Positions 1 through 64,000 of a stretch of 64,000 bases of DNA are shown here, piece after piece. Every line of letters begins with the position of its first letter. Position 1 is the first letter of the stretch. The stretch comes from a bacterium (GTDB lineage Bacteria > SZUA-79 > Acidulodesulfobacterales > Acidulodesulfobacteraceae), in assembly GCA_021798875.1 (NCBI GenBank), contig JAJZBN010000002.1, forward strand, positions 1-64,000. Reading direction: 5' to 3'. The notes below the pieces were generated by a model. That model saw nothing but the letters and a program-made list of their open reading frames with translations. It ran no database searches and was not told the DNA's origin. The position numbers and the translations under genes were made by a program.

Positions 1-2
1 CG

Positions 3-80
3 ACAGGCAGCGAAACGACTCTCGAACTAAACCTTGCCGTCATAAAAGTAAAACATACGGTAAAGAAGGGAAAGAAATAA
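3..80 (+). CDS. C-terminal end of an unidentified protein (runs in from the left edge)
   Basis: The third forward frame is open from the window edge to a TAA at 78-80 and encodes 25 residues ending in a basic tail (…VKKGKK). Its stop is followed at once by a good Shine-Dalgarno (AAGGAG near 84-89) and a second small reading frame, which suggests a real gene end. Nothing in the short segment identifies a family, and chance openness cannot be excluded. Confidence 0.3.
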   Translation, partial: TGSETTLELNLAVIKVKHTVKKGKK

Positions 81-98
81 AAAAAAGGAGAGCTTGCA

Positions 99-161
99 GT
101 GACAGTTTATGAATTAATCGAAGAACTTAAGAAATATCCGCCTGAAATGAGGGCAGCATAA
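99..161 (+). pseudogene. Truncated small protein of the 'MTVxELIEELKKYPP' type
   Basis: A GTG start at 99 follows an AAGGAG ribosome site by about 9 nt. It opens a 20-residue peptide beginning with the T-V-Y-E-L-I-E-E-L-K-K-Y-P-P pattern. That N-terminus resembles small phage or mobile-element proteins that normally run on for about 80 residues, but here a TAA follows after only six more residues. I read this as a 5' remnant cut off by a frameshift or deletion. The family link rests on recall of a short motif, so it is tentative. Confidence 0.4.
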
Positions 162-348
162 ACTTTTCTCAAGATATTAGGTATGCGCTGTTAATATTAT
201 AGGAGCTATTATCGGCAAAAATCCACTAAGATAAAAAATAAGGCGTGTTTGCTAACTTGTCAATAGTATTATAAATTACCTAAATTATATTTAACCGGCT
301 TTAAAACGCAAATACGGCGGTTTTTTTATCGGCAAAAAGTTAGGGATT

Positions 349-436
349 CCATGTCTTTGTATATTTACGATATAGAAATTAATGAAATATCCTTAAAAGA
401 ATAAAAAAATAAAATATGTTATAATTATCTTATTAT
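349..436 (+). repeat. Direct repeat, copy 1, left part (interrupted by the MNT/HEPN cassette)
   Basis: Positions 349-436 match 9209-9296 with only scattered differences. The match stops in the middle of the ATG of the nucleotidyltransferase gene. It resumes at 1311 after the HEPN gene, while the second copy runs straight through. The segment carries a TATAAT box at 420-425 and an AT-rich inverted repeat at 388-403. Confidence 0.85.
388..425 (+). promoter_or_regulatory. Probable promoter and operator of the MNT/HEPN pair
   Basis: A perfect TATAAT lies at 420-425, ten bases before the ATG at 435, so the transcript would be almost leaderless. Upstream at 388-403 is TATCCTTAAAAGAATA. The equivalent in the second repeat copy (9247-9262) is the perfect palindrome TATCCTTAAAAGGATA. 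No clear -35 is visible. Autoregulation through this palindrome is inferred from the usual habit of toxin-antitoxin pairs. Confidence 0.4.
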
Positions 437-854
437 GAGAAGTAATATAGCAAAAACAACAAAATATTTGAATTATCTCACGGACAATGAAAGGAATGCC
501 CTACTCGACTTAAAAGAAAAGGTTGCAGAAAAATATCCTATTGTAAAATTAATTCTTTACGGTTCTAAGGCAAGGGGGGATTACAATCGGGATTCCGACA
601 TAGATCTGCTTATAGTGATTGGCGACGATTACAAAATAGACAAAAATGTTTCATTTGAAGAACTAAAAAATCGCTATTTTATGCGTATAAATGGAGATAT
701 TAGAGAAAAAATATTAGACATCATAGTAGATATTGAACTAAAATACGGCATTTTTATTGATTGGCACGCAGAATATAAGAGTTATTTGAACACCCGTGTT
801 GCCGGAATTGAACCTTGGTATCAAAATGTCAACCGTGACGGAGTCGAGTTATGA
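435..854 (+). CDS. Nucleotidyltransferase-domain protein (MNT, likely antitoxin of an MNT/HEPN pair)
   Basis: This is a 139-residue protein of the minimal nucleotidyltransferase family. Residues about 43-58 show the family signature: a Gly-Ser followed ten residues later by Asp-Ile-Asp (GSKARGDYNRDSDIDL), which forms the metal- and nucleotide-binding site. In MNT/HEPN toxin-antitoxin systems the MNT partner nucleotidylates and so neutralises the HEPN protein. That role is assumed here from the neighbour, since the HEPN ATG overlaps this gene's last codons (ATGA, 851-854). The gene lies exactly inside an interrupted direct repeat. There is no visible Shine-Dalgarno, and a TATAAT sits ten bases upstream. 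Another small housekeeping nucleotidyltransferase role is possible but less likely. Confidence 0.85.
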   Translation: MRSNIAKTTKYLNYLTDNERNALLDLKEKVAEKYPIVKLILYGSKARGDYNRDSDIDLLIVIGDDYKIDKNVSFEELKNRYFMRINGDIREKILDIIVDIELKYGIFIDWHAEYKSYLNTRVAGIEPWYQNVNRDGVEL

Positions 855-1285
855 CTTTGCAAAAAAAGGACAAACTGGCTCTTATAAATTATAAAATAGA
901 AATGTCCGAACTGGCATTAAAAGCGGCAATAAGAGAGTTTGAAGCTGAAGATATGTTTACGGCTTCAAACAGAATTTATTACGCATGTTTTTACTCAGTT
1001 GAAGCATTAATGCTAACGAATGATTTATCATTCAAAGACCATGGAAAACTAAAAGGCGAGTTTAATAGGCAGTTTGTTTACAAAGGGCTCGTAGATAAAA
1101 AATATTACAAAATACTTGATAATGCTTTTGAACAAAGACAAGCAGGAGACTATAGAAGCTTTGTGAAGTTTACAAAAGAAGAGATTGAATCATCTCTCGA
1201 CCAGGCAAAGATATTTGTAAAAGATATTAATGAATTAACTTTAAAAACTATTAAAGACATTGACATTGATAAAACAAAAAATTAA
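851..1285 (+). CDS. HEPN-domain protein (likely toxin of the MNT/HEPN pair)
   Basis: This is a 144-residue, mostly helical protein with the HEPN pattern. Helix one has the aromatic run RIYYACFYSVEALM at about residues 41-54, a lysine-rich middle follows, and then comes Arg-Gln-Ala-Gly-Asp-Tyr (R-x4-Y) near residue 97. It ends in a helix typical of PF05168-type HEPN proteins. The classical RNase motif R-x4-6-H of the DUF86/HepT branch is not seen, so ribonuclease activity is uncertain. Translation is coupled to the nucleotidyltransferase through a 4-base overlap. The reading frame ends about 25 bases before the second half of the interrupted repeat, so the two genes fill the inserted cassette almost exactly. 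Confidence 0.8.
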   Translation: MTLQKKDKLALINYKIEMSELALKAAIREFEAEDMFTASNRIYYACFYSVEALMLTNDLSFKDHGKLKGEFNRQFVYKGLVDKKYYKILDNAFEQRQAGDYRSFVKFTKEEIESSLDQAKIFVKDINELTLKTIKDIDIDKTKN

Positions 1286-1310
1286 AGTTCCTGAAATTAT
1301 TTACGCAACG

Positions 1311-1544
1311 ATTTATAATTTAACTTTTTCGAATTTTAAAGCTACAACGATTTAAAAACTGTGCAACGATTTTGCAACGCTCCATCTAAAAAAACGGCAA
1401 AATATGGGGTATTTAGCGGAATTGTCGGAATTGCTGAAAACATTATAAATTCTATAACTGCAGGCGGAAAGTCGATTTGTTGATTTTGCCTTATTTAGCC
1501 TTTTAATCAGGTGTTCGTGGGTTCGACTCCCGCGCGGCTCACCA
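1311..1544 (+). repeat. Direct repeat, copy 1, right part, ending in a tRNA-Lys 3' half
   Basis: This segment matches 9295-9528 along its length, including the shared blocks around 1372-1425 and the GCAGGCGGAAAGTCG block near 1460. It ends with a tRNA 3' half in both copies. A forward reading frame from about 1369 is open for about 38 codons. The second copy keeps the nucleotide match but shows no protein-like constraint, so I treat the segment as non-coding attachment-region DNA. The rest of the gap up to 1788 shows nothing I recognise. Confidence 0.8.
1499..1544 (+). other. tRNA-Lys(UUU) 3'-half fragment with CCA, att-like
   Basis: From the anticodon loop on, this reads like tRNA-Lys. It has CTTTTAA loop and TCAG stem bases at 1500-1510, a T-arm GTGGG-TTCGACT-CCCGC, an acceptor strand GCGGCTC, discriminator A, and CCA at 1542-1544. 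No 5' half precedes it, so it cannot be a functional tRNA. Such 3' halves are what tyrosine recombinases leave when an element integrates into a tRNA gene. A truncated recombinase gene lies about 900 bases away. Confidence 0.75.
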
Positions 1545-1788
1545 GTAAAATCAAAGCTTTACAGTATATTAAAAGCAGTTAATTTTTTCGACTGTGCCCT
1601 AATTTGTGCAAAAAGATTTCTATAAGACGCCGTTATTAATCTATTTAATAATTTGATTTAAGCCTTCCTTTACTATTTACGGAATTATGACGGTTTTCTT
1701 ACAAAACGGTTAAATTTTTGTTACAAATCTATTACAATAATCTTTTTTATGCTGATATTTAGTAGATTTCCGCTTAGTGCCCTGACAA

Positions 1789-2025
1789 TTAAATATTTAA
1801 TTTGACTTCTATCTTTTTCTTTGCCCTAGAAATTCCAAACAAGGCATATACGGGGCAAAACCCGCTAATTCCAATAAATAAAGTAAAAATACCAAAGATT
1901 ATTAAGAACATCGCTAACGCAAAAATCCAATTTAACTTGAATAAAATAAGAAATCCAACTATTAGAAAGATTATTCCAAGAATAATTCTGACAATTCTTT
2001 CGCCTCTAGCCGTATTAACTTTCAT
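1789..2025 (-). CDS. DUF2892 (YgaP transmembrane-like) small membrane protein
   Basis: This 78-residue protein has two hydrophobic segments (about 12-30 and 34-56). It ends with the family hallmark G-F-C-P-V-Y-A-L-F-G-I-S at about 55-66, which is the DUF2892 pattern of inner-membrane proteins often found alone or fused to rhodanese domains. The ATG at 2025 is preceded by a GGGGGAGC ribosome site. The function is unknown. In other genomes the family often travels with sulfur- or metal-stress genes, but here it sits in a decayed island with no informative partner. Confidence 0.75.
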   Translation of the reverse strand: MKVNTARGERIVRIILGIIFLIVGFLILFKLNWIFALAMFLIIFGIFTLFIGISGFCPVYALFGISRAKKKIEVKLNI

Positions 2026-2260
2026 AAAAAGCTCCCCCTTTTTTTTTGGAAAATATTAATAGCTTCTTTTAATTTGTTTTGCCGCTTTCAAAACATACCA
2101 TTATTTTACTATTTATATAACGAAGTTTCCCTGAAAAAGAACTTCCGGTATCGACCTGTCAACGCATTTCCTGAAATATATCGACCTTATGAAAATTTTA
2201 ATTTATACATGTCTAATTTTTCGATTGAACCGCTTAAAGCCGTCATTTATTATTGCCATT

Positions 2261-2434
2261 TTATATCTTTTGATGCCTTCCTATCAAAAAATATAAAATA
2301 GATCCTAAAAACGGCACGAAAATAATAGTAATAACCCATGCAGTTTTATCGCCGTTTTCGAATCTTCCTGATAAAGCATTAGCTAAAGCCCAAACCACAA
2401 AAACTATATAAATTAATATAATGAGACTTGCCAT
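2261..2434 (-). CDS. Small PLDc_N-type membrane peptide
   Basis: A 57-codon frame starts with ATG at 2432-2434 behind a strong AAGGAG site. It encodes two hydrophobic helices (residues about 4-20 and 33-52) joined by a polar loop with F-E-N-G-D-K-T-A-W. That loop and the P-F-L-G-S-I-L-Y-F-L-I-G-R ending are typical of the phospholipase D N-terminal membrane module (PLDc_N), which also occurs as a stand-alone peptide. Catalytic HKD motifs are absent, as expected for stand-alone copies. Its role is unknown. The ribosome site, the membrane pattern and the family motif together argue that it is real. Confidence 0.65.
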   Translation of the reverse strand: MASLIILIYIVFVVWALANALSGRFENGDKTAWVITIIFVPFLGSILYFLIGRHQKI

Positions 2435-2468
2435 AATAGCTCCTTTTTATAGTCCGCATTGCGGACGG

Positions 2469-3011
2469 TTAAATAAGAATATTATTTGCTCTGCCTATCG
2501 CTTCAGCCAAATCCTTGTTCGAATATTTAAGATATATCAACGTATTGCTAATATTACTATGCCCTAAAAAGTTTTTCAAGAGCATTATATTCATGCCTGA
2601 GTCCAACAAATGCACGGCTCTTGTATGTCTTAAAGCGTGCGGATGGGCTTTATCTAAAAAAGAGTTACCGAGAATCTTTAAAGTGTTATATTTCAAGATA
2701 TAACTTATACTCTTTCTGGCTATTGCCGGACCGCCGGTTTTTTTAGACAAGATAAAATCGTTATCGTTTAATTTATGCGATATACGGTGATTTAAGATTA
2801 AAGACAGAAGTTTGTCGGATATTTTCAAATAACGGTATGTTTTATTAGTTTTTCGTTGTTTTAGCGTTAATACTTTGACCCTGCCGGTTCCCGGTTCCAC
2901 GTCAGAAAATTTTAAATCTCTCGCCTCTTCGACCCTGGCGCCGGTTTCGTACATTATCAAGATTGCAAGTTTATGAAAGTCGTTTACTGTCCCTTCGAGC
3001 AGGGCTTTCAA
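2469..3011 (-). CDS. Tyrosine recombinase/integrase, N-terminally truncated (catalytic domain only)
   Basis: The 180 residues from a TTG cover a complete catalytic domain: Arg in G-A-R-V-E-E-A (near 26), Lys in the β-hairpin L-K-Q-R-K (near 51), H-A-L-R-H (near 124-128), the L-G-H motif (near 149), and the nucleophile Tyr in Y-L-K-Y (near 160). The frame continues upstream to about 3115 as E-Q-L and similar linker residues and then meets a stop. The usual N-terminal SAM-like core-binding domain (about 100 residues) is therefore missing. Directly upstream is an unrelated epimerase fragment, which shows a deletion or recombination junction. It was probably once the integrase of the surrounding tRNA-Lys-flanked island and is likely inactive now. 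Confidence 0.75.
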   Translation of the reverse strand: MKALLEGTVNDFHKLAILIMYETGARVEEARDLKFSDVEPGTGRVKVLTLKQRKTNKTYRYLKISDKLLSLILNHRISHKLNDNDFILSKKTGGPAIARKSISYILKYNTLKILGNSFLDKAHPHALRHTRAVHLLDSGMNIMLLKNFLGHSNISNTLIYLKYSNKDLAEAIGRANNILI

Positions 3012-3054
3012 TTGTTCGGTGGAATAAAAAACGATATTGTCGTTTTCGTAATAA

Positions 3055-3318
3055 TTATTTCCTTTTAATTCTGTCCGGACGAGTTTTGTCTTGCCGCCGG
3101 ATTCCAGCCGATTTTACCATCCATTTTTTCAAAACCGAATACTTAGGATTAACCCCTAACTCGCCTGCAACAAATTCAATAAAAGTTTTTAAATTAATCG
3201 CAGGGCTAAATGTCGGCAAATGCCATATCTGATTGAAAGTATCCTCTTTGCTTGTTAATAAATGCAATCCTTTTGCGTAATCGACGGTATATGTGAATGA
3301 AGAAATTGTTTGAAAAAG
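3055..3318 (-). pseudogene. C-terminal fragment of an NAD-dependent epimerase/dehydratase
   Basis: The minus frame is open from 3318 to 3055. It reads Y-T-V-D-Y-A-K-G-L-H-L-L, then I-W-H-L-P-T, then F-I-E-F-V-A-G-E-L-G-V-N-P-K-Y, then K-W-M-V-K-S-A-G-I. That order is typical of the C-terminal third of extended short-chain (NAD-dependent epimerase/dehydratase) proteins. The Rossmann N-terminus and catalytic Y-x3-K are absent. An in-frame stop lies just upstream, and the family match ends where the integrase frame begins. This is a relic whose 3' end was replaced by the recombinase segment. Confidence 0.6.
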
Positions 3319-3340
3319 TTAAATATTTTTAATATTGTTT

Positions 3341-3805
3341 TCATTTTTTATCGCTGCATGCGCCGATTCTTTTTCCGGTAAGTTCGATGTTTGAATTAGC
3401 ATTCATTGTCCTGCCTTGATATGTGTTAATAGTGTTGATATGTCCATGCATATGCATTGTTTTATCGTTAGGAAAATACTCAAATATAAGTTCTTTTATT
3501 TCAGAGCCGGCTTTAACAGAACATTCAAAGCGTGTTATTACTGTTTTGCCGTTAATAGTTACGACGGGTTTTGGGCAGTCAGCCGGCATATCGGGATTCT
3601 TCTGTAAAAGCGGTTTAAATTTATTGCCGATACAGGTTGAATAAGTAGAAGTCATAGGCGGCGCAGAGTACGCAAGTCCGGCAACGGTTGTCGTTATTGT
3701 TTGAGTATATTGCCATAATCCAGGCAAAAACAGCCTGCCTGCAAATGCGTTGGTGCTAAAAGCTAAGCTCATGAATATACTTATTAATACAAACATTTTC
3801 TTCAT
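3341..3805 (-). CDS. DUF3617 family exported protein
   Basis: This 154-residue protein begins with a signal peptide: two lysines, a hydrophobic core to about residue 20, and cleavage near A-F-A/G. The mature part has the DUF3617 layout: P-G-L-W near the start, four cysteines (in S-T-C-I-G, A-D-C-P, E-C-S and A-C-S), and alternating short β-strands. Members are predicted periplasmic proteins of unknown function, probably disulfide-bonded. The ATG follows an AGGAGGAACG site. Downstream, 3806-4051 on the other side of the start shows no recognisable gene, promoter or hairpin. Confidence 0.7.
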   Translation of the reverse strand: MKKMFVLISIFMSLAFSTNAFAGRLFLPGLWQYTQTITTTVAGLAYSAPPMTSTYSTCIGNKFKPLLQKNPDMPADCPKPVVTINGKTVITRFECSVKAGSEIKELIFEYFPNDKTMHMHGHINTINTYQGRTMNANSNIELTGKRIGACSDKK

Positions 3806-4051
3806 ATCGTTCCTCCTTTTTTTGTAAAAAATTATAGATACGGTTATCAGATCTATTTTAAATGTTTTTATGCAGAATAAATTAACTATAGAACTATGCT
3901 ATATTACATGCTAAAGGACAGCTCTACAAGTTTAGTCAAGGAGTCCCATTTAGTAACTATCCATTTATTGTTAGGTTATTATCTCAATAAATAGTTAAAA
4001 AAACAATCTAAAAATTATGCGGCTGCATCGGTAATAAAATAAAGGAATTTT

Positions 4052-4686
4052 TTAATATTTCGGGCAATATTTATTAGCTTCGTTAACAGCTATTTTTATC
4101 TGTTTTGCGTTCAGGCGGCGTTTAAGCAAATCATTCAAAGCTCTATTAAACAGGCAGTATTTTTTACTGAATGCAAAACCGTGAGCGCGTGCAATAATAA
4201 ACCATTTAGAGATTTAATATAATTTTTTGTTACCCCGTTGCCTTTGTAATAAGCATATCCTAACATCGCCTGTGCAGATGAATCTCCCTGATTTGCAGAA
4301 AACTTAAACCAATAAACAGCCGACTTATAATTTTTTCTTACCCCTTTTCCATAATAATACATTCTGCCTAAATTATATTCCGCCGTATAATTACCCTGAC
4401 GCGCTGCTAAATTAAACCAGAATAACGCTATTCTGTAATTTTGCTTAACGCCGTGTCCCGCAAAAAAACAGAGTCCTAAATTATTTTGCGCGCATGCGTC
4501 ATTTTGTATGGCCGACAGATTATACCATTTAACTGCTTTTTTATATGCATCCAGCATATAGCTATGTTCATAAGCGTCATTTATTTCAGTCTTAACAATT
4601 TTACTATATTCCTGATTGATTGCATATCTGTACCAGTAATGTTTCCGCATCCATTTTTCCGGTATTAATTCTTTGTTATAATACAT
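4052..4686 (-). pseudogene. Sel1-repeat (TPR-like) protein, frameshifted
   Basis: Three Sel1-like repeats are clear, with cores like A-Q-N-N-L-G-L-C-F-F-A-G-H-G-V and A-E-Y-N-L-G-R-M-Y-Y-G-K-G-V. After A-M-L-G-Y-A-Y-Y-K-G-N-G-V the original frame runs into an unrelated tail ending at 4135. One missing base at about 4208-4212 restores a family-like tail: K-S followed by K-W-F-I-I-A-R-A-H-G-F, then a charged helix, to a TAA at 4052. The 5' end is also doubtful. No ribosome site precedes the ATG at 4686, and the frame continues upstream with a Sel1-like E-Y-T-L-G-Y. Either a real pseudogene or a single-base sequencing error would explain it. Confidence 0.65.
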
Positions 4687-4843
4687 ATAACCAAGTGTAT
4701 ATTCATGTGAAAGGAAATAAAAATAAAAAAAATATAAATCGGACGAATTTCATATTTATTATCAATATATCTTTAGTTTGTTATTGGTATTTATCATTGT
4801 TGCTATATTTAAACATTATATATTTGTTTTTACAATAAAAATA

Positions 4844-5248
4844 TTAGTTAAATAATTTTTCGTTAAAAACAATAACGGCACGATAGCTTATTAAGAGTAA
4901 TTGGCAATCGCCTTGTATATCTTTCCGTTCCGATTGAAATAAAAACTTCGGCGGCAAACCGTCCTCTATCTCCTTTATAATAAATAACAACAGTGTCAAT
5001 CCCCCCCCCGTCAAAACGGAGATAAACTCAAAACGCAAGTCAGGCATCAGCTTAAGAACTTCTGTCCAGTATGCTTTATTAGTAAATACCGAAACGTTAT
5101 GCATGTTTGAAACTATTCCGCCGCTAACGGAATAAAATTCAACATGAAAGTTATCTTTTAACCGTCCTAATATTTCTGCCAGACCAAAAACGTCGAGCGT
5201 TTCAAAATCTTGAAATAATATAAATGCAACTTCTTTGACAGAGTTCAT
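4844..5248 (-). pseudogene. DJ-1/PfpI family protein, truncated after a poly-C tract
   Basis: Residues 1-60 match the start of the DJ-1/PfpI class-I amidotransferase-like family: V-A-F-I-L-F-Q-D-F-E-T-L-D-V-F-G followed by a Y-S-V-S-G-G-I-V segment. The match fades near T-G-G-G, where the plus strand has nine consecutive C at 5001-5009. The tail beyond it is unlike the family and lacks the nucleophile-elbow cysteine. Neither alternative frame after the tract restores it. I consider it a degraded gene. The next gene upstream, a cupin, ends only 30 bases away on the same strand. Confidence 0.55.
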
Positions 5249-5278
5249 AATATAAAAACTGATTTAAGATAAATATTG

Positions 5279-5689
5279 TTAAACTTTCGGTTCTATTACC
5301 GTTATCTCTTTTACTTCGTCCGTAGCTCCGGTGCATATTACGAGCGCCGTGGTTTCGATATTAACAAGGTTGGCATGGGGATGACCTTCGGGATTCAATA
5401 CGTAATCTCCTGGAAATAATCTCTGTTCTCCGTTCCTGTAACAGTGTCCGCCTTCAAGTATATAAACATGCTCGTCGGAACGGGCAACCGCTACGGTTCT
5501 AATCATTTTGCCTTCCGGAGGAACGAATTTAATTAAATAGGCTGCTCCTTTCCCGTTTTCAAGTCTGTTGGTCAGCTGTTTTACAAAAACTATTTCTTTG
5601 CCGTCATGCAATACGCTTTCGCCGTAAATAGAGCTTGCGGGTATCCATTCTATTTCCTGCGTTCTGATAAATATAGCATCCGTTTCCAA
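5279..5689 (-). CDS. Cupin-domain protein
   Basis: This 136-residue single-domain protein has the double-stranded β-helix pattern. It includes S-D-E-H-V-Y-I-L-E-G-G near 70-80 and P-G-D-Y-V-L-N-P-E-G-H-P-H near 93-105, which provide a plausible metal site of His and Glu residues. The length and motifs suit stand-alone cupins of the ChrR/acetylacetone-dioxygenase-like group, but the substrate cannot be deduced. It precedes the DJ-1 relic on the same strand and may have been cotranscribed with it. No signal peptide is visible, so it is probably cytoplasmic. Confidence 0.65.
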   Translation of the reverse strand: METDAIFIRTQEIEWIPASSIYGESVLHDGKEIVFVKQLTNRLENGKGAAYLIKFVPPEGKMIRTVAVARSDEHVYILEGGHCYRNGEQRLFPGDYVLNPEGHPHANLVNIETTALVICTGATDEVKEITVIEPKV

Positions 5690-5868
5690 TTTAGCCCTCC
5701 AAAATTATTTGTTTAATTCAACCGGCTGTGTGAGTAATTATAGCATGACGTAAATCAACAAGCAAACCTAAACAATCACTCTATGAAGCCCGAACAATAC
5801 TCGGTCTATCGCTTTAGCATATTTATAGACATCCTTTAAATTTAGACTAATTAAAATTTATCATATAT

Positions 5869-6417
5869 TCAGCCTTTTAAGCCTGAGAGCCATTCATCCG
5901 TTCCTATTACCCTGCCGAACCGCACCTGAGTGACTAATATAGCTCTATGCAGTTCTTCGGCGGTAACGGAACCGGCGTAGTTTGTCATTGAAAGAGTTCC
6001 GGTAGCGTCGGACAAAAACTCCACGCCGTAACCGCGATGAAATGCGCTCCTTGCCGTAGAATCGCAGCAATTCTGGGTCATATATCCGATTATCGTAACG
6101 GTATCCGCACTTATGTCTTTAAGCCATTTATCTAATTGAGTATCTTTAAAGCTATCGGGAAAGTTTTTTTCAATCAAAATATCTCTGTGCCTCTTTAGAA
6201 TTTCAGGATGAAGTTCCCATTCATAGCTTCCCTTCCTAAAGACAGGCGATTCGGGTGATATTGCGGAATTTTGGATAACCGCCGTAGCTATTTTATTTTC
6301 CATTGCTCCGTCCATAATTTTAAGGATATTGTTAAAACTGCCTGAAGGATGAGATACCGGCAGTTTACCTGTAAAATATTCATTCTGGACGTCTATAACG
6401 ATTAGAGCGCGTTTCAT
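5869..6417 (-). CDS. Cysteine hydrolase of the isochorismatase family
   Basis: From the ATG at 6417 (preceded by CAGGAGG) the protein has 182 residues. A longer reading to 6459 adds an N-terminus with no ribosome site, so I prefer the shorter start. It shows the family triad: Asp in A-L-I-V-I-D-V-Q (near 8), Lys in I-L-I-E-K-N-F (near 86), and Cys in T-Q-N-C-C-D-S-T-A-R after the non-prolyl cis peptide. Such enzymes hydrolyse amides or enol ethers, but the substrate is unknown. A perfect 7-10-7 palindrome lies just upstream, suggesting control by a local repressor. The intergenic stretch 6460-6765 otherwise shows only AT-rich DNA and a short TCCGA/TCGGA hairpin near 6566-6580. Confidence 0.75.
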   Translation of the reverse strand: MKRALIVIDVQNEYFTGKLPVSHPSGSFNNILKIMDGAMENKIATAVIQNSAISPESPVFRKGSYEWELHPEILKRHRDILIEKNFPDSFKDTQLDKWLKDISADTVTIIGYMTQNCCDSTARSAFHRGYGVEFLSDATGTLSMTNYAGSVTAEELHRAILVTQVRFGRVIGTDEWLSGLKG

Positions 6418-6434
6418 AATTCCTCCTGGTATAA

Positions 6435-6458
6435 TGTTCACTGTAAGTATCGTGAACA
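6435..6458. promoter_or_regulatory. Inverted-repeat operator candidate upstream of the cysteine hydrolase
   Basis: TGTTCAC at 6435-6441 and GTGAACA at 6452-6458 are perfect complements around a 10-base spacer. The centre lies about 30 bases before the chosen ATG at 6417. Size and position suit a dimeric repressor site. No regulator gene lies next to it, so the cognate protein is unknown. Confidence 0.5.
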
Positions 6459-6765
6459 TATTTGTTAATTTGATTTATTTTGTTAAAATATTGTTAATTT
6501 GTAATATTAAATCTAACAAGCTTATCTAAAAGCAAGAAAGACGGTTTGTTTCCTCCTTATAGTCCGATTATATCGGAACTATTTAAATTAGTTTACCGTT
6601 TTCGGCAAACGTATTTTCCTATCTTCATTAAGATTAAGCAAAACTTTGCCGTTCGTTATTTATAAATTCTTTTTATTAAAATATTATTTACGAGCAAGCT
6701 TCGCATATCCCATAACAGCCCTTCTTCTCCGGAGCTTAGATTTATAATTTTAGGCCGTCTCTTCC

Positions 6766-7971
6766 TTAATTAAATGTATCAGCCTTCATATCGAACAGCA
6801 AAAGAAGCGCTGCCGTTAATACAATAACGGCAGCTATCATCATGTCTTTGAAGTTTCCGAAATATTTTGCCGCATAGCCTCCCAAAACCGGACCTATAAT
6901 TTGTCCTAAACCGAAAAAAGCAGTAAGATAGCCGACCAATTTTGTGTTGTGTCCTTTATATAATTGCTTCCCTAAGTTCATCACGAGCGTTACTATGCCC
7001 ATAAAGGTTAATCCGAAAAAGAAAGCGCCGATATATAACATTGTTAAATTCTTGGAAACAAGGCTTATGATTAATCCGGCTATCTGTAAACCGAAAGCAA
7101 GTTTAAGCGCTGTTAAATTACCCCAACTTTTGCCTAATATACTCCAAAAAACGGTGGAAGGAGTTGCAGCAATGCCTGCCACAAGCCATGCCGTTATGCC
7201 AAAATAAAAATTATGCGTTATTTCCTGCATCATCGCTACCATAAATGTTCCCATTATAATATAGCCCGTTCCGAAAAGTCCGTACGCAATCATAAGCTTT
7301 ATAGTGTTACTATCGAATTTGACTGAATTAACTTTTTTAAAGCCGGTATTTTGGATTATTTTTTCGCCGCTGTTTTTTACTATTTGCGGTAAAATTTCGT
7401 CAGATGCGGCATAATCGCGGATGGAAGTATCTTCTTTCAGCCACATAATCGGAAAAATACAGAGAAATAAAGAAAGTATTCCAAGCCCAATCCATGACGC
7501 ATAAACGCCGCCCATATAATTAAAAACAGGTATCGCAACGGCAGTCATAACAATCCCTATTCCAACCCCGCCGTATATATATCCGAACGCATGGATATTC
7601 TTCATTTCTATAAGCTTATCTAAAACAAGCACCGATGCAGCTACAAAAATAAACGCGGAAGAAAAACCGGAACAGAACCTCAAGATAAACCATAATAAAT
7701 GGCTGGAAGTTAAACCCATCGCCAAAGTCGTTAAAACATTTATCGACAAGTTTGCCAGTAATATTTTATATCTATTATATCTTACCGAAACAGCGGATAA
7801 AACCGCTCCGGCAAAATATCCGGCGTAATTGACCGAGGCGAGATTTCCTGCCAAAATATTCGATATATGCAAATCGGACTTCATCAGGGGCAGCATAGGT
7901 GTAAAAGCAAACCTGCTTATACCTAAAGCTATCATTAAGCTTGCTATTCCGGCGGCTAATATTTTATACAT
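6766..7971 (-). CDS. YbfB/YjiJ-family MFS transporter
   Basis: This 401-residue polytopic protein has about twelve hydrophobic segments. The N-terminus G-I-S-R-F-A-F-T-P-M-L-P-L-M followed by A-G-N-L-A-S-V-N-Y-A-G-Y is characteristic of the YbfB/YjiJ branch of the major facilitator superfamily. These are predicted drug or metabolite exporters with undefined substrates. The central cytoplasmic loop (about residues 175-220) is hydrophilic, as expected between the two six-helix halves. It is divergent from a LysR regulator 219 bases away, the usual arrangement for LysR control of a transporter. Confidence 0.8.
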   Translation of the reverse strand: MYKILAAGIASLMIALGISRFAFTPMLPLMKSDLHISNILAGNLASVNYAGYFAGAVLSAVSVRYNRYKILLANLSINVLTTLAMGLTSSHLLWFILRFCSGFSSAFIFVAASVLVLDKLIEMKNIHAFGYIYGGVGIGIVMTAVAIPVFNYMGGVYASWIGLGILSLFLCIFPIMWLKEDTSIRDYAASDEILPQIVKNSGEKIIQNTGFKKVNSVKFDSNTIKLMIAYGLFGTGYIIMGTFMVAMMQEITHNFYFGITAWLVAGIAATPSTVFWSILGKSWGNLTALKLAFGLQIAGLIISLVSKNLTMLYIGAFFFGLTFMGIVTLVMNLGKQLYKGHNTKLVGYLTAFFGLGQIIGPVLGGYAAKYFGNFKDMMIAAVIVLTAALLLLFDMKADTFN

Positions 7972-8121
7972 AATATATCCATTTTTATATAGTTTTTAAT
8001 AATTCAGAATCTTGGATTAGAAACAAAAATTCAAATCCCGATTTTGAATGCTGCAATCTGGACTTAATATAGAATATACTATTGACTTTATTATTACAAA
8101 CGATTATTATTGATATTATTA

Positions 8122-8139
8122 ATCATTTTTAGCGATGAT
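8122..8139. promoter_or_regulatory. LysR-type binding site candidate between the MFS and lysR genes
   Basis: ATCAT-N8-ATGAT at 8122-8139 is a dyad containing the T-N11-A core expected for LysR-type regulators. It lies in the divergent intergenic region, about 50 bases before the regulator's ATG. The region is very AT-rich, so a chance match is possible. Confidence 0.4.
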
Positions 8140-8190
8140 AATTAAATTAAATATAATTAAACCTGTACTTTTAATGAACAATAATTTTAT

Positions 8191-9036
8191 ATGGATTTAA
8201 ATATTTTAAAAATATTTTACACGGTTGCAAAAGAAGAAAGCATTACAAAAGCTGCGGTTAAGCTCAATTATGTCCAGTCGAACGTTTCGGCAAGAATAAA
8301 ACAGCTTGAAGGAGAGCTTGGCGTACCTCTTTTTTACAGGACGGGAAGAAGAATTGTTCTAACCCCTGCGGGTCAAATATTGCTCTCATTTGCAGAAAAG
8401 ATAGTTAATATCGAAAAAGAGGCGGAAAAAGCGGTAAAAGAAACTTCAGGCGACAATGGCGGCATTGCCGTCGGTTTTATGGAAACCGTTGCCGCCGTGA
8501 GATTGCCGCCTATCCTTATAGCCTACAATAAAAACTTCCCGGGGTCCGCTTTAAAACTTGTAAGCGGTTCAACGGAAGAATTGCTTTTAAAAGTCTTAAA
8601 TTATGAACTCGAAGGAGCTTTTGTCGGAGGTCCGGTAGAACATCCCGATATCGAAGAGCATTCCGTATTCGAAGAAGAACTCGTAATACTTTCAAATGAA
8701 CAGATTGTTAATTTAACGGATAAAAATATAGTGGTTTTTAAAAAGGGATGTGCTTACAGAAGAAGGCTTGAAGAATTTTACGAAAGCCACGGCATATTTT
8801 CTTATAAGATATTTGAATTCGGCTCTATCGAAGCCATACTTGCCTGCGTTTCCGCCGGAATGGGCGTAACCATGCTGCCTCGGTCAGTCGTAAAAGAAAA
8901 GGGAAATAAAAACTTAAAAATAATACCGCTTTCGGACGACAGAGGTAAAATGACGACTGTATTTATAAGAAGAAGGGATACGCTGATGACAAAAGCCTTA
9001 TCCAATTTTTTAAAACTTGCGGAAGAACTTAAATAA
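8191..9036 (+). CDS. LysR-family transcriptional regulator
   Basis: This 281-residue protein has the LysR winged helix-turn-helix at residues 1-60: L-N-I-L-K-I-F-Y-T-V-A, A-A-V-K-L-N-Y-V-Q-S-N-V-S-A-R-I-K-Q-L-E, then L-F-Y-R-T-G-R-R. A periplasmic-binding-protein-like effector domain (about 88-280) follows, with G-S-T-E-E-L-L and a final G-M-G-V-T-M-L-P. The Y-V-Q-S-N-V-S-A-R-I helix resembles the CysL/YtlI branch. It most likely controls the divergent MFS gene and its own promoter. No ribosome site is obvious before the ATG. Base use matches the chromosome rather than the decayed neighbours. Confidence 0.88.
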   Translation: MDLNILKIFYTVAKEESITKAAVKLNYVQSNVSARIKQLEGELGVPLFYRTGRRIVLTPAGQILLSFAEKIVNIEKEAEKAVKETSGDNGGIAVGFMETVAAVRLPPILIAYNKNFPGSALKLVSGSTEELLLKVLNYELEGAFVGGPVEHPDIEEHSVFEEELVILSNEQIVNLTDKNIVVFKKGCAYRRRLEEFYESHGIFSYKIFEFGSIEAILACVSAGMGVTMLPRSVVKEKGNKNLKIIPLSDDRGKMTTVFIRRRDTLMTKALSNFLKLAEELK

Positions 9037-9040
9037 ATAA

Positions 9041-9210
9041 TTATATTCGTTTACGGAAAAACTCGGCAGTATAAAAGACATAGTGTATAAATTATACACT
9101 ACAGGTATAAAGAAATTTTCGACTTCAATAAAAAAAGGCGGTAAAGTAAAGCTTCCGACCGCCTTCACCGAAAAAGGCCCATACATGCTTGCAACGATAA
9201 TAAAAAGTCC
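9041..9210 (+). pseudogene. Remnant of an ORF6N-domain (phage antirepressor type) gene
   Basis: In one forward frame the segment reads K-D-I-V-Y-K-L-Y-T-T-G, then G-G-K-V-K-L-P-T-A-F-T-E-K-G, then Y-M-L-A-T-I-I-K-S. The last two blocks are the signature of the ORF6N DNA-binding domain common in phages and mobile elements (typically L-P-x-A-F-T-E-x-G-x-x-M-L-A). No start codon, ribosome site or downstream domain remains, and the frame runs straight into the tRNA-Lys-associated repeat at 9209. This is a scrap of mobile DNA. Confidence 0.55.
9133..9165 (-). terminator. Hairpin with T-run, terminator-like on the minus strand
   Basis: AAGGCGGT at 9135-9142 pairs with ACCGCCTT at 9158-9165. On the minus strand the stem is followed directly by seven T residues, the form of an intrinsic terminator. 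It lies inside the ORF6N remnant and faces no annotated minus-strand gene. It may be fortuitous, or it may protect the LysR region from antisense transcription. Confidence 0.35.
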
Positions 9211-9528
9211 TATCTTTGTATATTTACGATATAGAAATTAATCAAATATCCTTAAAAGGATAAAAAAAATAAAATATGTTATAATTATTTTATTATTTAT
9301 AATTTAACTTTTTAAAATTTTAAAGTTATAATGATTTAAAAACGGTGCAACGATTTTGCAACGCTTCATCTAAAAAAACGACAAAATATGGGGTATTAAG
9401 CGGAATTGTCAGAATTGTTCAAAGCCTTTAAAATTCTATAATTGCAGGCGGAAAGTCGGTTTGTTAAAGGTTATTGAGATTCTCTCTTAATCAGGCGGTC
9501 GCGGGTTCTACTCCCGCACGGCTCATCA
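9209..9528 (+). repeat. Direct repeat, copy 2 (uninterrupted), ending in a tRNA-Lys-like 3' half
   Basis: This 320-base segment corresponds to 349-436 joined to 1311-1544. The join here is seamless (TATTAT then TTATAATTT), with only the two bases AT shared by both cassette edges. It therefore shows the repeat without the MNT/HEPN genes. It keeps the TATAAT box (9281-9286) and a perfect 16-base palindrome at 9247-9262. The remaining 9529-9622 before the cyclase gene holds nothing recognisable. Confidence 0.85.
9483..9528 (+). other. Degenerate tRNA-Lys-like 3'-half fragment
   Basis: Compared with 1499-1544 it keeps TTAATCAGG, the T-stem GCGGG/CCCGC and the acceptor strand. It has lost one anticodon-loop base pattern (CTCTTAA), has a mutated T-loop (TTCTACT), and ends ATCA instead of ACCA. 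It looks like an older or unselected copy of the same attachment site. Confidence 0.65.
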
Positions 9529-9622
9529 CTCAAAACAGCAGGAAATAAAGCATTTTACGACATTTCTTCAGGCATGCAGATAACCTATAAGTATTGTAAA
9601 ATGTAATAATTGTCGAGATATT

Positions 9623-11155
9623 ATGAGTATATTAAATATAAAGCCTTTATCCCGTGTCTCTAAAATCATATTTACCGGTTTACTTATCCTGATTTTATAT
9701 TCAATTATCGCCTCGTTAGTTTATGTGATTTTACAAAATGAAATCGACCTTTACGTTAAAAAATCTACCGATCTTGCGCTTTATACTACTAAACTTTCTA
9801 CCGATTTAAATAATCTGATTATCGAGTCTGCTTCAATAATAAAATATTCTAAATCAAACGATAAAAAAAAGCTCAAAACATCCTTAATTAAGGCTGAAGC
9901 ATTAATGTCCTTAACGGATAAAGATTTTAAAATTGTAAAACATTATATAAAAACTTCACAAATTGGAACAAAAACTATTTTACCTTACGTAAATAAATCA
10001 TATTTTAATTATATAAACCTCATAAGGCCGATAATAAAGAGGATTATAAAATATCACAGCTTAATTTCAAAAAAAATATTTCTTACGCCGGTAGAACTTG
10101 CCCTTTATAAAGATTCCCCCGTTTTTTCGCCGTTTGCCATAAAAGCAGTTGATAAAACAATAAAGCGTGAAAGAATCATACGAAACTATGTTAATCTGAT
10201 TTACTTAGCAGGTTCGTTATTGATATTTGCATCCATACTTTTTTTTATCTTTTATTCAAAAAGAAAAACTAAGGAAATTGAAAATCTTTATACAAAATTT
10301 AATTTAATATTCGACAATATATACGATCTTGCTTACGTTACGGAATTTACCGGCGATGCCGTTCCTAAACACTTTATAGAGGTAAATAACATGGCATTAA
10401 GAAAACTTGGCTATTCTAAAAATGAATTTTTAAAATTAAGCCATCTAAATATTATTAATGCAACCAATGAAGATATATTAAATATGATGAAACTTTTGTT
10501 TGAAAAAGGCACGATGACTTATACCACGGAAATTAAAACAAAAGACGGAAGGATAATTCCTTTTGAAGTTACCAGCCGCATTTATAAAAATAAAAATCAA
10601 TACCCTATAGGGGTATGTATTGCAAGAGATATAACGGACAGGGTTGAATTGGAAAAAGAACTTAAAAGATTATCCGAAGTAGATCCTTTAACCGGAGCAT
10701 ACAATAGAAATAAATATAAAGAGATTATCGGGAAAGAAATCGATAGAGCGAAAAGATATAAATATCCTCTTTCCGCCATAATGATCGATGTAGATTTTTT
10801 TAAAGCAATAAACGATAAATACGGACATGTAGCCGGCGACGAGGTATTGACAGATATCGTTTCGCTTATAACGAAAAACATAAGAAGCGGGGATTATTTA
10901 ATACGATGGGGCGGTGAGGAGTTTTTGATAATAGCGCCTTACGCTTCTTTAAATAATGCCTACTTGCTATCCGAGAAATTGAGGGTTCAGGCAGAACTAC
11001 ATTATTTTTCGTATAAAGGTATACGGATTACTTTAAGTTCCGGCATTGCGGAACTTATGGAAAACGAAAACGAAACTTCATTTATAAAAAGAGCCGATAA
11101 TACACTTTATAAAGCCAAAAATAGCGGAAGAAATAAAAGCGTAATTTCTCAATAG
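9623..11155 (+). CDS. Membrane PAS-GGDEF diguanylate cyclase
   Basis: In this 510-residue protein, transmembrane helices at about 14-36 and 193-212 enclose a mainly helical periplasmic sensor domain. A PAS domain follows (about 225-340, with N-N-M-A-L-R-K-L-G-Y-S and T-K-D-G-R). The C-terminal GGDEF domain carries an intact G-G-E-E-F active site (near 428-432). The allosteric inhibitory site R-S-G-D lies five residues before it, as in product-inhibited cyclases. It should make cyclic di-GMP in response to an unknown periplasmic or PAS signal. No obvious ribosome site precedes the ATG. It stands alone on the plus strand, convergent with the DUF4282 gene. Confidence 0.9.
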   Translation: MSILNIKPLSRVSKIIFTGLLILILYSIIASLVYVILQNEIDLYVKKSTDLALYTTKLSTDLNNLIIESASIIKYSKSNDKKKLKTSLIKAEALMSLTDKDFKIVKHYIKTSQIGTKTILPYVNKSYFNYINLIRPIIKRIIKYHSLISKKIFLTPVELALYKDSPVFSPFAIKAVDKTIKRERIIRNYVNLIYLAGSLLIFASILFFIFYSKRKTKEIENLYTKFNLIFDNIYDLAYVTEFTGDAVPKHFIEVNNMALRKLGYSKNEFLKLSHLNIINATNEDILNMMKLLFEKGTMTYTTEIKTKDGRIIPFEVTSRIYKNKNQYPIGVCIARDITDRVELEKELKRLSEVDPLTGAYNRNKYKEIIGKEIDRAKRYKYPLSAIMIDVDFFKAINDKYGHVAGDEVLTDIVSLITKNIRSGDYLIRWGGEEFLIIAPYASLNNAYLLSEKLRVQAELHYFSYKGIRITLSSGIAELMENENETSFIKRADNTLYKAKNSGRNKSVISQ

Positions 11156-11215
11156 AAATTAATTCATTATTCCAAAATAGACTGAAATCATTAATCAATA
11201 TTAAAAAGCAAAGAA

Positions 11216-11569
11216 TTAATTTTCGTTTCTTTTAGAAGTATTGTGCTCTATATCCATTAATACTAAAATTAACTCCGCATAAGCCCATAACAATAAAAAT
11301 ACAACTATCGTTACTATTGTGCCGCCTATTAACGAGAAAAAAAACGACGATAAAGCCGAACCGAAATTAAATCCGCCTCTTCCGAACATCTCCGGCATTT
11401 TTCCCGCCTGATCTGCCCACACAAAGGACATTATAAAAGTACCGACTAATCCGACAATCAAATAAATTAATGCTGCTATTTTTAATATAAAAGCTATAAG
11501 AGAAAGTGCGGGATATTTTGAGTCGTTATTTAAAGTGCCTTTAAACTTAAAGTAGGATAGGTAATTCAT
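11216..11569 (-). CDS. DUF4282-like small membrane protein
   Basis: This 117-residue protein has two hydrophobic segments (about 22-48 and 73-100). It ends in Y-A-E-L-I-L-V-L-M-D-I-E-H-N-T, the conserved close of DUF4282 membrane proteins. The function of the family is unknown. The gene follows panB by 65 bases on the same strand and may belong to the same transcript. Confidence 0.6.
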   Translation of the reverse strand: MNYLSYFKFKGTLNNDSKYPALSLIAFILKIAALIYLIVGLVGTFIMSFVWADQAGKMPEMFGRGGFNFGSALSSFFFSLIGGTIVTIVVFLLLWAYAELILVLMDIEHNTSKRNEN

Positions 11570-11634
11570 GAATTATTTCACCTCGTTTTAAAAATAATAG
11601 TCTAAATTTTTATATTTATATTTTTTAATTTGTG

Positions 11635-12444
11635 TTATTTCTGTTGTTTATAGATATTTTCTTCCGCCGGAAAAGAGCCGTTTTTGACTTCTCTGCCGTA
11701 TGTTTTTAATGCTTCGATTATTATAGGGCGGGATTCCGCAAATTTTTTAACGAACTTAGGAGGTTTTTGAGCCAACATTCCTACCGCATCGTAAAATACA
11801 AGCACCTGTCCGTCGGTATATTTTCCGGCTCCTATTCCTATAGTAGGAATATTTATGCTTTTTTTTACGCTTACGGCGGCGTCTTCCGGCATCGCCTCCA
11901 ATACTATCATGAATGCGCCTGAGTCTTCGAGAGCCTTAGCGTCTTCGACGAGTTTATCGATTTGCGAACTTATTTTGCCTTGGACTTTGTAGCCGCCCAA
12001 AACATTAATAAACTGTGGCATAAGGCCTATATGACCTATTACGGGAATTCCGCTTTCGGTAAGTTTTTTAACGGTGCCGGCTATATTAGCTCCGCCTTCC
12101 ATTTTAACGGCATTTGCTCCGCTTTCTTTCAGTATTCTGCCGGCATTTGTCAAAGCCTGTTCTGAGTTTACCTGGTAGGACATAAAAGGCATATCGCATG
12201 CTAAAAAAGTATTTTTTAAACCTGTCCTTACTATTTTAGCATGGTAAATCATCTCCTCCAACGTAACACTTATAGTATTATCTTTTCCCTGAACGGTAGT
12301 TGCAAGAGAATCGCCTACCAATACTATATCGACTCCAGCCTCTTCCGCTATTCCGGCTTGAACGTAATCGTAAGCTGTTATCATTACTATTTTTTCGCCG
12401 TTTAATTTCATTTTAATAAAATCTTCGATAGCTTTTTGTTGCAT
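11635..12444 (-). CDS. panB: 3-methyl-2-oxobutanoate hydroxymethyltransferase
   Basis: This 269-residue protein is full length for PanB, which transfers a hydroxymethyl group from methylene-tetrahydrofolate to ketoisovalerate, the first step of pantothenate synthesis. Hallmarks include M-I-T-A-Y-D-Y near 20, the Mg-binding L-V-G-D-S-L region near 42, C-D-M-P-F-M-S-Y near 84, V-K-M-E-G-G near 113, and the catalytic G-H-I-G-L-M-P-Q near 137. It follows the phosphate acyltransferase gene by 15 bases. No panC or panD is adjacent. Confidence 0.93.
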   Translation of the reverse strand: MQQKAIEDFIKMKLNGEKIVMITAYDYVQAGIAEEAGVDIVLVGDSLATTVQGKDNTISVTLEEMIYHAKIVRTGLKNTFLACDMPFMSYQVNSEQALTNAGRILKESGANAVKMEGGANIAGTVKKLTESGIPVIGHIGLMPQFINVLGGYKVQGKISSQIDKLVEDAKALEDSGAFMIVLEAMPEDAAVSVKKSINIPTIGIGAGKYTDGQVLVFYDAVGMLAQKPPKFVKKFAESRPIIIEALKTYGREVKNGSFPAEENIYKQQK

Positions 12445-12459
12445 TTTATATACCTATCC

Positions 12460-13401
12460 CTATACCAATGCTTTGTATTCCAAAAATTTAGAATAGTTTT
12501 CGCAAACTATAGAAGCAAACGCCGCCGAGTATAGTCTTGCTTCTGCGTTATCGGACCTTGAAGTAAGCACTACCGGCACTTTAAGACCGACTACTATTCC
12601 TGCCACTTTCGCTCCTGCAAGATATTCCAAATCTTTAAAAAGAATATTACCGGATTCTATGTTAGGTACCAATATTATATCGGCATCGCCGGATACATCG
12701 CTTTTTAATCCTTTTTCTTCCGCCGCTTTTTTTGAAATAACGTTATCAAAAGCAAGTGGTCCGTCAACAATGCCGCCGGTAATTTGACCCCTCTGAGCCA
12801 TCTTGGAAATAATTGCGGCATCAATAGTAGAAGCTATCTTCGGATTGACTGTTTCCACCGCCGAAAGTACTGCCGCTTTAGGATTTTTAACGCCAATAAT
12901 TTTACATATATCTATAGCGTTTTGAAGTATCTGCGCTTTTTGAACGATGTCCGGATTAATATTAATAGCTGCATCGGTTATAAAGATTAATTTCTTATAA
13001 GTTTTTATTTCCATACAAAATATATGGGAAATAAACCTGTTAGTCCTTAATCCACTATCCATACGGATAAGCTGATGCATTAATATATCGGTATGTATAT
13101 GGCCTTTTATTATTACGTCTGCTTTTTTATCTAAAGCTAATTTAACGGCAACAATAGACGCATCTACATCGTTGTCCGCACCGATTATTTCAAAATCATT
13201 CGCGGAAATACTTTTTTCTTTTTTTTTAAGGAGAGAAATTATTTTATTTTTATTGCCTATGAGCTTTGGTATTATAATACCCTTTTTATAAGCTAAAACT
13301 ATCCCTTCAATGACGAAATCGTCTTCTGCAATTACTACCGCCGCTCTTTTGACTTTAAACGATTTCGCCGATATTATTAAATCGTCTAATTTTTTTTGCA
13401 T
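12460..13401 (-). CDS. Phosphate acetyl/butyryltransferase-family protein
   Basis: This 313-residue protein of the PTA/PTB family moves an acyl group between CoA and phosphate. Family features include D-V-I-I-K-G-H-I-H-T near 97-106, F-I-T-D-A-A-I-N near 146, and the C-terminal N-I-E-S-G-N-I-L-F-K-D-L and A-G-I-V-V-G-L-K-V-P-V-V-L-T-S-R blocks near 250-285. Length and sequence suit phosphate butyryltransferase-like enzymes more than classical Pta. No acetate or butyrate kinase gene is next to it, so its direction and substrate are open. It lies 15 bases ahead of panB and 13 bases behind the N/Q-rich gene, suggesting one operon. Confidence 0.8.
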   Translation of the reverse strand: MQKKLDDLIISAKSFKVKRAAVVIAEDDFVIEGIVLAYKKGIIIPKLIGNKNKIISLLKKKEKSISANDFEIIGADNDVDASIVAVKLALDKKADVIIKGHIHTDILMHQLIRMDSGLRTNRFISHIFCMEIKTYKKLIFITDAAININPDIVQKAQILQNAIDICKIIGVKNPKAAVLSAVETVNPKIASTIDAAIISKMAQRGQITGGIVDGPLAFDNVISKKAAEEKGLKSDVSGDADIILVPNIESGNILFKDLEYLAGAKVAGIVVGLKVPVVLTSRSDNAEARLYSAAFASIVCENYSKFLEYKALV

Positions 13402-13414
13402 TTAAAATATCGTT

Positions 13415-13750
13415 CTAAACGATTTTACTCAATACGTTTCCGGTTTTGTTCGTTCCGATAGTAACGGCCTGTCCGTTGTTATTATACTGATTTTGATTTG
13501 CAACTTTTCCGCCGTTATTACCGGCAGCCTGAAGACCTTGAATATTCTGGTTAAGGTTTGCAGTAGTTTGAGCAAGCGCGTTTACCAAACCCTGATTCAA
13601 AGTTTTTACGGTATTTAACGTTAATGCGGCGGTTTTATCCGCTACGTCGTTAGGACCGGAAATATTCTGATATTGTCCTTTATTGGCATTTGCTTGATTG
13701 CTTTGAAATAGCTGGGATGCCGTAGGATTTGAATTAATTCCCTGAACCAT
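13415..13750 (-). CDS. Asn/Gln-rich small protein, unknown
   Basis: This 111-residue soluble protein is unusually rich in Asn, Gln, Ala and Thr. It has no signal peptide, cysteine or membrane segment. A central helical stretch (V-A-D-K-T-A-A-L-T-L-N-T-V-K near 36-49) faintly recalls small YjfB-type putative motility proteins, but I cannot assign it. The gene is real in appearance: a GGGGG-type ribosome site precedes the ATG, and a good promoter lies 60-90 bases upstream. It leads the apparent operon with the phosphate acyltransferase and panB. Confidence 0.65.
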   Translation of the reverse strand: MVQGINSNPTASQLFQSNQANANKGQYQNISGPNDVADKTAALTLNTVKTLNQGLVNALAQTTANLNQNIQGLQAAGNNGGKVANQNQYNNNGQAVTIGTNKTGNVLSKIV

Positions 13751-13812
13751 TTTAATTACCCCCTTTATTTAAAATATTTAAATAATTAATTCATAAATAA
13801 TATATATATTTT

Positions 13813-13840
13813 ATAATATCACAAAAAATTATATTGTCAA
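13813..13840 (-). promoter_or_regulatory. σ70-type promoter for the N/Q-rich protein operon
   Basis: On the minus strand TTGACA (13835-13840) and TATTAT (13813-13818) are separated by 16 bases. They would start a transcript near 13806 with a leader of about 55 bases before the ATG at 13750. Both boxes are close to consensus. Confidence 0.55.
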
Positions 13841-13871
13841 ATCTTACCGACAATTTTTTGCCGGCAAGATT
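13840..13871 (-). terminator. Long hairpin downstream of rubrerythrin
   Basis: Two 14-base arms (13840-13853 and 13858-13871) flank a 4-base loop and differ only at two positions, which become G-U pairs in minus-strand RNA. It lies about 80 bases after the rubrerythrin stop and touches the -35 box of the next operon. No immediate T-run follows; six T appear only about 12 bases later. Terminator function is therefore probable but not certain. Confidence 0.45.
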
Positions 13872-13953
13872 AGCTGAAATCGTTAAAATTATACTTAATA
13901 AAGATATACAATTTAACTAGAGTTTATTTAAGCGATATTCTAATTGTATTATT

Positions 13954-14466
13954 TTATGCGCTGAATTTAATATATTTATCTTTACGGCATCCACATACAG
14001 GGCATTTGTCCGGAGCTTCAGGTCCTACGTGTGTATGTCCGCATACAGGGCATATATAAACAGTTTCCCCGTCAAAATCTTTACCCGCGTCAAAAAGTTC
14101 TTTAGCTTTTTTATAAATATCCCTGTGAATTTTTTCAGCCTCTAAAGCGTAATGAGTCGAGAGCTGAGCTTCTTTCTCGTTTTGGAACTTGGCGGTTTCG
14201 TTGAAAACGGGATACATCTCTTCAATTTCATAATTCTCTCCGTTATATGCAGCTAAAATGTTTTCGCCGCATTTTTTAATGCCTCCGAGAGCCCTCAAAT
14301 GATTTTTTGCATGTATCAGTTCCGCTCTGGCTATAGCCCTGAATATGTTTGCTAACCTTGGTTTTCCCTCTTTTTCCGCCTCTTCAGAAAAAATCATATA
14401 TTTAACGTGTGCCTGGCTTTCTCCTGCAAAAGCCGCTTTTAAATCTTCTTCAGTCATGCTTCTCAT
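13954..14466 (-). CDS. Rubrerythrin
   Basis: This 170-residue protein has an N-terminal ferritin-like diiron domain (E near 15-20 in F-A-G-E-S-Q-A-H, E-L-I-H-A-K-N-H near 50, and E-A-E-K-I-H near 107). A C-terminal rubredoxin-like FeCys4 site follows, with C-P-V-C-G and C-P-V-C-G-C. Rubrerythrins reduce hydrogen peroxide in anaerobes using rubredoxin or NAD(P)H-linked donors. The ATG has an AAGGAG site. Together with the flavodiiron protein at 17929-19170 it points to an oxygen-defence set, although the two are not in one operon. Confidence 0.93.
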   Translation of the reverse strand: MRSMTEEDLKAAFAGESQAHVKYMIFSEEAEKEGKPRLANIFRAIARAELIHAKNHLRALGGIKKCGENILAAYNGENYEIEEMYPVFNETAKFQNEKEAQLSTHYALEAEKIHRDIYKKAKELFDAGKDFDGETVYICPVCGHTHVGPEAPDKCPVCGCRKDKYIKFSA

Positions 14467-14505
14467 AATTAAATCTCCTTAAATTTATTTGATTTTTTAT
14501 TATAA

Positions 14506-16548
14506 TTAATAAAAATAAACGTTAGAAACCGCGATAAAGTAATTTTTCATATACTGTAAGTACGACCTGATAATTTTTCTATATCTCTTATATTCTTCCT
14601 TAGAAATAGCCGGTTTTTCGGATTCAAATTTATATGAACAAATTAATTCTGCTTTGTTATTTAAAAATTTACATTTAGAATATGCAGAACTTGAATTCCC
14701 CTTTAGTTTTAACTCTTTGGGCATATAATATATATTAGATTTTGCCGGAAGTTTAATTACAATTAAACCCTTATGTTCAAAAGGATAACCTATGATTAAA
14801 TTATACCGCCTTTTCCCTTTTAAAACAAGGCCGAGTAATCCTGAATCGACCGGCAATATGGAATGAAACAGCAATTTGTCTGCATTTTTAGTTCCGTAAT
14901 TCTTATCCTTAATTTTGATTATCAATTTTAAATTTTTATTTATATTTCTTAAATTATTAAAGTTAAAATCTTTAATTTGCGCACCGGGTAAAAAATTATA
15001 TAAAGAATTATAAACTTTAATTTTTTTTTCGTAATGATTTATATTTTTTAGCGAAGATCTTTCATAATTGGAATAAACCCCTTTATACTTGACTGATACC
15101 GTTCCGCTTAGCGTCCCGTTTTTGTTGATTTTTCCTTTGAACAAAAATATTTTTTCGTTTTGGTTCGGTTTTTCTGAAGGAGTTTTAATAAATTTAAATT
15201 TATTTTGGCCTAAAATAGCAATGCCTTTTCTGCCCGACAATTCGAATGGAATACTGAAAGCTTTATAAGAAGATGATTCAGGATACAGATAATAACGGAC
15301 ATAGCGTCCGTTTTCTTTAAAAGTCAAACCAACCAAAACCGAATCAAACTGCTTAGGCGAAATTGTTCTCTTATTAAAATCTGCCGTATTTAAAGATGTG
15401 ATTAATACGGGATAAGCGTTTATTTTTGCCGTTTTCAGCATAGCTATAAGCAGAGCCGCCAAAGATTTGGAATCGCCATATCCGTCGTTAAAAACAACAG
15501 AAGCATCATCCGGCATATAACCGTTTATTCCGTAACCGATTCCTGAATATCTGAAAGTTTTAACAAACTTATCGTATATAGCTGCAGTTTCTTTTCTTTC
15601 TTCTACAATACCGCCGTTATTTTTGCTTTTATATTTTTTAATTGCGGATTTAACGAAGTTTACTATATTTTTATCCGGTTTTTCGGCTTTTTCAAACATT
15701 GCATTTATTTTATTCAAAAGAATCCGCCATGAATTATAAGTCGATATGGATATATATTTTCTTAAACTTTTTTCCGGAGGCATATTGGATTCTTTTTTTA
15801 TAGCGGAAACATGATTTGCTGAAATGCTTAATTCCGTAAATTTTTTATTCTTAAGTAAAACTGTTTTTCTTAATAAATAAGATTTTTTTATATTATGCAG
15901 ATACAAATTAAGCTTAAACCTCGAAGGATAAACGAGCGAAAAATTTATTTTTTTAACGGGAATACCGTACGAAAAATAGTTAGTATAAAAAACTCCGTTT
16001 TTAATAAGCGGTTTAAAATTATTAATTTCATAAGAAAAGTTTATTATAGAGCCGTCTTCTACAGCCGGCATAGAAAGAGTCAGATATTTTATATCCGAGT
16101 AAGCAGGATAATTAACCGCAAAACCTGGAGATACAATATTAATAGCTTGTTTGCCTATAGGAATTTTAAACATTCCGTTAAGCAGAGTATAGGCGTATAA
16201 AAATTTAATTTTTTGATATTTCGTCGAAAAAGGTATAATAACTTCCGAATATTTGTTTATACCTCTTTGGGAAAGTATTTTTAAAGACTCTGCGACATAC
16301 TCCCGTAATTCGTAATTTTTATTAAGTTTTAATACGACGTCTTTTTTTATTATATACGCTCCGTATTTTTTATATGATTTTTCAATATTTTTCCCTTTAA
16401 TTTTTTTAACTGCAACGGACTTCTTATTTAAAGTTTTATAAGCAAACGCAGGATGCGTATTTGTTATATTCAAAAATGCCGTAAACAATACCGTTAAAAA
16501 CATAAAAAACAAAACAGATTTAAATTTCTTATTTTTCATCGATGGCAA
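14506..16548 (-). CDS. DUF3857 / transglutaminase-like exported protein lacking the catalytic Cys
   Basis: This 680-residue protein has an N-terminal hydrophobic signal or anchor (about 10-30), a DUF3857 domain (about 60-260), a transglutaminase-like region (about 290-410), and a β-rich C-terminal domain. DUF3857 proteins normally read G-D-C-K-D at the active site and F-N-H a little later. Here residues 358-362 are G-D-S-K-S, and the expected His region reads F-D-S near 401-403. The nucleophile Cys and the His therefore both appear replaced. The gene is long, intact and free of frameshifts, so a non-catalytic binding or scaffold role is more likely than decay. It precedes rubrerythrin by 40 bases on the same strand. 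Confidence 0.75.
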   Translation of the reverse strand: MPSMKNKKFKSVLFFMFLTVLFTAFLNITNTHPAFAYKTLNKKSVAVKKIKGKNIEKSYKKYGAYIIKKDVVLKLNKNYELREYVAESLKILSQRGINKYSEVIIPFSTKYQKIKFLYAYTLLNGMFKIPIGKQAINIVSPGFAVNYPAYSDIKYLTLSMPAVEDGSIINFSYEINNFKPLIKNGVFYTNYFSYGIPVKKINFSLVYPSRFKLNLYLHNIKKSYLLRKTVLLKNKKFTELSISANHVSAIKKESNMPPEKSLRKYISISTYNSWRILLNKINAMFEKAEKPDKNIVNFVKSAIKKYKSKNNGGIVEERKETAAIYDKFVKTFRYSGIGYGINGYMPDDASVVFNDGYGDSKSLAALLIAMLKTAKINAYPVLITSLNTADFNKRTISPKQFDSVLVGLTFKENGRYVRYYLYPESSSYKAFSIPFELSGRKGIAILGQNKFKFIKTPSEKPNQNEKIFLFKGKINKNGTLSGTVSVKYKGVYSNYERSSLKNINHYEKKIKVYNSLYNFLPGAQIKDFNFNNLRNINKNLKLIIKIKDKNYGTKNADKLLFHSILPVDSGLLGLVLKGKRRYNLIIGYPFEHKGLIVIKLPAKSNIYYMPKELKLKGNSSSAYSKCKFLNNKAELICSYKFESEKPAISKEEYKRYRKIIRSYLQYMKNYFIAVSNVYFY

Positions 16549-16624
16549 TCCTTTTTTAATTTAAAAATTTAATTAGGTTAGTAAGCATATATGCATATAT
16601 AATATATATTGTATAAATATAAAA

Positions 16625-17773
16625 TCAGCCTTTAAAATTACAAATCGCATAAATGCCACATTTATCGCAATCCGTCCCGCTGCCCCCTTTTTTGCATATA
16701 TCCAATATTCCAAGCCTTGTAATTGCGAAATCGTATTTTATAGGGTCGTAATGATCTAATTTCTTAAGATTGTCCGTTATTTCTTCAGCCATTTTAAAAG
16801 ACGGATTTTTTCGTTTGGTTAAACCTATATACTTGCTTATCCTGCCTATATGGGTATCTACAGGCATAATGAGCTGATAAGGCTGAATGCCTTTATTCCA
16901 GATACCGAAATCAAGATTGTCCAAATTTCTGACCATCCACCTTAAATATAAATTTATTCTTTTACACGGGCTGTTATCTTTTGGGGAAGTGAAGAAAAAA
17001 CGAACCATTGAATCTTCGGGAAGATTTTTTGTTCCGTAAATTGAGGAAAAATCGGCAATACGCAAAGCTCTTTCACAAAAACTTTCGATAGCTTTTTTTA
17101 AATTTATATCGGACGGACTATATCCTATAAGAAAAAAATTTTCTATAGAACCGTATTGCCTTATTATTTCACTTAAAATAAGAAACAATGCGGCAATATC
17201 TTTTTCTTTTATAAAACGGTAATAAAAGCCTTTAAATAATTTTAATCCGTCTTTTGCATTATAATTTAAAGTAAACTCGTAAAATTTATGTCCTGTTATA
17301 ACGTCTATTTTATCTAATGTTTTAAGAATCTGCGGAACGCCGCCGAAAGCAAATCCCGCCGCAATAAAACCGGCTATTTCTATATCTTTAACATCATCGA
17401 ATTTATGAACGAATCCAAGAGGGTCGGAATAAAGATATGACTCTTCGAACTTGGAATACAAGTCTTCGAGACATTCTTTCAATTTCAGCATGTTTCCGTC
17501 TTTATTAAACAATTCGACCTTGCTTATAATTCCGTTTTCATATACAAAAGTTTTACCGTCCGAAAGAGACCAGCAGTCGCCCTCCTCTAAAGGAAACGGA
17601 ACATTCATTCCCCTCCCTATAAAAACATCTTCTCCGTTTATTTTTGTATAAAAATTAAAATCGTTATCTTCCCAAATTAAAGACTTGCCCCTGTCTTCTA
17701 TTGCTTCTGCGGATTCGATGCTTTTGCCGCCTGATAAAGGTAATGATTTTTTGGTCTCTTTATGATAACCCAT
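16625..17773 (-). CDS. TIGR02757/DUF2400 family protein with N-terminal extension and Cys motif
   Basis: In this 382-residue protein, residues about 95-380 match the TIGR02757 (DUF2400) family. Marks include S-D-P-L-G-F-V-H-K-F near 117, F-A-F-G-G-V-P-Q-I near 141, M-V-R-F-F-F near 257, and the D-T-H-I-G-R-I-S-K near 308. The C-terminus has C-x8-C-x2-C-x5-C, spacing like the iron-sulfur site of endonuclease III-type HhH glycosylases. A link to DNA repair is suspected for the family, but no activity is known to me. The first 95 residues form an extra, charged β-rich segment not typical of the family. AT-rich dyads at 16575-16610 lie upstream of the next gene. Confidence 0.7.
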   Translation of the reverse strand: MGYHKETKKSLPLSGGKSIESAEAIEDRGKSLIWEDNDFNFYTKINGEDVFIGRGMNVPFPLEEGDCWSLSDGKTFVYENGIISKVELFNKDGNMLKLKECLEDLYSKFEESYLYSDPLGFVHKFDDVKDIEIAGFIAAGFAFGGVPQILKTLDKIDVITGHKFYEFTLNYNAKDGLKLFKGFYYRFIKEKDIAALFLILSEIIRQYGSIENFFLIGYSPSDINLKKAIESFCERALRIADFSSIYGTKNLPEDSMVRFFFTSPKDNSPCKRINLYLRWMVRNLDNLDFGIWNKGIQPYQLIMPVDTHIGRISKYIGLTKRKNPSFKMAEEITDNLKKLDHYDPIKYDFAITRLGILDICKKGGSGTDCDKCGIYAICNFKG

Positions 17774-17928
17774 TATAAATAACCTATTTTATCTTATTTA
17801 ACCTATCTTATTAATTATTTTTTTATTGATATAAATAATTTTTCATTTTTATATTCTTTATTATTTTAAAAATAAAAAATAGAAAAAAATATAACGGCAT
17901 ATCGATAATACATAATGCGATGAAAATA

Positions 17929-19170
17929 CTATGAATCCTGCGTTATTTTATATGCAAAATCCATTCCAAATTTTTCGCATTTAGCCAAATCTTCCTCGAA
18001 CGGGGTCATTTGAATTTTTAAGCCTTCCTGCGCTATAACAAATCTCAAACTTTTCAAAATATCTTGTATCATCTGTACCGCTTCGCCGCTCCATCCGTAG
18101 CATCCGAATACTGCAGCTCTTTTATTTTTAACGTTAAGCATAACTAAGGAAGATATCATATCGAATATAGGTTTTGGGGGTTTAGCGTTAAGCGTAGGCG
18201 AGCCGACTATTACCGCATCAGCTTTTTCAATTTCATCGACTACGTAATCGGCATCGCGGTCAACTAAATTTATTAATGCGACTTCCGTAAGTCCGTCTAT
18301 TGCCGCACCTTTAGCGATGTGTTTTGCCATTTCTTCGGTGTTACCGTAAGCAGAAGTATAAACTATTACAATCTTCTTTAGAGTAGAATCTACATTAGTA
18401 GGCTTGCTAGCTTCGAGATACCAGTCTATATATTTTTTTAAATTTTCCCTCAATACAGGACCGTGCGACGGCGCAATAACGTCTAAATCTAAATTCTTAA
18501 TTTTCTCTATCGCGCTCAAAGAATAATTTTTGAACGGCCTCATTATATGGGTAAAATAAAATTTAAAATCCTCGAAAGCCATTTCTTTGTCCGTAATTAA
18601 ATCGTTAAAAATATTGGCGTCGCAATAATGAGCTCCAAAAAAATCGCATGGGAAAAGTATTTTATCTTCTTTTAGATATGTAAACATAGTATCCGGCCAG
18701 TGCAGAAACGGAGCGCTTATAAACTGCAGGGTTTTGCCTCCTAAATCTAAAAAATCGCCGTCGCCTACCGTAATATTATTATAATCTTTTTTTATAATAT
18801 GCTGTACGAAATGGTGGGCGTTTTTTGAATAAACCAGCGTAGCGTCTTTAGCGATTTCTTTAATTATATGAAGAGCGCCCGAATGGTCTGGTTCTGTATG
18901 ATTAATAATGATATAATCTATTTTAGAAATATCGGTAACCGAGTTCAGCTTATTTATAAGCTGGTCTTTAGTATTCAGTTTGACGGTATCTATAAGTGCA
19001 GATTTTTCGCTTCCCTGAATAAAATAAGAATTATAGCTTGTTCCGTTAGCGGTAGGTACTACAATGTCGAATACCCTAAGATCCGGATCGAATGCTCCGG
19101 TATAATATACTCCGTCCTTAATTTTTACCGCTTTTTGAGATAAAATATTTTTGTTAGCATTATTATCCAT
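17929..19170 (-). CDS. Flavodiiron protein (A-type oxygen/NO reductase)
   Basis: This 413-residue protein has an N-terminal metallo-β-lactamase-like diiron domain with H-x-E-x-D-H (N-H-T-E-P-D-H near 90), the His of L-H-W-P-D near 157, the Asp of P-C-D-F-F-G-A-H near 175, and the His of P-S-H-G-P. A flavodoxin-like FMN domain follows from Y-T-S-A-Y-G-N-T-E-E near 272. This is the plain two-domain class that reduces O2 to water or NO to N2O using rubredoxin. The ATG follows a GGGAGG site. With rubrerythrin it implies exposure to oxygen or nitric oxide in an otherwise anaerobic lifestyle. Confidence 0.93.
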   Translation of the reverse strand: MDNNANKNILSQKAVKIKDGVYYTGAFDPDLRVFDIVVPTANGTSYNSYFIQGSEKSALIDTVKLNTKDQLINKLNSVTDISKIDYIIINHTEPDHSGALHIIKEIAKDATLVYSKNAHHFVQHIIKKDYNNITVGDGDFLDLGGKTLQFISAPFLHWPDTMFTYLKEDKILFPCDFFGAHYCDANIFNDLITDKEMAFEDFKFYFTHIMRPFKNYSLSAIEKIKNLDLDVIAPSHGPVLRENLKKYIDWYLEASKPTNVDSTLKKIVIVYTSAYGNTEEMAKHIAKGAAIDGLTEVALINLVDRDADYVVDEIEKADAVIVGSPTLNAKPPKPIFDMISSLVMLNVKNKRAAVFGCYGWSGEAVQMIQDILKSLRFVIAQEGLKIQMTPFEEDLAKCEKFGMDFAYKITQDS

Positions 19171-19360
19171 AGATTTTAACCTCCCATTTAAATGTTAACG
19201 GATTTATAAAGGCCATAAGTTTATGAGGTCTATATAAATTCAATTTAATGTTTACAAATTACGTTTTAAATATTATATCATATATAATAATAAATTTTAA
19301 GGATAAGCATCGGGCACAAATTTAACCATAAATAAATGATGTATTATAGAGCGCATAATA

Positions 19361-20590
19361 ATGAGGGAATTGAGCTTATATATTCATGTACCGTTCTGCA
19401 AGAGCAAATGCGATTACTGTAATTTTTATTCAATACCTTTAACTAAATTAAAAAAAACATACGGCTTAAACTTCGCCGAACTTTATCGTGAATTTTTAAT
19501 AAAAGAAATAAGACTTAACGTAAAAAAATATCATTTGGAAAATGCCCGCATAAAAAGCATATATTTCGGCGGGGGCACTCCTTCCGCTTTGCCATCCGTT
19601 TTTTTTAGCGGTTTAATGGAATTTATAGAAAAAAACTTTCAAATTGCTGCCGATGCGGAAATAACGACGGAAGTAAATCCGGAAAGCTGCGATTTAGAAA
19701 AATTATATGGATTAAAGGCGCTCGGATTTAACAGGCTTTCTATCGGAGTGCAGAGTTTCGACGACGGCGTATTAAAAACCGCCGGAAGAATACATAATAA
19801 AAACGATATATACAGCGCCGTTAACAACGCTAAAAAAGCTGAATTCGGCAATATATCGCTCGATTTAATAATAGGGTTGCCCGGACAGACGAAAAATATA
19901 TTTTTAGACGATATTAATCATATTCTTGGCATTGCCCCCGAACATATCTCCGCCTATATGTTGTCTATTGAGCAAGGAAGCTTATTTTATAAAATTTATA
20001 ACGATAAAAACTGTATTCCCGCTCATAAATCGCCAGAATTTATAAGCGAAGAAAAAATTGCGGATTATTATATAATATTATGCGAAATATTAAGCGGACA
20101 ATTTTACGAACATTATGAAATATCCAACTTTGCTAAAAAAGGATATGAAAGCAGGCATAACATAAACTACTGGAACAGGGGAGAATATTTGGGATTAGGG
20201 CCTTCGGCTTCATCTTTTTTAAAACTGGAAGACGGAAAAGAAGTCCGAAAAACGAATGTTCCGGATTTAGAAAAATATATTAGGAATATTTCAAGAGATA
20301 ATTGCGAAGACGAAAGCAGTCTGATTAAAAAGCGGAATAGCGGGCAAAATAAAAACGAAGTAGATTTTGCAGAAATCCTCACGGAAAACGATAAAATAAA
20401 CGAGGAAATATTTCTGTCGCTAAGAACGTCGCATGGAATTAACGAAAAAAGACTTAGGGAATTAGCCGGAAATGAAATTATAGATAGATTCATAAAAGAA
20501 GGACTAATGCAAAATTTTAAAGGCAATATTTCGCTTACTATAAAAGGTATGCTTTTATCTTCGGAAATATTCGCACGCATTATGGTTTAG
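19361..20590 (+). CDS. hemW: HemW-type radical SAM protein (haem chaperone family)
   Basis: This 409-residue protein has a radical SAM C-x3-C-x2-C motif in V-P-F-C-K-S-K-C-D-Y-C-N-F near residues 8-20, F-G-G-G-T-P-S near 68, and the HemN/HemW blocks N-P-E-S-C, R-L-S-I-G-V-Q-S-F and L-G-P-S-A-S-S-F. The C-terminal HemN domain ends the protein. Start and length fit HemW rather than oxygen-independent coproporphyrinogen oxidase HemN, which has a longer N-terminus with an additional Cys. HemW delivers haem to respiratory proteins. The gene is divergent from the flavodiiron gene, and the 190-base gap contains AT-rich DNA without a clear promoter. Confidence 0.82.
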   Translation: MRELSLYIHVPFCKSKCDYCNFYSIPLTKLKKTYGLNFAELYREFLIKEIRLNVKKYHLENARIKSIYFGGGTPSALPSVFFSGLMEFIEKNFQIAADAEITTEVNPESCDLEKLYGLKALGFNRLSIGVQSFDDGVLKTAGRIHNKNDIYSAVNNAKKAEFGNISLDLIIGLPGQTKNIFLDDINHILGIAPEHISAYMLSIEQGSLFYKIYNDKNCIPAHKSPEFISEEKIADYYIILCEILSGQFYEHYEISNFAKKGYESRHNINYWNRGEYLGLGPSASSFLKLEDGKEVRKTNVPDLEKYIRNISRDNCEDESSLIKKRNSGQNKNEVDFAEILTENDKINEEIFLSLRTSHGINEKRLRELAGNEIIDRFIKEGLMQNFKGNISLTIKGMLLSSEIFARIMV

Positions 20591-20691
20591 CAAAACCGGC
20601 ACGTTTGATTAATTCATAATAATTAGTTAAGATAAATTAAAAAGATTGCCGTCTTGCGCATGCAAACCATACCGATGCCGCAAGTTTTATA

Positions 20692-20720
20692 TTGCAATAA
20701 TAGGAATCAATATTTATAAT
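20692..20720 (+). promoter_or_regulatory. Promoter of the tRNA-Ser gene
   Basis: TTGCAA (20692-20697) and TATAAT (20715-20720) stand 17 bases apart, ending 19 bases before the first base of the mature tRNA. The arrangement is near consensus and fits a short 5' leader for RNase P processing. Confidence 0.6.
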
Positions 20721-20739
20721 ATAATAATAAACTCTATAA

Positions 20740-21002
<263 letters not shown>

Positions 21003-21015
21003 AAAAGTCATAGGA

Positions 21016-21948
21016 TTAGCTTATATCTTTTCTTGAAAATATCAAAGAGGATATTATAAACAGCAGAACGGTATAAGAAATTCCGTATATAAGGCGGTAA
21101 AATATTATGCCTGAGGAAATATCCAGTTTATACGCAGCTTCGGAACTTATATTGAATATGGAAAAATTAGGCAGGACGGTATAAATAAAGTGGACTGTGG
21201 AAGTCAATATATGATTAGCCTGATGCACTATTACTACTTTGCCTTTAATAATCTTTTTTACCGGTTTGACTAAGTCGTTCATGCGGCTCGAAACGTTGCC
21301 TATAAAAAAAACAAGAATCGCAAAAATAGATGCCAAAGCTTTTGAAGTTACTAAAGAAAACAGAAGAGCGGCGGCGGAAATAAATATAGACTCGATTATT
21401 ATAAACAACCCCTGAATTATTAGCGGCTGAGGCAGCATATAAAAGGTAAACGGATGACTGGATCTGGAATAAGCTGCGGAACCTTTTTGCAAATTAACGT
21501 TGTTATGAACAGACTTTACCCCTGAAACAACGGTTCCGGCATTAGGTACTACAGGCACTATAAATTTATGCATAATCAGCAGCACAAAATAAAAAATAAA
21601 CATCATTATAACCGTAGAAAAAATTATCGCAGCGGCAAGTCCAAGAAAACGTCCGGTTAAATATTCCGTTCTTTTAACCGGTCTTGTAATACTTAGAAAA
21701 ATACTTTTCTTTTCGATGTCATCGTAAACCACTGAAGATCCGATAAAAATTCCTATAAAAATATTGAAAATAGATATAGCAAATATAGAAAAATCCACCA
21801 TAATTCTTCCCTGATTGATGAAACTGGTCTGCGAAACGAAATAACTGCCAGATATAAGTATCAGGGCAAAGATTAAAAAAGAATAAAAAATTTTTGAATT
21901 TTTTATTTCTTTAAAAGAATACATTATTCCGTATAAAATATTTTTCAT
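21016..21948 (-). CDS. ABC-2 type transporter permease
   Basis: This 310-residue protein has about six hydrophobic segments. The first is at 20-45, followed by a cytoplasmic V-V-Y-D-D-I-E-K-K-S-I-F-L-S-I-T-R-P-V-K-R stretch near 73-93 that is typical of ABC-2 permeases of the NosY/GldF-like kind. A roughly 45-residue hydrophilic external loop lies near 130-175. It is 19 bases behind its ATPase gene and is the last gene of a four-gene unit with a glycosyltransferase. The substrate is unknown. Confidence 0.8.
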   Translation of the reverse strand: MKNILYGIMYSFKEIKNSKIFYSFLIFALILISGSYFVSQTSFINQGRIMVDFSIFAISIFNIFIGIFIGSSVVYDDIEKKSIFLSITRPVKRTEYLTGRFLGLAAAIIFSTVIMMFIFYFVLLIMHKFIVPVVPNAGTVVSGVKSVHNNVNLQKGSAAYSRSSHPFTFYMLPQPLIIQGLFIIIESIFISAAALLFSLVTSKALASIFAILVFFIGNVSSRMNDLVKPVKKIIKGKVVIVHQANHILTSTVHFIYTVLPNFSIFNISSEAAYKLDISSGIIFYRLIYGISYTVLLFIISSLIFSRKDIS

Positions 21949-21967
21949 TAATTACCCCGCTAATTTG

Positions 21968-22747
21968 CTAATTTTTCCTGTTTTTAAGCATTAAATCGTA
22001 AAGATAAACCTCTAACGGCGTGTTATATTCTCCGCTCAAACGGTCCTCTTTTTTTTCTTCGGCATATTCAGCCGCTTCTTTTTCTATATTTTCTAGGTTT
22101 TCGTTTTTTATTAATCTGCCGTTTACTAAAACCGCTATTCTGTCGCAAAGCTCTTTGCTGTCGGCAAGCACGTGAGACGAAAAAAATATAGTTTTCTTTC
22201 TTTCTTTAAGTTTAAATATTATATCTTTAAACTCTTTGCGCCCTATTGGGTCGAGTCCGGACAGCGGTTCGTCGAATATTAAAATTTCCGGATCACCTAT
22301 AATAGAAACCGCCAATGCCAGTCTTTGAGTCATCCCCTTGGAATATTTATGAGCATGGATATTTTTAGCATAGAAAATGCCGGCTAATTTTAAAGCATCG
22401 TAAATTTCGTCCTTATTTATTTTTTTATTCAAAAGTTTTGAATAGTAATTAATAATTTCTATGCCTTTTAGTCCGCGCGGAAAGCTTGGGTTTTCGGGGA
22501 GATAACCTAAGTTAAGCCTTGCCCTGTAATCGGACGCGTCGTATCCGTTAATCTTTATACTTCCGCCCGATGCCTTAATAAGCCCTACTATCATTTTAAT
22601 GGTCGTAGATTTGCCTGCGCCGTTAGGACCGAAAAAACCTGTGACTTTTCCTCCGTCTATGTCTAAAGAAAGGTTTTCGACCGCATTTTTCCGCGTCCCG
22701 AAAAAACCTACCCTGAAATATTTCGTAACGTTTTTTATTTCAATCAT
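21968..22747 (-). CDS. ABC transporter ATP-binding protein
   Basis: This 259-residue ATPase has Walker A G-P-N-G-A-G-K-S-T near 40-48, a Q-loop at Y-L-P-E-N-P, the signature Y-S-K-G-M-T-Q-R near 138 (a variant of L-S-G-G-Q), Walker B I-L-I-F-D-E-P near 158-164, and the switch His in F-S-S-H-V near 192. It pairs with the permease immediately downstream. Three bases separate it from the TPR gene, so translation is probably coupled. Confidence 0.9.
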   Translation of the reverse strand: MIEIKNVTKYFRVGFFGTRKNAVENLSLDIDGGKVTGFFGPNGAGKSTTIKMIVGLIKASGGSIKINGYDASDYRARLNLGYLPENPSFPRGLKGIEIINYYSKLLNKKINKDEIYDALKLAGIFYAKNIHAHKYSKGMTQRLALAVSIIGDPEILIFDEPLSGLDPIGRKEFKDIIFKLKERKKTIFFSSHVLADSKELCDRIAVLVNGRLIKNENLENIEKEAAEYAEEKKEDRLSGEYNTPLEVYLYDLMLKNRKN

Positions 22748-22750
22748 AAT

Positions 22751-23506
22751 TCACCCTCTTTTTTGAGGCATAAAAAGTTTTAAAGAATATGGAATTTTAT
22801 ATTTTTTATGTTCCTTTTTAAGCGCTATCTCTTTTTTAACGGCATCTATCCTATATTGTATTATCTGCTTAATGTAAGGATTTTTGTTGTTTTTATGCAT
22901 GGTTTCAAGAAAACTTAACGTTTTTATAAGGCTTCCGGATTTATTAAGTAGTTTAATATATAAAAATTCTAAATATTTCGGACTGCCTTTCATATCGACG
23001 GCATATTTTAGATAATAAGCAGCTTTTTTATAATTCCCCATATTGTAAAAATAGTTAAAAGATATAAGGAACGGTATATTCCAATTTCCTTTTAAATGAG
23101 CCATGCCGAGCTTTAAAAGTTTTATGGCTCTTTCAGGTTTGCCCGCCAGTCCAAGAAGCGTGCCTCCCGCCTGATAAGCGTAATTAAAATTCGGATTTAA
23201 AGAAACCGTTATGAACGAAATTTTATACATATACGGGTAGTGCGCCTTTGCCAGCCTGAAGGATGAAGCCTCCTGAACGAAAAGCGTCCAGAAATAATCC
23301 GAAGTCAACGTATTAAAATTAAAATCTACAAACTTTAAAAATTCTGGTTTTACTGACGAATATTTTAAAAACGAAACTAATTTTAATTTTAAACGGCTCT
23401 TTGATAAAACCACTATATTAAAAGAAAATAAAATAGAATAGGCTAAAAACAGTATAATTAAAAAAATTGCTAAAATTTTAAAAAATTTATAGCTACTTAT
23501 ACTCAT
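22751..23506 (-). CDS. Membrane-anchored TPR-like protein, unknown
   Basis: This 251-residue protein has one N-terminal membrane helix (about 9-33) and a basic, mostly helical remainder. The middle (about 95-185) has loose tetratricopeptide spacing, with N-P-N-F-N-Y-A-Y-Q-A-G-G-T-L-L-G, P-E-R-A-I-K-L-L and Y-K-K-A-A-Y-Y-L-K-Y-A. I do not recognise a family. Its place between a glycosyltransferase (17 bases) and an ABC ATPase (3 bases) suggests an accessory part of an envelope-glycan or export system. Confidence 0.65.
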   Translation of the reverse strand: MSISSYKFFKILAIFLIILFLAYSILFSFNIVVLSKSRLKLKLVSFLKYSSVKPEFLKFVDFNFNTLTSDYFWTLFVQEASSFRLAKAHYPYMYKISFITVSLNPNFNYAYQAGGTLLGLAGKPERAIKLLKLGMAHLKGNWNIPFLISFNYFYNMGNYKKAAYYLKYAVDMKGSPKYLEFLYIKLLNKSGSLIKTLSFLETMHKNNKNPYIKQIIQYRIDAVKKEIALKKEHKKYKIPYSLKLFMPQKRG

Positions 23507-23523
23507 TTTTGATATTTTATATA

Positions 23524-24693
23524 TTATTTATTTATTTTATTCACGCCATTCAGCAGCTCAAGATAAAATTCGGCGGTTTGGAACGTTACCGCTTTGACGT
23601 CGAATTTTTTTACGACTTCATTATAACAATTAACAGCAAAATTTTCAATTAAATCGTATTTATCTATTAAATACATTATTTTTTCCGCAAGCTCGATAAA
23701 ATCTCCGTTTTTAAACAACAGCCCTGTTTCATTATTTTTAATTATCTCCGGAATTCCCCCTACGTCCGAAGCTATAACTGCTTTTTTTAAGGCGCATGAT
23801 TCTATTATGATGCTTCCCATTCCTTCTAGTCCGGAAGGAACGGTAATTAAGTCAGATGCATATATAAATTTTTCGATATTTTCTTTAAAACCGCTTACGA
23901 CGAAATTGTCTTTAAGCCCTTTCGTTTTAATTAAACCGACGATATAACCGTACAATTCTCCTTCGCCTATTATAACAAATTTTAAATCCCGTCTTTTTTT
24001 TATTATTAATTCTGCCGCTTTTATAAATACTTCGTGCCCTTTTTCGCCGGATAATCTTCCTATAAGAGAAATCATTTTTTCGTCCGGTTTAATACCGAAT
24101 TTTTCTCTTATTTCGGCTTTTTCGGATTCGTAAAAAGAGGCAGTTTTATTTTCATCTCTGCAGATCCTTGGACTGTAAATAGTCCTGATTAAACTTTCGT
24201 CTATTCCTATGTCGTTAATCAGCCTTTTTTTAATAAAATCCGATATAACTATAAATCTGTCCGTCAAGAACCTGTATATTAGAAATCCTTTCAAAAAATC
24301 TATTTTGTATGCAACATGCCGCGTTAAAACTTTTATAATCTTTTTTTTAAAAATAGAAACTGATGCAACGCCGCCCAAAAAATGGTCTAACGATGAGTGA
24401 AAATTTATGATGTCTATATCGTATCGCTTTAAAAATCGCCTTATTTTCAATAAGGCAAAAATATCCATAAAATTCCTCATTCTTACGGAAAAATTTGGAA
24501 TACCGCATCTATCCAATTCATCCCTTAATCTTTCATTGTTATTATGAATAACGTATATATTGAATTCTTCACCGTGATACAGTTTCAAAAATTTAAGCAG
24601 AATTACTATGTCGTTTTGCGCTCCGCCGAAATTTTTAAAAGCATCTATATGAAGAATGTTAAATTTGTCTTTTTTATTTTTTTTGTTATTCAT
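23524..24693 (-). CDS. Glycosyltransferase family 4 protein
   Basis: This 389-residue GT-B fold enzyme has an N-terminal domain starting after a lysine-rich leader with N-F-G-G-A-Q. The C-terminal nucleotide-sugar domain has I-G-R-L-S-G-E-K-G near 206-214, the E-x7-E motif in L-E-G-M-G-S-I-I-I-E-S near 303-313, and A-S-D-V-G-G-I-P-E-I near 322. It retains sugar donor configuration, as GT4 enzymes do; the acceptor is unknown. It leads the unit with the TPR protein and ABC transporter, perhaps for making and exporting a surface glycan. It is divergent from marC, 71 bases away. Confidence 0.88.
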   Translation of the reverse strand: MNNKKNKKDKFNILHIDAFKNFGGAQNDIVILLKFLKLYHGEEFNIYVIHNNNERLRDELDRCGIPNFSVRMRNFMDIFALLKIRRFLKRYDIDIINFHSSLDHFLGGVASVSIFKKKIIKVLTRHVAYKIDFLKGFLIYRFLTDRFIVISDFIKKRLINDIGIDESLIRTIYSPRICRDENKTASFYESEKAEIREKFGIKPDEKMISLIGRLSGEKGHEVFIKAAELIIKKRRDLKFVIIGEGELYGYIVGLIKTKGLKDNFVVSGFKENIEKFIYASDLITVPSGLEGMGSIIIESCALKKAVIASDVGGIPEIIKNNETGLLFKNGDFIELAEKIMYLIDKYDLIENFAVNCYNEVVKKFDVKAVTFQTAEFYLELLNGVNKINK

Positions 24694-24764
24694 AATATTG
24701 TATGTTATTATAATGCTATATTATATATATTATACTCATTTAAAACAATTTTACTTTTAAATTT

Positions 24765-25397
24765 ATGCAAAATATTATCATAATTTTTTTTAAAGACATA
24801 TTTCTTGCTTTAATTCCCATATTCGTCGCAATAGACGTTTTTGGAATTCTTCCTATTTATTTAGATTTCGTTAAAGATACTGAAACCGATGAAGAAAAAA
24901 AGATTAGAAAAAATTCTTTAATTACAGCTTTCAGCGTAGGAATAGGATTTCTTCTGCTGGGCAAATCTCTTTTTGCGGTTATGGGAATTTCGATATACGA
25001 TTTTGAAATGGCAGGCGGAGTTCTTTTATTTATAATATCCATAAACAATCTTCTTGCCGAAAAACGCAAACTTTATTCGTCGGCGGACAAAGCCGATTTA
25101 GGAGTAGTTCCTATAGGCGTGCCTTTAATAGTAGGTCCGGGAGTTTTAACTACGCTGTTAATAATTACCGGAATATACGGATATGTAGTAGTCACTATTG
25201 CTTTTATAGTAAACCTTTTAATTGTTTACGTCGTCTTAAAAAACACAAGACTATTTTTAAGATATCTAGGAAAAAACGGTTCGAACGCCGCAGGAAAACT
25301 TGCAGCGCTTCTACTTGCCGCATACGCCGTAATGATGATAAGGGTAGGAGTAATAAACACCATAATAACTTATATGAAAAGCATACATTCTTCCTAA
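24765..25397 (+). CDS. MarC-family integral membrane protein
   Basis: This 210-residue protein has six hydrophobic segments. The MarC/YhcE signatures are present: I-D-V-F-G-I-L-P-I-Y near 24, A-G-G-V-L-L-F near 85, and P-I-G-V-P-L-I-V-G-P-G-V-L-T near 116-129. These proteins were once linked to multiple-antibiotic resistance, but their role is unresolved. No ribosome site is obvious before the ATG. The gene ends four bases before a bidirectional terminator shared with ychF. Confidence 0.85.
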   Translation: MQNIIIIFFKDIFLALIPIFVAIDVFGILPIYLDFVKDTETDEEKKIRKNSLITAFSVGIGFLLLGKSLFAVMGISIYDFEMAGGVLLFIISINNLLAEKRKLYSSADKADLGVVPIGVPLIVGPGVLTTLLIITGIYGYVVVTIAFIVNLLIVYVVLKNTRLFLRYLGKNGSNAAGKLAALLLAAYAVMMIRVGVINTIITYMKSIHSS

Positions 25398-25400
25398 AAA

Positions 25401-25427
25401 CAGCGCCGAAATTAAATTCCGGCGCTG
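25401..25427. terminator. Bidirectional terminator hairpin between marC and ychF
   Basis: CAGCGCCG (25401-25408) and CGGCGCTG (25420-25427) form an 8-bp GC-rich stem with an 11-base loop in the 37-base gap between two convergent genes. A-runs before the stem give a U-tract for the ychF transcript. The plus-strand side has only a weak tail. Confidence 0.7.
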
Positions 25428-25434
25428 CCGCAAA

Positions 25435-26535
25435 TCATACGTTAAACCTAAAATGCATTATATCGCCGTCTTTGACTACGTAGTCTTTCCCTTCAAGCCT
25501 TAAAAGTCCCATTTTAGCGGCATTTGCTTCGGAGCCTGCTTTGATAAAATCTTCGTAAGAAATAACTTCGGCTCTTATAAAACCTTTTTCAAAATCTGTA
25601 TGAATTGTTCCCGCAGCCTGCGGTGCTTTCCATCCGTTTTTTATTTCCCATGCCCTTACTTCCTGCTTGCCTGCGGTAAAAAAAGAGATTAAACCGAGAA
25701 GTTGAAAGCTGACCGAAGCAACGGTATCTAAAGCTGAAGATTCTATACCATAATCTTTAAGAAAAGCCTGCCTGTCTTCTTCGTTTAAAGAAGCAAGTTC
25801 TTCTTCTAATTTTGCGCATAATCTTATAACCGGTATATTTTTTGGCTTTGCTATATTCATAATATCTTCTATGTCTTTATTTAAAAAATCATTGGCAAGC
25901 ATGTCCTCGTCAACGTTGAGAACGTATAAGGAGGGTTTTGCGGATATTATGCCGAGTGATTTCAGTAAAATTTTCCCGTCGCCGTTTAATTCGGCGATAT
26001 CTATATAACCGGTTTCGGAAAGTTTATCGTTAATTTTTTTTAAAAATTCAAGATTGGAGGCGGCAGTTTTATCTCCGCTTCTTGCTATTTTTTCAAGCTT
26101 CTGGATATGCTTGGAAAGAATTTCTATATCGCTGAGGGCAAGCTCCGTATTTATAATATCAAGGTCTCTTGCCGGATTTACTCCTCCTTCTACATGAACT
26201 ACGCTGCTTTCTTTAAAAACCCTTATTACCTGTATAATTAAATCGACGTTTCTTATGTGGGATAAAAATTTATTTCCAAGACCTTCTCCAGACGATGCCC
26301 CTTTTACTAATCCCGCGATATCAACAAATTCAACATACGTAGGGGTAAATTTTTCCGGATTAAATATATCGCGCAGTTTTTCTAACCTGATATCTTTTAC
26401 CGGTTTTATACCTACGTTAGGCTCTATAGTGCAAAACGGATAGTTGCTCGCCTCGGCGCCGCCGGCGGTAATAGCATTAAATATAGTCGATTTACCGACG
26501 TTTGGAAGTCCGACTATTCCGCATTTAAGTCCCAT
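25435..26535 (-). CDS. ychF: Ribosome-associated ATPase/GTPase YchF
   Basis: This 366-residue Obg-family protein has a P-loop G-L-P-N-V-G-K-S-T near 8-16, D-I-A-G-L-V-K-G-A near 73-81 (G3 region), N-V-D-E near 203 (the altered G4 N-x-x-E that favours ATP over GTP), and the C-terminal TGS domain with the F-T-A-G near 287 and D-Y-V-V-K-D-G-D-I. YchF acts on translating ribosomes and stress responses. It closes the prs-rplY-pth-ychF block, with 12 bases between pth and ychF. Confidence 0.95.
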   Translation of the reverse strand: MGLKCGIVGLPNVGKSTIFNAITAGGAEASNYPFCTIEPNVGIKPVKDIRLEKLRDIFNPEKFTPTYVEFVDIAGLVKGASSGEGLGNKFLSHIRNVDLIIQVIRVFKESSVVHVEGGVNPARDLDIINTELALSDIEILSKHIQKLEKIARSGDKTAASNLEFLKKINDKLSETGYIDIAELNGDGKILLKSLGIISAKPSLYVLNVDEDMLANDFLNKDIEDIMNIAKPKNIPVIRLCAKLEEELASLNEEDRQAFLKDYGIESSALDTVASVSFQLLGLISFFTAGKQEVRAWEIKNGWKAPQAAGTIHTDFEKGFIRAEVISYEDFIKAGSEANAAKMGLLRLEGKDYVVKDGDIMHFRFNV

Positions 26536-26547
26536 AATATATTTTAG

Positions 26548-27153
26548 TTATTTATGATTATAAATATTCATGGTCTTAGTAAGACCGCAATTTATCAAAG
26601 AAAGTAAAATTTCGTTTGTCGTTTTCAATATTTCGGGCAATATTTTCTGCTCTTCCTTAGAAAAATTAGACAGAACATAATCCGCTCCACTGCCGAATTT
26701 AAATCTTTCCAACGAATTAATGCCCAATTTCAGCCGTACGAAATTTTTGCTTTGCAGGGAATTTATAACCGAATTGACGCCGTTATGAGAACCGCCGCTG
26801 CCTCCAAGCTTTATTTTGTAAGCTCCGAAAGCAAGATCTAAATCATCGTGAATCAATATTATACTTGGATATTGAGTATCTGAATTTTCCAGTAATTTAA
26901 AAACGCCGTTTTTGTTTAGAACTTCTTTTACGGCTTTTCCGCTTAAATTCATAAATGTAAGCGGTTTTATCAAAAAAACTTTTTTTTCGGAAATAATTTT
27001 TTCGGAAATTAAATAATTTTTTTTATTAATAAAACATGGGAAATTATTTTCTGCAGAAAAAGAATCTACCGCAGTAAATCCAAAATTGTGCCTTGAAAAT
27101 TGATACTCGCGGCCCGGATTTCCAAGTCCAAAAATAAATATATTTTCCGGCAT
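26548..27153 (-). CDS. pth: Peptidyl-tRNA hydrolase
   Basis: This 201-residue enzyme releases peptides from prematurely dropped peptidyl-tRNA. The family sites are present: G-N-P-G-R-E-Y near 11-17, the catalytic His in S-R-H-N-F-G-F near 20-26, F-M-N-L-S-G near 77, H-D-D-L-D near 103-107, and G-G-S-G-G-S-H-N-G near 117-125. It sits 21 bases behind rplY, the standard partner order. Confidence 0.95.
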   Translation of the reverse strand: MPENIFIFGLGNPGREYQFSRHNFGFTAVDSFSAENNFPCFINKKNYLISEKIISEKKVFLIKPLTFMNLSGKAVKEVLNKNGVFKLLENSDTQYPSIILIHDDLDLAFGAYKIKLGGSGGSHNGVNSVINSLQSKNFVRLKLGINSLERFKFGSGADYVLSNFSKEEQKILPEILKTTNEILLSLINCGLTKTMNIYNHK

Positions 27154-27174
27154 CTTTTTACGATTATAAAATTT

Positions 27175-27831
27175 TTAAGACTTTTTAGAATCTTGCTGCG
27201 CAGTTGCCGCCGAAGGAGCTGCCGCTTGCGCCGCAGTTTCGCTTTCAGCGCCGCCGGCAGAAGCGGAAACTTCTTCAACCGTAGGTTCTGCAACCGTAAC
27301 TATAGCCGCATCTTTTTCCGTTATGATTTCAATTTTGTCGCCTAAATTTAAATCTCCGACATGGATAATATCGCCTATATTGAGTCCGGACACATCTATA
27401 TTTATCGTATCTATAATATCTTTAGGGTAACCTTTTATCGCTATATGTCTCATTAACGGTTCAAGAATACCTCCGAGTTTAACTCCTTCGGGCTTTCCGT
27501 TAAAATGAATAACTGCTTCTATTTCTATTTTTTCATCCATGGATATTTCATGCAAATCGACATGAATGATGCCGTCGGTTACGGGATCCTTCTGGACTTC
27601 TTTTATGACGGCCATTTTACCGTTAACGTCGGCTTCATTGCTCAATATATTGATGAACGAAGATATCGAATGTTTTGCAAAAGCCTTAAGAAATTCTTTG
27701 TAGTTAATAAGAATAATGCGGGATCCTGTTTTTTTTCCATACAGTACCGCAGGTATCAAGCCGTTTTTTCTTAATGTTTTAAGATTGTTTTCTTTTTTTC
27801 TGCTTTCAATATTTAAATTAATAATGTCCAA
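27175..27831 (-). CDS. rplY: 50S ribosomal protein L25/general stress protein Ctc
   Basis: This 218-residue long-form L25 (TL5/CTC type) has an N-terminal 5S-rRNA-binding domain (about 1-90, with G-L-I-P-A-V-L-Y-G-K) and a C-terminal β domain (about 95-185, with the H-F-x-G-K-P-E-G-V-K-L-G-G-I-L-E). A low-complexity Ala/Ser/Gln tail completes it. It binds the central protuberance of the ribosome. It has 39 bases to prs and 21 to pth, in the conserved order. Confidence 0.93.
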   Translation of the reverse strand: MDIINLNIESRKKENNLKTLRKNGLIPAVLYGKKTGSRIILINYKEFLKAFAKHSISSFINILSNEADVNGKMAVIKEVQKDPVTDGIIHVDLHEISMDEKIEIEAVIHFNGKPEGVKLGGILEPLMRHIAIKGYPKDIIDTINIDVSGLNIGDIIHVGDLNLGDKIEIITEKDAAIVTVAEPTVEEVSASAGGAESETAAQAAAPSAATAQQDSKKS

Positions 27832-27870
27832 TTAAAATCTCCTTTTACAATGAGTTAATTTTATTTATAT

Positions 27871-28818
27871 TTATATAAACAACGAACTTACGGAATCTTC
27901 TTCGTGAATCCTCTTTACTGCTTCTCCGAGAATATTAGCCGTACTTAATATTTTAAATTTGCCTGATAAATCGTTTCTATTTTTTTGGTCTATAGTATCG
28001 GTAATTATAAGTTCTTTTATAGGAGAATTATTTATCTTTTCTACGGCACTGCCTGATAAAACGCCGTGGGTAGCCATTGCAATTATTTCCTTGGCTCCGT
28101 TGTCCGCTAAAGCCGAAGCGCCTTGCGCAATAGTGCCGGCAGTATCTATCATATCGTCAAGCATAATTGCCGTTTTATTTTTAACGTCCCCTATAACGTT
28201 CATTATTTCGGCAACGTTTGCTTTTATTCTCCTTTTGTCGATTATGGCAAGATTTGCGCCTAAATGTTTAGCAAAAGATCTTGCTCTTTCGACGGCTCCT
28301 GCGTCTGGAGAAACTACTACGATATCTGATGAATCGTAATTTTTAGTTTTTATATAATCCAGAAGAACAGGCGCCGCATATAAATGATCCACCGGTATAT
28401 TAAAAAATCCCTGAATTTGTCCTGCATGCAGGTCCATAGACAAAACTCTGTCCGCACCGGCGGTCGTTATAATATCGGCGACTAATTTTGCCGTAATGGG
28501 AACCCTCGAGGCAGTTTTTCTATCTTGCCTTGCATAACCGTAATACGGAACCACGGCGGTTATCCTATATGCCGAAGCTCTTTTCATAGCGTCGATCATA
28601 ATCAATAATTCCATGAGATTTTTGTCAACAGGATTAGATGTGGACTGTACAAGAAAAATATCGCATCCCCTAACGTTTTCGTTGATATTTATGAAAGTTT
28701 CACCGTCGCTGAATTTATAAACTTCCGCATCGCCAAGAGATATACCCAAGTAATCCGCCATTTTTGCGGCAAGATCCTTATTTGAATTTCCGGTAAACAG
28801 TCTTAATTTATATGTCAT
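27871..28818 (-). CDS. prs: Ribose-phosphate pyrophosphokinase
   Basis: This 315-residue enzyme makes PRPP from ribose 5-phosphate and ATP. It shows F-S-D-G-E near 36-40, [10 protein letters not shown] near 95-104, the divalent metal/ATP segment [11 protein letters not shown] near 129-139, S-P-D-A-G near 167-171, and the PRPP loop D-D-M-I-D-T-A-G-T near 219-227. The start lies right next to the 92-base repeat array, and its ribosome site is weak. Confidence 0.95.
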
Positions 28819-28822
28819 TTTA

Positions 28823-29063
28823 TCGTTAATTTAATTTTTATCTTTTCTATTTCTATTCTGCTGGCTGGGGCGGGAGGATGACTCCCTTCGGTCGTGATCG
28901 CATACCCAACTTTATTGTTAATTTAATTTCTATCTTTTCTATTTCTATTCTGCTGGCTGGGGCGGGAGGATGACTCCCTTCGGTCGTGATCGCATACCCA
29001 ACTTTATTGTTAATTTAATTTCTATCTTTTCTATTTCTATTCTGCTGGCTGGGGCGGGAGGAT
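28823..29063 (-). repeat. 92-base tandem array of the tRNA-Gln 3' end, flank and insert
   Basis: Units begin at 28823, 28915 and 29007. The first two are complete and the third is the flank plus the genuine tRNA-Gln end. Read on the minus strand, each copy carries the last 18 nt of tRNA-Gln including CCA, about 40 nt of 3' flank, and a roughly 34-nt insert ending GAAGGGAGTC. Copies A and B differ at only two or three bases. The array lies between tRNA-Gln and prs, and any transcript covering the cluster would contain it. It is not a CRISPR: the repeats are contiguous and contain a tRNA end. Confidence 0.92.
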
Positions 29064-29120
29064 TCGAACCTCCGAATGCAGGAATCAAAATCCTGTGACT
29101 TGCCGCTTGTCGACACCCCA
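29046..29120 (-). tRNA. tRNA-Gln (anticodon UUG)
   Basis: A 75-base tRNA with encoded CCA is read on the minus strand. It has acceptor TGGGGTG/CGCCCCA, an anticodon loop containing TTTTGAT with TTG, a T-arm GGAGG-TTCGAAT-CCTCC and discriminator G. Its position between spoVG and prs is conserved in related genomes. Its last 18 bases are duplicated twice immediately downstream. Confidence 0.95.
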
Positions 29121-29172
29121 AATTAAAATATAAACTATGCAAAGCTATATAATCTTTAATAGCGGCTATAAT

Positions 29173-29436
29173 CTATTCCTGATTGCTTACAGCAGTTTCA
29201 TACGACGCAAGCACTGCCGTTTCTATCATATCTCTTGTTTCGTTATTAAGCGGATGAGCGGTGTCTTTAAATGTTCCGTCTTTTCTTTTTTTACTTGGCA
29301 TAGCGACAAATAAACCGTCCTTTCCGTTAATAATTTTAAGGTCCCTTACTACGAAACAATTATCAAACGTAATCGTAACATAGGCTTTTAATTTTTCTTC
29401 ATTAACAGGAAAAACATTAACTTCTGTAACTTGCAT
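29173..29436 (-). CDS. spoVG: SpoVG family protein
   Basis: This 87-residue protein is full length for the family: M-x-V-T-E-V-N-V-F near the start, D-N-C-F-V-V-R-D-L-K-I-I-N-G near 25-39, and F-V-A-M-P-S-K-K near 43-51, followed by D-T-A-H-P-L. SpoVG proteins bind nucleic acids and regulate gene expression. Outside sporeformers they occur beside ispE and prs, as here. A GGAGGG site precedes the ATG. Confidence 0.93.
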   Translation of the reverse strand: MQVTEVNVFPVNEEKLKAYVTITFDNCFVVRDLKIINGKDGLFVAMPSKKRKDGTFKDTAHPLNNETRDMIETAVLASYETAVSNQE

Positions 29437-29473
29437 AAAAATCCCTCCAAAATGAAATCGGTTGAGTAATAAT

Positions 29474-30367
29474 TTATAAAGTTTCCGTCAAAAAAATAAA
29501 ATGCACTATGTCGTTAAAATTAAACGATTTTATTTTATCTGCATAATCTTTAGCGCTATATTCAGAATTAAAAGCTCCAAACACGGCTGAGCCGCTGCCT
29601 GACAAAAGAGAAATTTCCGCTCCTTTTAAAATCATAGATTCTTTAATTTCTTTTATAACCTTATAATTTGCAAATATAACGTTTTCGAAATCGTTTTTTA
29701 AGTTTATTTCTTTAAAGCCTAAGTATTGAATATTATAATAATTTGACTTATTTGTCAACAAAAAATCGTCGTAATCGTCATATGCTTTTTTTGTGCTTAT
29801 TCCAAAATCCGGGACAACTAAAACTATATAGTACTTCGCAAGAACACCCGATTCAATTTCTTCTATTTTTTCGCCGAAACCTGATACTACCGCATCTTTT
29901 TCGGTAAGAAAAAAGGGGACATCCGACCCTATTTTTAATGCTATTTTCGTTAATTCCGATTTATCGAATGGGTTGCCGTAAATTTCGTTTAATTTTAATA
30001 GAAGTCCTGCTCCGTCGCTTGAACCGCCGCCTAAGCCGGCGTTAAAGGGAATATTTTTTTCTATTAATATATCAATTCCTTTGTTTCTTACATTTAGCGA
30101 ATTAAAAAAAAGCTTGGCAGTTTTTATAGTTATGTTATCCTCGTTGGAGAGCGATTGGAGTTCGCGTTCCGAAATTTTGTTTTTTAAATTTGAACCTGCA
30201 GTCGTTTTAATTTTATACTGTCCATCCGTTAAATTAAACGTTATTTTATCTTTAAGGTTAATTTTTCTCATAAGTGAAACTATTTTATGAAGTCCGCATG
30301 ATTCTTTTTTACCGATATTTAAAGAAAAGTTAACCTTGGCGGGAGCGAAATAAACTATATCTTTCAT
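29474..30367 (-). CDS. ispE: 4-diphosphocytidyl-2-C-methyl-D-erythritol kinase
   Basis: This 297-residue GHMP kinase belongs to the MEP isoprenoid pathway. It has P-A-K-V-N-F-S-L-N-I near 8-17, the ATP loop P-F-N-A-G-L-G-G-G-S-S-D-G-A near 92-105, the S-D-V-P-F-F region near 148-153, and L-S-G-S-G-S-A-V-F near 254-262. Its ATG overlaps the nuoN stop by four bases, so it is translationally coupled to the end of the complex I operon. Confidence 0.93.
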   Translation of the reverse strand: MKDIVYFAPAKVNFSLNIGKKESCGLHKIVSLMRKINLKDKITFNLTDGQYKIKTTAGSNLKNKISERELQSLSNEDNITIKTAKLFFNSLNVRNKGIDILIEKNIPFNAGLGGGSSDGAGLLLKLNEIYGNPFDKSELTKIALKIGSDVPFFLTEKDAVVSGFGEKIEEIESGVLAKYYIVLVVPDFGISTKKAYDDYDDFLLTNKSNYYNIQYLGFKEINLKNDFENVIFANYKVIKEIKESMILKGAEISLLSGSGSAVFGAFNSEYSAKDYADKIKSFNFNDIVHFIFLTETL

Positions 30368-31917
30368 AAAGAAGCTAAAGAAGCAGCAGAATAATTGGCG
30401 AAATTAATAAATATTTGAGGATAAACACCCATTATCAGTGTAAAAAAGAGGCATATTATTACGGCCAGTATTATTCCTTCGCTTATATTTCCGTTAACAA
30501 TACCGTAATTTTTACCTTCGCCGGCTATACAAGAAACATTGGAATCTTCCTTTACTGGCATGTACATTTTAACAATTATCTTAATATAGTAATATGCAGC
30601 AAAAGCGCTGTTAAGCAATGCGATAAAAACTAACCAGTAGTAACCTGATTTTACTGCAGCAGAAAATACATAAAATTTTCCCATAAATCCTCCCGTTACG
30701 GGTATTCCTGCAAGAGACAGCATAAAAAGAGCCATAGCCGCCGAAATAAACGGATATTTATAAGCTATGCCGGATAAATTTTTAATATCTAAAGAAGCTA
30801 TATCTGAATTTTCAAATATTATAACTACGGCAAAAGCTCCCGCCGTCATAAAAATATACGTAAAAAGATAAAAAAGGGTCCCAGAATAACCGTAAAAACC
30901 GCCGCCTATTATTCCTATAAGTATATAACCGGCCTGAGCTATCGAAGAATAGGCTAACAGTCTTTTAACGTTCGCAGATAAAATTGCCGCTATGTTCCCG
31001 AAAGTCATAGATAAAACTGCCAGTACCCAGAGAATATCGTTAAAATTAATAACGTTAATATTGTAAATTAGCACATAAATTCTTAAAAATACTGCAAAAG
31101 CCGCTATTTTTATTCCCGTCGCCATAAATGAAGTTATAGGAGTCGGCGCTCCATCATAAGCGTCGGGAGTCCAAGCGTGAAAAGGAAATAAAGACATTTT
31201 AAAGGCTAGTCCTACCATAAACAATAAAAGTCCGATAGAAAGATATTCGCCCATACCGCTTAAAATTGAAGCGCTGCCGTTATTACCGTAAGAAATATTT
31301 TCCAAATACGTATGTATCGAATTTAAATTCAGGTGTCCGACTGCGGCATAAATAAAAACAGACCCAAAAATTAAAAAGGCTGACGCAAAAGTTCCCAGAA
31401 TCAGATATTTTAGCGCCGCTTCCGTACTCCGAGCATTTCCTCTTATATATCCCGTAAGTATATAAGAACAAATAGACATAAATTCTAATGATATAAAGAC
31501 CATTATCAAATTATTCGATGCCACTAAAAACATCATCGCCGATATTCCGAAAAGAATAATACTGTAAAATTCGGGATAAGGTAGATCAAAATTTTCTATA
31601 TAATCCTTAGAAACAAGGACGGTTAAAAAACCGGACAGCAATATAGCGATAAATAAAAATACGTCATAGCCGTTAAACACAACGGAACCGTAAAATCCGG
31701 TAAGATTTCTACCCGACAGCATTACGACGTATAAAATAGAAAACGCTATACCTATTAAAGACAGATAATACGAATTTTTACTTTTTGCTATTTTTTCAAA
31801 AAACGTTAAAAATAGTACTATAAAAGCAAATAATATTACTACCGCTTCCGGTATAATACTAAGCATGCTTTTTTCTAAAGAATTTAATCCGTATATTGCA
31901 GGCATTATATTATGCAT
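30364..31917 (-). CDS. nuoN: NADH-quinone oxidoreductase subunit N
   Basis: This 517-residue antiporter-like proton-pumping subunit has about 14 membrane helices. It has the conserved L-E-x-M-S near 144, the Lys-containing F-K-M-S-L-F-P-F-H-A-W-T-P-D-A-Y-D near 242-258, and K-R-L-L-A-Y-S-S-I near 315. The gene overlaps nuoM by eight bases and ispE by four. Confidence 0.93.
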   Translation of the reverse strand: MHNIMPAIYGLNSLEKSMLSIIPEAVVILFAFIVLFLTFFEKIAKSKNSYYLSLIGIAFSILYVVMLSGRNLTGFYGSVVFNGYDVFLFIAILLSGFLTVLVSKDYIENFDLPYPEFYSIILFGISAMMFLVASNNLIMVFISLEFMSICSYILTGYIRGNARSTEAALKYLILGTFASAFLIFGSVFIYAAVGHLNLNSIHTYLENISYGNNGSASILSGMGEYLSIGLLLFMVGLAFKMSLFPFHAWTPDAYDGAPTPITSFMATGIKIAAFAVFLRIYVLIYNINVINFNDILWVLAVLSMTFGNIAAILSANVKRLLAYSSIAQAGYILIGIIGGGFYGYSGTLFYLFTYIFMTAGAFAVVIIFENSDIASLDIKNLSGIAYKYPFISAAMALFMLSLAGIPVTGGFMGKFYVFSAAVKSGYYWLVFIALLNSAFAAYYYIKIIVKMYMPVKEDSNVSCIAGEGKNYGIVNGNISEGIILAVIICLFFTLIMGVYPQIFINFANYSAASLASL

Positions 31918-33469
31918 TGGATAACCCCGTCTTTATTTTTATGGCATTATAAAAAATCTTGTGATGATTCAGCATAGTTAAAAAATGTAAAACCGAGGGA
32001 TCTATTCTGTCTAAAAAGGGAGCAGGATAAAATCCCATTAAAAACATTAATATTATTAAAGGCAAGACGGTTATAATTTCTCGGAGGTTCATATCGTCGA
32101 AAAACTCGAGATGATGATCGTACGGCGCGATTTGATCATGAGGATCTTGAAACATGACTCTCTGAAACATCCACAATAAGTAAACCGCCGCAAAAATAAT
32201 ACCGCTGGTTGCAATAATAGTCAAAACAGGGTATGAACGGAACGAGCCTATTAAAATCAGAAATTCACCGATAAAACCGTTTAATCCGGGCAAACCGACG
32301 GATGCCAGGACGGAAGTTAAAAATAAAACAGTTAATATAGGAGCTTTTTTTGCTATTCCTCCTAAATCTTTAATCTGTCTCGTATGCATCCTCTCGTAAA
32401 TCATACCGACAAAAAGAAATAAGGCTCCGGTATCTACCCCATGATTTAACAACTGGTAAACGGCTCCATTTATGCTTATAGCGGTAAACGCAAACAATCC
32501 TACCATTATAAAGCCCATATGCGAAACGCTTGAAAACGCAACTAATCTTTTTAGGTCTTTCTGAACTATGGAAACAAATGCTCCGTATAAAATTCCTATA
32601 ACTCCTATTACTACGATATATGGAGCTAAAATCAATGCTGCATCAGGCAGTAAAGGAATCGCAAACCTGAAAAATCCGTAAATTCCGAACTTCAATAAAA
32701 CTCCTGCAAGTATAACGCTGCCTGCGGTAGGAGCTTCCGTATGAGCATCCGGCAGCCATGTATGAAACGGAAAAATCGGGACTTTAATTGCAAATCCAAG
32801 AAATAAGGCTATAAACAGCAGTATTTGTAAATTTACCGGAATATTAGTATTATACAGCCTAATTAAATTGAACGTAAAATTGCCCGTCTGTTGATAATGT
32901 ATTATAAATATATAAATTATGCCGAATAGCATTATTAAAGATCCTGCAAGGGTATAAAGAAAAAACTTTACCGCAGAATATATTCTTTTCCCGGTGCCCC
33001 ACATTCCTATAATAAAATACATTGGTATCAGCATAAATTCCCAAAAAACGTAAAACAACAGAACATCCAACGCGGCAAAAGTACCTAACATAAATGTTTC
33101 CAACAGAAGCATTAAGATAACGAATTCTTTAACATGGTCTTTTATGTATCTGTAACTTGACAGCAAAGAAACGAACGTCAATAAAGTCGTCAAAAGAATT
33201 AAAAAAAGGCTTATGCCGTCAATGCCTAAAAAATAAGATGCTCCGAACGACTGAATCCAGTTAAATTTTTCTATGAATTGAAACTTATACGTATCAGGTT
33301 TAAAATATCTAAACAGATAGCATGAGGCGATAAACTCGATAAGCGACAGTAACGTCGCAACATTTCTTAGCAATCCTTCGTTTTTCTTATTTATAGGCAG
33401 TAATATCAATACGGCGACGGTTGGAAAAAAAATCAGAATTGTTAAGATGTATTTCATAAAAAAAGCCAT
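31910..33469 (-). CDS. nuoM: NADH-quinone oxidoreductase subunit M
   Basis: This 519-residue proton-pumping subunit has about 14 membrane helices. It has F-Y-V-F-W-E-F-M-L-I-P near 139-149 (key Glu), F-A-I-K-V-P-I-F-P-F-H-T-W-L-P-D-A-H near 225-242 and D-L-K-R-L-V-A-F-S-S-V-S-H near 302-314. The start could be residue 1 or Met5. It is separated from nuoL by 65 bases. Confidence 0.94.
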   Translation of the reverse strand: MAFFMKYILTILIFFPTVAVLILLPINKKNEGLLRNVATLLSLIEFIASCYLFRYFKPDTYKFQFIEKFNWIQSFGASYFLGIDGISLFLILLTTLLTFVSLLSSYRYIKDHVKEFVILMLLLETFMLGTFAALDVLLFYVFWEFMLIPMYFIIGMWGTGKRIYSAVKFFLYTLAGSLIMLFGIIYIFIIHYQQTGNFTFNLIRLYNTNIPVNLQILLFIALFLGFAIKVPIFPFHTWLPDAHTEAPTAGSVILAGVLLKFGIYGFFRFAIPLLPDAALILAPYIVVIGVIGILYGAFVSIVQKDLKRLVAFSSVSHMGFIMVGLFAFTAISINGAVYQLLNHGVDTGALFLFVGMIYERMHTRQIKDLGGIAKKAPILTVLFLTSVLASVGLPGLNGFIGEFLILIGSFRSYPVLTIIATSGIIFAAVYLLWMFQRVMFQDPHDQIAPYDHHLEFFDDMNLREIITVLPLIILMFLMGFYPAPFLDRIDPSVLHFLTMLNHHKIFYNAIKIKTGLSNA

Positions 33470-33534
33470 TTTTATTTCCTTTATAGTTTATACGTTATCA
33501 TTATAGCGTTAATTTTATATATTATATGTTAGCG

Positions 33535-35418
33535 TTACCTTATAAAATAATAAAAAAGAACCGCCGCAACGCCTATAGAAAGCGTCAAAATATAGCTCAT
33601 CAGCATACCGTTTTGAATTTTTCTTGCTTTTACGGAAAAATTTCCAAACGCTCCGGCAATCCCGTTAACGGCGCCGTCTATTATCTTAATATCCACGACT
33701 TTCCAGAGAAAACCAAAAAAAACAAGCATTGGTTTGACGATTAGAAAATCATATATTTCGTCTATATAAACCTTATTATAAGAAAGTTCATAAACCGGTT
33801 TAAACATATTCTTTATTTTTTCAGGATCTATAGCCTTTTTAATATACAATAAATAAGCTATATATATTCCGATTAAACCCGCAGCTACGGAAATAGAGCT
33901 TAGAACATACCAAGGCATACTATTTACTATAGGAGCAAAATTTTTTGCATTCTGAAAATCTACATGCAGGAATTTATAAAATACAGAATGATTTAAAGGC
34001 GGTATTCCCAGAAAACCTATAGTAGAAGCTAAAACAGCCATTATTATCATAGGAATTGTCATAATTTTCGGGGACTCATGCACATGCAAACCTTTATCTA
34101 TTTTAGACTCTGCAAAAAAAGCTAAAAATATCAGCCTGAAAATATAAAAAGCCGTCATTAATGCCGCTACCTCTCCTACAGCCCATGCAAAATAATAACC
34201 CTTATTATAAACATCCGCTAATATAGCATCTTTAGAAAAAAATCCGGAAAAAGGAGGTATCCCCGACAGTGCAAGACCGCCTACTATGAAAGTAATTGCG
34301 GTAGTTTTCATTTTCGAGTATAGTCCGCCCATTTTTCTTAAATCCAATTCTCCGGAAAGCCCATGCATAACGCTGCCGGCCGTTAAAAAAAGCAGTCCTT
34401 TAAAAATAGCGTGGGATATAAGATGAAACATACCTGCCGTATATGAACCAATGCCAACCGCCATAAACATATAACCCAGCTGGCTGACGGTAGAATATGC
34501 TACTATTCTTTTTATATCATACTGAGTAAGAGCTATAAACGCCGCAAAAAATGCAGTAAACGTTCCTACTATAAGAACTACTTCGGAAGCCGTAGGCGAG
34601 TAAGAAAAGAGCACGTGAAATCTTGCTATCATATATACTCCGGCAGTGACCATAGTTGCTGCATGTATTAATGCGCTGACGGGAGTAGGTCCTTCCATTG
34701 CATCCGGCAGCCATACATGCAAAGGGAATTGCGCCGATTTACCTACAGCTCCAGCAAACAACAATAGCGCTATCACGGTTACGGTCAGTGTCGGCATTGT
34801 AGGCACCATAGCAAATATTTTTTCGTAATTAAGAGTTTTAGTCGTCATAAATAAAAGGAATATTCCCGTTGCAAAACCAAAATCCCCGACTCTGTTTACT
34901 ATGAAAGCTTTTTTGCCTGCATCCGAGGCAGACTTTTTTTCATACCAGAATCCTATAAGAATGTATGAACAAAATCCGACAGCTTCCCAAAATACGTATA
35001 GTAAAAGCACGTTATTAGAGATAACGAGCATTATCATCGAAAACACGAACAGATTTAAAAATGAAAAATATCTTGAAAATCCCTTATCGTCCTGCATATA
35101 TCCTATGGAGTATATATGTACCAGCGTACTTACACCTGTCACCATAACGAGCATGATTACGGAAAGTCTGTCGATAACGGCTGAAACTCCTACTTTTAAC
35201 GTTCCCGCATGCACCCATGGATAAAGAGTATCGGTAAAGCCGTGAGAATATGCGACTATAAAAAACAGAATAACTGACAGAATAAAGGATATTCCTATAA
35301 AAGCGCTGGCTAAATATCCGGAAAACCCTTTAAGATATCTTCCGAATAAACCCCATAACAGCCACCCTGCAAGCGGAAATAAAGGAATGAGCCATGTAAT
35401 AGTTGTTTTGAAATCCAT
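33535..35418 (-). CDS. nuoL: NADH-quinone oxidoreductase subunit L
   Basis: This 627-residue proton-pumping subunit has V-F-W-E-A-V-G-F-C-S-Y near 143-153, the K-S-A-Q-F-P-L-H-V-W-L-P-D-A-M-E-G-P-T-P block near 227-246 and D-I-K-R-I-V-A-Y-S-T-V-S-Q near 302-314. The long C-terminal region with the lateral amphipathic helix (from about 530) is present, as in full-length NuoL. Confidence 0.95.
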   Translation of the reverse strand: MDFKTTITWLIPLFPLAGWLLWGLFGRYLKGFSGYLASAFIGISFILSVILFFIVAYSHGFTDTLYPWVHAGTLKVGVSAVIDRLSVIMLVMVTGVSTLVHIYSIGYMQDDKGFSRYFSFLNLFVFSMIMLVISNNVLLLYVFWEAVGFCSYILIGFWYEKKSASDAGKKAFIVNRVGDFGFATGIFLLFMTTKTLNYEKIFAMVPTMPTLTVTVIALLLFAGAVGKSAQFPLHVWLPDAMEGPTPVSALIHAATMVTAGVYMIARFHVLFSYSPTASEVVLIVGTFTAFFAAFIALTQYDIKRIVAYSTVSQLGYMFMAVGIGSYTAGMFHLISHAIFKGLLFLTAGSVMHGLSGELDLRKMGGLYSKMKTTAITFIVGGLALSGIPPFSGFFSKDAILADVYNKGYYFAWAVGEVAALMTAFYIFRLIFLAFFAESKIDKGLHVHESPKIMTIPMIIMAVLASTIGFLGIPPLNHSVFYKFLHVDFQNAKNFAPIVNSMPWYVLSSISVAAGLIGIYIAYLLYIKKAIDPEKIKNMFKPVYELSYNKVYIDEIYDFLIVKPMLVFFGFLWKVVDIKIIDGAVNGIAGAFGNFSVKARKIQNGMLMSYILTLSIGVAAVLFYYFIR

Positions 35419-35438
35419 TTTATTAACTACCTTTTATA

Positions 35439-35732
35439 TTAATTTTTTAATTCGTTTGCTTTATCCATGTCGACAGTTCCTTTTTCTCTGTAAAAAGCAA
35501 CTATTATACCGAGTGCCACAGCGGCCTCTGCTGCAGCAACAACCATTACGAAAATGACGAATATATCGCCCGAAATAAGATTTAAACGGTTCGATACCGC
35601 TACAAAGCCGAGATTTGCGGCATTAAACATTAACTCTAAACTCATAAAAACAATTATTAAATTTTTTCGCATAAGAACTCCCAAGGCACCTATGCAAAAA
35701 ATAATTCCAGCCACTATTAAATAGTTATTCAT
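35439..35732 (-). CDS. nuoK: NADH-quinone oxidoreductase subunit K
   Basis: This 97-residue protein has three membrane helices. It includes the conserved membrane Glu in S-L-E-L-M-F-N-A-A-N near 31-40 and V-A-A-A-E-A-A-V-A-L-G near 65-75, the two glutamates of the proton channel. It lies between nuoL and nuoJ in the usual order. Confidence 0.94.
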   Translation of the reverse strand: MNNYLIVAGIIFCIGALGVLMRKNLIIVFMSLELMFNAANLGFVAVSNRLNLISGDIFVIFVMVVAAAEAAVALGIIVAFYREKGTVDMDKANELKN

Positions 35733-35759
35733 ATATTATCACCCGACTTTTCAAGACGT

Positions 35760-36263
35760 TTAAAGTTTTTTCTTGGCAAATAAATATGCACCTATAATCG
35801 CTACAAAAAGCAGTATAGAAGCAATTTCAAAAGACAGAGTATATTTAGTAAATAAAAAATTCCCTATAACCTGCGTATTGCCGATTTTATTTATTACAGA
35901 GTGAGTAAATATACCGGTAGGCTTTTTAGTCATTCCGTTTACCGTATATATAACTATTTCCCCAAACAAAACTATTGCAATAATTATTCCTATAATTTTC
36001 TGATGAAAATCAGTCTTGACGGCGTTTAATCTTGAAATATTTAAAAGCATTATAACCAATACTACAAGTACCATTATCGCTCCAGCATAAACCAGTATTT
36101 GCATTACTGCAAGAAACTGCATATCTAAAAGTACGTAAAAACCTGCAAGCGCAAAAAAACAAAGTACTAAATAAAGCGCGGAAGTCAATGGATTTTTCAT
36201 AGATATAACCATCAACGCAGAAAAAATAGCAATAAACGCAAAAATGTAGAAAAGTGCTTCCAC
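35760..36263 (-). CDS. nuoJ: NADH-quinone oxidoreductase subunit J
   Basis: This 167-residue protein has five membrane helices. It includes P-L-T-S-A-L-Y-L-V-L near 25-34 and the π-bulge helix L-V-Y-A-G-A-I-M-V-L-V-V-L-V-I-M-L near 57-73, diagnostic of NuoJ. Some 27 bases separate it from nuoK. Confidence 0.93.
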   Translation of the reverse strand: MEALFYIFAFIAIFSALMVISMKNPLTSALYLVLCFFALAGFYVLLDMQFLAVMQILVYAGAIMVLVVLVIMLLNISRLNAVKTDFHQKIIGIIIAIVLFGEIVIYTVNGMTKKPTGIFTHSVINKIGNTQVIGNFLFTKYTLSFEIASILLFVAIIGAYLFAKKKL

Positions 36264-36280
36264 GATTAATACCTCAAGTT

Positions 36281-36796
36281 TTATCTAGATTTAATTAATT
36301 TATCTATGCCGTAAATGCCTTCATCCCGCGTATAAAATGCAACCTCGTAATCGGCTCCAAGACTGATAGCTTCCTCGGGACATATTTCTTCGCAGTAACC
36401 GCAGCAGATGCATCTTAATAAATCTATTTCAAATGAAGACGGATGACGTCTTCCGTCGTTATAGATTCCTTTGTTCAAATTATCTAAACTGTGATTTTGC
36501 TTTTGTCTTTCCGTAAGTTCGTGTTCTATTCCGTAGTCCACGTAACCGGTTTTTATTTTTATCGCTTCGGAAGGACATACGGTCTCGCATAAAATACAAG
36601 ATACGCATCTTAAAGAACCGTCAGGATTAACGTTAAGATGAGGAAAAGCCCTGAATCTTTCGGCTATCCTTAGATGCTCTTTTGGATACTGAAACGTTAC
36701 GGGTTTTTGAAAAAAAGTTTTAATAGTCGTTTTAAGACCTATTAAGAAATTTTTAGAAATCTCCAAAATCGACTTTTCTTGTTTTTGGGTATTCAT
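36281..36796 (-). CDS. nuoI: NADH-quinone oxidoreductase subunit I
   Basis: This 171-residue peripheral-arm subunit carries clusters N6a and N6b: C-V-S-C-I-L-C-E-T-V-C-P near 64-75 and C-I-C-C-G-Y-C-E-E-I-C-P near 128-139. It has the characteristic NuoI start with an amphipathic helix that contacts the membrane arm. It follows nuoH by three bases. Confidence 0.94.
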   Translation of the reverse strand: MNTQKQEKSILEISKNFLIGLKTTIKTFFQKPVTFQYPKEHLRIAERFRAFPHLNVNPDGSLRCVSCILCETVCPSEAIKIKTGYVDYGIEHELTERQKQNHSLDNLNKGIYNDGRRHPSSFEIDLLRCICCGYCEEICPEEAISLGADYEVAFYTRDEGIYGIDKLIKSR

Positions 36797-36799
36797 TTG

Positions 36800-37786
36800 T
36801 TATCCTTTAAGCAAAACCATTACGAATCCTGTTACTATAATATTTGCAAGAGCTATCGGAAGCAGAAACTTCCACCCGAAATCCATAAGTTCGTCGTATC
36901 TAAGTCTTGGATACGTCCATCTCAGCCATAAATAAATAAGTATTACAAAAAATACTTTTATCAAAAACCATATAACCGGCGGTAAAAAAGGGCCCTGCCA
37001 GCCGCCTAAAAACAAAGTCGTAATTACTGCGCTGTTTACCACCATCTGAGCATATTCGCCGATAAAATAGAAAGCGAATTCCATACTGGAGTATTCCGTG
37101 TGAAAACCTGCGACGATTTCTCCTTCCGCCTCGCCTATATCAAAAGGAACCCTGTTCATTTCCGCTGTTGAAGCTATTAAATAAAGAAGAAACCCGACAG
37201 GCTGATAAACAACAAACCATATGTGAGATTGCTCGGAAACTATTTTAGACAAGCTTAGGTCTCCGGCAATCATTATTATACCTACAATAGAAAGCACAAG
37301 TGCAATTTCGTAGCTTACCATTTGAGCGGCGGTCCTTATGCCTCCAAGAAGAGAGTATTTGCTGTTAGATGCCCAACCTCCTATAACTACTCCGTAAACG
37401 CCTAAAGAAGTCAGCGCAAGAATAAAAAGTATCCCGACGTTTACGTCCGTTATTTGAAGGGGTACGATATGCCCCATAATTTTTATAGGCGCTCCGAACG
37501 GTATTACGGCGAAAGTAGTTAAAGCCGGTATTACTACTAATATAGGAGCCAAAATAAATAAAAACTTATTAGCTTCGCTAGGTATAATATCTTCTTTAAA
37601 AAATAGTTTAATGCCGTCTGCTATTGGCTGCAGAAACCCGTGAAATCCTGCTTCCATAGGACCCATTCTGTTTTGTATCCTGGCTGCGATTTTGCGTTCT
37701 AAGAGAGTTAAATAAGCGGCCGACAACAGCAGTCCTGCAAACACTATTAATATTTTAATAACCTCAGCAATAAGCCAAAAGAGCAT
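36800..37786 (-). CDS. nuoH: NADH-quinone oxidoreductase subunit H
   Basis: This 328-residue subunit has eight membrane helices and lines the quinone chamber. It has the E-R-K-I-A-A-R-I-Q-N-R-M-G-P near 30-43, L-Q-P-I-A-D-G-I-K-L-F-F-K-E near 52-65, and E-M-N-R-V-P-F-D-I-G-E-A-E-G-E near 208-222 motifs. All conserved charged residues of the E-channel loop are visible. Confidence 0.95.
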   Translation of the reverse strand: MLFWLIAEVIKILIVFAGLLLSAAYLTLLERKIAARIQNRMGPMEAGFHGFLQPIADGIKLFFKEDIIPSEANKFLFILAPILVVIPALTTFAVIPFGAPIKIMGHIVPLQITDVNVGILFILALTSLGVYGVVIGGWASNSKYSLLGGIRTAAQMVSYEIALVLSIVGIIMIAGDLSLSKIVSEQSHIWFVVYQPVGFLLYLIASTAEMNRVPFDIGEAEGEIVAGFHTEYSSMEFAFYFIGEYAQMVVNSAVITTLFLGGWQGPFLPPVIWFLIKVFFVILIYLWLRWTYPRLRYDELMDFGWKFLLPIALANIIVTGFVMVLLKG

Positions 37787-37800
37787 TTTTATGTTACCTT

Positions 37801-39924
37801 TTAATAATATAGTTTTGTTCTATCGTTAAAGTAAAATTTGCTTCTGCCTTTAATTTTATTGTAATATGTCACGTTTCCGCTTTTAACGGAATTTAAAAAA
37901 TCTTCTGTTTCTTTAAAATTATATGGACTATTAATTTTTAACGAAATTTCGGTGAATACGTCGGTTAAACTATATCTGTAAATGCCAAAATTAAATTCGT
38001 TATTTACGTTTATAATTTTGCCTTCAAAATTTTCATAATACGTATTTTCTTCCTCCAAAAAGTCTTTAACCGGTATAACAACATCCGCCATAGCCGACAA
38101 AAGGCTTGTTTTAGATGAAAAAACGGCTAAAAATTCTAGATTGGAACTGTTGCGTATTATTTCTTTTCCGTAATCGTCGTCTTGTAAATCTCCGATATAT
38201 ATGAGATTTTTAATTCTGCCTGTATCCATGCCGGCTATTATTTCTTTAAAACCGACGGCATCGTCCGAAGGATAAACGCCTGCAGTTAAAAGCCCTCTAT
38301 AGTTCGACGGCTTCATGAGAGGAAATAAATATACCGTTTTTTCCTGCTTGCGCAAAAATTGAACAATTTCCTGCAATATTAAAAAATCCTTATTCATATG
38401 TATAGCAGACATTATCGAATCTCCTATTATAAAGGAAATACAGCCTGCATCCGCAATTACTTCTATAATTGATTTGCATACATCGTCTAAATCGGTTTGT
38501 TCTTTATTTAGGGTCATCCGCATTTTATTTAAATATGTTTCAAAAAATGATGCATCTATATCTTTTTTAGAACAGGCAATGTCTTCAAATCTGGAAAAGG
38601 AACGAACCATTTCTGCCTTTCCCGTTTTTGGATTTATTATAAAAAGCCTTCCTCCATGCTCTCTGCGCGTTTTTAAAATATCGTATGCCGCAAAAGGAAT
38701 CTCGTCTTCTATACTGCCAAAATACAACATGACTTCGGAATTTTTAATATCATTTATGTTGAAATTTTCCTCGAAAGAGAACAATCTTTTAAAATTTAAA
38801 AAATTTTTTCTGTATAATTCGGAAGCGGCAATATCAAAATGTTTTAGTTTTAAAGTATTCTTAATAAATTCTAAAGAAGCTTTACCTCCGTTAATTGAAA
38901 TATTCGGCGAAATCAAAACCGCCGAAGTCTCTACGGCATTATCAGCTTGAATACCTTTCATTCTTAAACTAAACTCTTCTGCGGCTTTTTCCAGCGTAAC
39001 TTCTTCCAAGGCCGACTTTTTCTTGATATATGGATTAGCAATATAATAGCTTTCGCAATCGCCGCTAATTGCAGGATAGAAAAAACCGGATTTGCAAAGA
39101 TATCCTCCAAAAGGAGCATTCGTCCTCACTAAAGATTCATCGTGCGCGTATCTATAGTATTCTATTCTGCAGGCAGCCGAACATTTATCGCAAATCGACG
39201 AAAACGGATTTTCCTGCCAGTATCTTTCTTTAAATTTTGAAGGCTTCGAAACTAATGCGCCTACCGGACATACTTCAACGCAATTACCGCAATAATAGCA
39301 GTCTAAACGATCGGGTTCAACTGAAATTTCTTCAAAAGAACACCCTTCCGCAGGCTGAGAACCAAGCTGTGTTTTAGTGTCTGTTTTAAGTCCTATATAA
39401 CCGTTATTCCCTTTGTCTTTCATCTGAAGAAACGGATTACCGTACATGTCGCCGCAAACCCTGATGCATCTAGAACATAAAACGCATCTTGTTGCGTTGT
39501 ATTCTATTAAATCGCTTTTAAAAATTTTAGTCCTGTCTGGACAAATTTTTTTATCTTTCTGAGTAGTTACCCCAAATTCAAACGTTAAATCCTGCAAAAG
39601 ACAGTCTCCGGATTTGTCACAGACCGGACAGTCAAGCGGATGATCCAATAACAGTTGCGAAATAACTTCTTTTCTTATTTCCCATAATTTTTCCGTTTCG
39701 GTATATATTTCATATCCTTCTTTAACTTTGGCGACGCAGGAAGGCAGCGGATTTTTTAAGTCCTTAACCTCCACTACGCAAACCCTGCAGGAACCTATCG
39801 GTTTGATTCTTTTTAGATAGCACAAAACGGGTATTTTGATTCCCGCTTGAGAGGCAGCTTCTAAAATAGTCAATCCTGACTGAGTTATAATTTTTTTTCC
39901 GTTTATAGTGATTTCTATATCCAT
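37801..39924 (-). CDS. nuoG: NADH-quinone oxidoreductase subunit G-like
   Basis: In this 707-residue protein, an N-terminal [2Fe-2S] ferredoxin domain (Cys in V-L-C-Y, G-S-C-R-V-C, P-S-C) is followed by the His-ligated cluster motif H-P-L-D-C-P-V-C-D-K-S-G-D-C near 97-110. Two 4Fe-4S sites come next, C-V-L-C-S-R-C-I-R-V-C and C-Y-Y-C-G-N-C-V-E-V-C-P. The molybdopterin-oxidoreductase-like part starts with C-D-K-C-S-A-A-C and is a degenerate body, as in all NuoG. It is preceded by the flavoprotein gene with nine bases between. It would pass electrons from whatever flavin module is used here to NuoI. Confidence 0.9.
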   Translation of the reverse strand: MDIEITINGKKIITQSGLTILEAASQAGIKIPVLCYLKRIKPIGSCRVCVVEVKDLKNPLPSCVAKVKEGYEIYTETEKLWEIRKEVISQLLLDHPLDCPVCDKSGDCLLQDLTFEFGVTTQKDKKICPDRTKIFKSDLIEYNATRCVLCSRCIRVCGDMYGNPFLQMKDKGNNGYIGLKTDTKTQLGSQPAEGCSFEEISVEPDRLDCYYCGNCVEVCPVGALVSKPSKFKERYWQENPFSSICDKCSAACRIEYYRYAHDESLVRTNAPFGGYLCKSGFFYPAISGDCESYYIANPYIKKKSALEEVTLEKAAEEFSLRMKGIQADNAVETSAVLISPNISINGGKASLEFIKNTLKLKHFDIAASELYRKNFLNFKRLFSFEENFNINDIKNSEVMLYFGSIEDEIPFAAYDILKTRREHGGRLFIINPKTGKAEMVRSFSRFEDIACSKKDIDASFFETYLNKMRMTLNKEQTDLDDVCKSIIEVIADAGCISFIIGDSIMSAIHMNKDFLILQEIVQFLRKQEKTVYLFPLMKPSNYRGLLTAGVYPSDDAVGFKEIIAGMDTGRIKNLIYIGDLQDDDYGKEIIRNSSNLEFLAVFSSKTSLLSAMADVVIPVKDFLEEENTYYENFEGKIINVNNEFNFGIYRYSLTDVFTEISLKINSPYNFKETEDFLNSVKSGNVTYYNKIKGRSKFYFNDRTKLYY

Positions 39925-39933
39925 AATGATGTC

Positions 39934-41841
39934 CTAATCCTCAAACTTAACAAGCATAAGATAATAACATCTCATGCATCTCGTCGCTTCGTAAACCGCA
40001 TCGTCGTTCGTAAACCCTTTATCTGCTTCTTCAAAACTTTTTATACGTTCTTTAACTGGCTTAATTATCTGTTTTGGTGCGAAATTTCCCGGCGGCATAT
40101 CGGCATTTTTAATTACTTCGTTTTTATCGTAAACGCCTATAGCCTCAAATAGATTTTCAAAAAGACAGTCGTCCGTAGGAGTGAACGTTCCTGTTCTTAT
40201 ATACTGGTCTATTCTTCTTGCAGCATTTTTTCCGTCCCTATTTGAATCAACTATGCTGATAGGTCCTGTTAAAGCGTCGCCTCCGGCAAAAACGCCTGGC
40301 ATATCGGTCATAAAAGTAAATTTGTCGGCAGAAATAGTCTTTCCTTTCACTATTTTTATTTCAGGTACGTCTTTAAGACAGTCGAAATCGGGCACCTGTC
40401 CTATAGCCATAATAAAATCATCCGTTTCTATGTCAAAATCGGTATCCGGCACTTCTACCGGACTTTTCCTTCCGCTTGCATCTATTTCACCAAGTTTCAT
40501 TTTTCTGCATCTTACGCCAGTAACTCTGCCGTTTTCATGAAGAATAGCAACCGGATTCGTCAAAAATTCAAACTTAACTCCTTCTTCAATCGCCGTTTCA
40601 AGTTCGTCGTATGCAGCCGGCATCTCTTCTTTACTTCTTCTGTAAACTACCGTTACGTCTTTATACCCTAACCTTACGGCAGTCCTGCAGCAGTCTATAG
40701 CGACGTTCCCGCCGCCCTCTATAATAACTTTTTTGCCAATATCAATTTTTTGTCCAAGATTTACTTTTCTTAAAAATTCGACTCCGTCGAAAAAACCTTT
40801 TAAATTATCGTTTTCGCCGGGCAGATTAATATTCTGTCCTAAATGTGCTCCTATTCCAAGGAATACTGCTTTGAATCCCTGCCCGAAAAGGTCTTTTATA
40901 GTAAAATCTTTCCCGAGTCTGCTGTTTAACTTATATTCTATTCCGGTGGAAAGTATATAACCTATTTCCGCATCTAAAAAATGTTTTGGAAGCCTGAATT
41001 TAGGAATTCCGACGTTCATCATGCCGCCAAGAACGGGTAGAGCTTCGAATATAACTGGTTTATACCCCATTAATCTCAAATAATAAGCGCAGCTTAAACC
41101 TGCCGGACCGGAACCTACTATAGCAACTTTAATATTATTATCTTTTATTTTAAAATCAGGCTTATAATTGGAATAAAAAACTTCGTCTGCCGCAAATCTT
41201 CTTATTAGGCAAATTTGAATGGAATCATCTATATTTGCCCTGCGGCAGTTATCCTGACACGGGTGAAAACAAGTTCTTCCTAATATTCCTGCAAGCGGAG
41301 TGTTTCTTCTTGCCGACTGTAAAGCGTCTTCATATCTGCCGTCCCTGACTCTTTCCATCCAGTTAGGTATATCTAATTTTGAAGGGCAACCGTTAATACA
41401 GGGAGCGGTAACGTGAGCTATATAATCCCCTCTTTTTATTATTTCTTTACTTTTTATAACTTTTTCAAAGTCTTCCCTGTAATTATCGATAAGTTCAACT
41501 ACGGAAGAAGGTCCTATAGTTCCCACGGTACATTTTGAAGACGACATAATCCAATCACAAAGGTTTCTTAACCTATCTATGTCTTCAATTATAGCTTTTC
41601 CTATGCAGATATTTTCTAAAATTTCCGAAGCTACGTCGGTTCCATTCTTGCAAGGAACACACACGCCGCATGATATTTTCTGCAATTCTTGCATGTAGCA
41701 TCTTGCAAGATCAACCTTATTGTCTTTTTCGTCCAATAAAGCTACGCCCGTCCAATTTAATACAGACGATATTTTTTTATGACCCGAACGTTCAAAAAAA
41801 TTCAGATCTAACCTGTCGCTTAATTTATCTATTATTTTCAT
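39934..41841 (-). CDS. Fusion of the NuoF Fe-S (N3) domain with a GltD-like NAD(P)H:flavin oxidoreductase
   Basis: From the preferred ATG at 41841 the protein has 635 residues. A longer frame to 41904 would overlap nuoD by 50 bases. Residues 50-130 match only the C-terminal domain of NuoF, with the N3 cluster ligands C-G-V-C-V-P-C (58-64) and K-C-T-V-G (104). The NADH/FMN Rossmann and SLBB domains of NuoF are absent. From about 145 the protein is like the glutamate synthase small subunit: C-I-N-G-C-P, C-x3-C-x3-C (191-199), FAD loop G-S-G-P-A-G (243-248), an NAD(P)H loop G-G-G-N-V-A, and a final G-G-D-A-L-T-G-P. A C-terminal C-M-R-C follows. It sits between nuoD and nuoG, where nuoE/nuoF normally lie, and so is the likely electron-input subunit. 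Donor preference (NADH or NADPH) is not readable. Confidence 0.85.
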   Translation of the reverse strand: MKIIDKLSDRLDLNFFERSGHKKISSVLNWTGVALLDEKDNKVDLARCYMQELQKISCGVCVPCKNGTDVASEILENICIGKAIIEDIDRLRNLCDWIMSSSKCTVGTIGPSSVVELIDNYREDFEKVIKSKEIIKRGDYIAHVTAPCINGCPSKLDIPNWMERVRDGRYEDALQSARRNTPLAGILGRTCFHPCQDNCRRANIDDSIQICLIRRFAADEVFYSNYKPDFKIKDNNIKVAIVGSGPAGLSCAYYLRLMGYKPVIFEALPVLGGMMNVGIPKFRLPKHFLDAEIGYILSTGIEYKLNSRLGKDFTIKDLFGQGFKAVFLGIGAHLGQNINLPGENDNLKGFFDGVEFLRKVNLGQKIDIGKKVIIEGGGNVAIDCCRTAVRLGYKDVTVVYRRSKEEMPAAYDELETAIEEGVKFEFLTNPVAILHENGRVTGVRCRKMKLGEIDASGRKSPVEVPDTDFDIETDDFIMAIGQVPDFDCLKDVPEIKIVKGKTISADKFTFMTDMPGVFAGGDALTGPISIVDSNRDGKNAARRIDQYIRTGTFTPTDDCLFENLFEAIGVYDKNEVIKNADMPPGNFAPKQIIKPVKERIKSFEEADKGFTNDDAVYEATRCMRCYYLMLVKFED

Positions 41842-41854
41842 AATTAATTTATTT

Positions 41855-43054
41855 TTATCTGTCAACTTCGCCGAGTAATATATCGACGCTCCCCATAATT
41901 GCAATTAAATCCGCTACCATATGTCCTTTAACCATTTCGTTAAGAGCGCTTATATTGCAAAACGACGGCGGTCTGACTCTCATTCTGTATGGGAACGCAG
42001 AACCGTCGGAAATTAGATAAAAACCTAATTCTCCTCTGGGATTTTCTATAGAAACGTAAGCTTCTCCTTTTGGAGGTTTAATTCCTTCCATCCCGTATTT
42101 AAAATTAAAAATCATACCTTCCATGGTAGTCAAAGCCCTTTTCTTAGTCGGTTTAACGTATAACGGATATTCGTCATGGCTTAAATATTCGCCTTCGGGA
42201 ATATTTTCTACAGCCTGCGATATTATCTTAAGGCTCTGCCTCATTTCTTCTATCCTTATTACGTATCTGTCGTATGTATCGCCGTTATCTCCTATCGGCA
42301 CTTCAAAATCGAAGTCTTCGTAACTGGAATAAGGATTTACTTTACGTACGTCATATTTAACTCCGCTGCCTCTAAGAGAAGGTCCCGTCAATGCAAAATT
42401 TATCGCGCTTTCGGCTGAAATTATTCCTAAATTTTTTGTTCTTTCGAGCCATATTTTATTTTTAGTAAGAAGCGCTTCATATTCATTTATCTTTTCGGGA
42501 AAAATCTTTATGAAATCCTTGGTTTTCTCTATGAAATCATTATGAAAATCCATTGCAAGACCGCCTACGCGGAAAAAAGAAGGCGTCATCCTTTGACCCG
42601 TAACTGTTTCTATTATATCCAATATTAATTCTCTTTCGCGGAAACAGTATAGAAACTCGGTTAATGCGCCTAAATCTACGGCATGCGTCGCAAGCCAGAC
42701 GAGATGCGAACTTATCCTGGTAAATTCGGCTAAAATCACGCGTACATATTCAGCCCTCTTAGGCGCTTTAACTCCGCAAAGCTTTTCTACCGCCAATATA
42801 TAGCCGAGATTGTTTGATGCGCCTGCTACGTAATCCATTCTGTCGGTAATAGTTTCAGCCTGGTGATAAGTTTTATATTCTGCATATTTTTCCATACTGG
42901 TATGCAAATAACCTATTATAGGCTCTGCATGAATTATGGTTTCTCCGTCTAATTGAACTAAAACCCTTAGAACTCCGTGCGTAGCCGGATGCGAAGGACC
43001 TATATTCAATACGAACTTATCGTTTTCTATAAGAAAATCTTTCTGCGCAATCAT
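41855..43054 (-). CDS. nuoD: NADH-quinone oxidoreductase subunit D
   Basis: This 399-residue 49-kDa subunit forms the quinone site with NuoB. It starts N-I-G-P-S-H-P-A-T-H-G-V-L-R near 17-30, has H-T-S-M-E-K near 50, R-M-D-Y-V near 67-71, and ends with the conserved I-L-G-E-V-D-R. NuoC and NuoD are separate genes here, not fused. The stop lies 13 bases from the start of the flavoprotein fusion. Confidence 0.95.
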   Translation of the reverse strand: MIAQKDFLIENDKFVLNIGPSHPATHGVLRVLVQLDGETIIHAEPIIGYLHTSMEKYAEYKTYHQAETITDRMDYVAGASNNLGYILAVEKLCGVKAPKRAEYVRVILAEFTRISSHLVWLATHAVDLGALTEFLYCFRERELILDIIETVTGQRMTPSFFRVGGLAMDFHNDFIEKTKDFIKIFPEKINEYEALLTKNKIWLERTKNLGIISAESAINFALTGPSLRGSGVKYDVRKVNPYSSYEDFDFEVPIGDNGDTYDRYVIRIEEMRQSLKIISQAVENIPEGEYLSHDEYPLYVKPTKKRALTTMEGMIFNFKYGMEGIKPPKGEAYVSIENPRGELGFYLISDGSAFPYRMRVRPPSFCNISALNEMVKGHMVADLIAIMGSVDILLGEVDR

Positions 43055-43074
43055 AGTTAAATTATCTATAAATA

Positions 43075-43608
43075 TTATTTAATTTGTTCTAAATCGATAT
43101 AACCTGGAGCATCCATTTCAATTTCGTGAGGCTCGGGTCTCTTCCTTAAAGGATAATCTTTAAGAAGCGGATGTCCGACCCAGTCGTCAGGATTTAAAAT
43201 TCTTTTTAAATCCGGGTGTCCTTTAAATTTCAGCCCGAACATATCGTAAACTTCTCGTTCAAACCAGTCTGCCGAATTATAAACCGACGTCAAACTGGGA
43301 TATTCCGGTTCGTCTATTTTGCTCCAAATTTTTATAAAAACCCTGAAGTTATTTTTTATGGAATAAAAATTATATATTACTTCTATTCTTTCCGCTCTTT
43401 TTGGGTAATCGACCGCAAACAGGTCCGAAAGCATATTAAATTCTAATCTTGCATCGTTTTTTAGGAATAAAGCAAACTTTAGCAAATCGTCTTTTTTAAT
43501 TCTTATATGAGTGTCGCCGTTTATAACGTCCGAAGCTATAACGGATTGCGGCATTGACTCTTTAATAACGGTTAATGCGAACATTATATCCATGTCGTCG
43601 GCTTTCAT
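43075..43608 (-). CDS. nuoC: NADH-quinone oxidoreductase subunit C
   Basis: This 177-residue 30-kDa subunit shows [23 protein letters not shown] near 103-125 and [13 protein letters not shown]-x-G-H-P-L near 130-147. Two early Met codons (residues 1 and 6) are possible starts. Some 20 bases separate it from nuoD. Confidence 0.94.
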
Positions 43609-43627
43609 TAGTATTTAATTATATTAA

Positions 43628-44140
43628 TTAATATTTTTTATTGCTGTCTATATGTAATTTAGGCGGCTCTTCATGCTTCAAAGTGCCTTTTTCTATTTTT
43701 TCTTGAAGTTTTACTATTCCGTAAATAAGAGCTTCTGGACGCGGAGGACAGCCTGGTATATAAACATCGACAGGAATAATAGTATCGACTCCCTGAACAA
43801 TGCTGTAAACATTAAAAAGTCCTCCCGAACATGCACAGTCGCCCATGGCAATAACCCATTTAGGATTAGGCATCTGGTCGTAAATTCTTTTAACCATCGG
43901 TGCCATTTTATATGAAACCCTGCCGGACACTATTATAAGGTCGGACTGTCGAGGACTGGACCTGAATATAAGTCCGAGCCTGTCGAAGTCGTATCTTGAC
44001 GATGCTACAGTCATCATTTCGATAGCGCAGCATGCCAACCCGAAAGTTGCAGGCCATATAGACCACTTTCTGCCCCATGAAACAATTTTATCCAATGAAG
44101 CTGTAATTATATTGTCTCCGAGATGCTCTTCTATTCCCAT
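43628..44140 (-). CDS. nuoB: NADH-quinone oxidoreductase subunit B
   Basis: This 170-residue PSST subunit carries the terminal N2 cluster: tandem cysteines in G-L-A-C-C-A-I-E-M near 34-42, C-A-C-S-G-G near 102-107 and the final C-P-P-R-P near 132-136. Its ATG overlaps the nuoA stop by ten bases. Confidence 0.96.
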
Positions 44141-44511
44141 TTAAGCGCTCCTTTTAGCCATACGTAAAGCAGACCTATTACCAATATCACTATAAATAAA
44201 AACATTTCGACAAAACCGAGTATTCCAAGGTGCGAAAATATAACCGCCCAAGGAAATAAAAAAAGAGCTTCTATGTCGAAAAGAAGAAAAAATATAGCTA
44301 TTAGATAAAACTTTACGTCGAATTTAACGTGGGGTTCGCCGGTAGGCTCGACGCCGCATTCATATGCTTTTAATTTGCCGGATTCGTATGTCTTTTTTCC
44401 TATAAAATTAGATATTAAAATGGTAAAGACAGCAAATATGATTGCTATAACAAGCATTATAAATATTGGCAGAAAAGAAATTAAACCGTTGTTGTTTATA
44501 CTATTATTCAT
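44131..44511 (-). CDS. nuoA: NADH-quinone oxidoreductase subunit A
   Basis: This 126-residue protein has three membrane helices and the conserved Y-E-C-G-V-E-P-T-G near 45-53 and [14 protein letters not shown] near 75-88. It is the first gene of the complex I operon. The 156-base upstream gap holds a perfect 32-base palindrome at 44558-44589. Confidence 0.95.
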
Positions 44512-44557
44512 TTAATTAATAGTTAATGTAATATAGTTTAATGTTATTAATCTAAAC

Positions 44558-44589
44558 TTTTTGAGTATATCATATGATATACTCAAAAA
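44558..44589. promoter_or_regulatory. Perfect 32-base palindrome upstream of nuoA
   Basis: TTTTTGAGTATATCAT is followed directly by its exact reverse complement, about 47 bases before the nuoA ATG. It lacks a GC-rich stem and a T-tract after it on either strand, so a terminator is unlikely. A dimeric repressor or activator site for the nuo operon fits better. The AT-rich background lowers certainty. Confidence 0.5.
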
Positions 44590-44627
44590 TCAAGTTATAA
44601 AATTATAATTTATAAAAAAATTTAAAT

Positions 44628-44663
44628 AAATATAAATATATACATATGCATATATTTATATTT
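44628..44663 (-). terminator. AT-rich hairpin with T-run after pepA
   Basis: Two 14-base arms (44628-44641 and 44650-44663) enclose an 8-base centre that is itself palindromic apart from one mismatch. On the minus strand this lies five bases after the pepA stop and is followed by T-rich DNA with a run of seven T, the form of an intrinsic terminator despite the AT-only stem. Confidence 0.5.
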
Positions 44664-44667
44664 ACTA

Positions 44668-46233
44668 TTATAATTTATGCTGATTTAAATAATAAAGTAA
44701 AGTTCTCACACCAACCCCCGTACCGCCCTTAGGGTTATAATTAAAACCGGTTTTGGTAAAAGCAGGTCCTGCTATGTCTATATGGCACCATTTAGCCTTA
44801 TCGGGAACGAATTCTTCCAGAAACATTCCTGCCGTAATCGCACCGCCGTATCTGTTACCTACGTTTTTTAAATCGGCAATCGGACTTGAAAGTTTTTCCT
44901 TCATATTATCGTCGAAAGGAAGTTCCCACATTCTTTCTCCGGTAATTTGACTTGTCGATATTATATTGGATATTAGGTCTTTATCGTTTCCCATAACTCC
45001 GGAAGTGTATTCTCCAAGAGCGATAACGCATGCTCCGGTCAGCGTCGCCAAATCTATAATTTCATCTACGCCTAAATCTTTAGTATAACTTAAAGCGTCC
45101 GCCAAAGTCAGCCTGCCTTCCGCATCGGTATTATCTATCTCTATAGTCTTGCCGTTTAAAGCTTTAACTATATCGTCTGGCCTTTGGGCTCCGCCGTCGG
45201 GCATATTTTCGCAAGCTGCAATAATACCGTGTACTTCCAATTCTACATCGAAATTTTTAATATACTTCATAATAGCAAGCACGGTGCAAGCTCCCGATTT
45301 ATCGCTTTTCATGGTAGTCATAAAATCAGCCGGCTTCAAAGAAAGTCCGCCGCTGTCGAAAGTAATGCCTTTTCCGATTAAAGCTATTTTTTTGATATTT
45401 TTACTCTTAGACTTATTTTTCGGTTTATATGTTAAATGAATAAACCTGGGCGGATTTTTAGATCCGCGCGCTACGCCGTAAAAAGCGTTCATTCCTTTTT
45501 TTACTATCTCTTTTTCGTTAAATATTTCGCAGTCCATACCGCTCTCTTTAGATATTTTCGCTGCTAAGTCAGCTAAATATTCAGGGTTTACGACGTTACC
45601 GGGTTCGTTTACTATATCGCGCGCAAAATTTGCCGCAGAAGCCGTTTTTTTACCGAAATCAAAACCTTCGTCCGCAGTTTTAACATTATCTTTAGTTACT
45701 TTTAAACCGTTAAAATGTATATTTATAACTTCGGGATATTTTTCGTCTTTATCTGTTTTAAGCTTTCCTTTGCTATCTGAAGCAGCAGACATATATTTTT
45801 TGAACTCGTACAAACCTAATTCCGCTCCCTCCGATATTGCCGCCGCCGAATAAAACAATCCCTTTTTTATATAATATTCGCCGTTTAATTCCGGAATTAC
45901 TACCGTTATTTCTTTTGCCTTGTTTGTCTTAGCGGTTTTTGCGGCGGCCGCAATAAAACTTCTTAAAGAGTCGTAATTAAATTTGTCTTTTTTGTCTAAT
46001 CCGTAAATTAAGGAATAAACAGGAGATTCTATAAGAACGCTCTTTCCTTTTTTTGCTTTAAAATCTAAACGTTTAAGTCTTTTATAAATGAATTCGAACT
46101 TCTTAAAATTTCCTGATTTTAAAAAACTATTTTCTTCTCCATGAAAAACTCCAAAAGCAAAAATATGATTTAATTCGTCTGATTTGCTCTCGGATAAATT
46201 TTTATCGATTGAATCCGTTATTTTAAACTTCAT
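44668..46233 (-). CDS. pepA: Leucyl aminopeptidase (M17)
   Basis: This 521-residue two-metal aminopeptidase has an N-terminal macro-like domain. The catalytic C-domain has the K-G-I-T-F-D-S-G-G-L-S-L-K-P block near 290-302, the signature N-T-D-A-E-G-R-L near 370-377 and the closing G-x-T-G-V-G-V-R-T-L. All metal-binding Asp/Glu/Lys residues of these blocks are present. It is preceded by its own GGAGG-like site 27 bases after the acs stop. Confidence 0.92.
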   Translation of the reverse strand: MKFKITDSIDKNLSESKSDELNHIFAFGVFHGEENSFLKSGNFKKFEFIYKRLKRLDFKAKKGKSVLIESPVYSLIYGLDKKDKFNYDSLRSFIAAAAKTAKTNKAKEITVVIPELNGEYYIKKGLFYSAAAISEGAELGLYEFKKYMSAASDSKGKLKTDKDEKYPEVINIHFNGLKVTKDNVKTADEGFDFGKKTASAANFARDIVNEPGNVVNPEYLADLAAKISKESGMDCEIFNEKEIVKKGMNAFYGVARGSKNPPRFIHLTYKPKNKSKSKNIKKIALIGKGITFDSGGLSLKPADFMTTMKSDKSGACTVLAIMKYIKNFDVELEVHGIIAACENMPDGGAQRPDDIVKALNGKTIEIDNTDAEGRLTLADALSYTKDLGVDEIIDLATLTGACVIALGEYTSGVMGNDKDLISNIISTSQITGERMWELPFDDNMKEKLSSPIADLKNVGNRYGGAITAGMFLEEFVPDKAKWCHIDIAGPAFTKTGFNYNPKGGTGVGVRTLLYYLNQHKL

Positions 46234-46259
46234 TTTTATCCTCCTAATTTTATTTTTTA

Positions 46260-48167
46260 CTAATCTTCTTCGATGGTCGATAAATCACCTTCGCTTATGC
46301 CCATTTCCCTTGCTTTCAAAACCCTTCTCATAATTTTACCGCTTCTCGTTTTAGGAAGAGAATCGACGAACTCTATTTCGTCCGGTTTTGCAATGGGGCC
46401 AAGCGTTTTCCCGACGTTAGCTTTAATATCGTCCATAATAGCATCGGTTTTATCTATGCCGGGCTTCAACACTACGAATGCTTTTATAGAATTTCCCTTA
46501 ACGTCGTGAGGCTTGCCTATAACCGCGGACTCCGCAACAGCTTCGTGCGTAATTAATGCGCTTTCTATCTCGGCAGTTCCCAACCTGTATCCCGACACTT
46601 TAATGACGTCGTCTATCCTGCCCATAACGTAAAAATAGCCGTCTTTGTCTTTCTTTGCTGTATCTCCGGCAAGATATACGCCGTTAAATTTAGAGAAATA
46701 AGTTTCTTTATATCTGTTTTCGTCTTTATAAATAGTCCTCATCATTGAAGGCCACGGCTTTTTAATTACCAAATAACCACCCTTGTCGGGTTCTTTGACG
46801 CTATTGCCGTTTTCGTCGAAAATATCCGCATCTATTCCAAGAAAAGGTTTTCCGCATGAACCGGGCTTTAGAGGCAAAGACGGTACAGGCGTTATAAGGA
46901 ACATGCCGGATTCGGTCTGCCACCAGGTATCCATAATAGGACATCTTTCTTTGCCTATATGTTTATGATACCAGCGCCAAACCTCAGGATTTATCGGTTC
47001 GCCGACGCTTCCGAGAATTTTAAGAGAACTGAGATTATGCCTGTTCGGCCAGTTTTCGCCGTACCTCATAACGCCTCTAATAGCTGTTGGGGAAGTATAA
47101 AATATATTTACGGCGTGTTTTTCGACTATCCTCCACCATCTGTCAGGATAAGGATAATAAGGCGAACCTTCTACCATAAGTGTAGTAGCCCCGTTAATCA
47201 AAGGTCCGTAAATTATATAAGAATGTCCCGTTATCCAGCCCGGGTCGGCTGCACACCAGTAAGTATCGGTATCGTTTATATTAAAAACGTATTTAGAAGT
47301 TATATACGTTCCTACGGAATATCCGCCGTGAACATGCAATATGCCTTTAGGCTTTCCGGTAGTTCCCGACGTATAAAGTATAAAAAGAGGATCTTCCGCA
47401 TCGAGCTCTTCCGTTTTAAGATAAGGGTTAGCTATGGGCAGTTTCATAAGTTCGTCGTAATAAAAATCCCTTGATGTATCCATAGAAACTTCTTTGCAGG
47501 TTCTTTTTACTACGATAACGGTTTGAACGACGGGAGCTTTAGTTACCGCCTCGTCAACTATTTTTTTAAGCTCTACGACCTTACCGCCCCTGAAAGCTCC
47601 GTCAGCGGTAATAAGAAGTTTACTCTGAGCATCAAGTATTCTGTCTTTTAAAGCCATTGCCGAAAAACCTGCATAAACTACGCTGTGTATTGCCCCTATT
47701 TTTGCGCATGCCAGCATGCTTACAGCTATTTCGGGTATGTTTGGAAGATAAATAGTAACAGTATCGCCTTTTTTTATTCCAAAACTTTTCAAGACGTTTG
47801 CAAACTTATTTACCTCTTTATATAAAGAGAAATAAGTATAAACCCTTTCAGCGCCGTCTTCGCCTTCCCATATTATTGCCAGCTTATTTTTTCTAAACGT
47901 CGTTATATGTCTGTCTAAAGCATTATAGGCTATATTGGTCTTGCCTCCCGTAAACCATTTATAAAAAGGAGGATTTGATTGATCTAATACTTTATCCCAG
48001 TGTTTAAACCATGACAACTGCTTTGCGGTCTCGTCCCAGAATTTTTCGTTTTCTTTTATGGAATATTCATGAAGTTTTTCATAATCTTCAACATAACTGT
48101 TTTTTAATGTTTCTTTTGAAGGAAAAAATATATCCTTCTCCTGAGAAAGACTATCAAAAGTACTCAT
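46260..48167 (-). CDS. acs: Acetyl-CoA synthetase
   Basis: This 635-residue AMP-forming enzyme activates acetate. It has the adenylate motif Y-T-S-G-T-T-G-K-P-K-G near 262-272, D-T-W-W-Q-T-E near 412-418, the hinge region G-R-I-D-D-V-I-K-V-S-G-Y-R near 513-525 and the acetylation-site P-K-T-R-S-G-K-I-M-R-R near 602-612. It upholds acetate use or reassimilation together with the acyltransferase at 12460-13401. Confidence 0.95.
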   Translation of the reverse strand: MSTFDSLSQEKDIFFPSKETLKNSYVEDYEKLHEYSIKENEKFWDETAKQLSWFKHWDKVLDQSNPPFYKWFTGGKTNIAYNALDRHITTFRKNKLAIIWEGEDGAERVYTYFSLYKEVNKFANVLKSFGIKKGDTVTIYLPNIPEIAVSMLACAKIGAIHSVVYAGFSAMALKDRILDAQSKLLITADGAFRGGKVVELKKIVDEAVTKAPVVQTVIVVKRTCKEVSMDTSRDFYYDELMKLPIANPYLKTEELDAEDPLFILYTSGTTGKPKGILHVHGGYSVGTYITSKYVFNINDTDTYWCAADPGWITGHSYIIYGPLINGATTLMVEGSPYYPYPDRWWRIVEKHAVNIFYTSPTAIRGVMRYGENWPNRHNLSSLKILGSVGEPINPEVWRWYHKHIGKERCPIMDTWWQTESGMFLITPVPSLPLKPGSCGKPFLGIDADIFDENGNSVKEPDKGGYLVIKKPWPSMMRTIYKDENRYKETYFSKFNGVYLAGDTAKKDKDGYFYVMGRIDDVIKVSGYRLGTAEIESALITHEAVAESAVIGKPHDVKGNSIKAFVVLKPGIDKTDAIMDDIKANVGKTLGPIAKPDEIEFVDSLPKTRSGKIMRRVLKAREMGISEGDLSTIEED

Positions 48168-48206
48168 AAAGCAAATCCCCCATAAAGTAAATTGAATTTT
48201 ATTAAA

Positions 48207-49994
48207 TTAATATTTAAATTTCTTTAATATACCGATTAATTTTTCGAGTTCTCCGTAAATAGATGCGGCTTCCTTTGCCGTATTAGAAGATTTTTCGGAA
48301 TTAGACACCGACAGAGTGGATACAGTCTCTATATTTTGGGAAATCTCGTTGGTAGCTGCCGTCTGCTCTTCCGAAGCGGCAGCTATCGAACTTATCTGGT
48401 CGGTTAAAACGACTATATTTTTTTCGATACTGTCTAAAGATTCTCCAGCTTTTGAAGCATAACCGACCGATAAATCTACTTCGCTCAAAGTCTTATCCAT
48501 AGAAGTTTTGGTATTTTGGGTGCTTTGCTGCATAGTCTGAACTTTCGCCGCAATTTCTTTTGTAGCCTTAACGGTTCTTTCCGCTAATTTTCTTACTTCG
48601 TCGGCGACTACGGCAAATCCCCTGCCCGATTCTCCGGCGCGTGCCGCTTCTATAGCGGCATTAAGAGCAAGCAGATTAGTCTGGTCGGCTATATCGTTAA
48701 TAACCGATATGATTTCTCCTATTTCAAAAGAACTTTGCTCTAATCCGTTTATCAAGCCGCCAAGCTGTTGGGTAAGCACGGCTACGTTTTTAATGCCGGA
48801 TATCGATTTTTCTACTATGTCGAAACCGCTCTTTGCGCTGTCGGATGCTTCTTTTGCGATGGAACTAACATTCTGCGTATTTTTCGCAATTTCTTTAATG
48901 GTCTGCGACATCTCTTCCGAAGCCGCGGCGACATGCGTAGCAAGCTCCGCCTGCTCCTGCGCTTTACCGCTTATTTCATCGACGTGTCCCTCTATGGTAG
49001 TGCTTACGTCAACTATAGTCATTGCTTCTTCGGTAATTGACTTTACTATTTCCCTTATATCTATAATAAATTTATTAAATTTATTGGTTACTGCCGTTAT
49101 TTCATCATAAACAGAATTTTTAAAAACATTACAATCGGTACAGATTTTACTACCTTCTTCTCCATATCTGTCCTGATGAACATCCCAGCATCTATCTTTC
49201 AATTCATTTTCATCGAGTTTGCAAGCTTTGCTTCTTTTATTTTTAATTTCGTTACTTTTTAGATAATCCATTTGTATTAATTTACTTAAATCGCCGTCAC
49301 CCCTCACAATTTCGTTAAGTTTATCATAAAGTTTTTTTATAGGCTTTTCAAATATTAATTTTAAGGCAATATAAGTAATTAATACGAAAAGTATAATAAA
49401 AATAATTGAAATCGTAATCATGTTCCTCATAAAAATATGCGAAGCATTAACCGTGTTTTTTAGGGAATACACAAGTTCGACGCCGCCTAAAACGGTTCCC
49501 CGCTTAACGGTATGACACATAAGACAGTCTATGCCCCTCGACATTTTTTTTGCTACGAAAGGCACACCGACTTTCAAATATTTCTGGCCGTTTTTTTCAA
49601 ACGGTTTTATTATCTCTTTTTTTGAGGCAAGTATTTCTTTGTCGAATTTAGTCTTGGGCATCTCCTGATTTAAACCCGGCCCAAATTCTTTATTGACGGG
49701 ATTACCTCTTACTAATTTAAAATATTTAATTCCCTTGATTTTTCTGTATATTTTGAATAACTGGCGTCTGTCTGATTTATTTGCAATGGTGCCGTTAAGC
49801 ATCATTGCGTTTAAACTGGAAAGCATTGTTTTTGCCGTAACTACCGCATCTAAAGAAGTAGTTTTTATAGACATCTTATTTTGAAAATACAATGCATAAT
49901 AAGTAAGCGCAAACAAAACCACTATTGCCGCTATTATAATCAACGAAATAAGTTTAGTTTTAATAGAAGTCTTTTTAATTATAGATAAATTCAT
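48207..49994 (-). CDS. Methyl-accepting chemotaxis protein with a haem c-binding sensor domain
   Basis: From the ATG at 49994 (behind GGGGGAGC) the protein has 595 residues. An upstream in-frame ATG at 50024 has no ribosome site. Transmembrane helices at about 16-36 and 191-213 flank a periplasmic domain with C-L-M-C-H at 157-161, a c-type haem motif as in Tll0287-like/DUF3365 sensor domains. HAMP follows. Then comes a cytoplasmic insert with four Cys (258, 269, 285, 288), and the methyl-accepting domain with the tip [25 protein letters not shown]-x-G-R-G-F-A-V-V. It probably senses redox potential or a gas. No other che gene is in the window. Confidence 0.9.
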
Positions 49995-50118
49995 ACAGAT
50001 ACGCTCCCCCTTCGGATATAACAAATTATTTTAATAAAACAGCTATTTGATTTATTTTAATCCAATAAAAAAAAATATGTTACAATTATCTTTTAAAACA
50101 ATAAATAAACTTAATTAG

Positions 50119-51465
50119 TTAAATTTTTATACCTGCAAGCTTTCTGTAAACGGATCTTTCGCTTTCGCCAATAATATCGGCTATTTCGGCTCTCGTATGT
50201 CCTTTTGAAAGAAGATAGCTTATATATTTTTCTTCTATTTCTTTAATAGGTATTTTTTTTTCGAACATTTCAAATTCGTCTCCGCAGTTTAAATTTTTGC
50301 CTCCGGCAATCTCAAGCTGAATGGCATCGTCCGTAATTTCTTCTTTGTCTTCGGATAAAACTATAGACCTTTCTATTACGTTTTTCAACTCTCTGACGTT
50401 TCCGGGCCAGGCATAATCCATCAGCTTATTTAATGCAGACTTAGAGATAGGTTTAGAATACTGAACTTTATTTTCTTTGGTCATAAAATAGTGCGCCAAA
50501 TAAGGAATGTCTTCTTTCCTTTCTCTTAAGGGAGGAAGTTCTATAGTGAAACCGCTTATCCTGTAAAACAGATCCCCCCTGAATTTTCCGTCTTCTACCA
50601 TTTTTTTTAAATTTTTATTAGTTGCCGTTATAATTCTGGTATCTATAAAAATATTTTTAGACGAACCTACTCTCCTGAAACTTTTTGTATCAATTATCCT
50701 TAAAAGTTTTGCCTGTATTATACTGCTTACTTCGCCTATCTCGTCAATAAACAGGGTTCCTTTGTCCGCATATTCAAGGAGTCCTTTTTTAAGGGCATCC
50801 GCTCCGGTAAACGAGCCTCTTTCATGACCGAAAAGCTCGGATTCGAAAAGATTTTCCGATAAATTGCAAGAATCCACTATTATAAAGGGTTCATCTCTCC
50901 TCGAAGAGAGTCTGTGGAGCAGGTTTGCGCTAAGTTCCTTGCCTGTTCCGGATTCTCCCGATATCAAAACATTTAAATTAGATTTTGCCGCTACGGTAAT
51001 ATCGTCGATAACTTTAGCGGCGGCTTTCGATTTTCCTATAAAAAATTTTTTAAAGATTTCTCTCTTAAAATAAGAGGCATAATTTTTAAGCTGTAATTTT
51101 TCGACCAGTTTTTTTAAGGTTATGCTGAGTTCTTCTAAGCTTAAAGGTTTAACTAAATAATCGCATGCCCCGATTTTCAAAGCCGATACAGCCGAATCTA
51201 CGCTGCCGAATGCCGTAAGAATTATCATTTCTATATCTTCCGACCTCGACTTTACGATTTTTAACAGTTCTATGCCGGTTTTTCCCGGAAGTTTTAAATC
51301 GGATATAATAATATTAAAAAAATCTTTTTCCAATCTGCTTATAGCTTCTTCGGCAGAATTTACGGAATCTACGTCGTAGCCTTCGTTTTTTAAAAAATCG
51401 GAGAGAATTTTCCTGTAATTGATATCGTCATCGACTATAAGTATAGAGACCGAGTGATTGTCCAT
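50119..51465 (-). CDS. NtrC-family σ54-dependent response regulator
   Basis: This 448-residue protein has a receiver domain (1-120) with D12/D13 and phosphoacceptor D56 in I-I-I-S-D-L-K-L-P. The AAA+ domain has Walker A G-E-S-G-T-G-K-E (170-177) and the σ54-contact loop as G-S-F-T-G-A (217-222), one change from G-A-F-T-G-A. A Fis-type helix-turn-helix at the end has the recognition helix S-E-R-S-V-Y-R-K-L. The cognate kinase is the next gene upstream (28 bases). Target promoters were not found in the window. Confidence 0.92.
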   Translation of the reverse strand: MDNHSVSILIVDDDINYRKILSDFLKNEGYDVDSVNSAEEAISRLEKDFFNIIISDLKLPGKTGIELLKIVKSRSEDIEMIILTAFGSVDSAVSALKIGACDYLVKPLSLEELSITLKKLVEKLQLKNYASYFKREIFKKFFIGKSKAAAKVIDDITVAAKSNLNVLISGESGTGKELSANLLHRLSSRRDEPFIIVDSCNLSENLFESELFGHERGSFTGADALKKGLLEYADKGTLFIDEIGEVSSIIQAKLLRIIDTKSFRRVGSSKNIFIDTRIITATNKNLKKMVEDGKFRGDLFYRISGFTIELPPLRERKEDIPYLAHYFMTKENKVQYSKPISKSALNKLMDYAWPGNVRELKNVIERSIVLSEDKEEITDDAIQLEIAGGKNLNCGDEFEMFEKKIPIKEIEEKYISYLLSKGHTRAEIADIIGESERSVYRKLAGIKI

Positions 51466-51493
51466 CTTTATTTATATTCTATATTAAATTATA

Positions 51494-52648
51494 TTAAATT
51501 TCTTTATTTTCCGAAAAACTTTTTTTTATTGGAACTTTTATAGTAAATTTGGTTCCGTAGTCGAGTTTTGACCTAACCTCTATGCACCCGCCCAGAGATT
51601 TAATAATGCTCATAGATATAGACAGGCCGAGTCCGGTGCTTGCAGAGTTTTTTCTTTTAGAAAAAAACGGGTCGAAAATTTTTTTAATGTCTTCCTGCGC
51701 AATACCGCAGCCGTTGTCAACTATTATTATATAAATATAATCTTTTATTTTTTTTGTTATAAAATATACTATTCCGGTTTCTTCGCGGACGGCTTGTACG
51801 GCATTTAAAGCTATGTTTAATAAAACCTGCCTGAGTCCGGCTTCGGAAAAGCTTATAAGCGGTATATCGGCTGCAAGGTTCTTTTTTATCATAATATTCT
51901 TTTTACCCGCGGTAAAAGAAATAAGCGCAAGCGTTTCTTCTATTGAATTGTTTACGTTAACTATATCGGAAGAATTGGAAACCGGACGAGATAAAGTAAG
52001 AAGTTTTTTTGTAATATCTTTGCATCTTTCAATTTCGTTCTTCATTAATTCAAAATATTTCTTTATATCGCATCCGCCTTCTTTCATTACATTTGCTATA
52101 TCCTTATTTTGAATAAGTTCGGAATTGCCGGCGCATATTTTTATCATGTCTATAGATGCCAGAATATTGTTGAGCGGATTGTTAATCTCATGAGCGATGC
52201 CTTCAGCAAGAAGTCCGACTTCCGACAGACGCTGGGAAAGATTGAATTTTAAATGGGCGTTGGAACCGTTTCCGAGGCATCTCAAAACCTCTACGGCGTA
52301 TCTTTTTCCGGTTTTTTCGTTCATATAAGGCGCAGAATTTATCTCTACGGCAATTTCCTTGCCGTATCTTCCGTAATGTCCGTGTATAACTTTTACGGTC
52401 TTGCCTTTTTTAATAACTTCTTCTATAGAGCAGGATTCAAGCAGCGGATCGCAAGGTTCATCCCTAAAATGACTAACCTTATAACAGTATCCTCCAATTA
52501 TTTCGCAAGACGGCATGCCCGAATCGTCTATAAAACGCTTATTTGCATAAACTATTTTATAATTTTCGTCTATAACGATAACGCCGTCGCTTATATTATC
52601 TAAAATATCGACGGCATTTATCGGCATATCGTTATATTTATTATGCAT
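51494..52648 (-). CDS. PAS-domain sensor histidine kinase with Cys/His-rich PAS insert
   Basis: This 384-residue soluble kinase has a PAS domain (about 10-125), HisKA with phospho-acceptor H153 in G-I-A-H-E-I-N-N-P-L, and a HATPase domain with an N-box (N-I-A-L-N-A-V-Q-A-V), D-N-G-C-G-I and G-L-G-L-S-I. The PAS carries an unusual C55-x4-H60-x5-C66-x6-C73 set followed by H89-x-H91, which suggests a bound metal or iron-sulfur centre. It pairs with the NtrC-type regulator 28 bases downstream. There is no membrane segment, so the signal is cytoplasmic. Confidence 0.9.
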   Translation of the reverse strand: MHNKYNDMPINAVDILDNISDGVIVIDENYKIVYANKRFIDDSGMPSCEIIGGYCYKVSHFRDEPCDPLLESCSIEEVIKKGKTVKVIHGHYGRYGKEIAVEINSAPYMNEKTGKRYAVEVLRCLGNGSNAHLKFNLSQRLSEVGLLAEGIAHEINNPLNNILASIDMIKICAGNSELIQNKDIANVMKEGGCDIKKYFELMKNEIERCKDITKKLLTLSRPVSNSSDIVNVNNSIEETLALISFTAGKKNIMIKKNLAADIPLISFSEAGLRQVLLNIALNAVQAVREETGIVYFITKKIKDYIYIIIVDNGCGIAQEDIKKIFDPFFSKRKNSASTGLGLSISMSIIKSLGGCIEVRSKLDYGTKFTIKVPIKKSFSENKEI

Positions 52649-52697
52649 ATTTATAATATACCATACTTTTCCGTTTTGCGGCGGAAGCCGTTATTCG

Positions 52698-52717
52698 GTC
52701 ATTGCGAAACAATCTCC
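52698..52717. repeat. Fragment resembling the widespread 'TCATTGCGA…CAATCTC' dispersed repeat
   Basis: The bases TCATTGCGAAACAATCTC match the two ends of a dispersed repeat I know from several bacterial phyla. In that repeat a longer, variable palindromic centre lies between TCATTGCGA and GCAATCTC. Here the centre is deleted to two or three bases. It lies directly beside the two palindromes at 52736-52803. The identification is from memory. Confidence 0.4.
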
Positions 52718-52735
52718 TGATTTCCATTTTGTGAC

Positions 52736-52803
52736 GGGGACGGAATTGAATTCCATCCCCTATCAATTTTGTGGTAGTGCCAGAATTGAATTCTGGCACT
52801 ACC
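52736..52803. repeat. Pair of related palindromes with shared GAATTGAATTC core
   Basis: Palindrome one (52736-52760) has 12-base arms GGGGACGGAATT/AATTCCATCCCC around a single G, with one mismatch. Palindrome two (52773-52803) has perfect 15-base arms GGTAGTGCCAGAATT/AATTCTGGCACTACC around the same G. They share the core GAATTGAATTC but have unrelated outer stems, both still self-complementary. This implies compensatory change or a family of related elements. No T-run follows on either strand. They fill the 160-base gap between rho and the kinase gene. Confidence 0.8.
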
Positions 52804-52808
52804 TTCAA

Positions 52809-54074
52809 TTACTGATTCATTAAGTTTAAAAAGTCGGCGTTGGATTTTGTATTTTTTATTTTATCGAGCAAAAACTCCATTGCTTCGGGAGTGTCCATAG
52901 TTGACAGGAGTTTTCTTAATATCCAAACCTTTTTTAAATGGTCTTTATCGACAAGGAGCTCTTCTTTTCTCGTTCCGGATTTATTTATATCTATTGCAGG
53001 GAAAATTCTTTTTTCCGAAAGTTTTCTATCCAAATTAACTTCAAGATTGCCTGTTCCTTTAAATTCTTCAAAAATTACTTCATCCATTCTCGAACCGGTA
53101 TCTATTAAAGCCGTAGCAATAATAGTCAAACTTCCGCCTTCTTCTATATTTCTTGCCGCTCCGAAAAATCTTTTGGGTTTATGCAATGCATTCGAATCAA
53201 CGCCTCCGGATAAAACTTTTCCGGAAGAAGGTATAGTAACGTTATACGCCCTTGCAAGACGAGTAATCGAATCAAGCAGAATAACTACGTCTTTTCCGGT
53301 TTCTACCAATCTTTTCGCTTTTTCTATAACTATTTCCGCAATTTGAATATGTCTCTGCGGCGGTTCGTCGAAAGTGGAGCTGATAACTTCTCCGTTAACC
53401 GATCTCTGCATATCGGTAACTTCTTCCGGTCTTTCGTCTATTAAAAGTACCATAAGAAAAATCTCTTTGTGGTTCGTATTTATTGCATGGGCAATATCTT
53501 TAAGCAGCATGGTCTTACCCGTTCTCGGAGGAGCGACTATCAGCCCCCTCTGTCCTTTTCCTATAGGAATTAATAAATCCATAAGCCTCGTGGACATATT
53601 TTTCGGATCGAATTCAAGGTTTATTTTTTCTTCGGGATATAAAGGCGTCAAATTATCGAATAATATCTTTTCTTTTGCAATTTCCGGATCTTCGAAGTTT
53701 ATGCTTTCTACTTTCAAAAGCGCATAAAATCTCTCGCTGTCTTTTGGCGGCCTGATAATTCCGCGTATAGTATCCCCCGTTCTTAAACCGAATTTCCTTA
53801 TCTGCGACGGAGACACGTAAATATCGTCCGGTCCGTGAAGATAATTTGCCTCAAGCGATCTTAAAAATCCGTATTGATCCGGCAGGATTTCTAAAACTCC
53901 TTCCCCCGAAATCAATCCGTTTTTTTCTGCCTGCTGGTTTTTTTCCGTTTCCGCTTGAAGCAGGGCATATATAAGATCCTGCTTGCGCATGCCGGATGCG
54001 CCTTCTATATTGTAATCCTTCGCTATTAGCAGCAGCTCGTTAATTTTTTTTGCCGATAACTCCTTAATGTTCAT
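52809..54074 (-). CDS. rho: Transcription termination factor Rho
   Basis: This 421-residue hexameric RNA helicase begins with the Rho N-terminal helical domain (M-N-I-K-E-L-S). The RNA-binding OB fold has G-F-L-R-S and Y-V-S-P-S-Q-I-R near 68-98. The ATPase has P-P-R-T-G-K-T near 182-188, the Walker B region [10 protein letters not shown], the Q-loop and the R-loop G-G-S-L-T-I. No insertion domain is present, so it is the compact form. Confidence 0.96.
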
Positions 54075-54098
54075 AAAGAACTCCTTTAAAAATTATTT

Positions 54099-55103
54099 TT
54101 ATATAACAGCCCACCTTTTTTCTCTTTTTGCATCTATTCTTCGTCCTTCCGCAATGTCCAAAATAGTTCTTTCGTTGCTGCCGTCGCATGGAAATTCCGA
54201 AACTCCGGCGTTTAACGACAATATATTCTGTCCATCTTTCTTAAAAGAATCCTCTGTTTCGTCGAATATTTTTTTAATCACGGTTTTGGCTTCTTCTTTT
54301 CCTACGTTAGGAAATAATATTATGAACTTATTGCCGTATCTGGATGCTGTATCAAATGCCCTTATATTTTTTTTGATTATATTTGCTATTATTGAAATAT
54401 TTTTATCTCCCGCTGTGTGTCCGTTGACCGAATTTAACTTATTTAGCTGGTTTATGGAAATCAATCCGACCGATAACTTACTGCCGTCCTTTGCCGCTTT
54501 TTGCATCTCCTGAAAAAGTTTTTCATGAAAGTATTTAAAATTATTCAGTCCCGACACATAGTCTATCTGAGAGCAGTCCCTCATTACCTGAATAGATCTA
54601 TCCGAATTTAAAATATATGCCAGTATTGAAAAAAATGTATCAAAAACCTTAGCTTTATCGAAACAGCAATTTTTAAAACCTTTAACGGAATACGTTATTA
54701 CAAAATACGAGTCCGAATAGGGCGTTTTAAGTTCATACGCATAAAGTTCCGAAACATTTTCATGTTCGAATAAACTACCGTATTCATCATATTTTTCTTT
54801 TTCTTTTTTAAAATCTATAAATAATCCTCCTTTTAAATGAGTTAATTTTTCGATAATTTTAAAAGGGGGATTCTCGTTGATTTTTTTAATAAAAAAATTT
54901 GAATAGCCTCTGGATATTTTAACGCTTTCCCCTGCATCGTATTTTTTATGCAAAAACATAATGGCAGTTGCCCCGAAAGAATATTCGAATGCAATATTTA
55001 CAAAATGCATAACCTCTTCCGCAGTTTTTCTTTGCGAAGCAAACTCCATAAGTTCTTCTATTAACTTATATCCTATATCTTCGCAATTTTTATTCCCTTC
55101 CAT
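54099..55103 (-). CDS. GGDEF-like protein with a degenerate active site
   Basis: This 334-residue soluble protein has an N-terminal region (1-185) of GAF-like predicted α/β character. The C-terminal GGDEF fold has N-S-V-N-G-H-T-A-G-D near 227-236 and a later S-L-N-A-G-V-S. Where R-Y-G-G-D-E-F is expected it has R-Y-G-N-K-F, one residue shorter and lacking the catalytic acids. It is therefore unlikely to make cyclic di-GMP and might bind it or act as a regulator. It sits 24 bases ahead of rho on the same strand. It has an AGGAGGC site before the ATG. Confidence 0.8.
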   Translation of the reverse strand: MEGNKNCEDIGYKLIEELMEFASQRKTAEEVMHFVNIAFEYSFGATAIMFLHKKYDAGESVKISRGYSNFFIKKINENPPFKIIEKLTHLKGGLFIDFKKEKEKYDEYGSLFEHENVSELYAYELKTPYSDSYFVITYSVKGFKNCCFDKAKVFDTFFSILAYILNSDRSIQVMRDCSQIDYVSGLNNFKYFHEKLFQEMQKAAKDGSKLSVGLISINQLNKLNSVNGHTAGDKNISIIANIIKKNIRAFDTASRYGNKFIILFPNVGKEEAKTVIKKIFDETEDSFKKDGQNILSLNAGVSEFPCDGSNERTILDIAEGRRIDAKREKRWAVI

Positions 55104-55229
55104 AAAATAATGCCTCCTTTTATCGGGTAATTATATTAAAAGCCGAATATGTCTATTATTTATACTATTTTTATGCAGTTTTTTTAAATTTTATTTATTA
55201 TTTATTAATGACTATTTAAATATTGCCGT

Positions 55230-55859
55230 TTATTGCGAAACAGGTATATTTATCGGAATAGATTTAAGTTTCTCTCCGTATATAGTTTTTAAAAATTGTA
55301 CAAAAAATTCGATCTGCGGAATTAAAAATTTAAATCCGAAATTATTGTTTATTATAAAATCCGCTTCTTTAATTTTTTCTTTCTGGTTTAATTGATTTTT
55401 ATCTCTTTTGACAAAGTCTTCTATATCGAATTTTTTATAAGACCGTATAAGTCTTTTTGAAAAATCGCAGGTTACTATGGCTGTTTTATTTAAATTCCTA
55501 TAAAATCCCGATTCTATAATAACTGCTCCTTCTATAACGGCGGCGCTCTCGCTTCTTTCGGCAAGAAACACGTCTATATTTTGCCGCAAAGCAGGATAAA
55601 CTATATCTTCTAAAACTTTTTTTTTTGAAATATCCGAAAAAATTATATCGGCAAGAATCCTACGGTCTATATCATTATCTTTATTTAAGATTTTATTTCC
55701 AAAAAAATCAACAATTTTTTTATATTCCAAGTTGTTTTTTTTATAAATTTTTTTTGCCTCTTCATCGAGGTTTACGGTTAAAAAGCCGTAATTTTTAAAT
55801 AAATTAAGCACCGTTGTTTTGCCTGAACCTATAGAGCCGGTCAATCCTATTTTAATCAT
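55230..55859 (-). CDS. coaE: Dephospho-CoA kinase
   Basis: This 209-residue kinase does the last step of coenzyme A synthesis. It has the P-loop G-L-T-G-S-I-G-S-G-K-T-T near 5-16, the early acidic D-E-E-A near 32 and the D-I-x-R-R-I-L-A-D region near 64-72. It follows pgeF by four bases. The 126 bases before the GGDEF-like gene are AT-rich without clear signals. Confidence 0.9.
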   Translation of the reverse strand: MIKIGLTGSIGSGKTTVLNLFKNYGFLTVNLDEEAKKIYKKNNLEYKKIVDFFGNKILNKDNDIDRRILADIIFSDISKKKVLEDIVYPALRQNIDVFLAERSESAAVIEGAVIIESGFYRNLNKTAIVTCDFSKRLIRSYKKFDIEDFVKRDKNQLNQKEKIKEADFIINNNFGFKFLIPQIEFFVQFLKTIYGEKLKSIPINIPVSQ

Positions 55860-55863
55860 TTAT

Positions 55864-56646
55864 TTATAAAACTCCGGTATGATATTTATTTGCTATCGAA
55901 ATGAATGAAACCTGCCTTTTGTCGGTCTTATTGCGTCTATAACTGAAAAAATCTTCGTTTTCCATAGTGCATTCATTTATATCGAAGATGTTTTTATCGT
56001 TTAATCCATTAAAAATTAATTCATTTTTAATAAAAGATTTTAAATCGAAAAAGATTTTGTCCTTCCCGTTATCGTTATTTTTTTGAAAAAAATTTATATT
56101 TGAATTATTTTGCTTTAAAAATAAATTTACAAAATCTTCTTTAACTTCGTAACATTTCTTACAGACGGAAGGTCCTATAACCGCCAAAATCGAACCGGCA
56201 TTTATATCAAACCCCTTTGCCAGTATGGATACCGCATTTTTTATTATTCCTCCGTATGCTCCTTTCCATCCGCAATGCACAGCACCAACGGCGGTAACTG
56301 TTTTACCTTTAAAGCCGGCGAAAAGCACGGGAACGCAGTCTGCCGTCCTTATGCATAAAACTATGCCTTTAACTCCCGTGAAAACTCCGTCCGCATCGGC
56401 GTTATCAAAAAAAATGGGGCTATTTTTTGCTTTTTCTTTAAATTTTTCGTCTAAAACGTTAATATTTGCGCCGTGGCTCTGTTTGATTTCATACGAATAA
56501 TCTTCGGAGACTATGTCTAAAAACTCTTCTCTTGCCGATTTACCTGCAGGGTTAGCCGGATTAAAATCGATAGAATCGTCCATAAAACCGTATTTTATTC
56601 CAAATTCGTCAAGATTTAACTCTTTTTTATCTAATTTATAAATCAT
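55864..56646 (-). CDS. pgeF: Peptidoglycan editing factor PgeF (YfiH, laccase-like)
   Basis: This 260-residue protein has the family's zinc-site residues: His in K-Q-S-H-G-A-N near 58, Cys in R-T-A-D-C-V-P-V near 104, and His in V-H-C-G-W-K-G near 122. Once called polyphenol oxidase, the family is now known to correct misincorporated amino acids in peptidoglycan precursors. Its ATG overlaps the rluD stop (56643-56646), the common order. Confidence 0.9.
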   Translation of the reverse strand: MIYKLDKKELNLDEFGIKYGFMDDSIDFNPANPAGKSAREEFLDIVSEDYSYEIKQSHGANINVLDEKFKEKAKNSPIFFDNADADGVFTGVKGIVLCIRTADCVPVLFAGFKGKTVTAVGAVHCGWKGAYGGIIKNAVSILAKGFDINAGSILAVIGPSVCKKCYEVKEDFVNLFLKQNNSNINFFQKNNDNGKDKIFFDLKSFIKNELIFNGLNDKNIFDINECTMENEDFFSYRRNKTDKRQVSFISIANKYHTGVL

Positions 56647-57596
56647 AATAGAACATCTTTATCATTATCGTCGTAATCGTCTAACAGCCATAACATATCT
56701 TCGGGAAATTTAGCTTTCAATATCGTTTTTTCTTTGTTCGCAGGGTGAGGAAATTCAAGCATATATGCATGAAGCATCTGTCTTTTGACGAAATTTAAAC
56801 TTCTATATCTGTTTTCTATATCTTTTCTTTTATACAGCTTATCTCCTACTATCGGATAGCCCATCTCAAAAAGGGAAACCCTTATTTGATGCGTTCTTCC
56901 CGTTTCAGGCAAAACCTTAAGAAGGGTTGCCACACCTCTTATATATTTTATGTTTTCAAAGCGGGTAAGACAGTATTTTCCAGTTTCTTTTTTATCCATT
57001 GACATCTTAACCCTGCTTTTGGCGTCTCTTTTTATATAGCCTTCTATGCATCCGCTTTTTTGAGTCAAAATACCGTAAACCGCCGCAAAATAAGTCTTTT
57101 TAATTTCCCTGTTTTTAAAACTTTCCGCAAGAGCGTTATGCGCAAAATCGTTTTTGGCTATAAGCATAATGCCGGAAGTATCTTTATCTAACCGGTGAAC
57201 TATTCCCGGCCTTTCTACCCCGCCTATACCCGACAGATCGGAAATCTTCCCCATTAAAATATTAACGAGGGTATTGTCATAGTTGCCTTTACCAGGGTGG
57301 GACGAAATACCTGCAGGTTTATTTACTGCCGCAATATATTCGTCTTCATAGATTATTTCAATATCTCTGTCTAATATCTTTATGCCCGGCTTAACAGGAT
57401 CGGGTTCGTCAAAAACAACGGAATTACCGTCTTTTAATAAATATGCGGGTTTTTTTACCGCTTCTCCGTTAACCTTTACGGCACCGTTTAAAATCTGCTT
57501 TTTAATGAAAGTTCTTGTTTTATCGGAAAATTTTGAGGATAAAAAGATATCCAATCTTACTGCCTGACCATAATAAATAAACGAAACTATTCCCAT
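56643..57596 (-). CDS. rluD: RluA/RluD-family pseudouridine synthase
   Basis: This 317-residue protein has an N-terminal S4 RNA-binding domain (about 10-75). The catalytic domain has the Asp in H-R-L-D-K-D-T-S-G near 135-143 and the K-P-A-G-I-S-S-H-P near 92-100. The gene order and length fit RluD, which modifies 23S rRNA helix 69, although RluC-like specificity cannot be excluded. It overlaps gpmI by ten bases. Confidence 0.85.
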   Translation of the reverse strand: MGIVSFIYYGQAVRLDIFLSSKFSDKTRTFIKKQILNGAVKVNGEAVKKPAYLLKDGNSVVFDEPDPVKPGIKILDRDIEIIYEDEYIAAVNKPAGISSHPGKGNYDNTLVNILMGKISDLSGIGGVERPGIVHRLDKDTSGIMLIAKNDFAHNALAESFKNREIKKTYFAAVYGILTQKSGCIEGYIKRDAKSRVKMSMDKKETGKYCLTRFENIKYIRGVATLLKVLPETGRTHQIRVSLFEMGYPIVGDKLYKRKDIENRYRSLNFVKRQMLHAYMLEFPHPANKEKTILKAKFPEDMLWLLDDYDDNDKDVLL

Positions 57597-59140
57597 AAAA
57601 CGCGTCCGGTCATTTCGGCCGGCACTTCTAATCCCATAAGCTTCAAAACGGTCGGCGCAATATCCGCAAGCCTTCCTGGTTTTAAAGGATGAATTTCCTT
57701 GTAATCGTTAGAAACTATGACGAACGGTACCGGATTAAGCGTGTGGTTAGTCATAGGTTTGCCGTCATCGTCTATCATAGTTTCGGCATTGCCGTGGTCC
57801 GCCGTTATAGCGCACACGCAGTCGCCTATGCTTAAAATTTCCGGAATTATCTCGCTAATTGCCGAATTTACGGTCTGCACCGCTTTTATAGCCGCATCGT
57901 AATTGCCGGTATGCCCAACCATATCGCAATTTGCAAAATTACATACGATTAATTCATATTTGCCGGATTTAATTTTTTCTATAAGAGCATCCTTGATTTT
58001 AAAAGCGCTCATTTCCGGTATTAAATCGTAGGTCTTAAACTCTCTCGGAGAAGGTATAAGCATTCTTTCCTCGTTTTTAAAAGGTTCCTCCCTTCCGCAG
58101 TTGAAAAAATAAGTTACGTGAGCGTATTTTTCGGTTTCCGCTATCCTGAACTGGCTAAAACCGAGGTTTGATACAACCTCACCCAGAATATTTAAATAAT
58201 TTTGAGGCTCTATAATATATTTATTTTTGAAAGAATCGTCGTATTTAGTCATCGTAATAAAATTTTCGACCGGTTTAAACTGCCCTCTCGAAAAATAATT
58301 GAAATCGGCAAAAGTAAGCGCCATAGTAATCTCTTTTGCCCTGTCTGCCCTGAAATTAAAGAAAACAACTCCATCGTCTTCTTTGAGTCTGCCGTCGTTT
58401 TGTTCTCCGTTGTCGATTACTATAGCCGGCATAAATTCATCGGTAATGCCGTCTCCATAAAATTTATTCACGGCTTCCAAAGGATTGCTAAATTTTTCTC
58501 CTTTTAGCCGAGTCAGCAAATTAAACGCAACTTCAACCCTGTCCCAGCGCGTATCTCTGTCCATAGCGTAAAATCTTCCGCAAAGCGTCGAAATAAATAC
58601 TTTACCTGAATAAGGACTTATATGTTCCGTTAATTTTTTAAGAAAAATCGGTGAACTTTGCGGCGGAGAATCCCTGCCGTCCAAAAAAGGATGAATATAA
58701 ATTTTTTTTATTCCGTTTTTATAAAAAATATCGATTAAGTAAAATAAATGGCTTAACTCTGAATGAACCCCGCTTTCGGAAAGAAGGCCCATAAGATGAA
58801 CCGTAGAATTTACAGATTTTATTTTTTCGATAAATTCCGATAAAACATCGCTATCTTTCAGTTTATTTTCTTTTATAAGCAGGTCTATTTTAGTTAAATC
58901 CTGCATTATTATACGTCCTGCGCCTATATTGGAATGCCCTACCTCAGAGTTACCCATAGTATTTTCGGGCAATCCTACGTCGAGCCCGTGCGCCTTTAAC
59001 GTAGTGTACGGATAATCTTTGAAAAGTTTTTCTATAAATTTCGGTTTAGCGTTTACTATTGCATTTCCTTTAATCTTTTCGGATATGCCGAAACCGTCCA
59101 TTATTATCAAAACGGCTTTTTTCAATTTTTGCGTTGACAT
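57587..59140 (-). CDS. gpmI: Cofactor-independent phosphoglycerate mutase
   Basis: This 517-residue two-manganese enzyme of glycolysis has M-D-G-F-G near 14-18, the phosphoserine in G-N-S-E-V-G-H near 62-68 and the metal-binding D-M-V-G-H-T near 405-410 and T-A-D-H-G-N-A-E near 444-451. It lies 64 bases after the LapB-like gene and starts the overlapping gpmI-rluD-pgeF run. Confidence 0.95.
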   Translation of the reverse strand: MSTQKLKKAVLIIMDGFGISEKIKGNAIVNAKPKFIEKLFKDYPYTTLKAHGLDVGLPENTMGNSEVGHSNIGAGRIIMQDLTKIDLLIKENKLKDSDVLSEFIEKIKSVNSTVHLMGLLSESGVHSELSHLFYLIDIFYKNGIKKIYIHPFLDGRDSPPQSSPIFLKKLTEHISPYSGKVFISTLCGRFYAMDRDTRWDRVEVAFNLLTRLKGEKFSNPLEAVNKFYGDGITDEFMPAIVIDNGEQNDGRLKEDDGVVFFNFRADRAKEITMALTFADFNYFSRGQFKPVENFITMTKYDDSFKNKYIIEPQNYLNILGEVVSNLGFSQFRIAETEKYAHVTYFFNCGREEPFKNEERMLIPSPREFKTYDLIPEMSAFKIKDALIEKIKSGKYELIVCNFANCDMVGHTGNYDAAIKAVQTVNSAISEIIPEILSIGDCVCAITADHGNAETMIDDDGKPMTNHTLNPVPFVIVSNDYKEIHPLKPGRLADIAPTVLKLMGLEVPAEMTGRVLWE

Positions 59141-59204
59141 TGATTTATTACCTATTAAGAATATATATTTATATATATGCGCTGCCTGAAAATTTAACTA
59201 ACGG

Positions 59205-60575
59205 CTATCTCAGAATAGAGGAAATATTTTTTTCATCGTCTTTAGCGGCGGTTTCATATAGCGTGCCGGCAGTTTTAATATTATAAGTGTTCCATTTATT
59301 GCATGAAGGACATATAGACGAATAATTATAAGAGGTATGACCGCAGTTGGAACATACAAAAGGCAGTTTAACGGGATAGCTGCTTTTTAACGCTTTTCTA
59401 AAGTTTACGGAAGCGTCGTTATATTTTCCTCTTTTGAAATAACATTCCGCAAGCAGTAAATTTAAGGTGTTATCCTTAAAAATATTAGCGGGAATTAAAG
59501 ATAAAATTTCTATAGCATCGTCTATCATCTCTAACCTTATATACAATTTTCCCAGGAAAAGCCTGTATTCCCATCTTTCGGGATTGTCGTAAATAAGTTC
59601 CTGATAAAATCTTATTATATTTTCGGGATGATTGGTCTTTATCGAAACGTCTTCTATTTTTATTGCAATAGCTAAATTAGACGTTCTAAGAAAAGCTTTT
59701 TCCCACAATTCGAAAGCTTCGTTTATTTTTCCTTTTTTTATTAAAGCATCTCCTAAGGATAAATAAGCCGGCACGAAATTTTTGTCCTGGCTAAGCACCT
59801 GATTAAAACGTTTCATCGACCTTACGGTATCGTTTTCGGATTCGAGAAGATATTTGCCGAATTCATATTTCAAACCCAGCATAACCTGTTCTTCTTTTTT
59901 GTTTATGTCTTTATCTTTCGACTGCGAAAGAAAAAGTTTGGACATTCTGTATGCGTTTTTCCATTCCTCTTTTTTTATAAAAATATCTTTTAACTGCGAT
60001 ATGGCATAAAGGTCGTCGGACGAATATTCAAACGCTTTATTAAAATAAAAAACGGCTTTATCGTAATCTTTGGTGAGTTTATAAAGATTTCCTGCTTCGT
60101 TTAGCGCCGTAACGTTTTCTTTTTCTATTTCTAAAGCTTTATTCAAGGCATTTTCCGCTTCTTTAATATTTCCCTTATGCTTATATATTTTTACAAGCAG
60201 AAGATACGCTCCTATATTATTCGGATAATTAATCAGATATTTTTTTATTAAATCTATTCCCTTATCGTACTGTCCTTTAACATACGCTTCAAACGCTCTA
60301 TTTACGGAATTGTCGAGTTCGGTTTTTATATACTGCTTTCTTTTGTAAAATATATTTTTTATCTGAACTATAGAATCTTTTAAAACGTTTATAATTAAAA
60401 TGATAGCTATACCTATAAGGAATGCGGCGAAGATATAAATTATAAGATAATTATGGATAACGTAAAGTTTTCCGGGGGCATAATGCAGAGGAACCCTCTG
60501 AGGATTAAGGGCATAAAGGTATTCAAAAAATGCGACTAAAACAAGTATCGCTATTATGACGGTTATTATATACAT
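59205..60575 (-). CDS. LapB-like TPR protein with C-terminal zinc ribbon
   Basis: This 456-residue protein has two N-terminal membrane helices (about 3-22 and 45-68). A chain of about eight tetratricopeptide units follows (about 90-385), with cores such as A-E-N-A-L-N-K-A-L-E-I and D-K-A-V-F-Y-F-N-K-A-F. The final C-S-N-C-G and C-P-S-C-N form a rubredoxin-type metal site. This layout is that of LapB/YciM, which regulates LPS synthesis through LpxC degradation. It has one more N-terminal membrane helix than the E. coli protein, so orthology is likely but not proven. Confidence 0.75.
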   Translation of the reverse strand: MYIITVIIAILVLVAFFEYLYALNPQRVPLHYAPGKLYVIHNYLIIYIFAAFLIGIAIILIINVLKDSIVQIKNIFYKRKQYIKTELDNSVNRAFEAYVKGQYDKGIDLIKKYLINYPNNIGAYLLLVKIYKHKGNIKEAENALNKALEIEKENVTALNEAGNLYKLTKDYDKAVFYFNKAFEYSSDDLYAISQLKDIFIKKEEWKNAYRMSKLFLSQSKDKDINKKEEQVMLGLKYEFGKYLLESENDTVRSMKRFNQVLSQDKNFVPAYLSLGDALIKKGKINEAFELWEKAFLRTSNLAIAIKIEDVSIKTNHPENIIRFYQELIYDNPERWEYRLFLGKLYIRLEMIDDAIEILSLIPANIFKDNTLNLLLAECYFKRGKYNDASVNFRKALKSSYPVKLPFVCSNCGHTSYNYSSICPSCNKWNTYNIKTAGTLYETAAKDDEKNISSILR

Positions 60576-60705
60576 ATTTGACGTCTGCCTTTTATTATAT
60601 ATATTTATATATCATATTATTATGGTTTATTTTCCGCATATACGCTCATAGCCTTTATTCGTTTACGTTTAAAAATAACTTTATAATTTTATTACTTTTA
60701 TATTT

Positions 60706-61098
60706 TTAATTAACGTTTGAGGTTTCGCCGAAAGAAGATTCCACAATTAATTCTTTAGCCTCCGGCCACAAACCTTCTATATTATAATAATTTCTTAAGT
60801 CGTCATGGATTAAATGAACCATAATACCGCCGTAATCTATGACTATCCATCTTGCGCCAGGCGTAGAAATTCCTTCCTGCCCTAGAGGTTTTTGTTTGAA
60901 AGAAGACAGCAGATTATCGGCTATAGTGTTAAGGTGTCTGTCCGAAGAACCGCTTGCCACGAATATAAAATCGGTAATGCTTGAAATTTTTCTAACGTCT
61001 AAAACTATTATATCGCGGGCTTTTTTCTCCAAAAGAAAATTTATTATAGCCCTAACGTCTTTATTTGTTCTTTTTAGCGGTTTTCTATTTTGATTCAT
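60706..61098 (-). CDS. rsfS: Ribosome silencing factor RsfS
   Basis: This 130-residue protein has the DUF143 pattern: K-A-R-D-I-I-V-L-D-V-R near 32-42, S-I-T-D-F-I-F-V-A-S-G-S-S-D-R-H near 45-60, and the W-I-V-I-D-Y-G-G-I-M-V-H-L near 84-96. RsfS binds L14 and blocks subunit joining in starvation. Its start overlaps nadD by 14 bases. The 130-base gap to the LapB-like gene is AT-rich without a recognisable signal. Confidence 0.92.
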   Translation of the reverse strand: MNQNRKPLKRTNKDVRAIINFLLEKKARDIIVLDVRKISSITDFIFVASGSSDRHLNTIADNLLSSFKQKPLGQEGISTPGARWIVIDYGGIMVHLIHDDLRNYYNIEGLWPEAKELIVESSFGETSNVN

Positions 61099-61738
61099 AC
61101 AGTTTATTTTTTATTATATAATTAATAACATCGTTTGGCAACAAAAAGAGGTTTGAAATATTATTTTTAAAATTATTTCTTATAGCGGTAGAAGAAATAT
61201 CGAGCTTAGTCGTATCTAAAAAATAAACTGCTCTTTTTTCGTCTATAACAATTTTTCTTTCTTTTAAATCAACTTCCGCATCTCTTTTTAATTTATCTGG
61301 TAAAAAATCTATTAGCTTTACTAAATTCTTAAAACCGTATTTAGGCCTGCCTGCTACTATAAAATCTATCGTCTTCAATATCGCTTCGGCATTTTTCCAA
61401 TTTTTTAAACCTAAAAAAGCATCGGCTCCTGTTATGAAATATAAATCGTCGTTTTTATATTTTTTTTTAAACTCGATTATCGTATCGTAAGAATATGAAA
61501 ATCCGCCTCTTTGAATTTCTATATCCGAAACTTTGAATTTTGGTTCGCCCTTTATAGCGATTTCCGCCATTTCGAGTCTTTTTTGCGGATGAGCTTCGGC
61601 GTCTATGTTTTTGTTGGACGTTATATTTGTAGGAACGAATATAACCCTGTCTAAAAATTTTTCGGCGATTTCTTCTGCCGCCCTTAAATGACCGTAATGT
61701 ATAGGATTAAAGGTGCCTCCGAAAATTCCTATTTTCAT
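61085..61738 (-). CDS. nadD: Nicotinate-nucleotide adenylyltransferase
   Basis: This 217-residue enzyme of NAD synthesis has G-G-T-F-N-P-I-H-Y-G-H near 8-18 (nucleotide-binding HxGH) and the C-terminal I-S-S-T-A-I-R motif near 179-185. It sits between proA and rsfS, the order typical of Proteobacteria of the delta type. Confidence 0.93.
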   Translation of the reverse strand: MKIGIFGGTFNPIHYGHLRAAEEIAEKFLDRVIFVPTNITSNKNIDAEAHPQKRLEMAEIAIKGEPKFKVSDIEIQRGGFSYSYDTIIEFKKKYKNDDLYFITGADAFLGLKNWKNAEAILKTIDFIVAGRPKYGFKNLVKLIDFLPDKLKRDAEVDLKERKIVIDEKRAVYFLDTTKLDISSTAIRNNFKNNISNLFLLPNDVINYIIKNKLYESK

Positions 61739-61780
61739 AATTTAAATTTTTATTTCGCCTTCACTTAATTTTATTACATT

Positions 61781-63097
61781 TCAAGTTCTTTTCTGATAAT
61801 TACCGAATACTACGAATTTAGTCGTCGTAAGTTCTTTTGCTCCCATAGGTCCGTACGCATGAATCTTAGAAGTAGATATGCCTATTTCAGCTCCAAGCCC
61901 GAGCTCGAAACCGTCGTTAAACCTGGTGGAAGCGTTTACGAGTACGCAGGATGAATTTACTTTTTTTATGAATTCAAGCGCTCTCGTATAGTTTTCCGTC
62001 ATTATGGATTCGGTATGATCGGAGCCGTGAAGTCTTATATGTTCTATAGCTTCGTCAACATCTTTAACAGTCTTAACCGCCAGCGTAAGGCTCAGGTATT
62101 CTGCATCCCAGTCGGCATCGGAAGCCTGAGTTATAAAATTAAACCTGCTTTTGAAAATATTCATTATCTCGCCGTCAACCCTTGTTTCGACCCCGTTATT
62201 TTTAAGTTCGTCAAGCATTGCAGGCATAAAATCTCCGATAATATCCGAATGGACCAAAAGCGTTTCTAAAGCGTTGCAAACCGAAGGTCTCTGAACTTTC
62301 GCGTTAATTATAACGTCTATGGATTTTTTTATATCGGCATATTTATCGACGTATATGTGGCAGACTCCTTTGTCGTGTTTTATAACCGGAATTTTAGAAT
62401 TTTCAGTTACGAACGAAATAAGCCCTTCGCCGCCCCTAGGTATTATAAGGTCTATGTATTTTTTAAGCGATATCAGTTCCGTAATCGCAGACCTGTCCGT
62501 ATTAGGAATTATGGACACTGCTTCGGGTGGAAGATTGTTGATTTCGAGGCTTTCCGAAACTATGGAAGCAAGCATTTTATTGGAATTTATAGCTTCCGAA
62601 CCTCCCCTTAATATCACCGCGTTGCCTGACAAAAGACAAAGAATCGACGCATCTATGGTAACGTTAGGTCTCGATTCGTAAATTATTCCTATTACGCCCA
62701 GCGGTATTCTCATCCTGCCGACCATAAGTCCGTTAGGCCTTATCGACATATTTTCTATTTCGCCTACAGGGTCTTTAATCTTCATTACATCGTCGATAGA
62801 ATTGAGCATCGAAGAAAATACTTTATCGCTTATAAACAGCCTGTCTATCATAGGCTTGCTTAATCCCGCCGCCTTTGCGTTTTCTATGTCCTTCGCATTT
62901 TCTGCTTCTATTGCTTTCCTGTCTTTTATCAAAAGTTCTTTAAGCGTCGATAAAACGCTAAGTTTTACGGCGGAACCGGCTTCCGCTATTTTGCCGGCGG
63001 CATCATGCGCCTTTTTAGCTATTTCTTCTATAGAAACGGTTTTACCGTTATTTTTATTTATATCCATGTTTATTGTATGGTTATCGGTCATATTCAC
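61781..63097 (-). CDS. proA: Gamma-glutamyl phosphate reductase
   Basis: This 438-residue aldehyde-dehydrogenase-fold enzyme is for proline synthesis. It has R-M-P-L-G-V-I-G-I-I-Y-E-S-R-P-N-V-T near 129-146, L-R-G-G-S-E-A near 162-168, the catalytic Cys in V-Q-R-P-S-V-C-N-A-L near 271-280 and the closing F-G-L-G-A-E-I-G-I-S-T-S-K-I-H-A. It follows proB by three bases. Confidence 0.95.
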   Translation of the reverse strand: MNMTDNHTINMDINKNNGKTVSIEEIAKKAHDAAGKIAEAGSAVKLSVLSTLKELLIKDRKAIEAENAKDIENAKAAGLSKPMIDRLFISDKVFSSMLNSIDDVMKIKDPVGEIENMSIRPNGLMVGRMRIPLGVIGIIYESRPNVTIDASILCLLSGNAVILRGGSEAINSNKMLASIVSESLEINNLPPEAVSIIPNTDRSAITELISLKKYIDLIIPRGGEGLISFVTENSKIPVIKHDKGVCHIYVDKYADIKKSIDVIINAKVQRPSVCNALETLLVHSDIIGDFMPAMLDELKNNGVETRVDGEIMNIFKSRFNFITQASDADWDAEYLSLTLAVKTVKDVDEAIEHIRLHGSDHTESIMTENYTRALEFIKKVNSSCVLVNASTRFNDGFELGLGAEIGISTSKIHAYGPMGAKELTTTKFVVFGNYQKRT

Positions 63098-63100
63098 CCC

Positions 63101-64000
63101 TTATATATTTACTACCATCTTGTCCTTATGCACGACGATGGAAGAAATTTTGTCTTTCCCAAATTTAGCTTCTATCTCTTCGGAGCTTAATCCTTTTATT
63201 CTCTTAATATCGTCCGAATCTAAATTTGTTATACCTTTGGACAAAACCGTTCCTTTTTCGTCCAATACGTAAACTCCGTCTCCTTTTTTAAAATCGCCTT
63301 TTATTTTAATTATACCGCCTGCAAGAAGGCTTTTGTTTTTATGCGTAATGGCTTCTACGGCTCCTTTATCGACGATTATCTCTCCGGCTTTTTCCATCCC
63401 GAATAATAGCCAGTGCTTTTTTTTGCTGATTTTATTGCCGCGCGAAGAAACTATCAGCGTTCCGCACAATCTGCCTTTTGCCAAAGAATCCAAGCTTTTT
63501 TTATCTTTGCCGGAAGCTATAACAGTGTCTATGCCCGCGCTTGCGGCGATAAAAGACGCATAAAGTTTAGACTTCATACCTCCCGTTCCATGAGCGCTTT
63601 TAGACCCGTCTTTAAAATTTTTTATATAATTTTCTATATCGTTTATAATTTTAACCGGTTTTGCGTCCGAATAAACGGAAGGGTTTTTATCGAAAACCCC
63701 GTTTACGTTCGAAAGAACTATAAACAGATCGGCGCAAACTAAGTTCAAAACAAGCGACGACAAATAGTCGTTGTCCGAAAATTTTATCTCCTCGTAAGAA
63801 ACGGTGTCGTTTTCATTTATTATCGGGATAACCCCGCTACCCAACAGTTCGTTTATAGTATTTCGCGCATTGGTAAACCTTTTCCTGACGGAAACGTCCT
63901 CTTTGGTTAAAAGAATCTGCGCCGTTTTAAGTCCATATTTTTTAAAAGCCGAATCGTAATTTTTCATCAAAACGGGCTGTCCGCATGCGGCAAACGCCTG
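63101..64000 (-). CDS. proB: Glutamate 5-kinase, N-terminus beyond the window
   Basis: The frame is open from the right edge; the last residues before the first internal Met read Q-A-F-A-A-C-G-Q-P-V-L. The visible 299 residues include the kinase parts I-P-I-I-N-E-N-D-T-V near 55-64 and F-S-D-N-D-Y-L-S-S near 73-81. They also include G-T-G-G-M-K-S-K near 138-145 and a C-terminal PUA domain (about 200-299). It carries out the first step of proline synthesis. About 75 N-terminal residues of a normal ProB are missing because of the window edge, not truncation. Confidence 0.95.
   Translation of the reverse strand, partial: QAFAACGQPVLMKNYDSAFKKYGLKTAQILLTKEDVSVRKRFTNARNTINELLGSGVIPIINENDTVSYEEIKFSDNDYLSSLVLNLVCADLFIVLSNVNGVFDKNPSVYSDAKPVKIINDIENYIKNFKDGSKSAHGTGGMKSKLYASFIAASAGIDTVIASGKDKKSLDSLAKGRLCGTLIVSSRGNKISKKKHWLLFGMEKAGEIIVDKGAVEAITHKNKSLLAGGIIKIKGDFKKGDGVYVLDEKGTVLSKGITNLDSDDIKRIKGLSSEEIEAKFGKDKISSIVVHKDKMVVNI

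Follow-up and report, generated by a model that had tools for sequence, protein, structure and literature searches.

The window analysed here comprises 64,000 nucleotides from the genome (2.5 Mb, 97.3% complete) of a member of Candidatus Acidulodesulfobacterales (SZUA-79), an order of acid-mine bacteria. It contains a complex I (NDH-1) gene cluster on the minus strand, in which nuoA, B, C, D, a fusion gene and nuoG, H, I, J, K, L, M, N follow each other contiguously with gaps of -10 to 65 bases. Domain matches identify nuoA (44131..44511), nuoB (43628..44140), nuoC (43075..43608), nuoD (41855..43054), nuoG (37801..39924), nuoH (36800..37786), nuoI (36281..36796), nuoJ (35760..36263) and nuoK (35439..35732). 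The genes nuoL (33535..35418) and nuoM (31910..33469) were assigned by their translations and by the relatives' orthologues at the same place, and nuoN (30364..31917) by its translation and its resemblance to the proteins that occupy the NuoN position at other complex I loci. The Q and P modules are all present in nuoA-D and nuoH-N. NuoG (707 amino acids) carries N1b, N5, N4 and N7-type cysteine motifs and NuoI two [4Fe-4S] motifs. A first-pass annotation of the window had listed nuoA-D and nuoG-N as all present in order, and this is confirmed.

At the position of nuoE and nuoF lies the fusion gene (39934..41841, minus strand), in whose product a NuoF reduced to its N3 domain continues into a GltD-like FAD/NAD(P)H module. 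The plus-strand frame of the same stretch is riddled with stops. The minus-strand open reading frame containing the gene extends from 39934 to 41904 and opens at TTG; the 21 codons at its start, which overlap nuoD, show no conservation across the group. As the alignment of relatives sets in with the ATG at 41841, the fusion protein has 635 amino acids and the gene limits assigned at first pass are exact.

Concerning the domain composition of the fusion, Pfam reveals NADH_4Fe-4S (PF10589, 9e-18), Fer4_20 (PF14691, 4e-19) and Pyr_redox_2 (PF07992, 3e-24) in this order, in agreement with the original description of one protein joining the NuoF N3 domain to a GltD-like enzyme. Neither Complex1_51K nor SLBB was found in the fusion with Pfam; the NuoF FMN/NADH fold is absent. 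In NCBIfam, TIGR01959 NuoF is matched only in part, over the last 109 positions of the model, and GltD-like families are matched partially as well, all below cut-off. The NuoF-type N3 domain (41461..41712; PF10589 above cut-off) contains Cys58, 61, 64 and 104. The Fer4_20 region (41176..41409) contains Cys148, 152, 191, 195 and 199 for two [4Fe-4S] clusters, as well as Arg214. The Pyr_redox_2 region (40255..41130) contains the FAD site GSGPAG and the NAD(P)H site GGGNVA; its second Rossmann domain bears the NADP(H)-specificity motif YRR at residues 400-402 (40636..40644). A CMRC motif (39967..39978) with Cys622 and Cys625 lies near the C terminus. The four N3 cysteines, the five Fer4_20 cysteines and both C-terminal ones are invariant in 14 relatives. 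The fusion hereby shows the layout of GltD-like NAD(P)H dehydrogenases, with two [4Fe-4S] sites and Rossmann domains for FAD and NAD(P)H. The different flavin suspected earlier is borne out at the level of sequence motifs, a predicted GltD-type FAD site replacing the FMN of NuoF.

Among solved structures, the N-terminal part of the fusion matches HydB and NuoF chains across the N3 domain, and the remaining part has matches in NfnA of 9n5u, 9bov, StnC (8oh5), NfnB (4ylf) and GltD. Residues 595-625 have their aligned counterpart in residues 14-45 of NfnB/NfnI-L, so that an N-terminal segment of NfnB is shifted to the C terminus in the fusion, as in StnC. The arginine near the FAD N5 (NfnB R201) is conserved as Arg283. 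Arg214 takes the place of the StnC ligand Lys170; other family members have Lys there, and NfnB has Glu. An AlphaFold model of the fusion (14 sequences) was of low confidence, with a mean pLDDT of 56.

The YRR motif is invariant in the group and is also present in 28/28 compact or NuoF-GltD fusions compared. Loeffler et al. (PMC7596348) tied YRR to the use of NADP(H), on kinetic grounds for DsrL and on structural grounds for NfnB. By analogy, the fusion is predicted to be specific for NADPH, not NADH; the first-pass annotation had considered an NADPH preference, to be read from the second Rossmann loop. DsrL of the same order carries YNK in place of YRR (PMC7596348). The DsrL encoded in the present genome (contig C90, 1402-3114, L004) has YNK as well, predicting use of NAD(H), opposite to the fusion. 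Judged by these motifs, a DsrL of the NAD type and a complex I of the NADP type seem to coexist in this genome.

Across the present genome (97.3% complete) neither PF01512 (NuoF core) nor PF01257 (NuoE) was found, and its sole PF10589 protein is the fusion; the NuoF FMN/NADH core and NuoE are missing genome-wide, as had been noted for the operon. In each of the 12 related MAG contigs inspected, the fusion is flanked by nuoD and nuoG (same locus order); a comparison with the operons of relatives had been proposed at first pass. Relatives among the GenBank matches include Candidatus Acididesulfobacter diazotrophicus AP1 and bacterium SZUA-79. Moreover, 28 of the 30 phylum genomes examined encode the fusion, the two without it being 86% and 59% complete. 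A MAG artefact was rejected on account of this recurrence of the gene order and of the fusion.

We consider it likely that the fusion is a dedicated electron-input (or output) subunit of complex I, replacing NuoE and NuoF. From the make-up of the module we infer the following order of electron transfer. NADPH would reduce the FAD of the GltD-like domain, from where electrons would go singly via two [4Fe-4S] clusters to the NuoF-derived N3 cluster. N3 would dock on NuoG, the presumed partner of the fusion, beside N1b, and from N1b electrons would pass along the NuoG chain to NuoI, NuoB and quinone, the membrane subunits pumping protons. In the route proposed initially, NAD(P)H to FAD to N3 to NuoG, the N3 domain fits the role of docking on NuoG; the two [4Fe-4S] clusters between FAD and N3 had been omitted. 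In principle the chain would be reversible, and these presumed autotrophs could make NADPH from quinol by means of the proton motive force; a large pH gradient could conceivably drive electrons from quinol to NADP+. Tan et al. (PMC6776010) describe the order as facultatively anaerobic autotrophs with the rTCA cycle and nitrogen fixation. Cells of this kind require NADPH. It is plausible that the fusion runs in reverse, as was already considered in the first-pass annotation.

Comparison with known systems reveals where the fusion resembles them and where it departs from them. With canonical bacterial complex I (14-subunit NDH-1) the operon shares nuoA-D and nuoG-N, their order, the Fe-S motifs and the N3 domain, but it lacks NuoE (N1a) and the NuoF FMN/NADH domain and has a GltD-like FAD module instead. 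SfrB, a subunit of the Geobacter NADPH:Fe(III) oxidoreductase SfrAB, and StnC are known NADPH subunits (PMC7483475), and an SfrB-like protein is a partner of [FeFe]-hydrogenase in Pelobacter (PMC3543383). These enzymes likewise combine a GltD-like NADPH subunit with a NuoG-like or hydrogenase partner, and we expect SfrB to have the same N3-GltD layout; unlike the proposed role of the fusion, they are soluble and stand outside complex I. In the Stn transhydrogenase (PDB 8oh5; PMC10482914), StnC feeds NADPH electrons into a NuoG-type chain and its FAD is non-bifurcating. The C-terminal CxxC segment of StnC aligns at the same place as that of the fusion, which shows the Stn-type features (Lys/Arg ligand, C-terminal CxxC), with Arg as a variant of the StnC Lys. 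However, the Stn GltD part is fused to NuoG, not to N3, and StnA/StnB keep NuoE/NuoF parts. In the Campylobacterota, nuoXY are found for nuoEF, with reported coupling to flavodoxin or ferredoxin (PMC6682613). There nuoEF are thus likewise replaced at the same position, but the excerpted description contains no GltD module. The 11-subunit complex I is also devoid of NuoE and NuoF, but it lacks NuoG as well and its donor is unknown, whereas the present operon itself codes for a putative donor subunit.

To assess recurrence of the fusion, 386 genomes, including 356 from outside the phylum, were searched with a profile of it; counts refer to the matches listed and are lower bounds. A compact N3-GltD fusion of about 650-690 amino acids is found in at least 14 outside-phylum genomes and is flanked by complex I genes in at least seven. 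The gene order in genome G263 is nuoA-D, fusion, a 350-aa NuoG, a 539-aa molybdopterin-domain protein and nuoH-N; G125 has the same arrangement as far as its contig extends, and both genomes belong to the same class. G346 encodes nuoA-D, fusion, two NuoG proteins and nuoH-N, G362 the fusion with nuoG, B, C, D, H and L, and three genomes of one family the fusion with nuoG and nuoJ-N. In G125, G263, G346 and many genomes of the G346 phylum, the fusion takes the place of NuoE-NuoF between nuoD and nuoG. PF01512 proteins were sought in G125 and G346, and none were found. PF01512 matches of about 450 amino acids in G263, G052 and G362 were rejected as NuoF, being RnfC or RnfC-like; PF01512 alone over-counts NuoF. 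A scan of viral contigs for fusion relatives found none. At loci L096 (6268-7887) and L089 (5941-7524), a protein of 527-539 amino acids with Molybdopterin and Molydop_binding domains lies between a short NuoG (350 amino acids) and nuoH; it may represent either a piece of a divided NuoG or an active component akin to formate dehydrogenase. L088 has a trio of this type (fusion, short NuoG, molybdopterin protein) without nuo genes.

In the G346 phylum the protein is present in 46/200 genomes and 24/47 genera, and the fusion adjoins nuoD and NuoG in at least 12 of the 13 regions inspected. The two NuoG proteins of G346 match PRK08493, which we take to be the Campylobacterota NuoG model, with 1090 and 898 bits (cut-off 591), and this phylum looks like Campylobacterota. 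At its loci L101 and L165-L176 two NuoG genes follow each other, and the N3 motif of the fusion has glycine for its third cysteine (CGRCAPG or CGRCTPG), so that the N3 ligand set may differ there. A second type of fusion, of about 1020-1100 amino acids, joins a whole NuoF to GltD (L102-L107). One of these loci, L107 (G136 contig C33, 8987-18746), is a complex I cluster with canonical NuoE, NuoF and NuoG, a second NuoE, a NuoF-GltD fusion (1026 amino acids) and a molybdopterin-type NuoG/FdhA (925 amino acids); this single complex I may have two input modules.

On a tree of 30 rows, the compact fusions form one group (88/90) and the NuoF-GltD type another (98/97). The link to complex I changes at least four times on this tree, which is blind to gain versus loss. 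A single grouping, and with it one origin, of all complex I-linked copies was rejected by the AU test (p = 0.0009), with long branches and sparse sampling. The swap of NuoE and NuoF recurs in unrelated bacterial groups, which suggests that complex I can change the part through which its fuel enters. The remaining outside-phylum compact fusions, at least seven, pair with NuoG- or FdhA-like proteins. Since closely related fusions elsewhere partner formate dehydrogenase-like proteins or hydrogenase, the module is not intrinsically a part of complex I, a point against the proposed subunit role. In a Clostridiales MAG (L018, 2162-5820), a compact N3-GltD fusion immediately precedes an [FeFe]-hydrogenase whose N terminus resembles NuoG, a possible NADPH-linked hydrogenase. 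HydDB (PMC5037454) has a group A2 of 'glutamate synthase-linked' [FeFe]-hydrogenases, a class defined by the GltD domain only; the fusion of L018 has the N3-GltD layout seen in our operon, but its partner is the hydrogenase.

As an alternative, fusion and NuoG might make up a soluble NADPH oxidoreductase of their own, of the SfrAB kind, that is only co-transcribed with the nuo genes, the membrane part being fed by ferredoxin or another carrier. Fusion relatives do pair with NuoG/FdhA-like proteins outside nuo loci (L088, L091, L092, L095, L098-L100), and 11-subunit complex I enzymes without known donor exist (PMC11238625). However, the cluster holds a single nuoG, in its normal place between fusion and nuoH and with normal cluster motifs, and the gene order is kept across the phylum and independently in other lineages. 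We regard a soluble enzyme as unlikely.

We give a still lower probability to an NfnB-like bifurcation or confurcation of electrons between NADPH, quinone and ferredoxin. The fusion shares the fold family of NfnB and its arginine near the FAD N5, but the operon encodes neither NfnA nor a second flavin branch, and the genome has its own NfnAB. Moreover, the eighth ligand position is occupied by Arg (Lys in other members), resembling the non-bifurcating StnC and not NfnB with its Glu as ligand of the proximal cluster, which favours a simple electron relay. The ability to bifurcate that was envisaged at first pass is therefore not borne out.

That the GltD part of the fusion serves glutamate synthase is very improbable. 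A Glu_synthase protein is present in 29/30 phylum genomes, and the present genome encodes a split glutamate synthase on contig C109 (L142 5618-9071) as three proteins, namely GXGXG, Fe-S/synthase and glutaminase (GATase_2). No GltD gene was found beside these genes, and a stand-alone GltD was ruled out among the other GltD homologues of the genome, which are NfnB beside NfnA and DsrL after dsrAB. The split synthase and the lack of a stand-alone GltD speak for this reading; yet the synthase lies on a different contig and bears its own ferredoxin-type cysteine motifs, whereas the fusion has an N3 domain and lies within the nuo operon in every relative inspected. Service to glutamate synthase, which the first-pass annotation had named as evidence against its reading, is thus weakly founded.

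NuoE-like and NuoF-like domains co-occur in the same 18/30 phylum genomes; the other 12, including the present one and others 95-100% complete, have neither. Five inspected NuoE/NuoF-like clusters adjoin a formate dehydrogenase alpha-like gene, with TIGR01591 above cut-off in three. These three (L150 5762-10515, L151 3555-9503, L152 4883-10202) are NAD-linked formate dehydrogenase clusters, NuoE/NuoF-like plus FdhA, and the pairs of L153 and L154 have the same layout. The canonical nuoE and nuoF sought on the advice of the first-pass annotation are thus absent here and linked to formate dehydrogenase in the relatives inspected. Least probable of all is that such a pair encoded elsewhere feeds complex I with the fusion as an accessory: occurrence in 18 genomes speaks for it, but the 12 genomes without either domain and the formate dehydrogenase neighbours speak against it, and for the present genome it is refuted up to the roughly 3% of missing sequence.

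In the complex I literature searched, including PMC11238625 and PMC6682613, we found no GltD-type input; the search was limited and priority is unproven. The module type is known from SfrB, StnC and hydrogenase partners; its apparent use as NADP(H) module of complex I was unreported within that search. The excerpted text of Tan et al. (PMC6776010) lists nuoE, nuoF and nuoG as missing in the group and does not mention the fusion. This part of the published description is corrected here, as nuoG is present and the fusion lies in the operon. The donor of complex I enzymes without NuoE and NuoF is a standing question, and an attempt to find one protein that could serve them all as donor is reported to have been unsuccessful (PMC11238625). 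With the donor subunit encoded in the operon and its cofactor predictable, this question becomes testable with one protein. Beyond the group, we tentatively propose, at somewhat less than even odds, that an NADP(H)-specific GltD-N3 module replaced the NADH module in several unrelated groups. Complex I would then be a docking platform with interchangeable inputs and, with this module, a proton-pumping NADPH:quinone oxidoreductase, running in chemolithoautotrophs mainly backwards as a proton-driven NADP+ reductase. If this is true, NADP(H) and not NADH should be the partner of quinone in electron-balance models of autotrophs from acid mines and vents.
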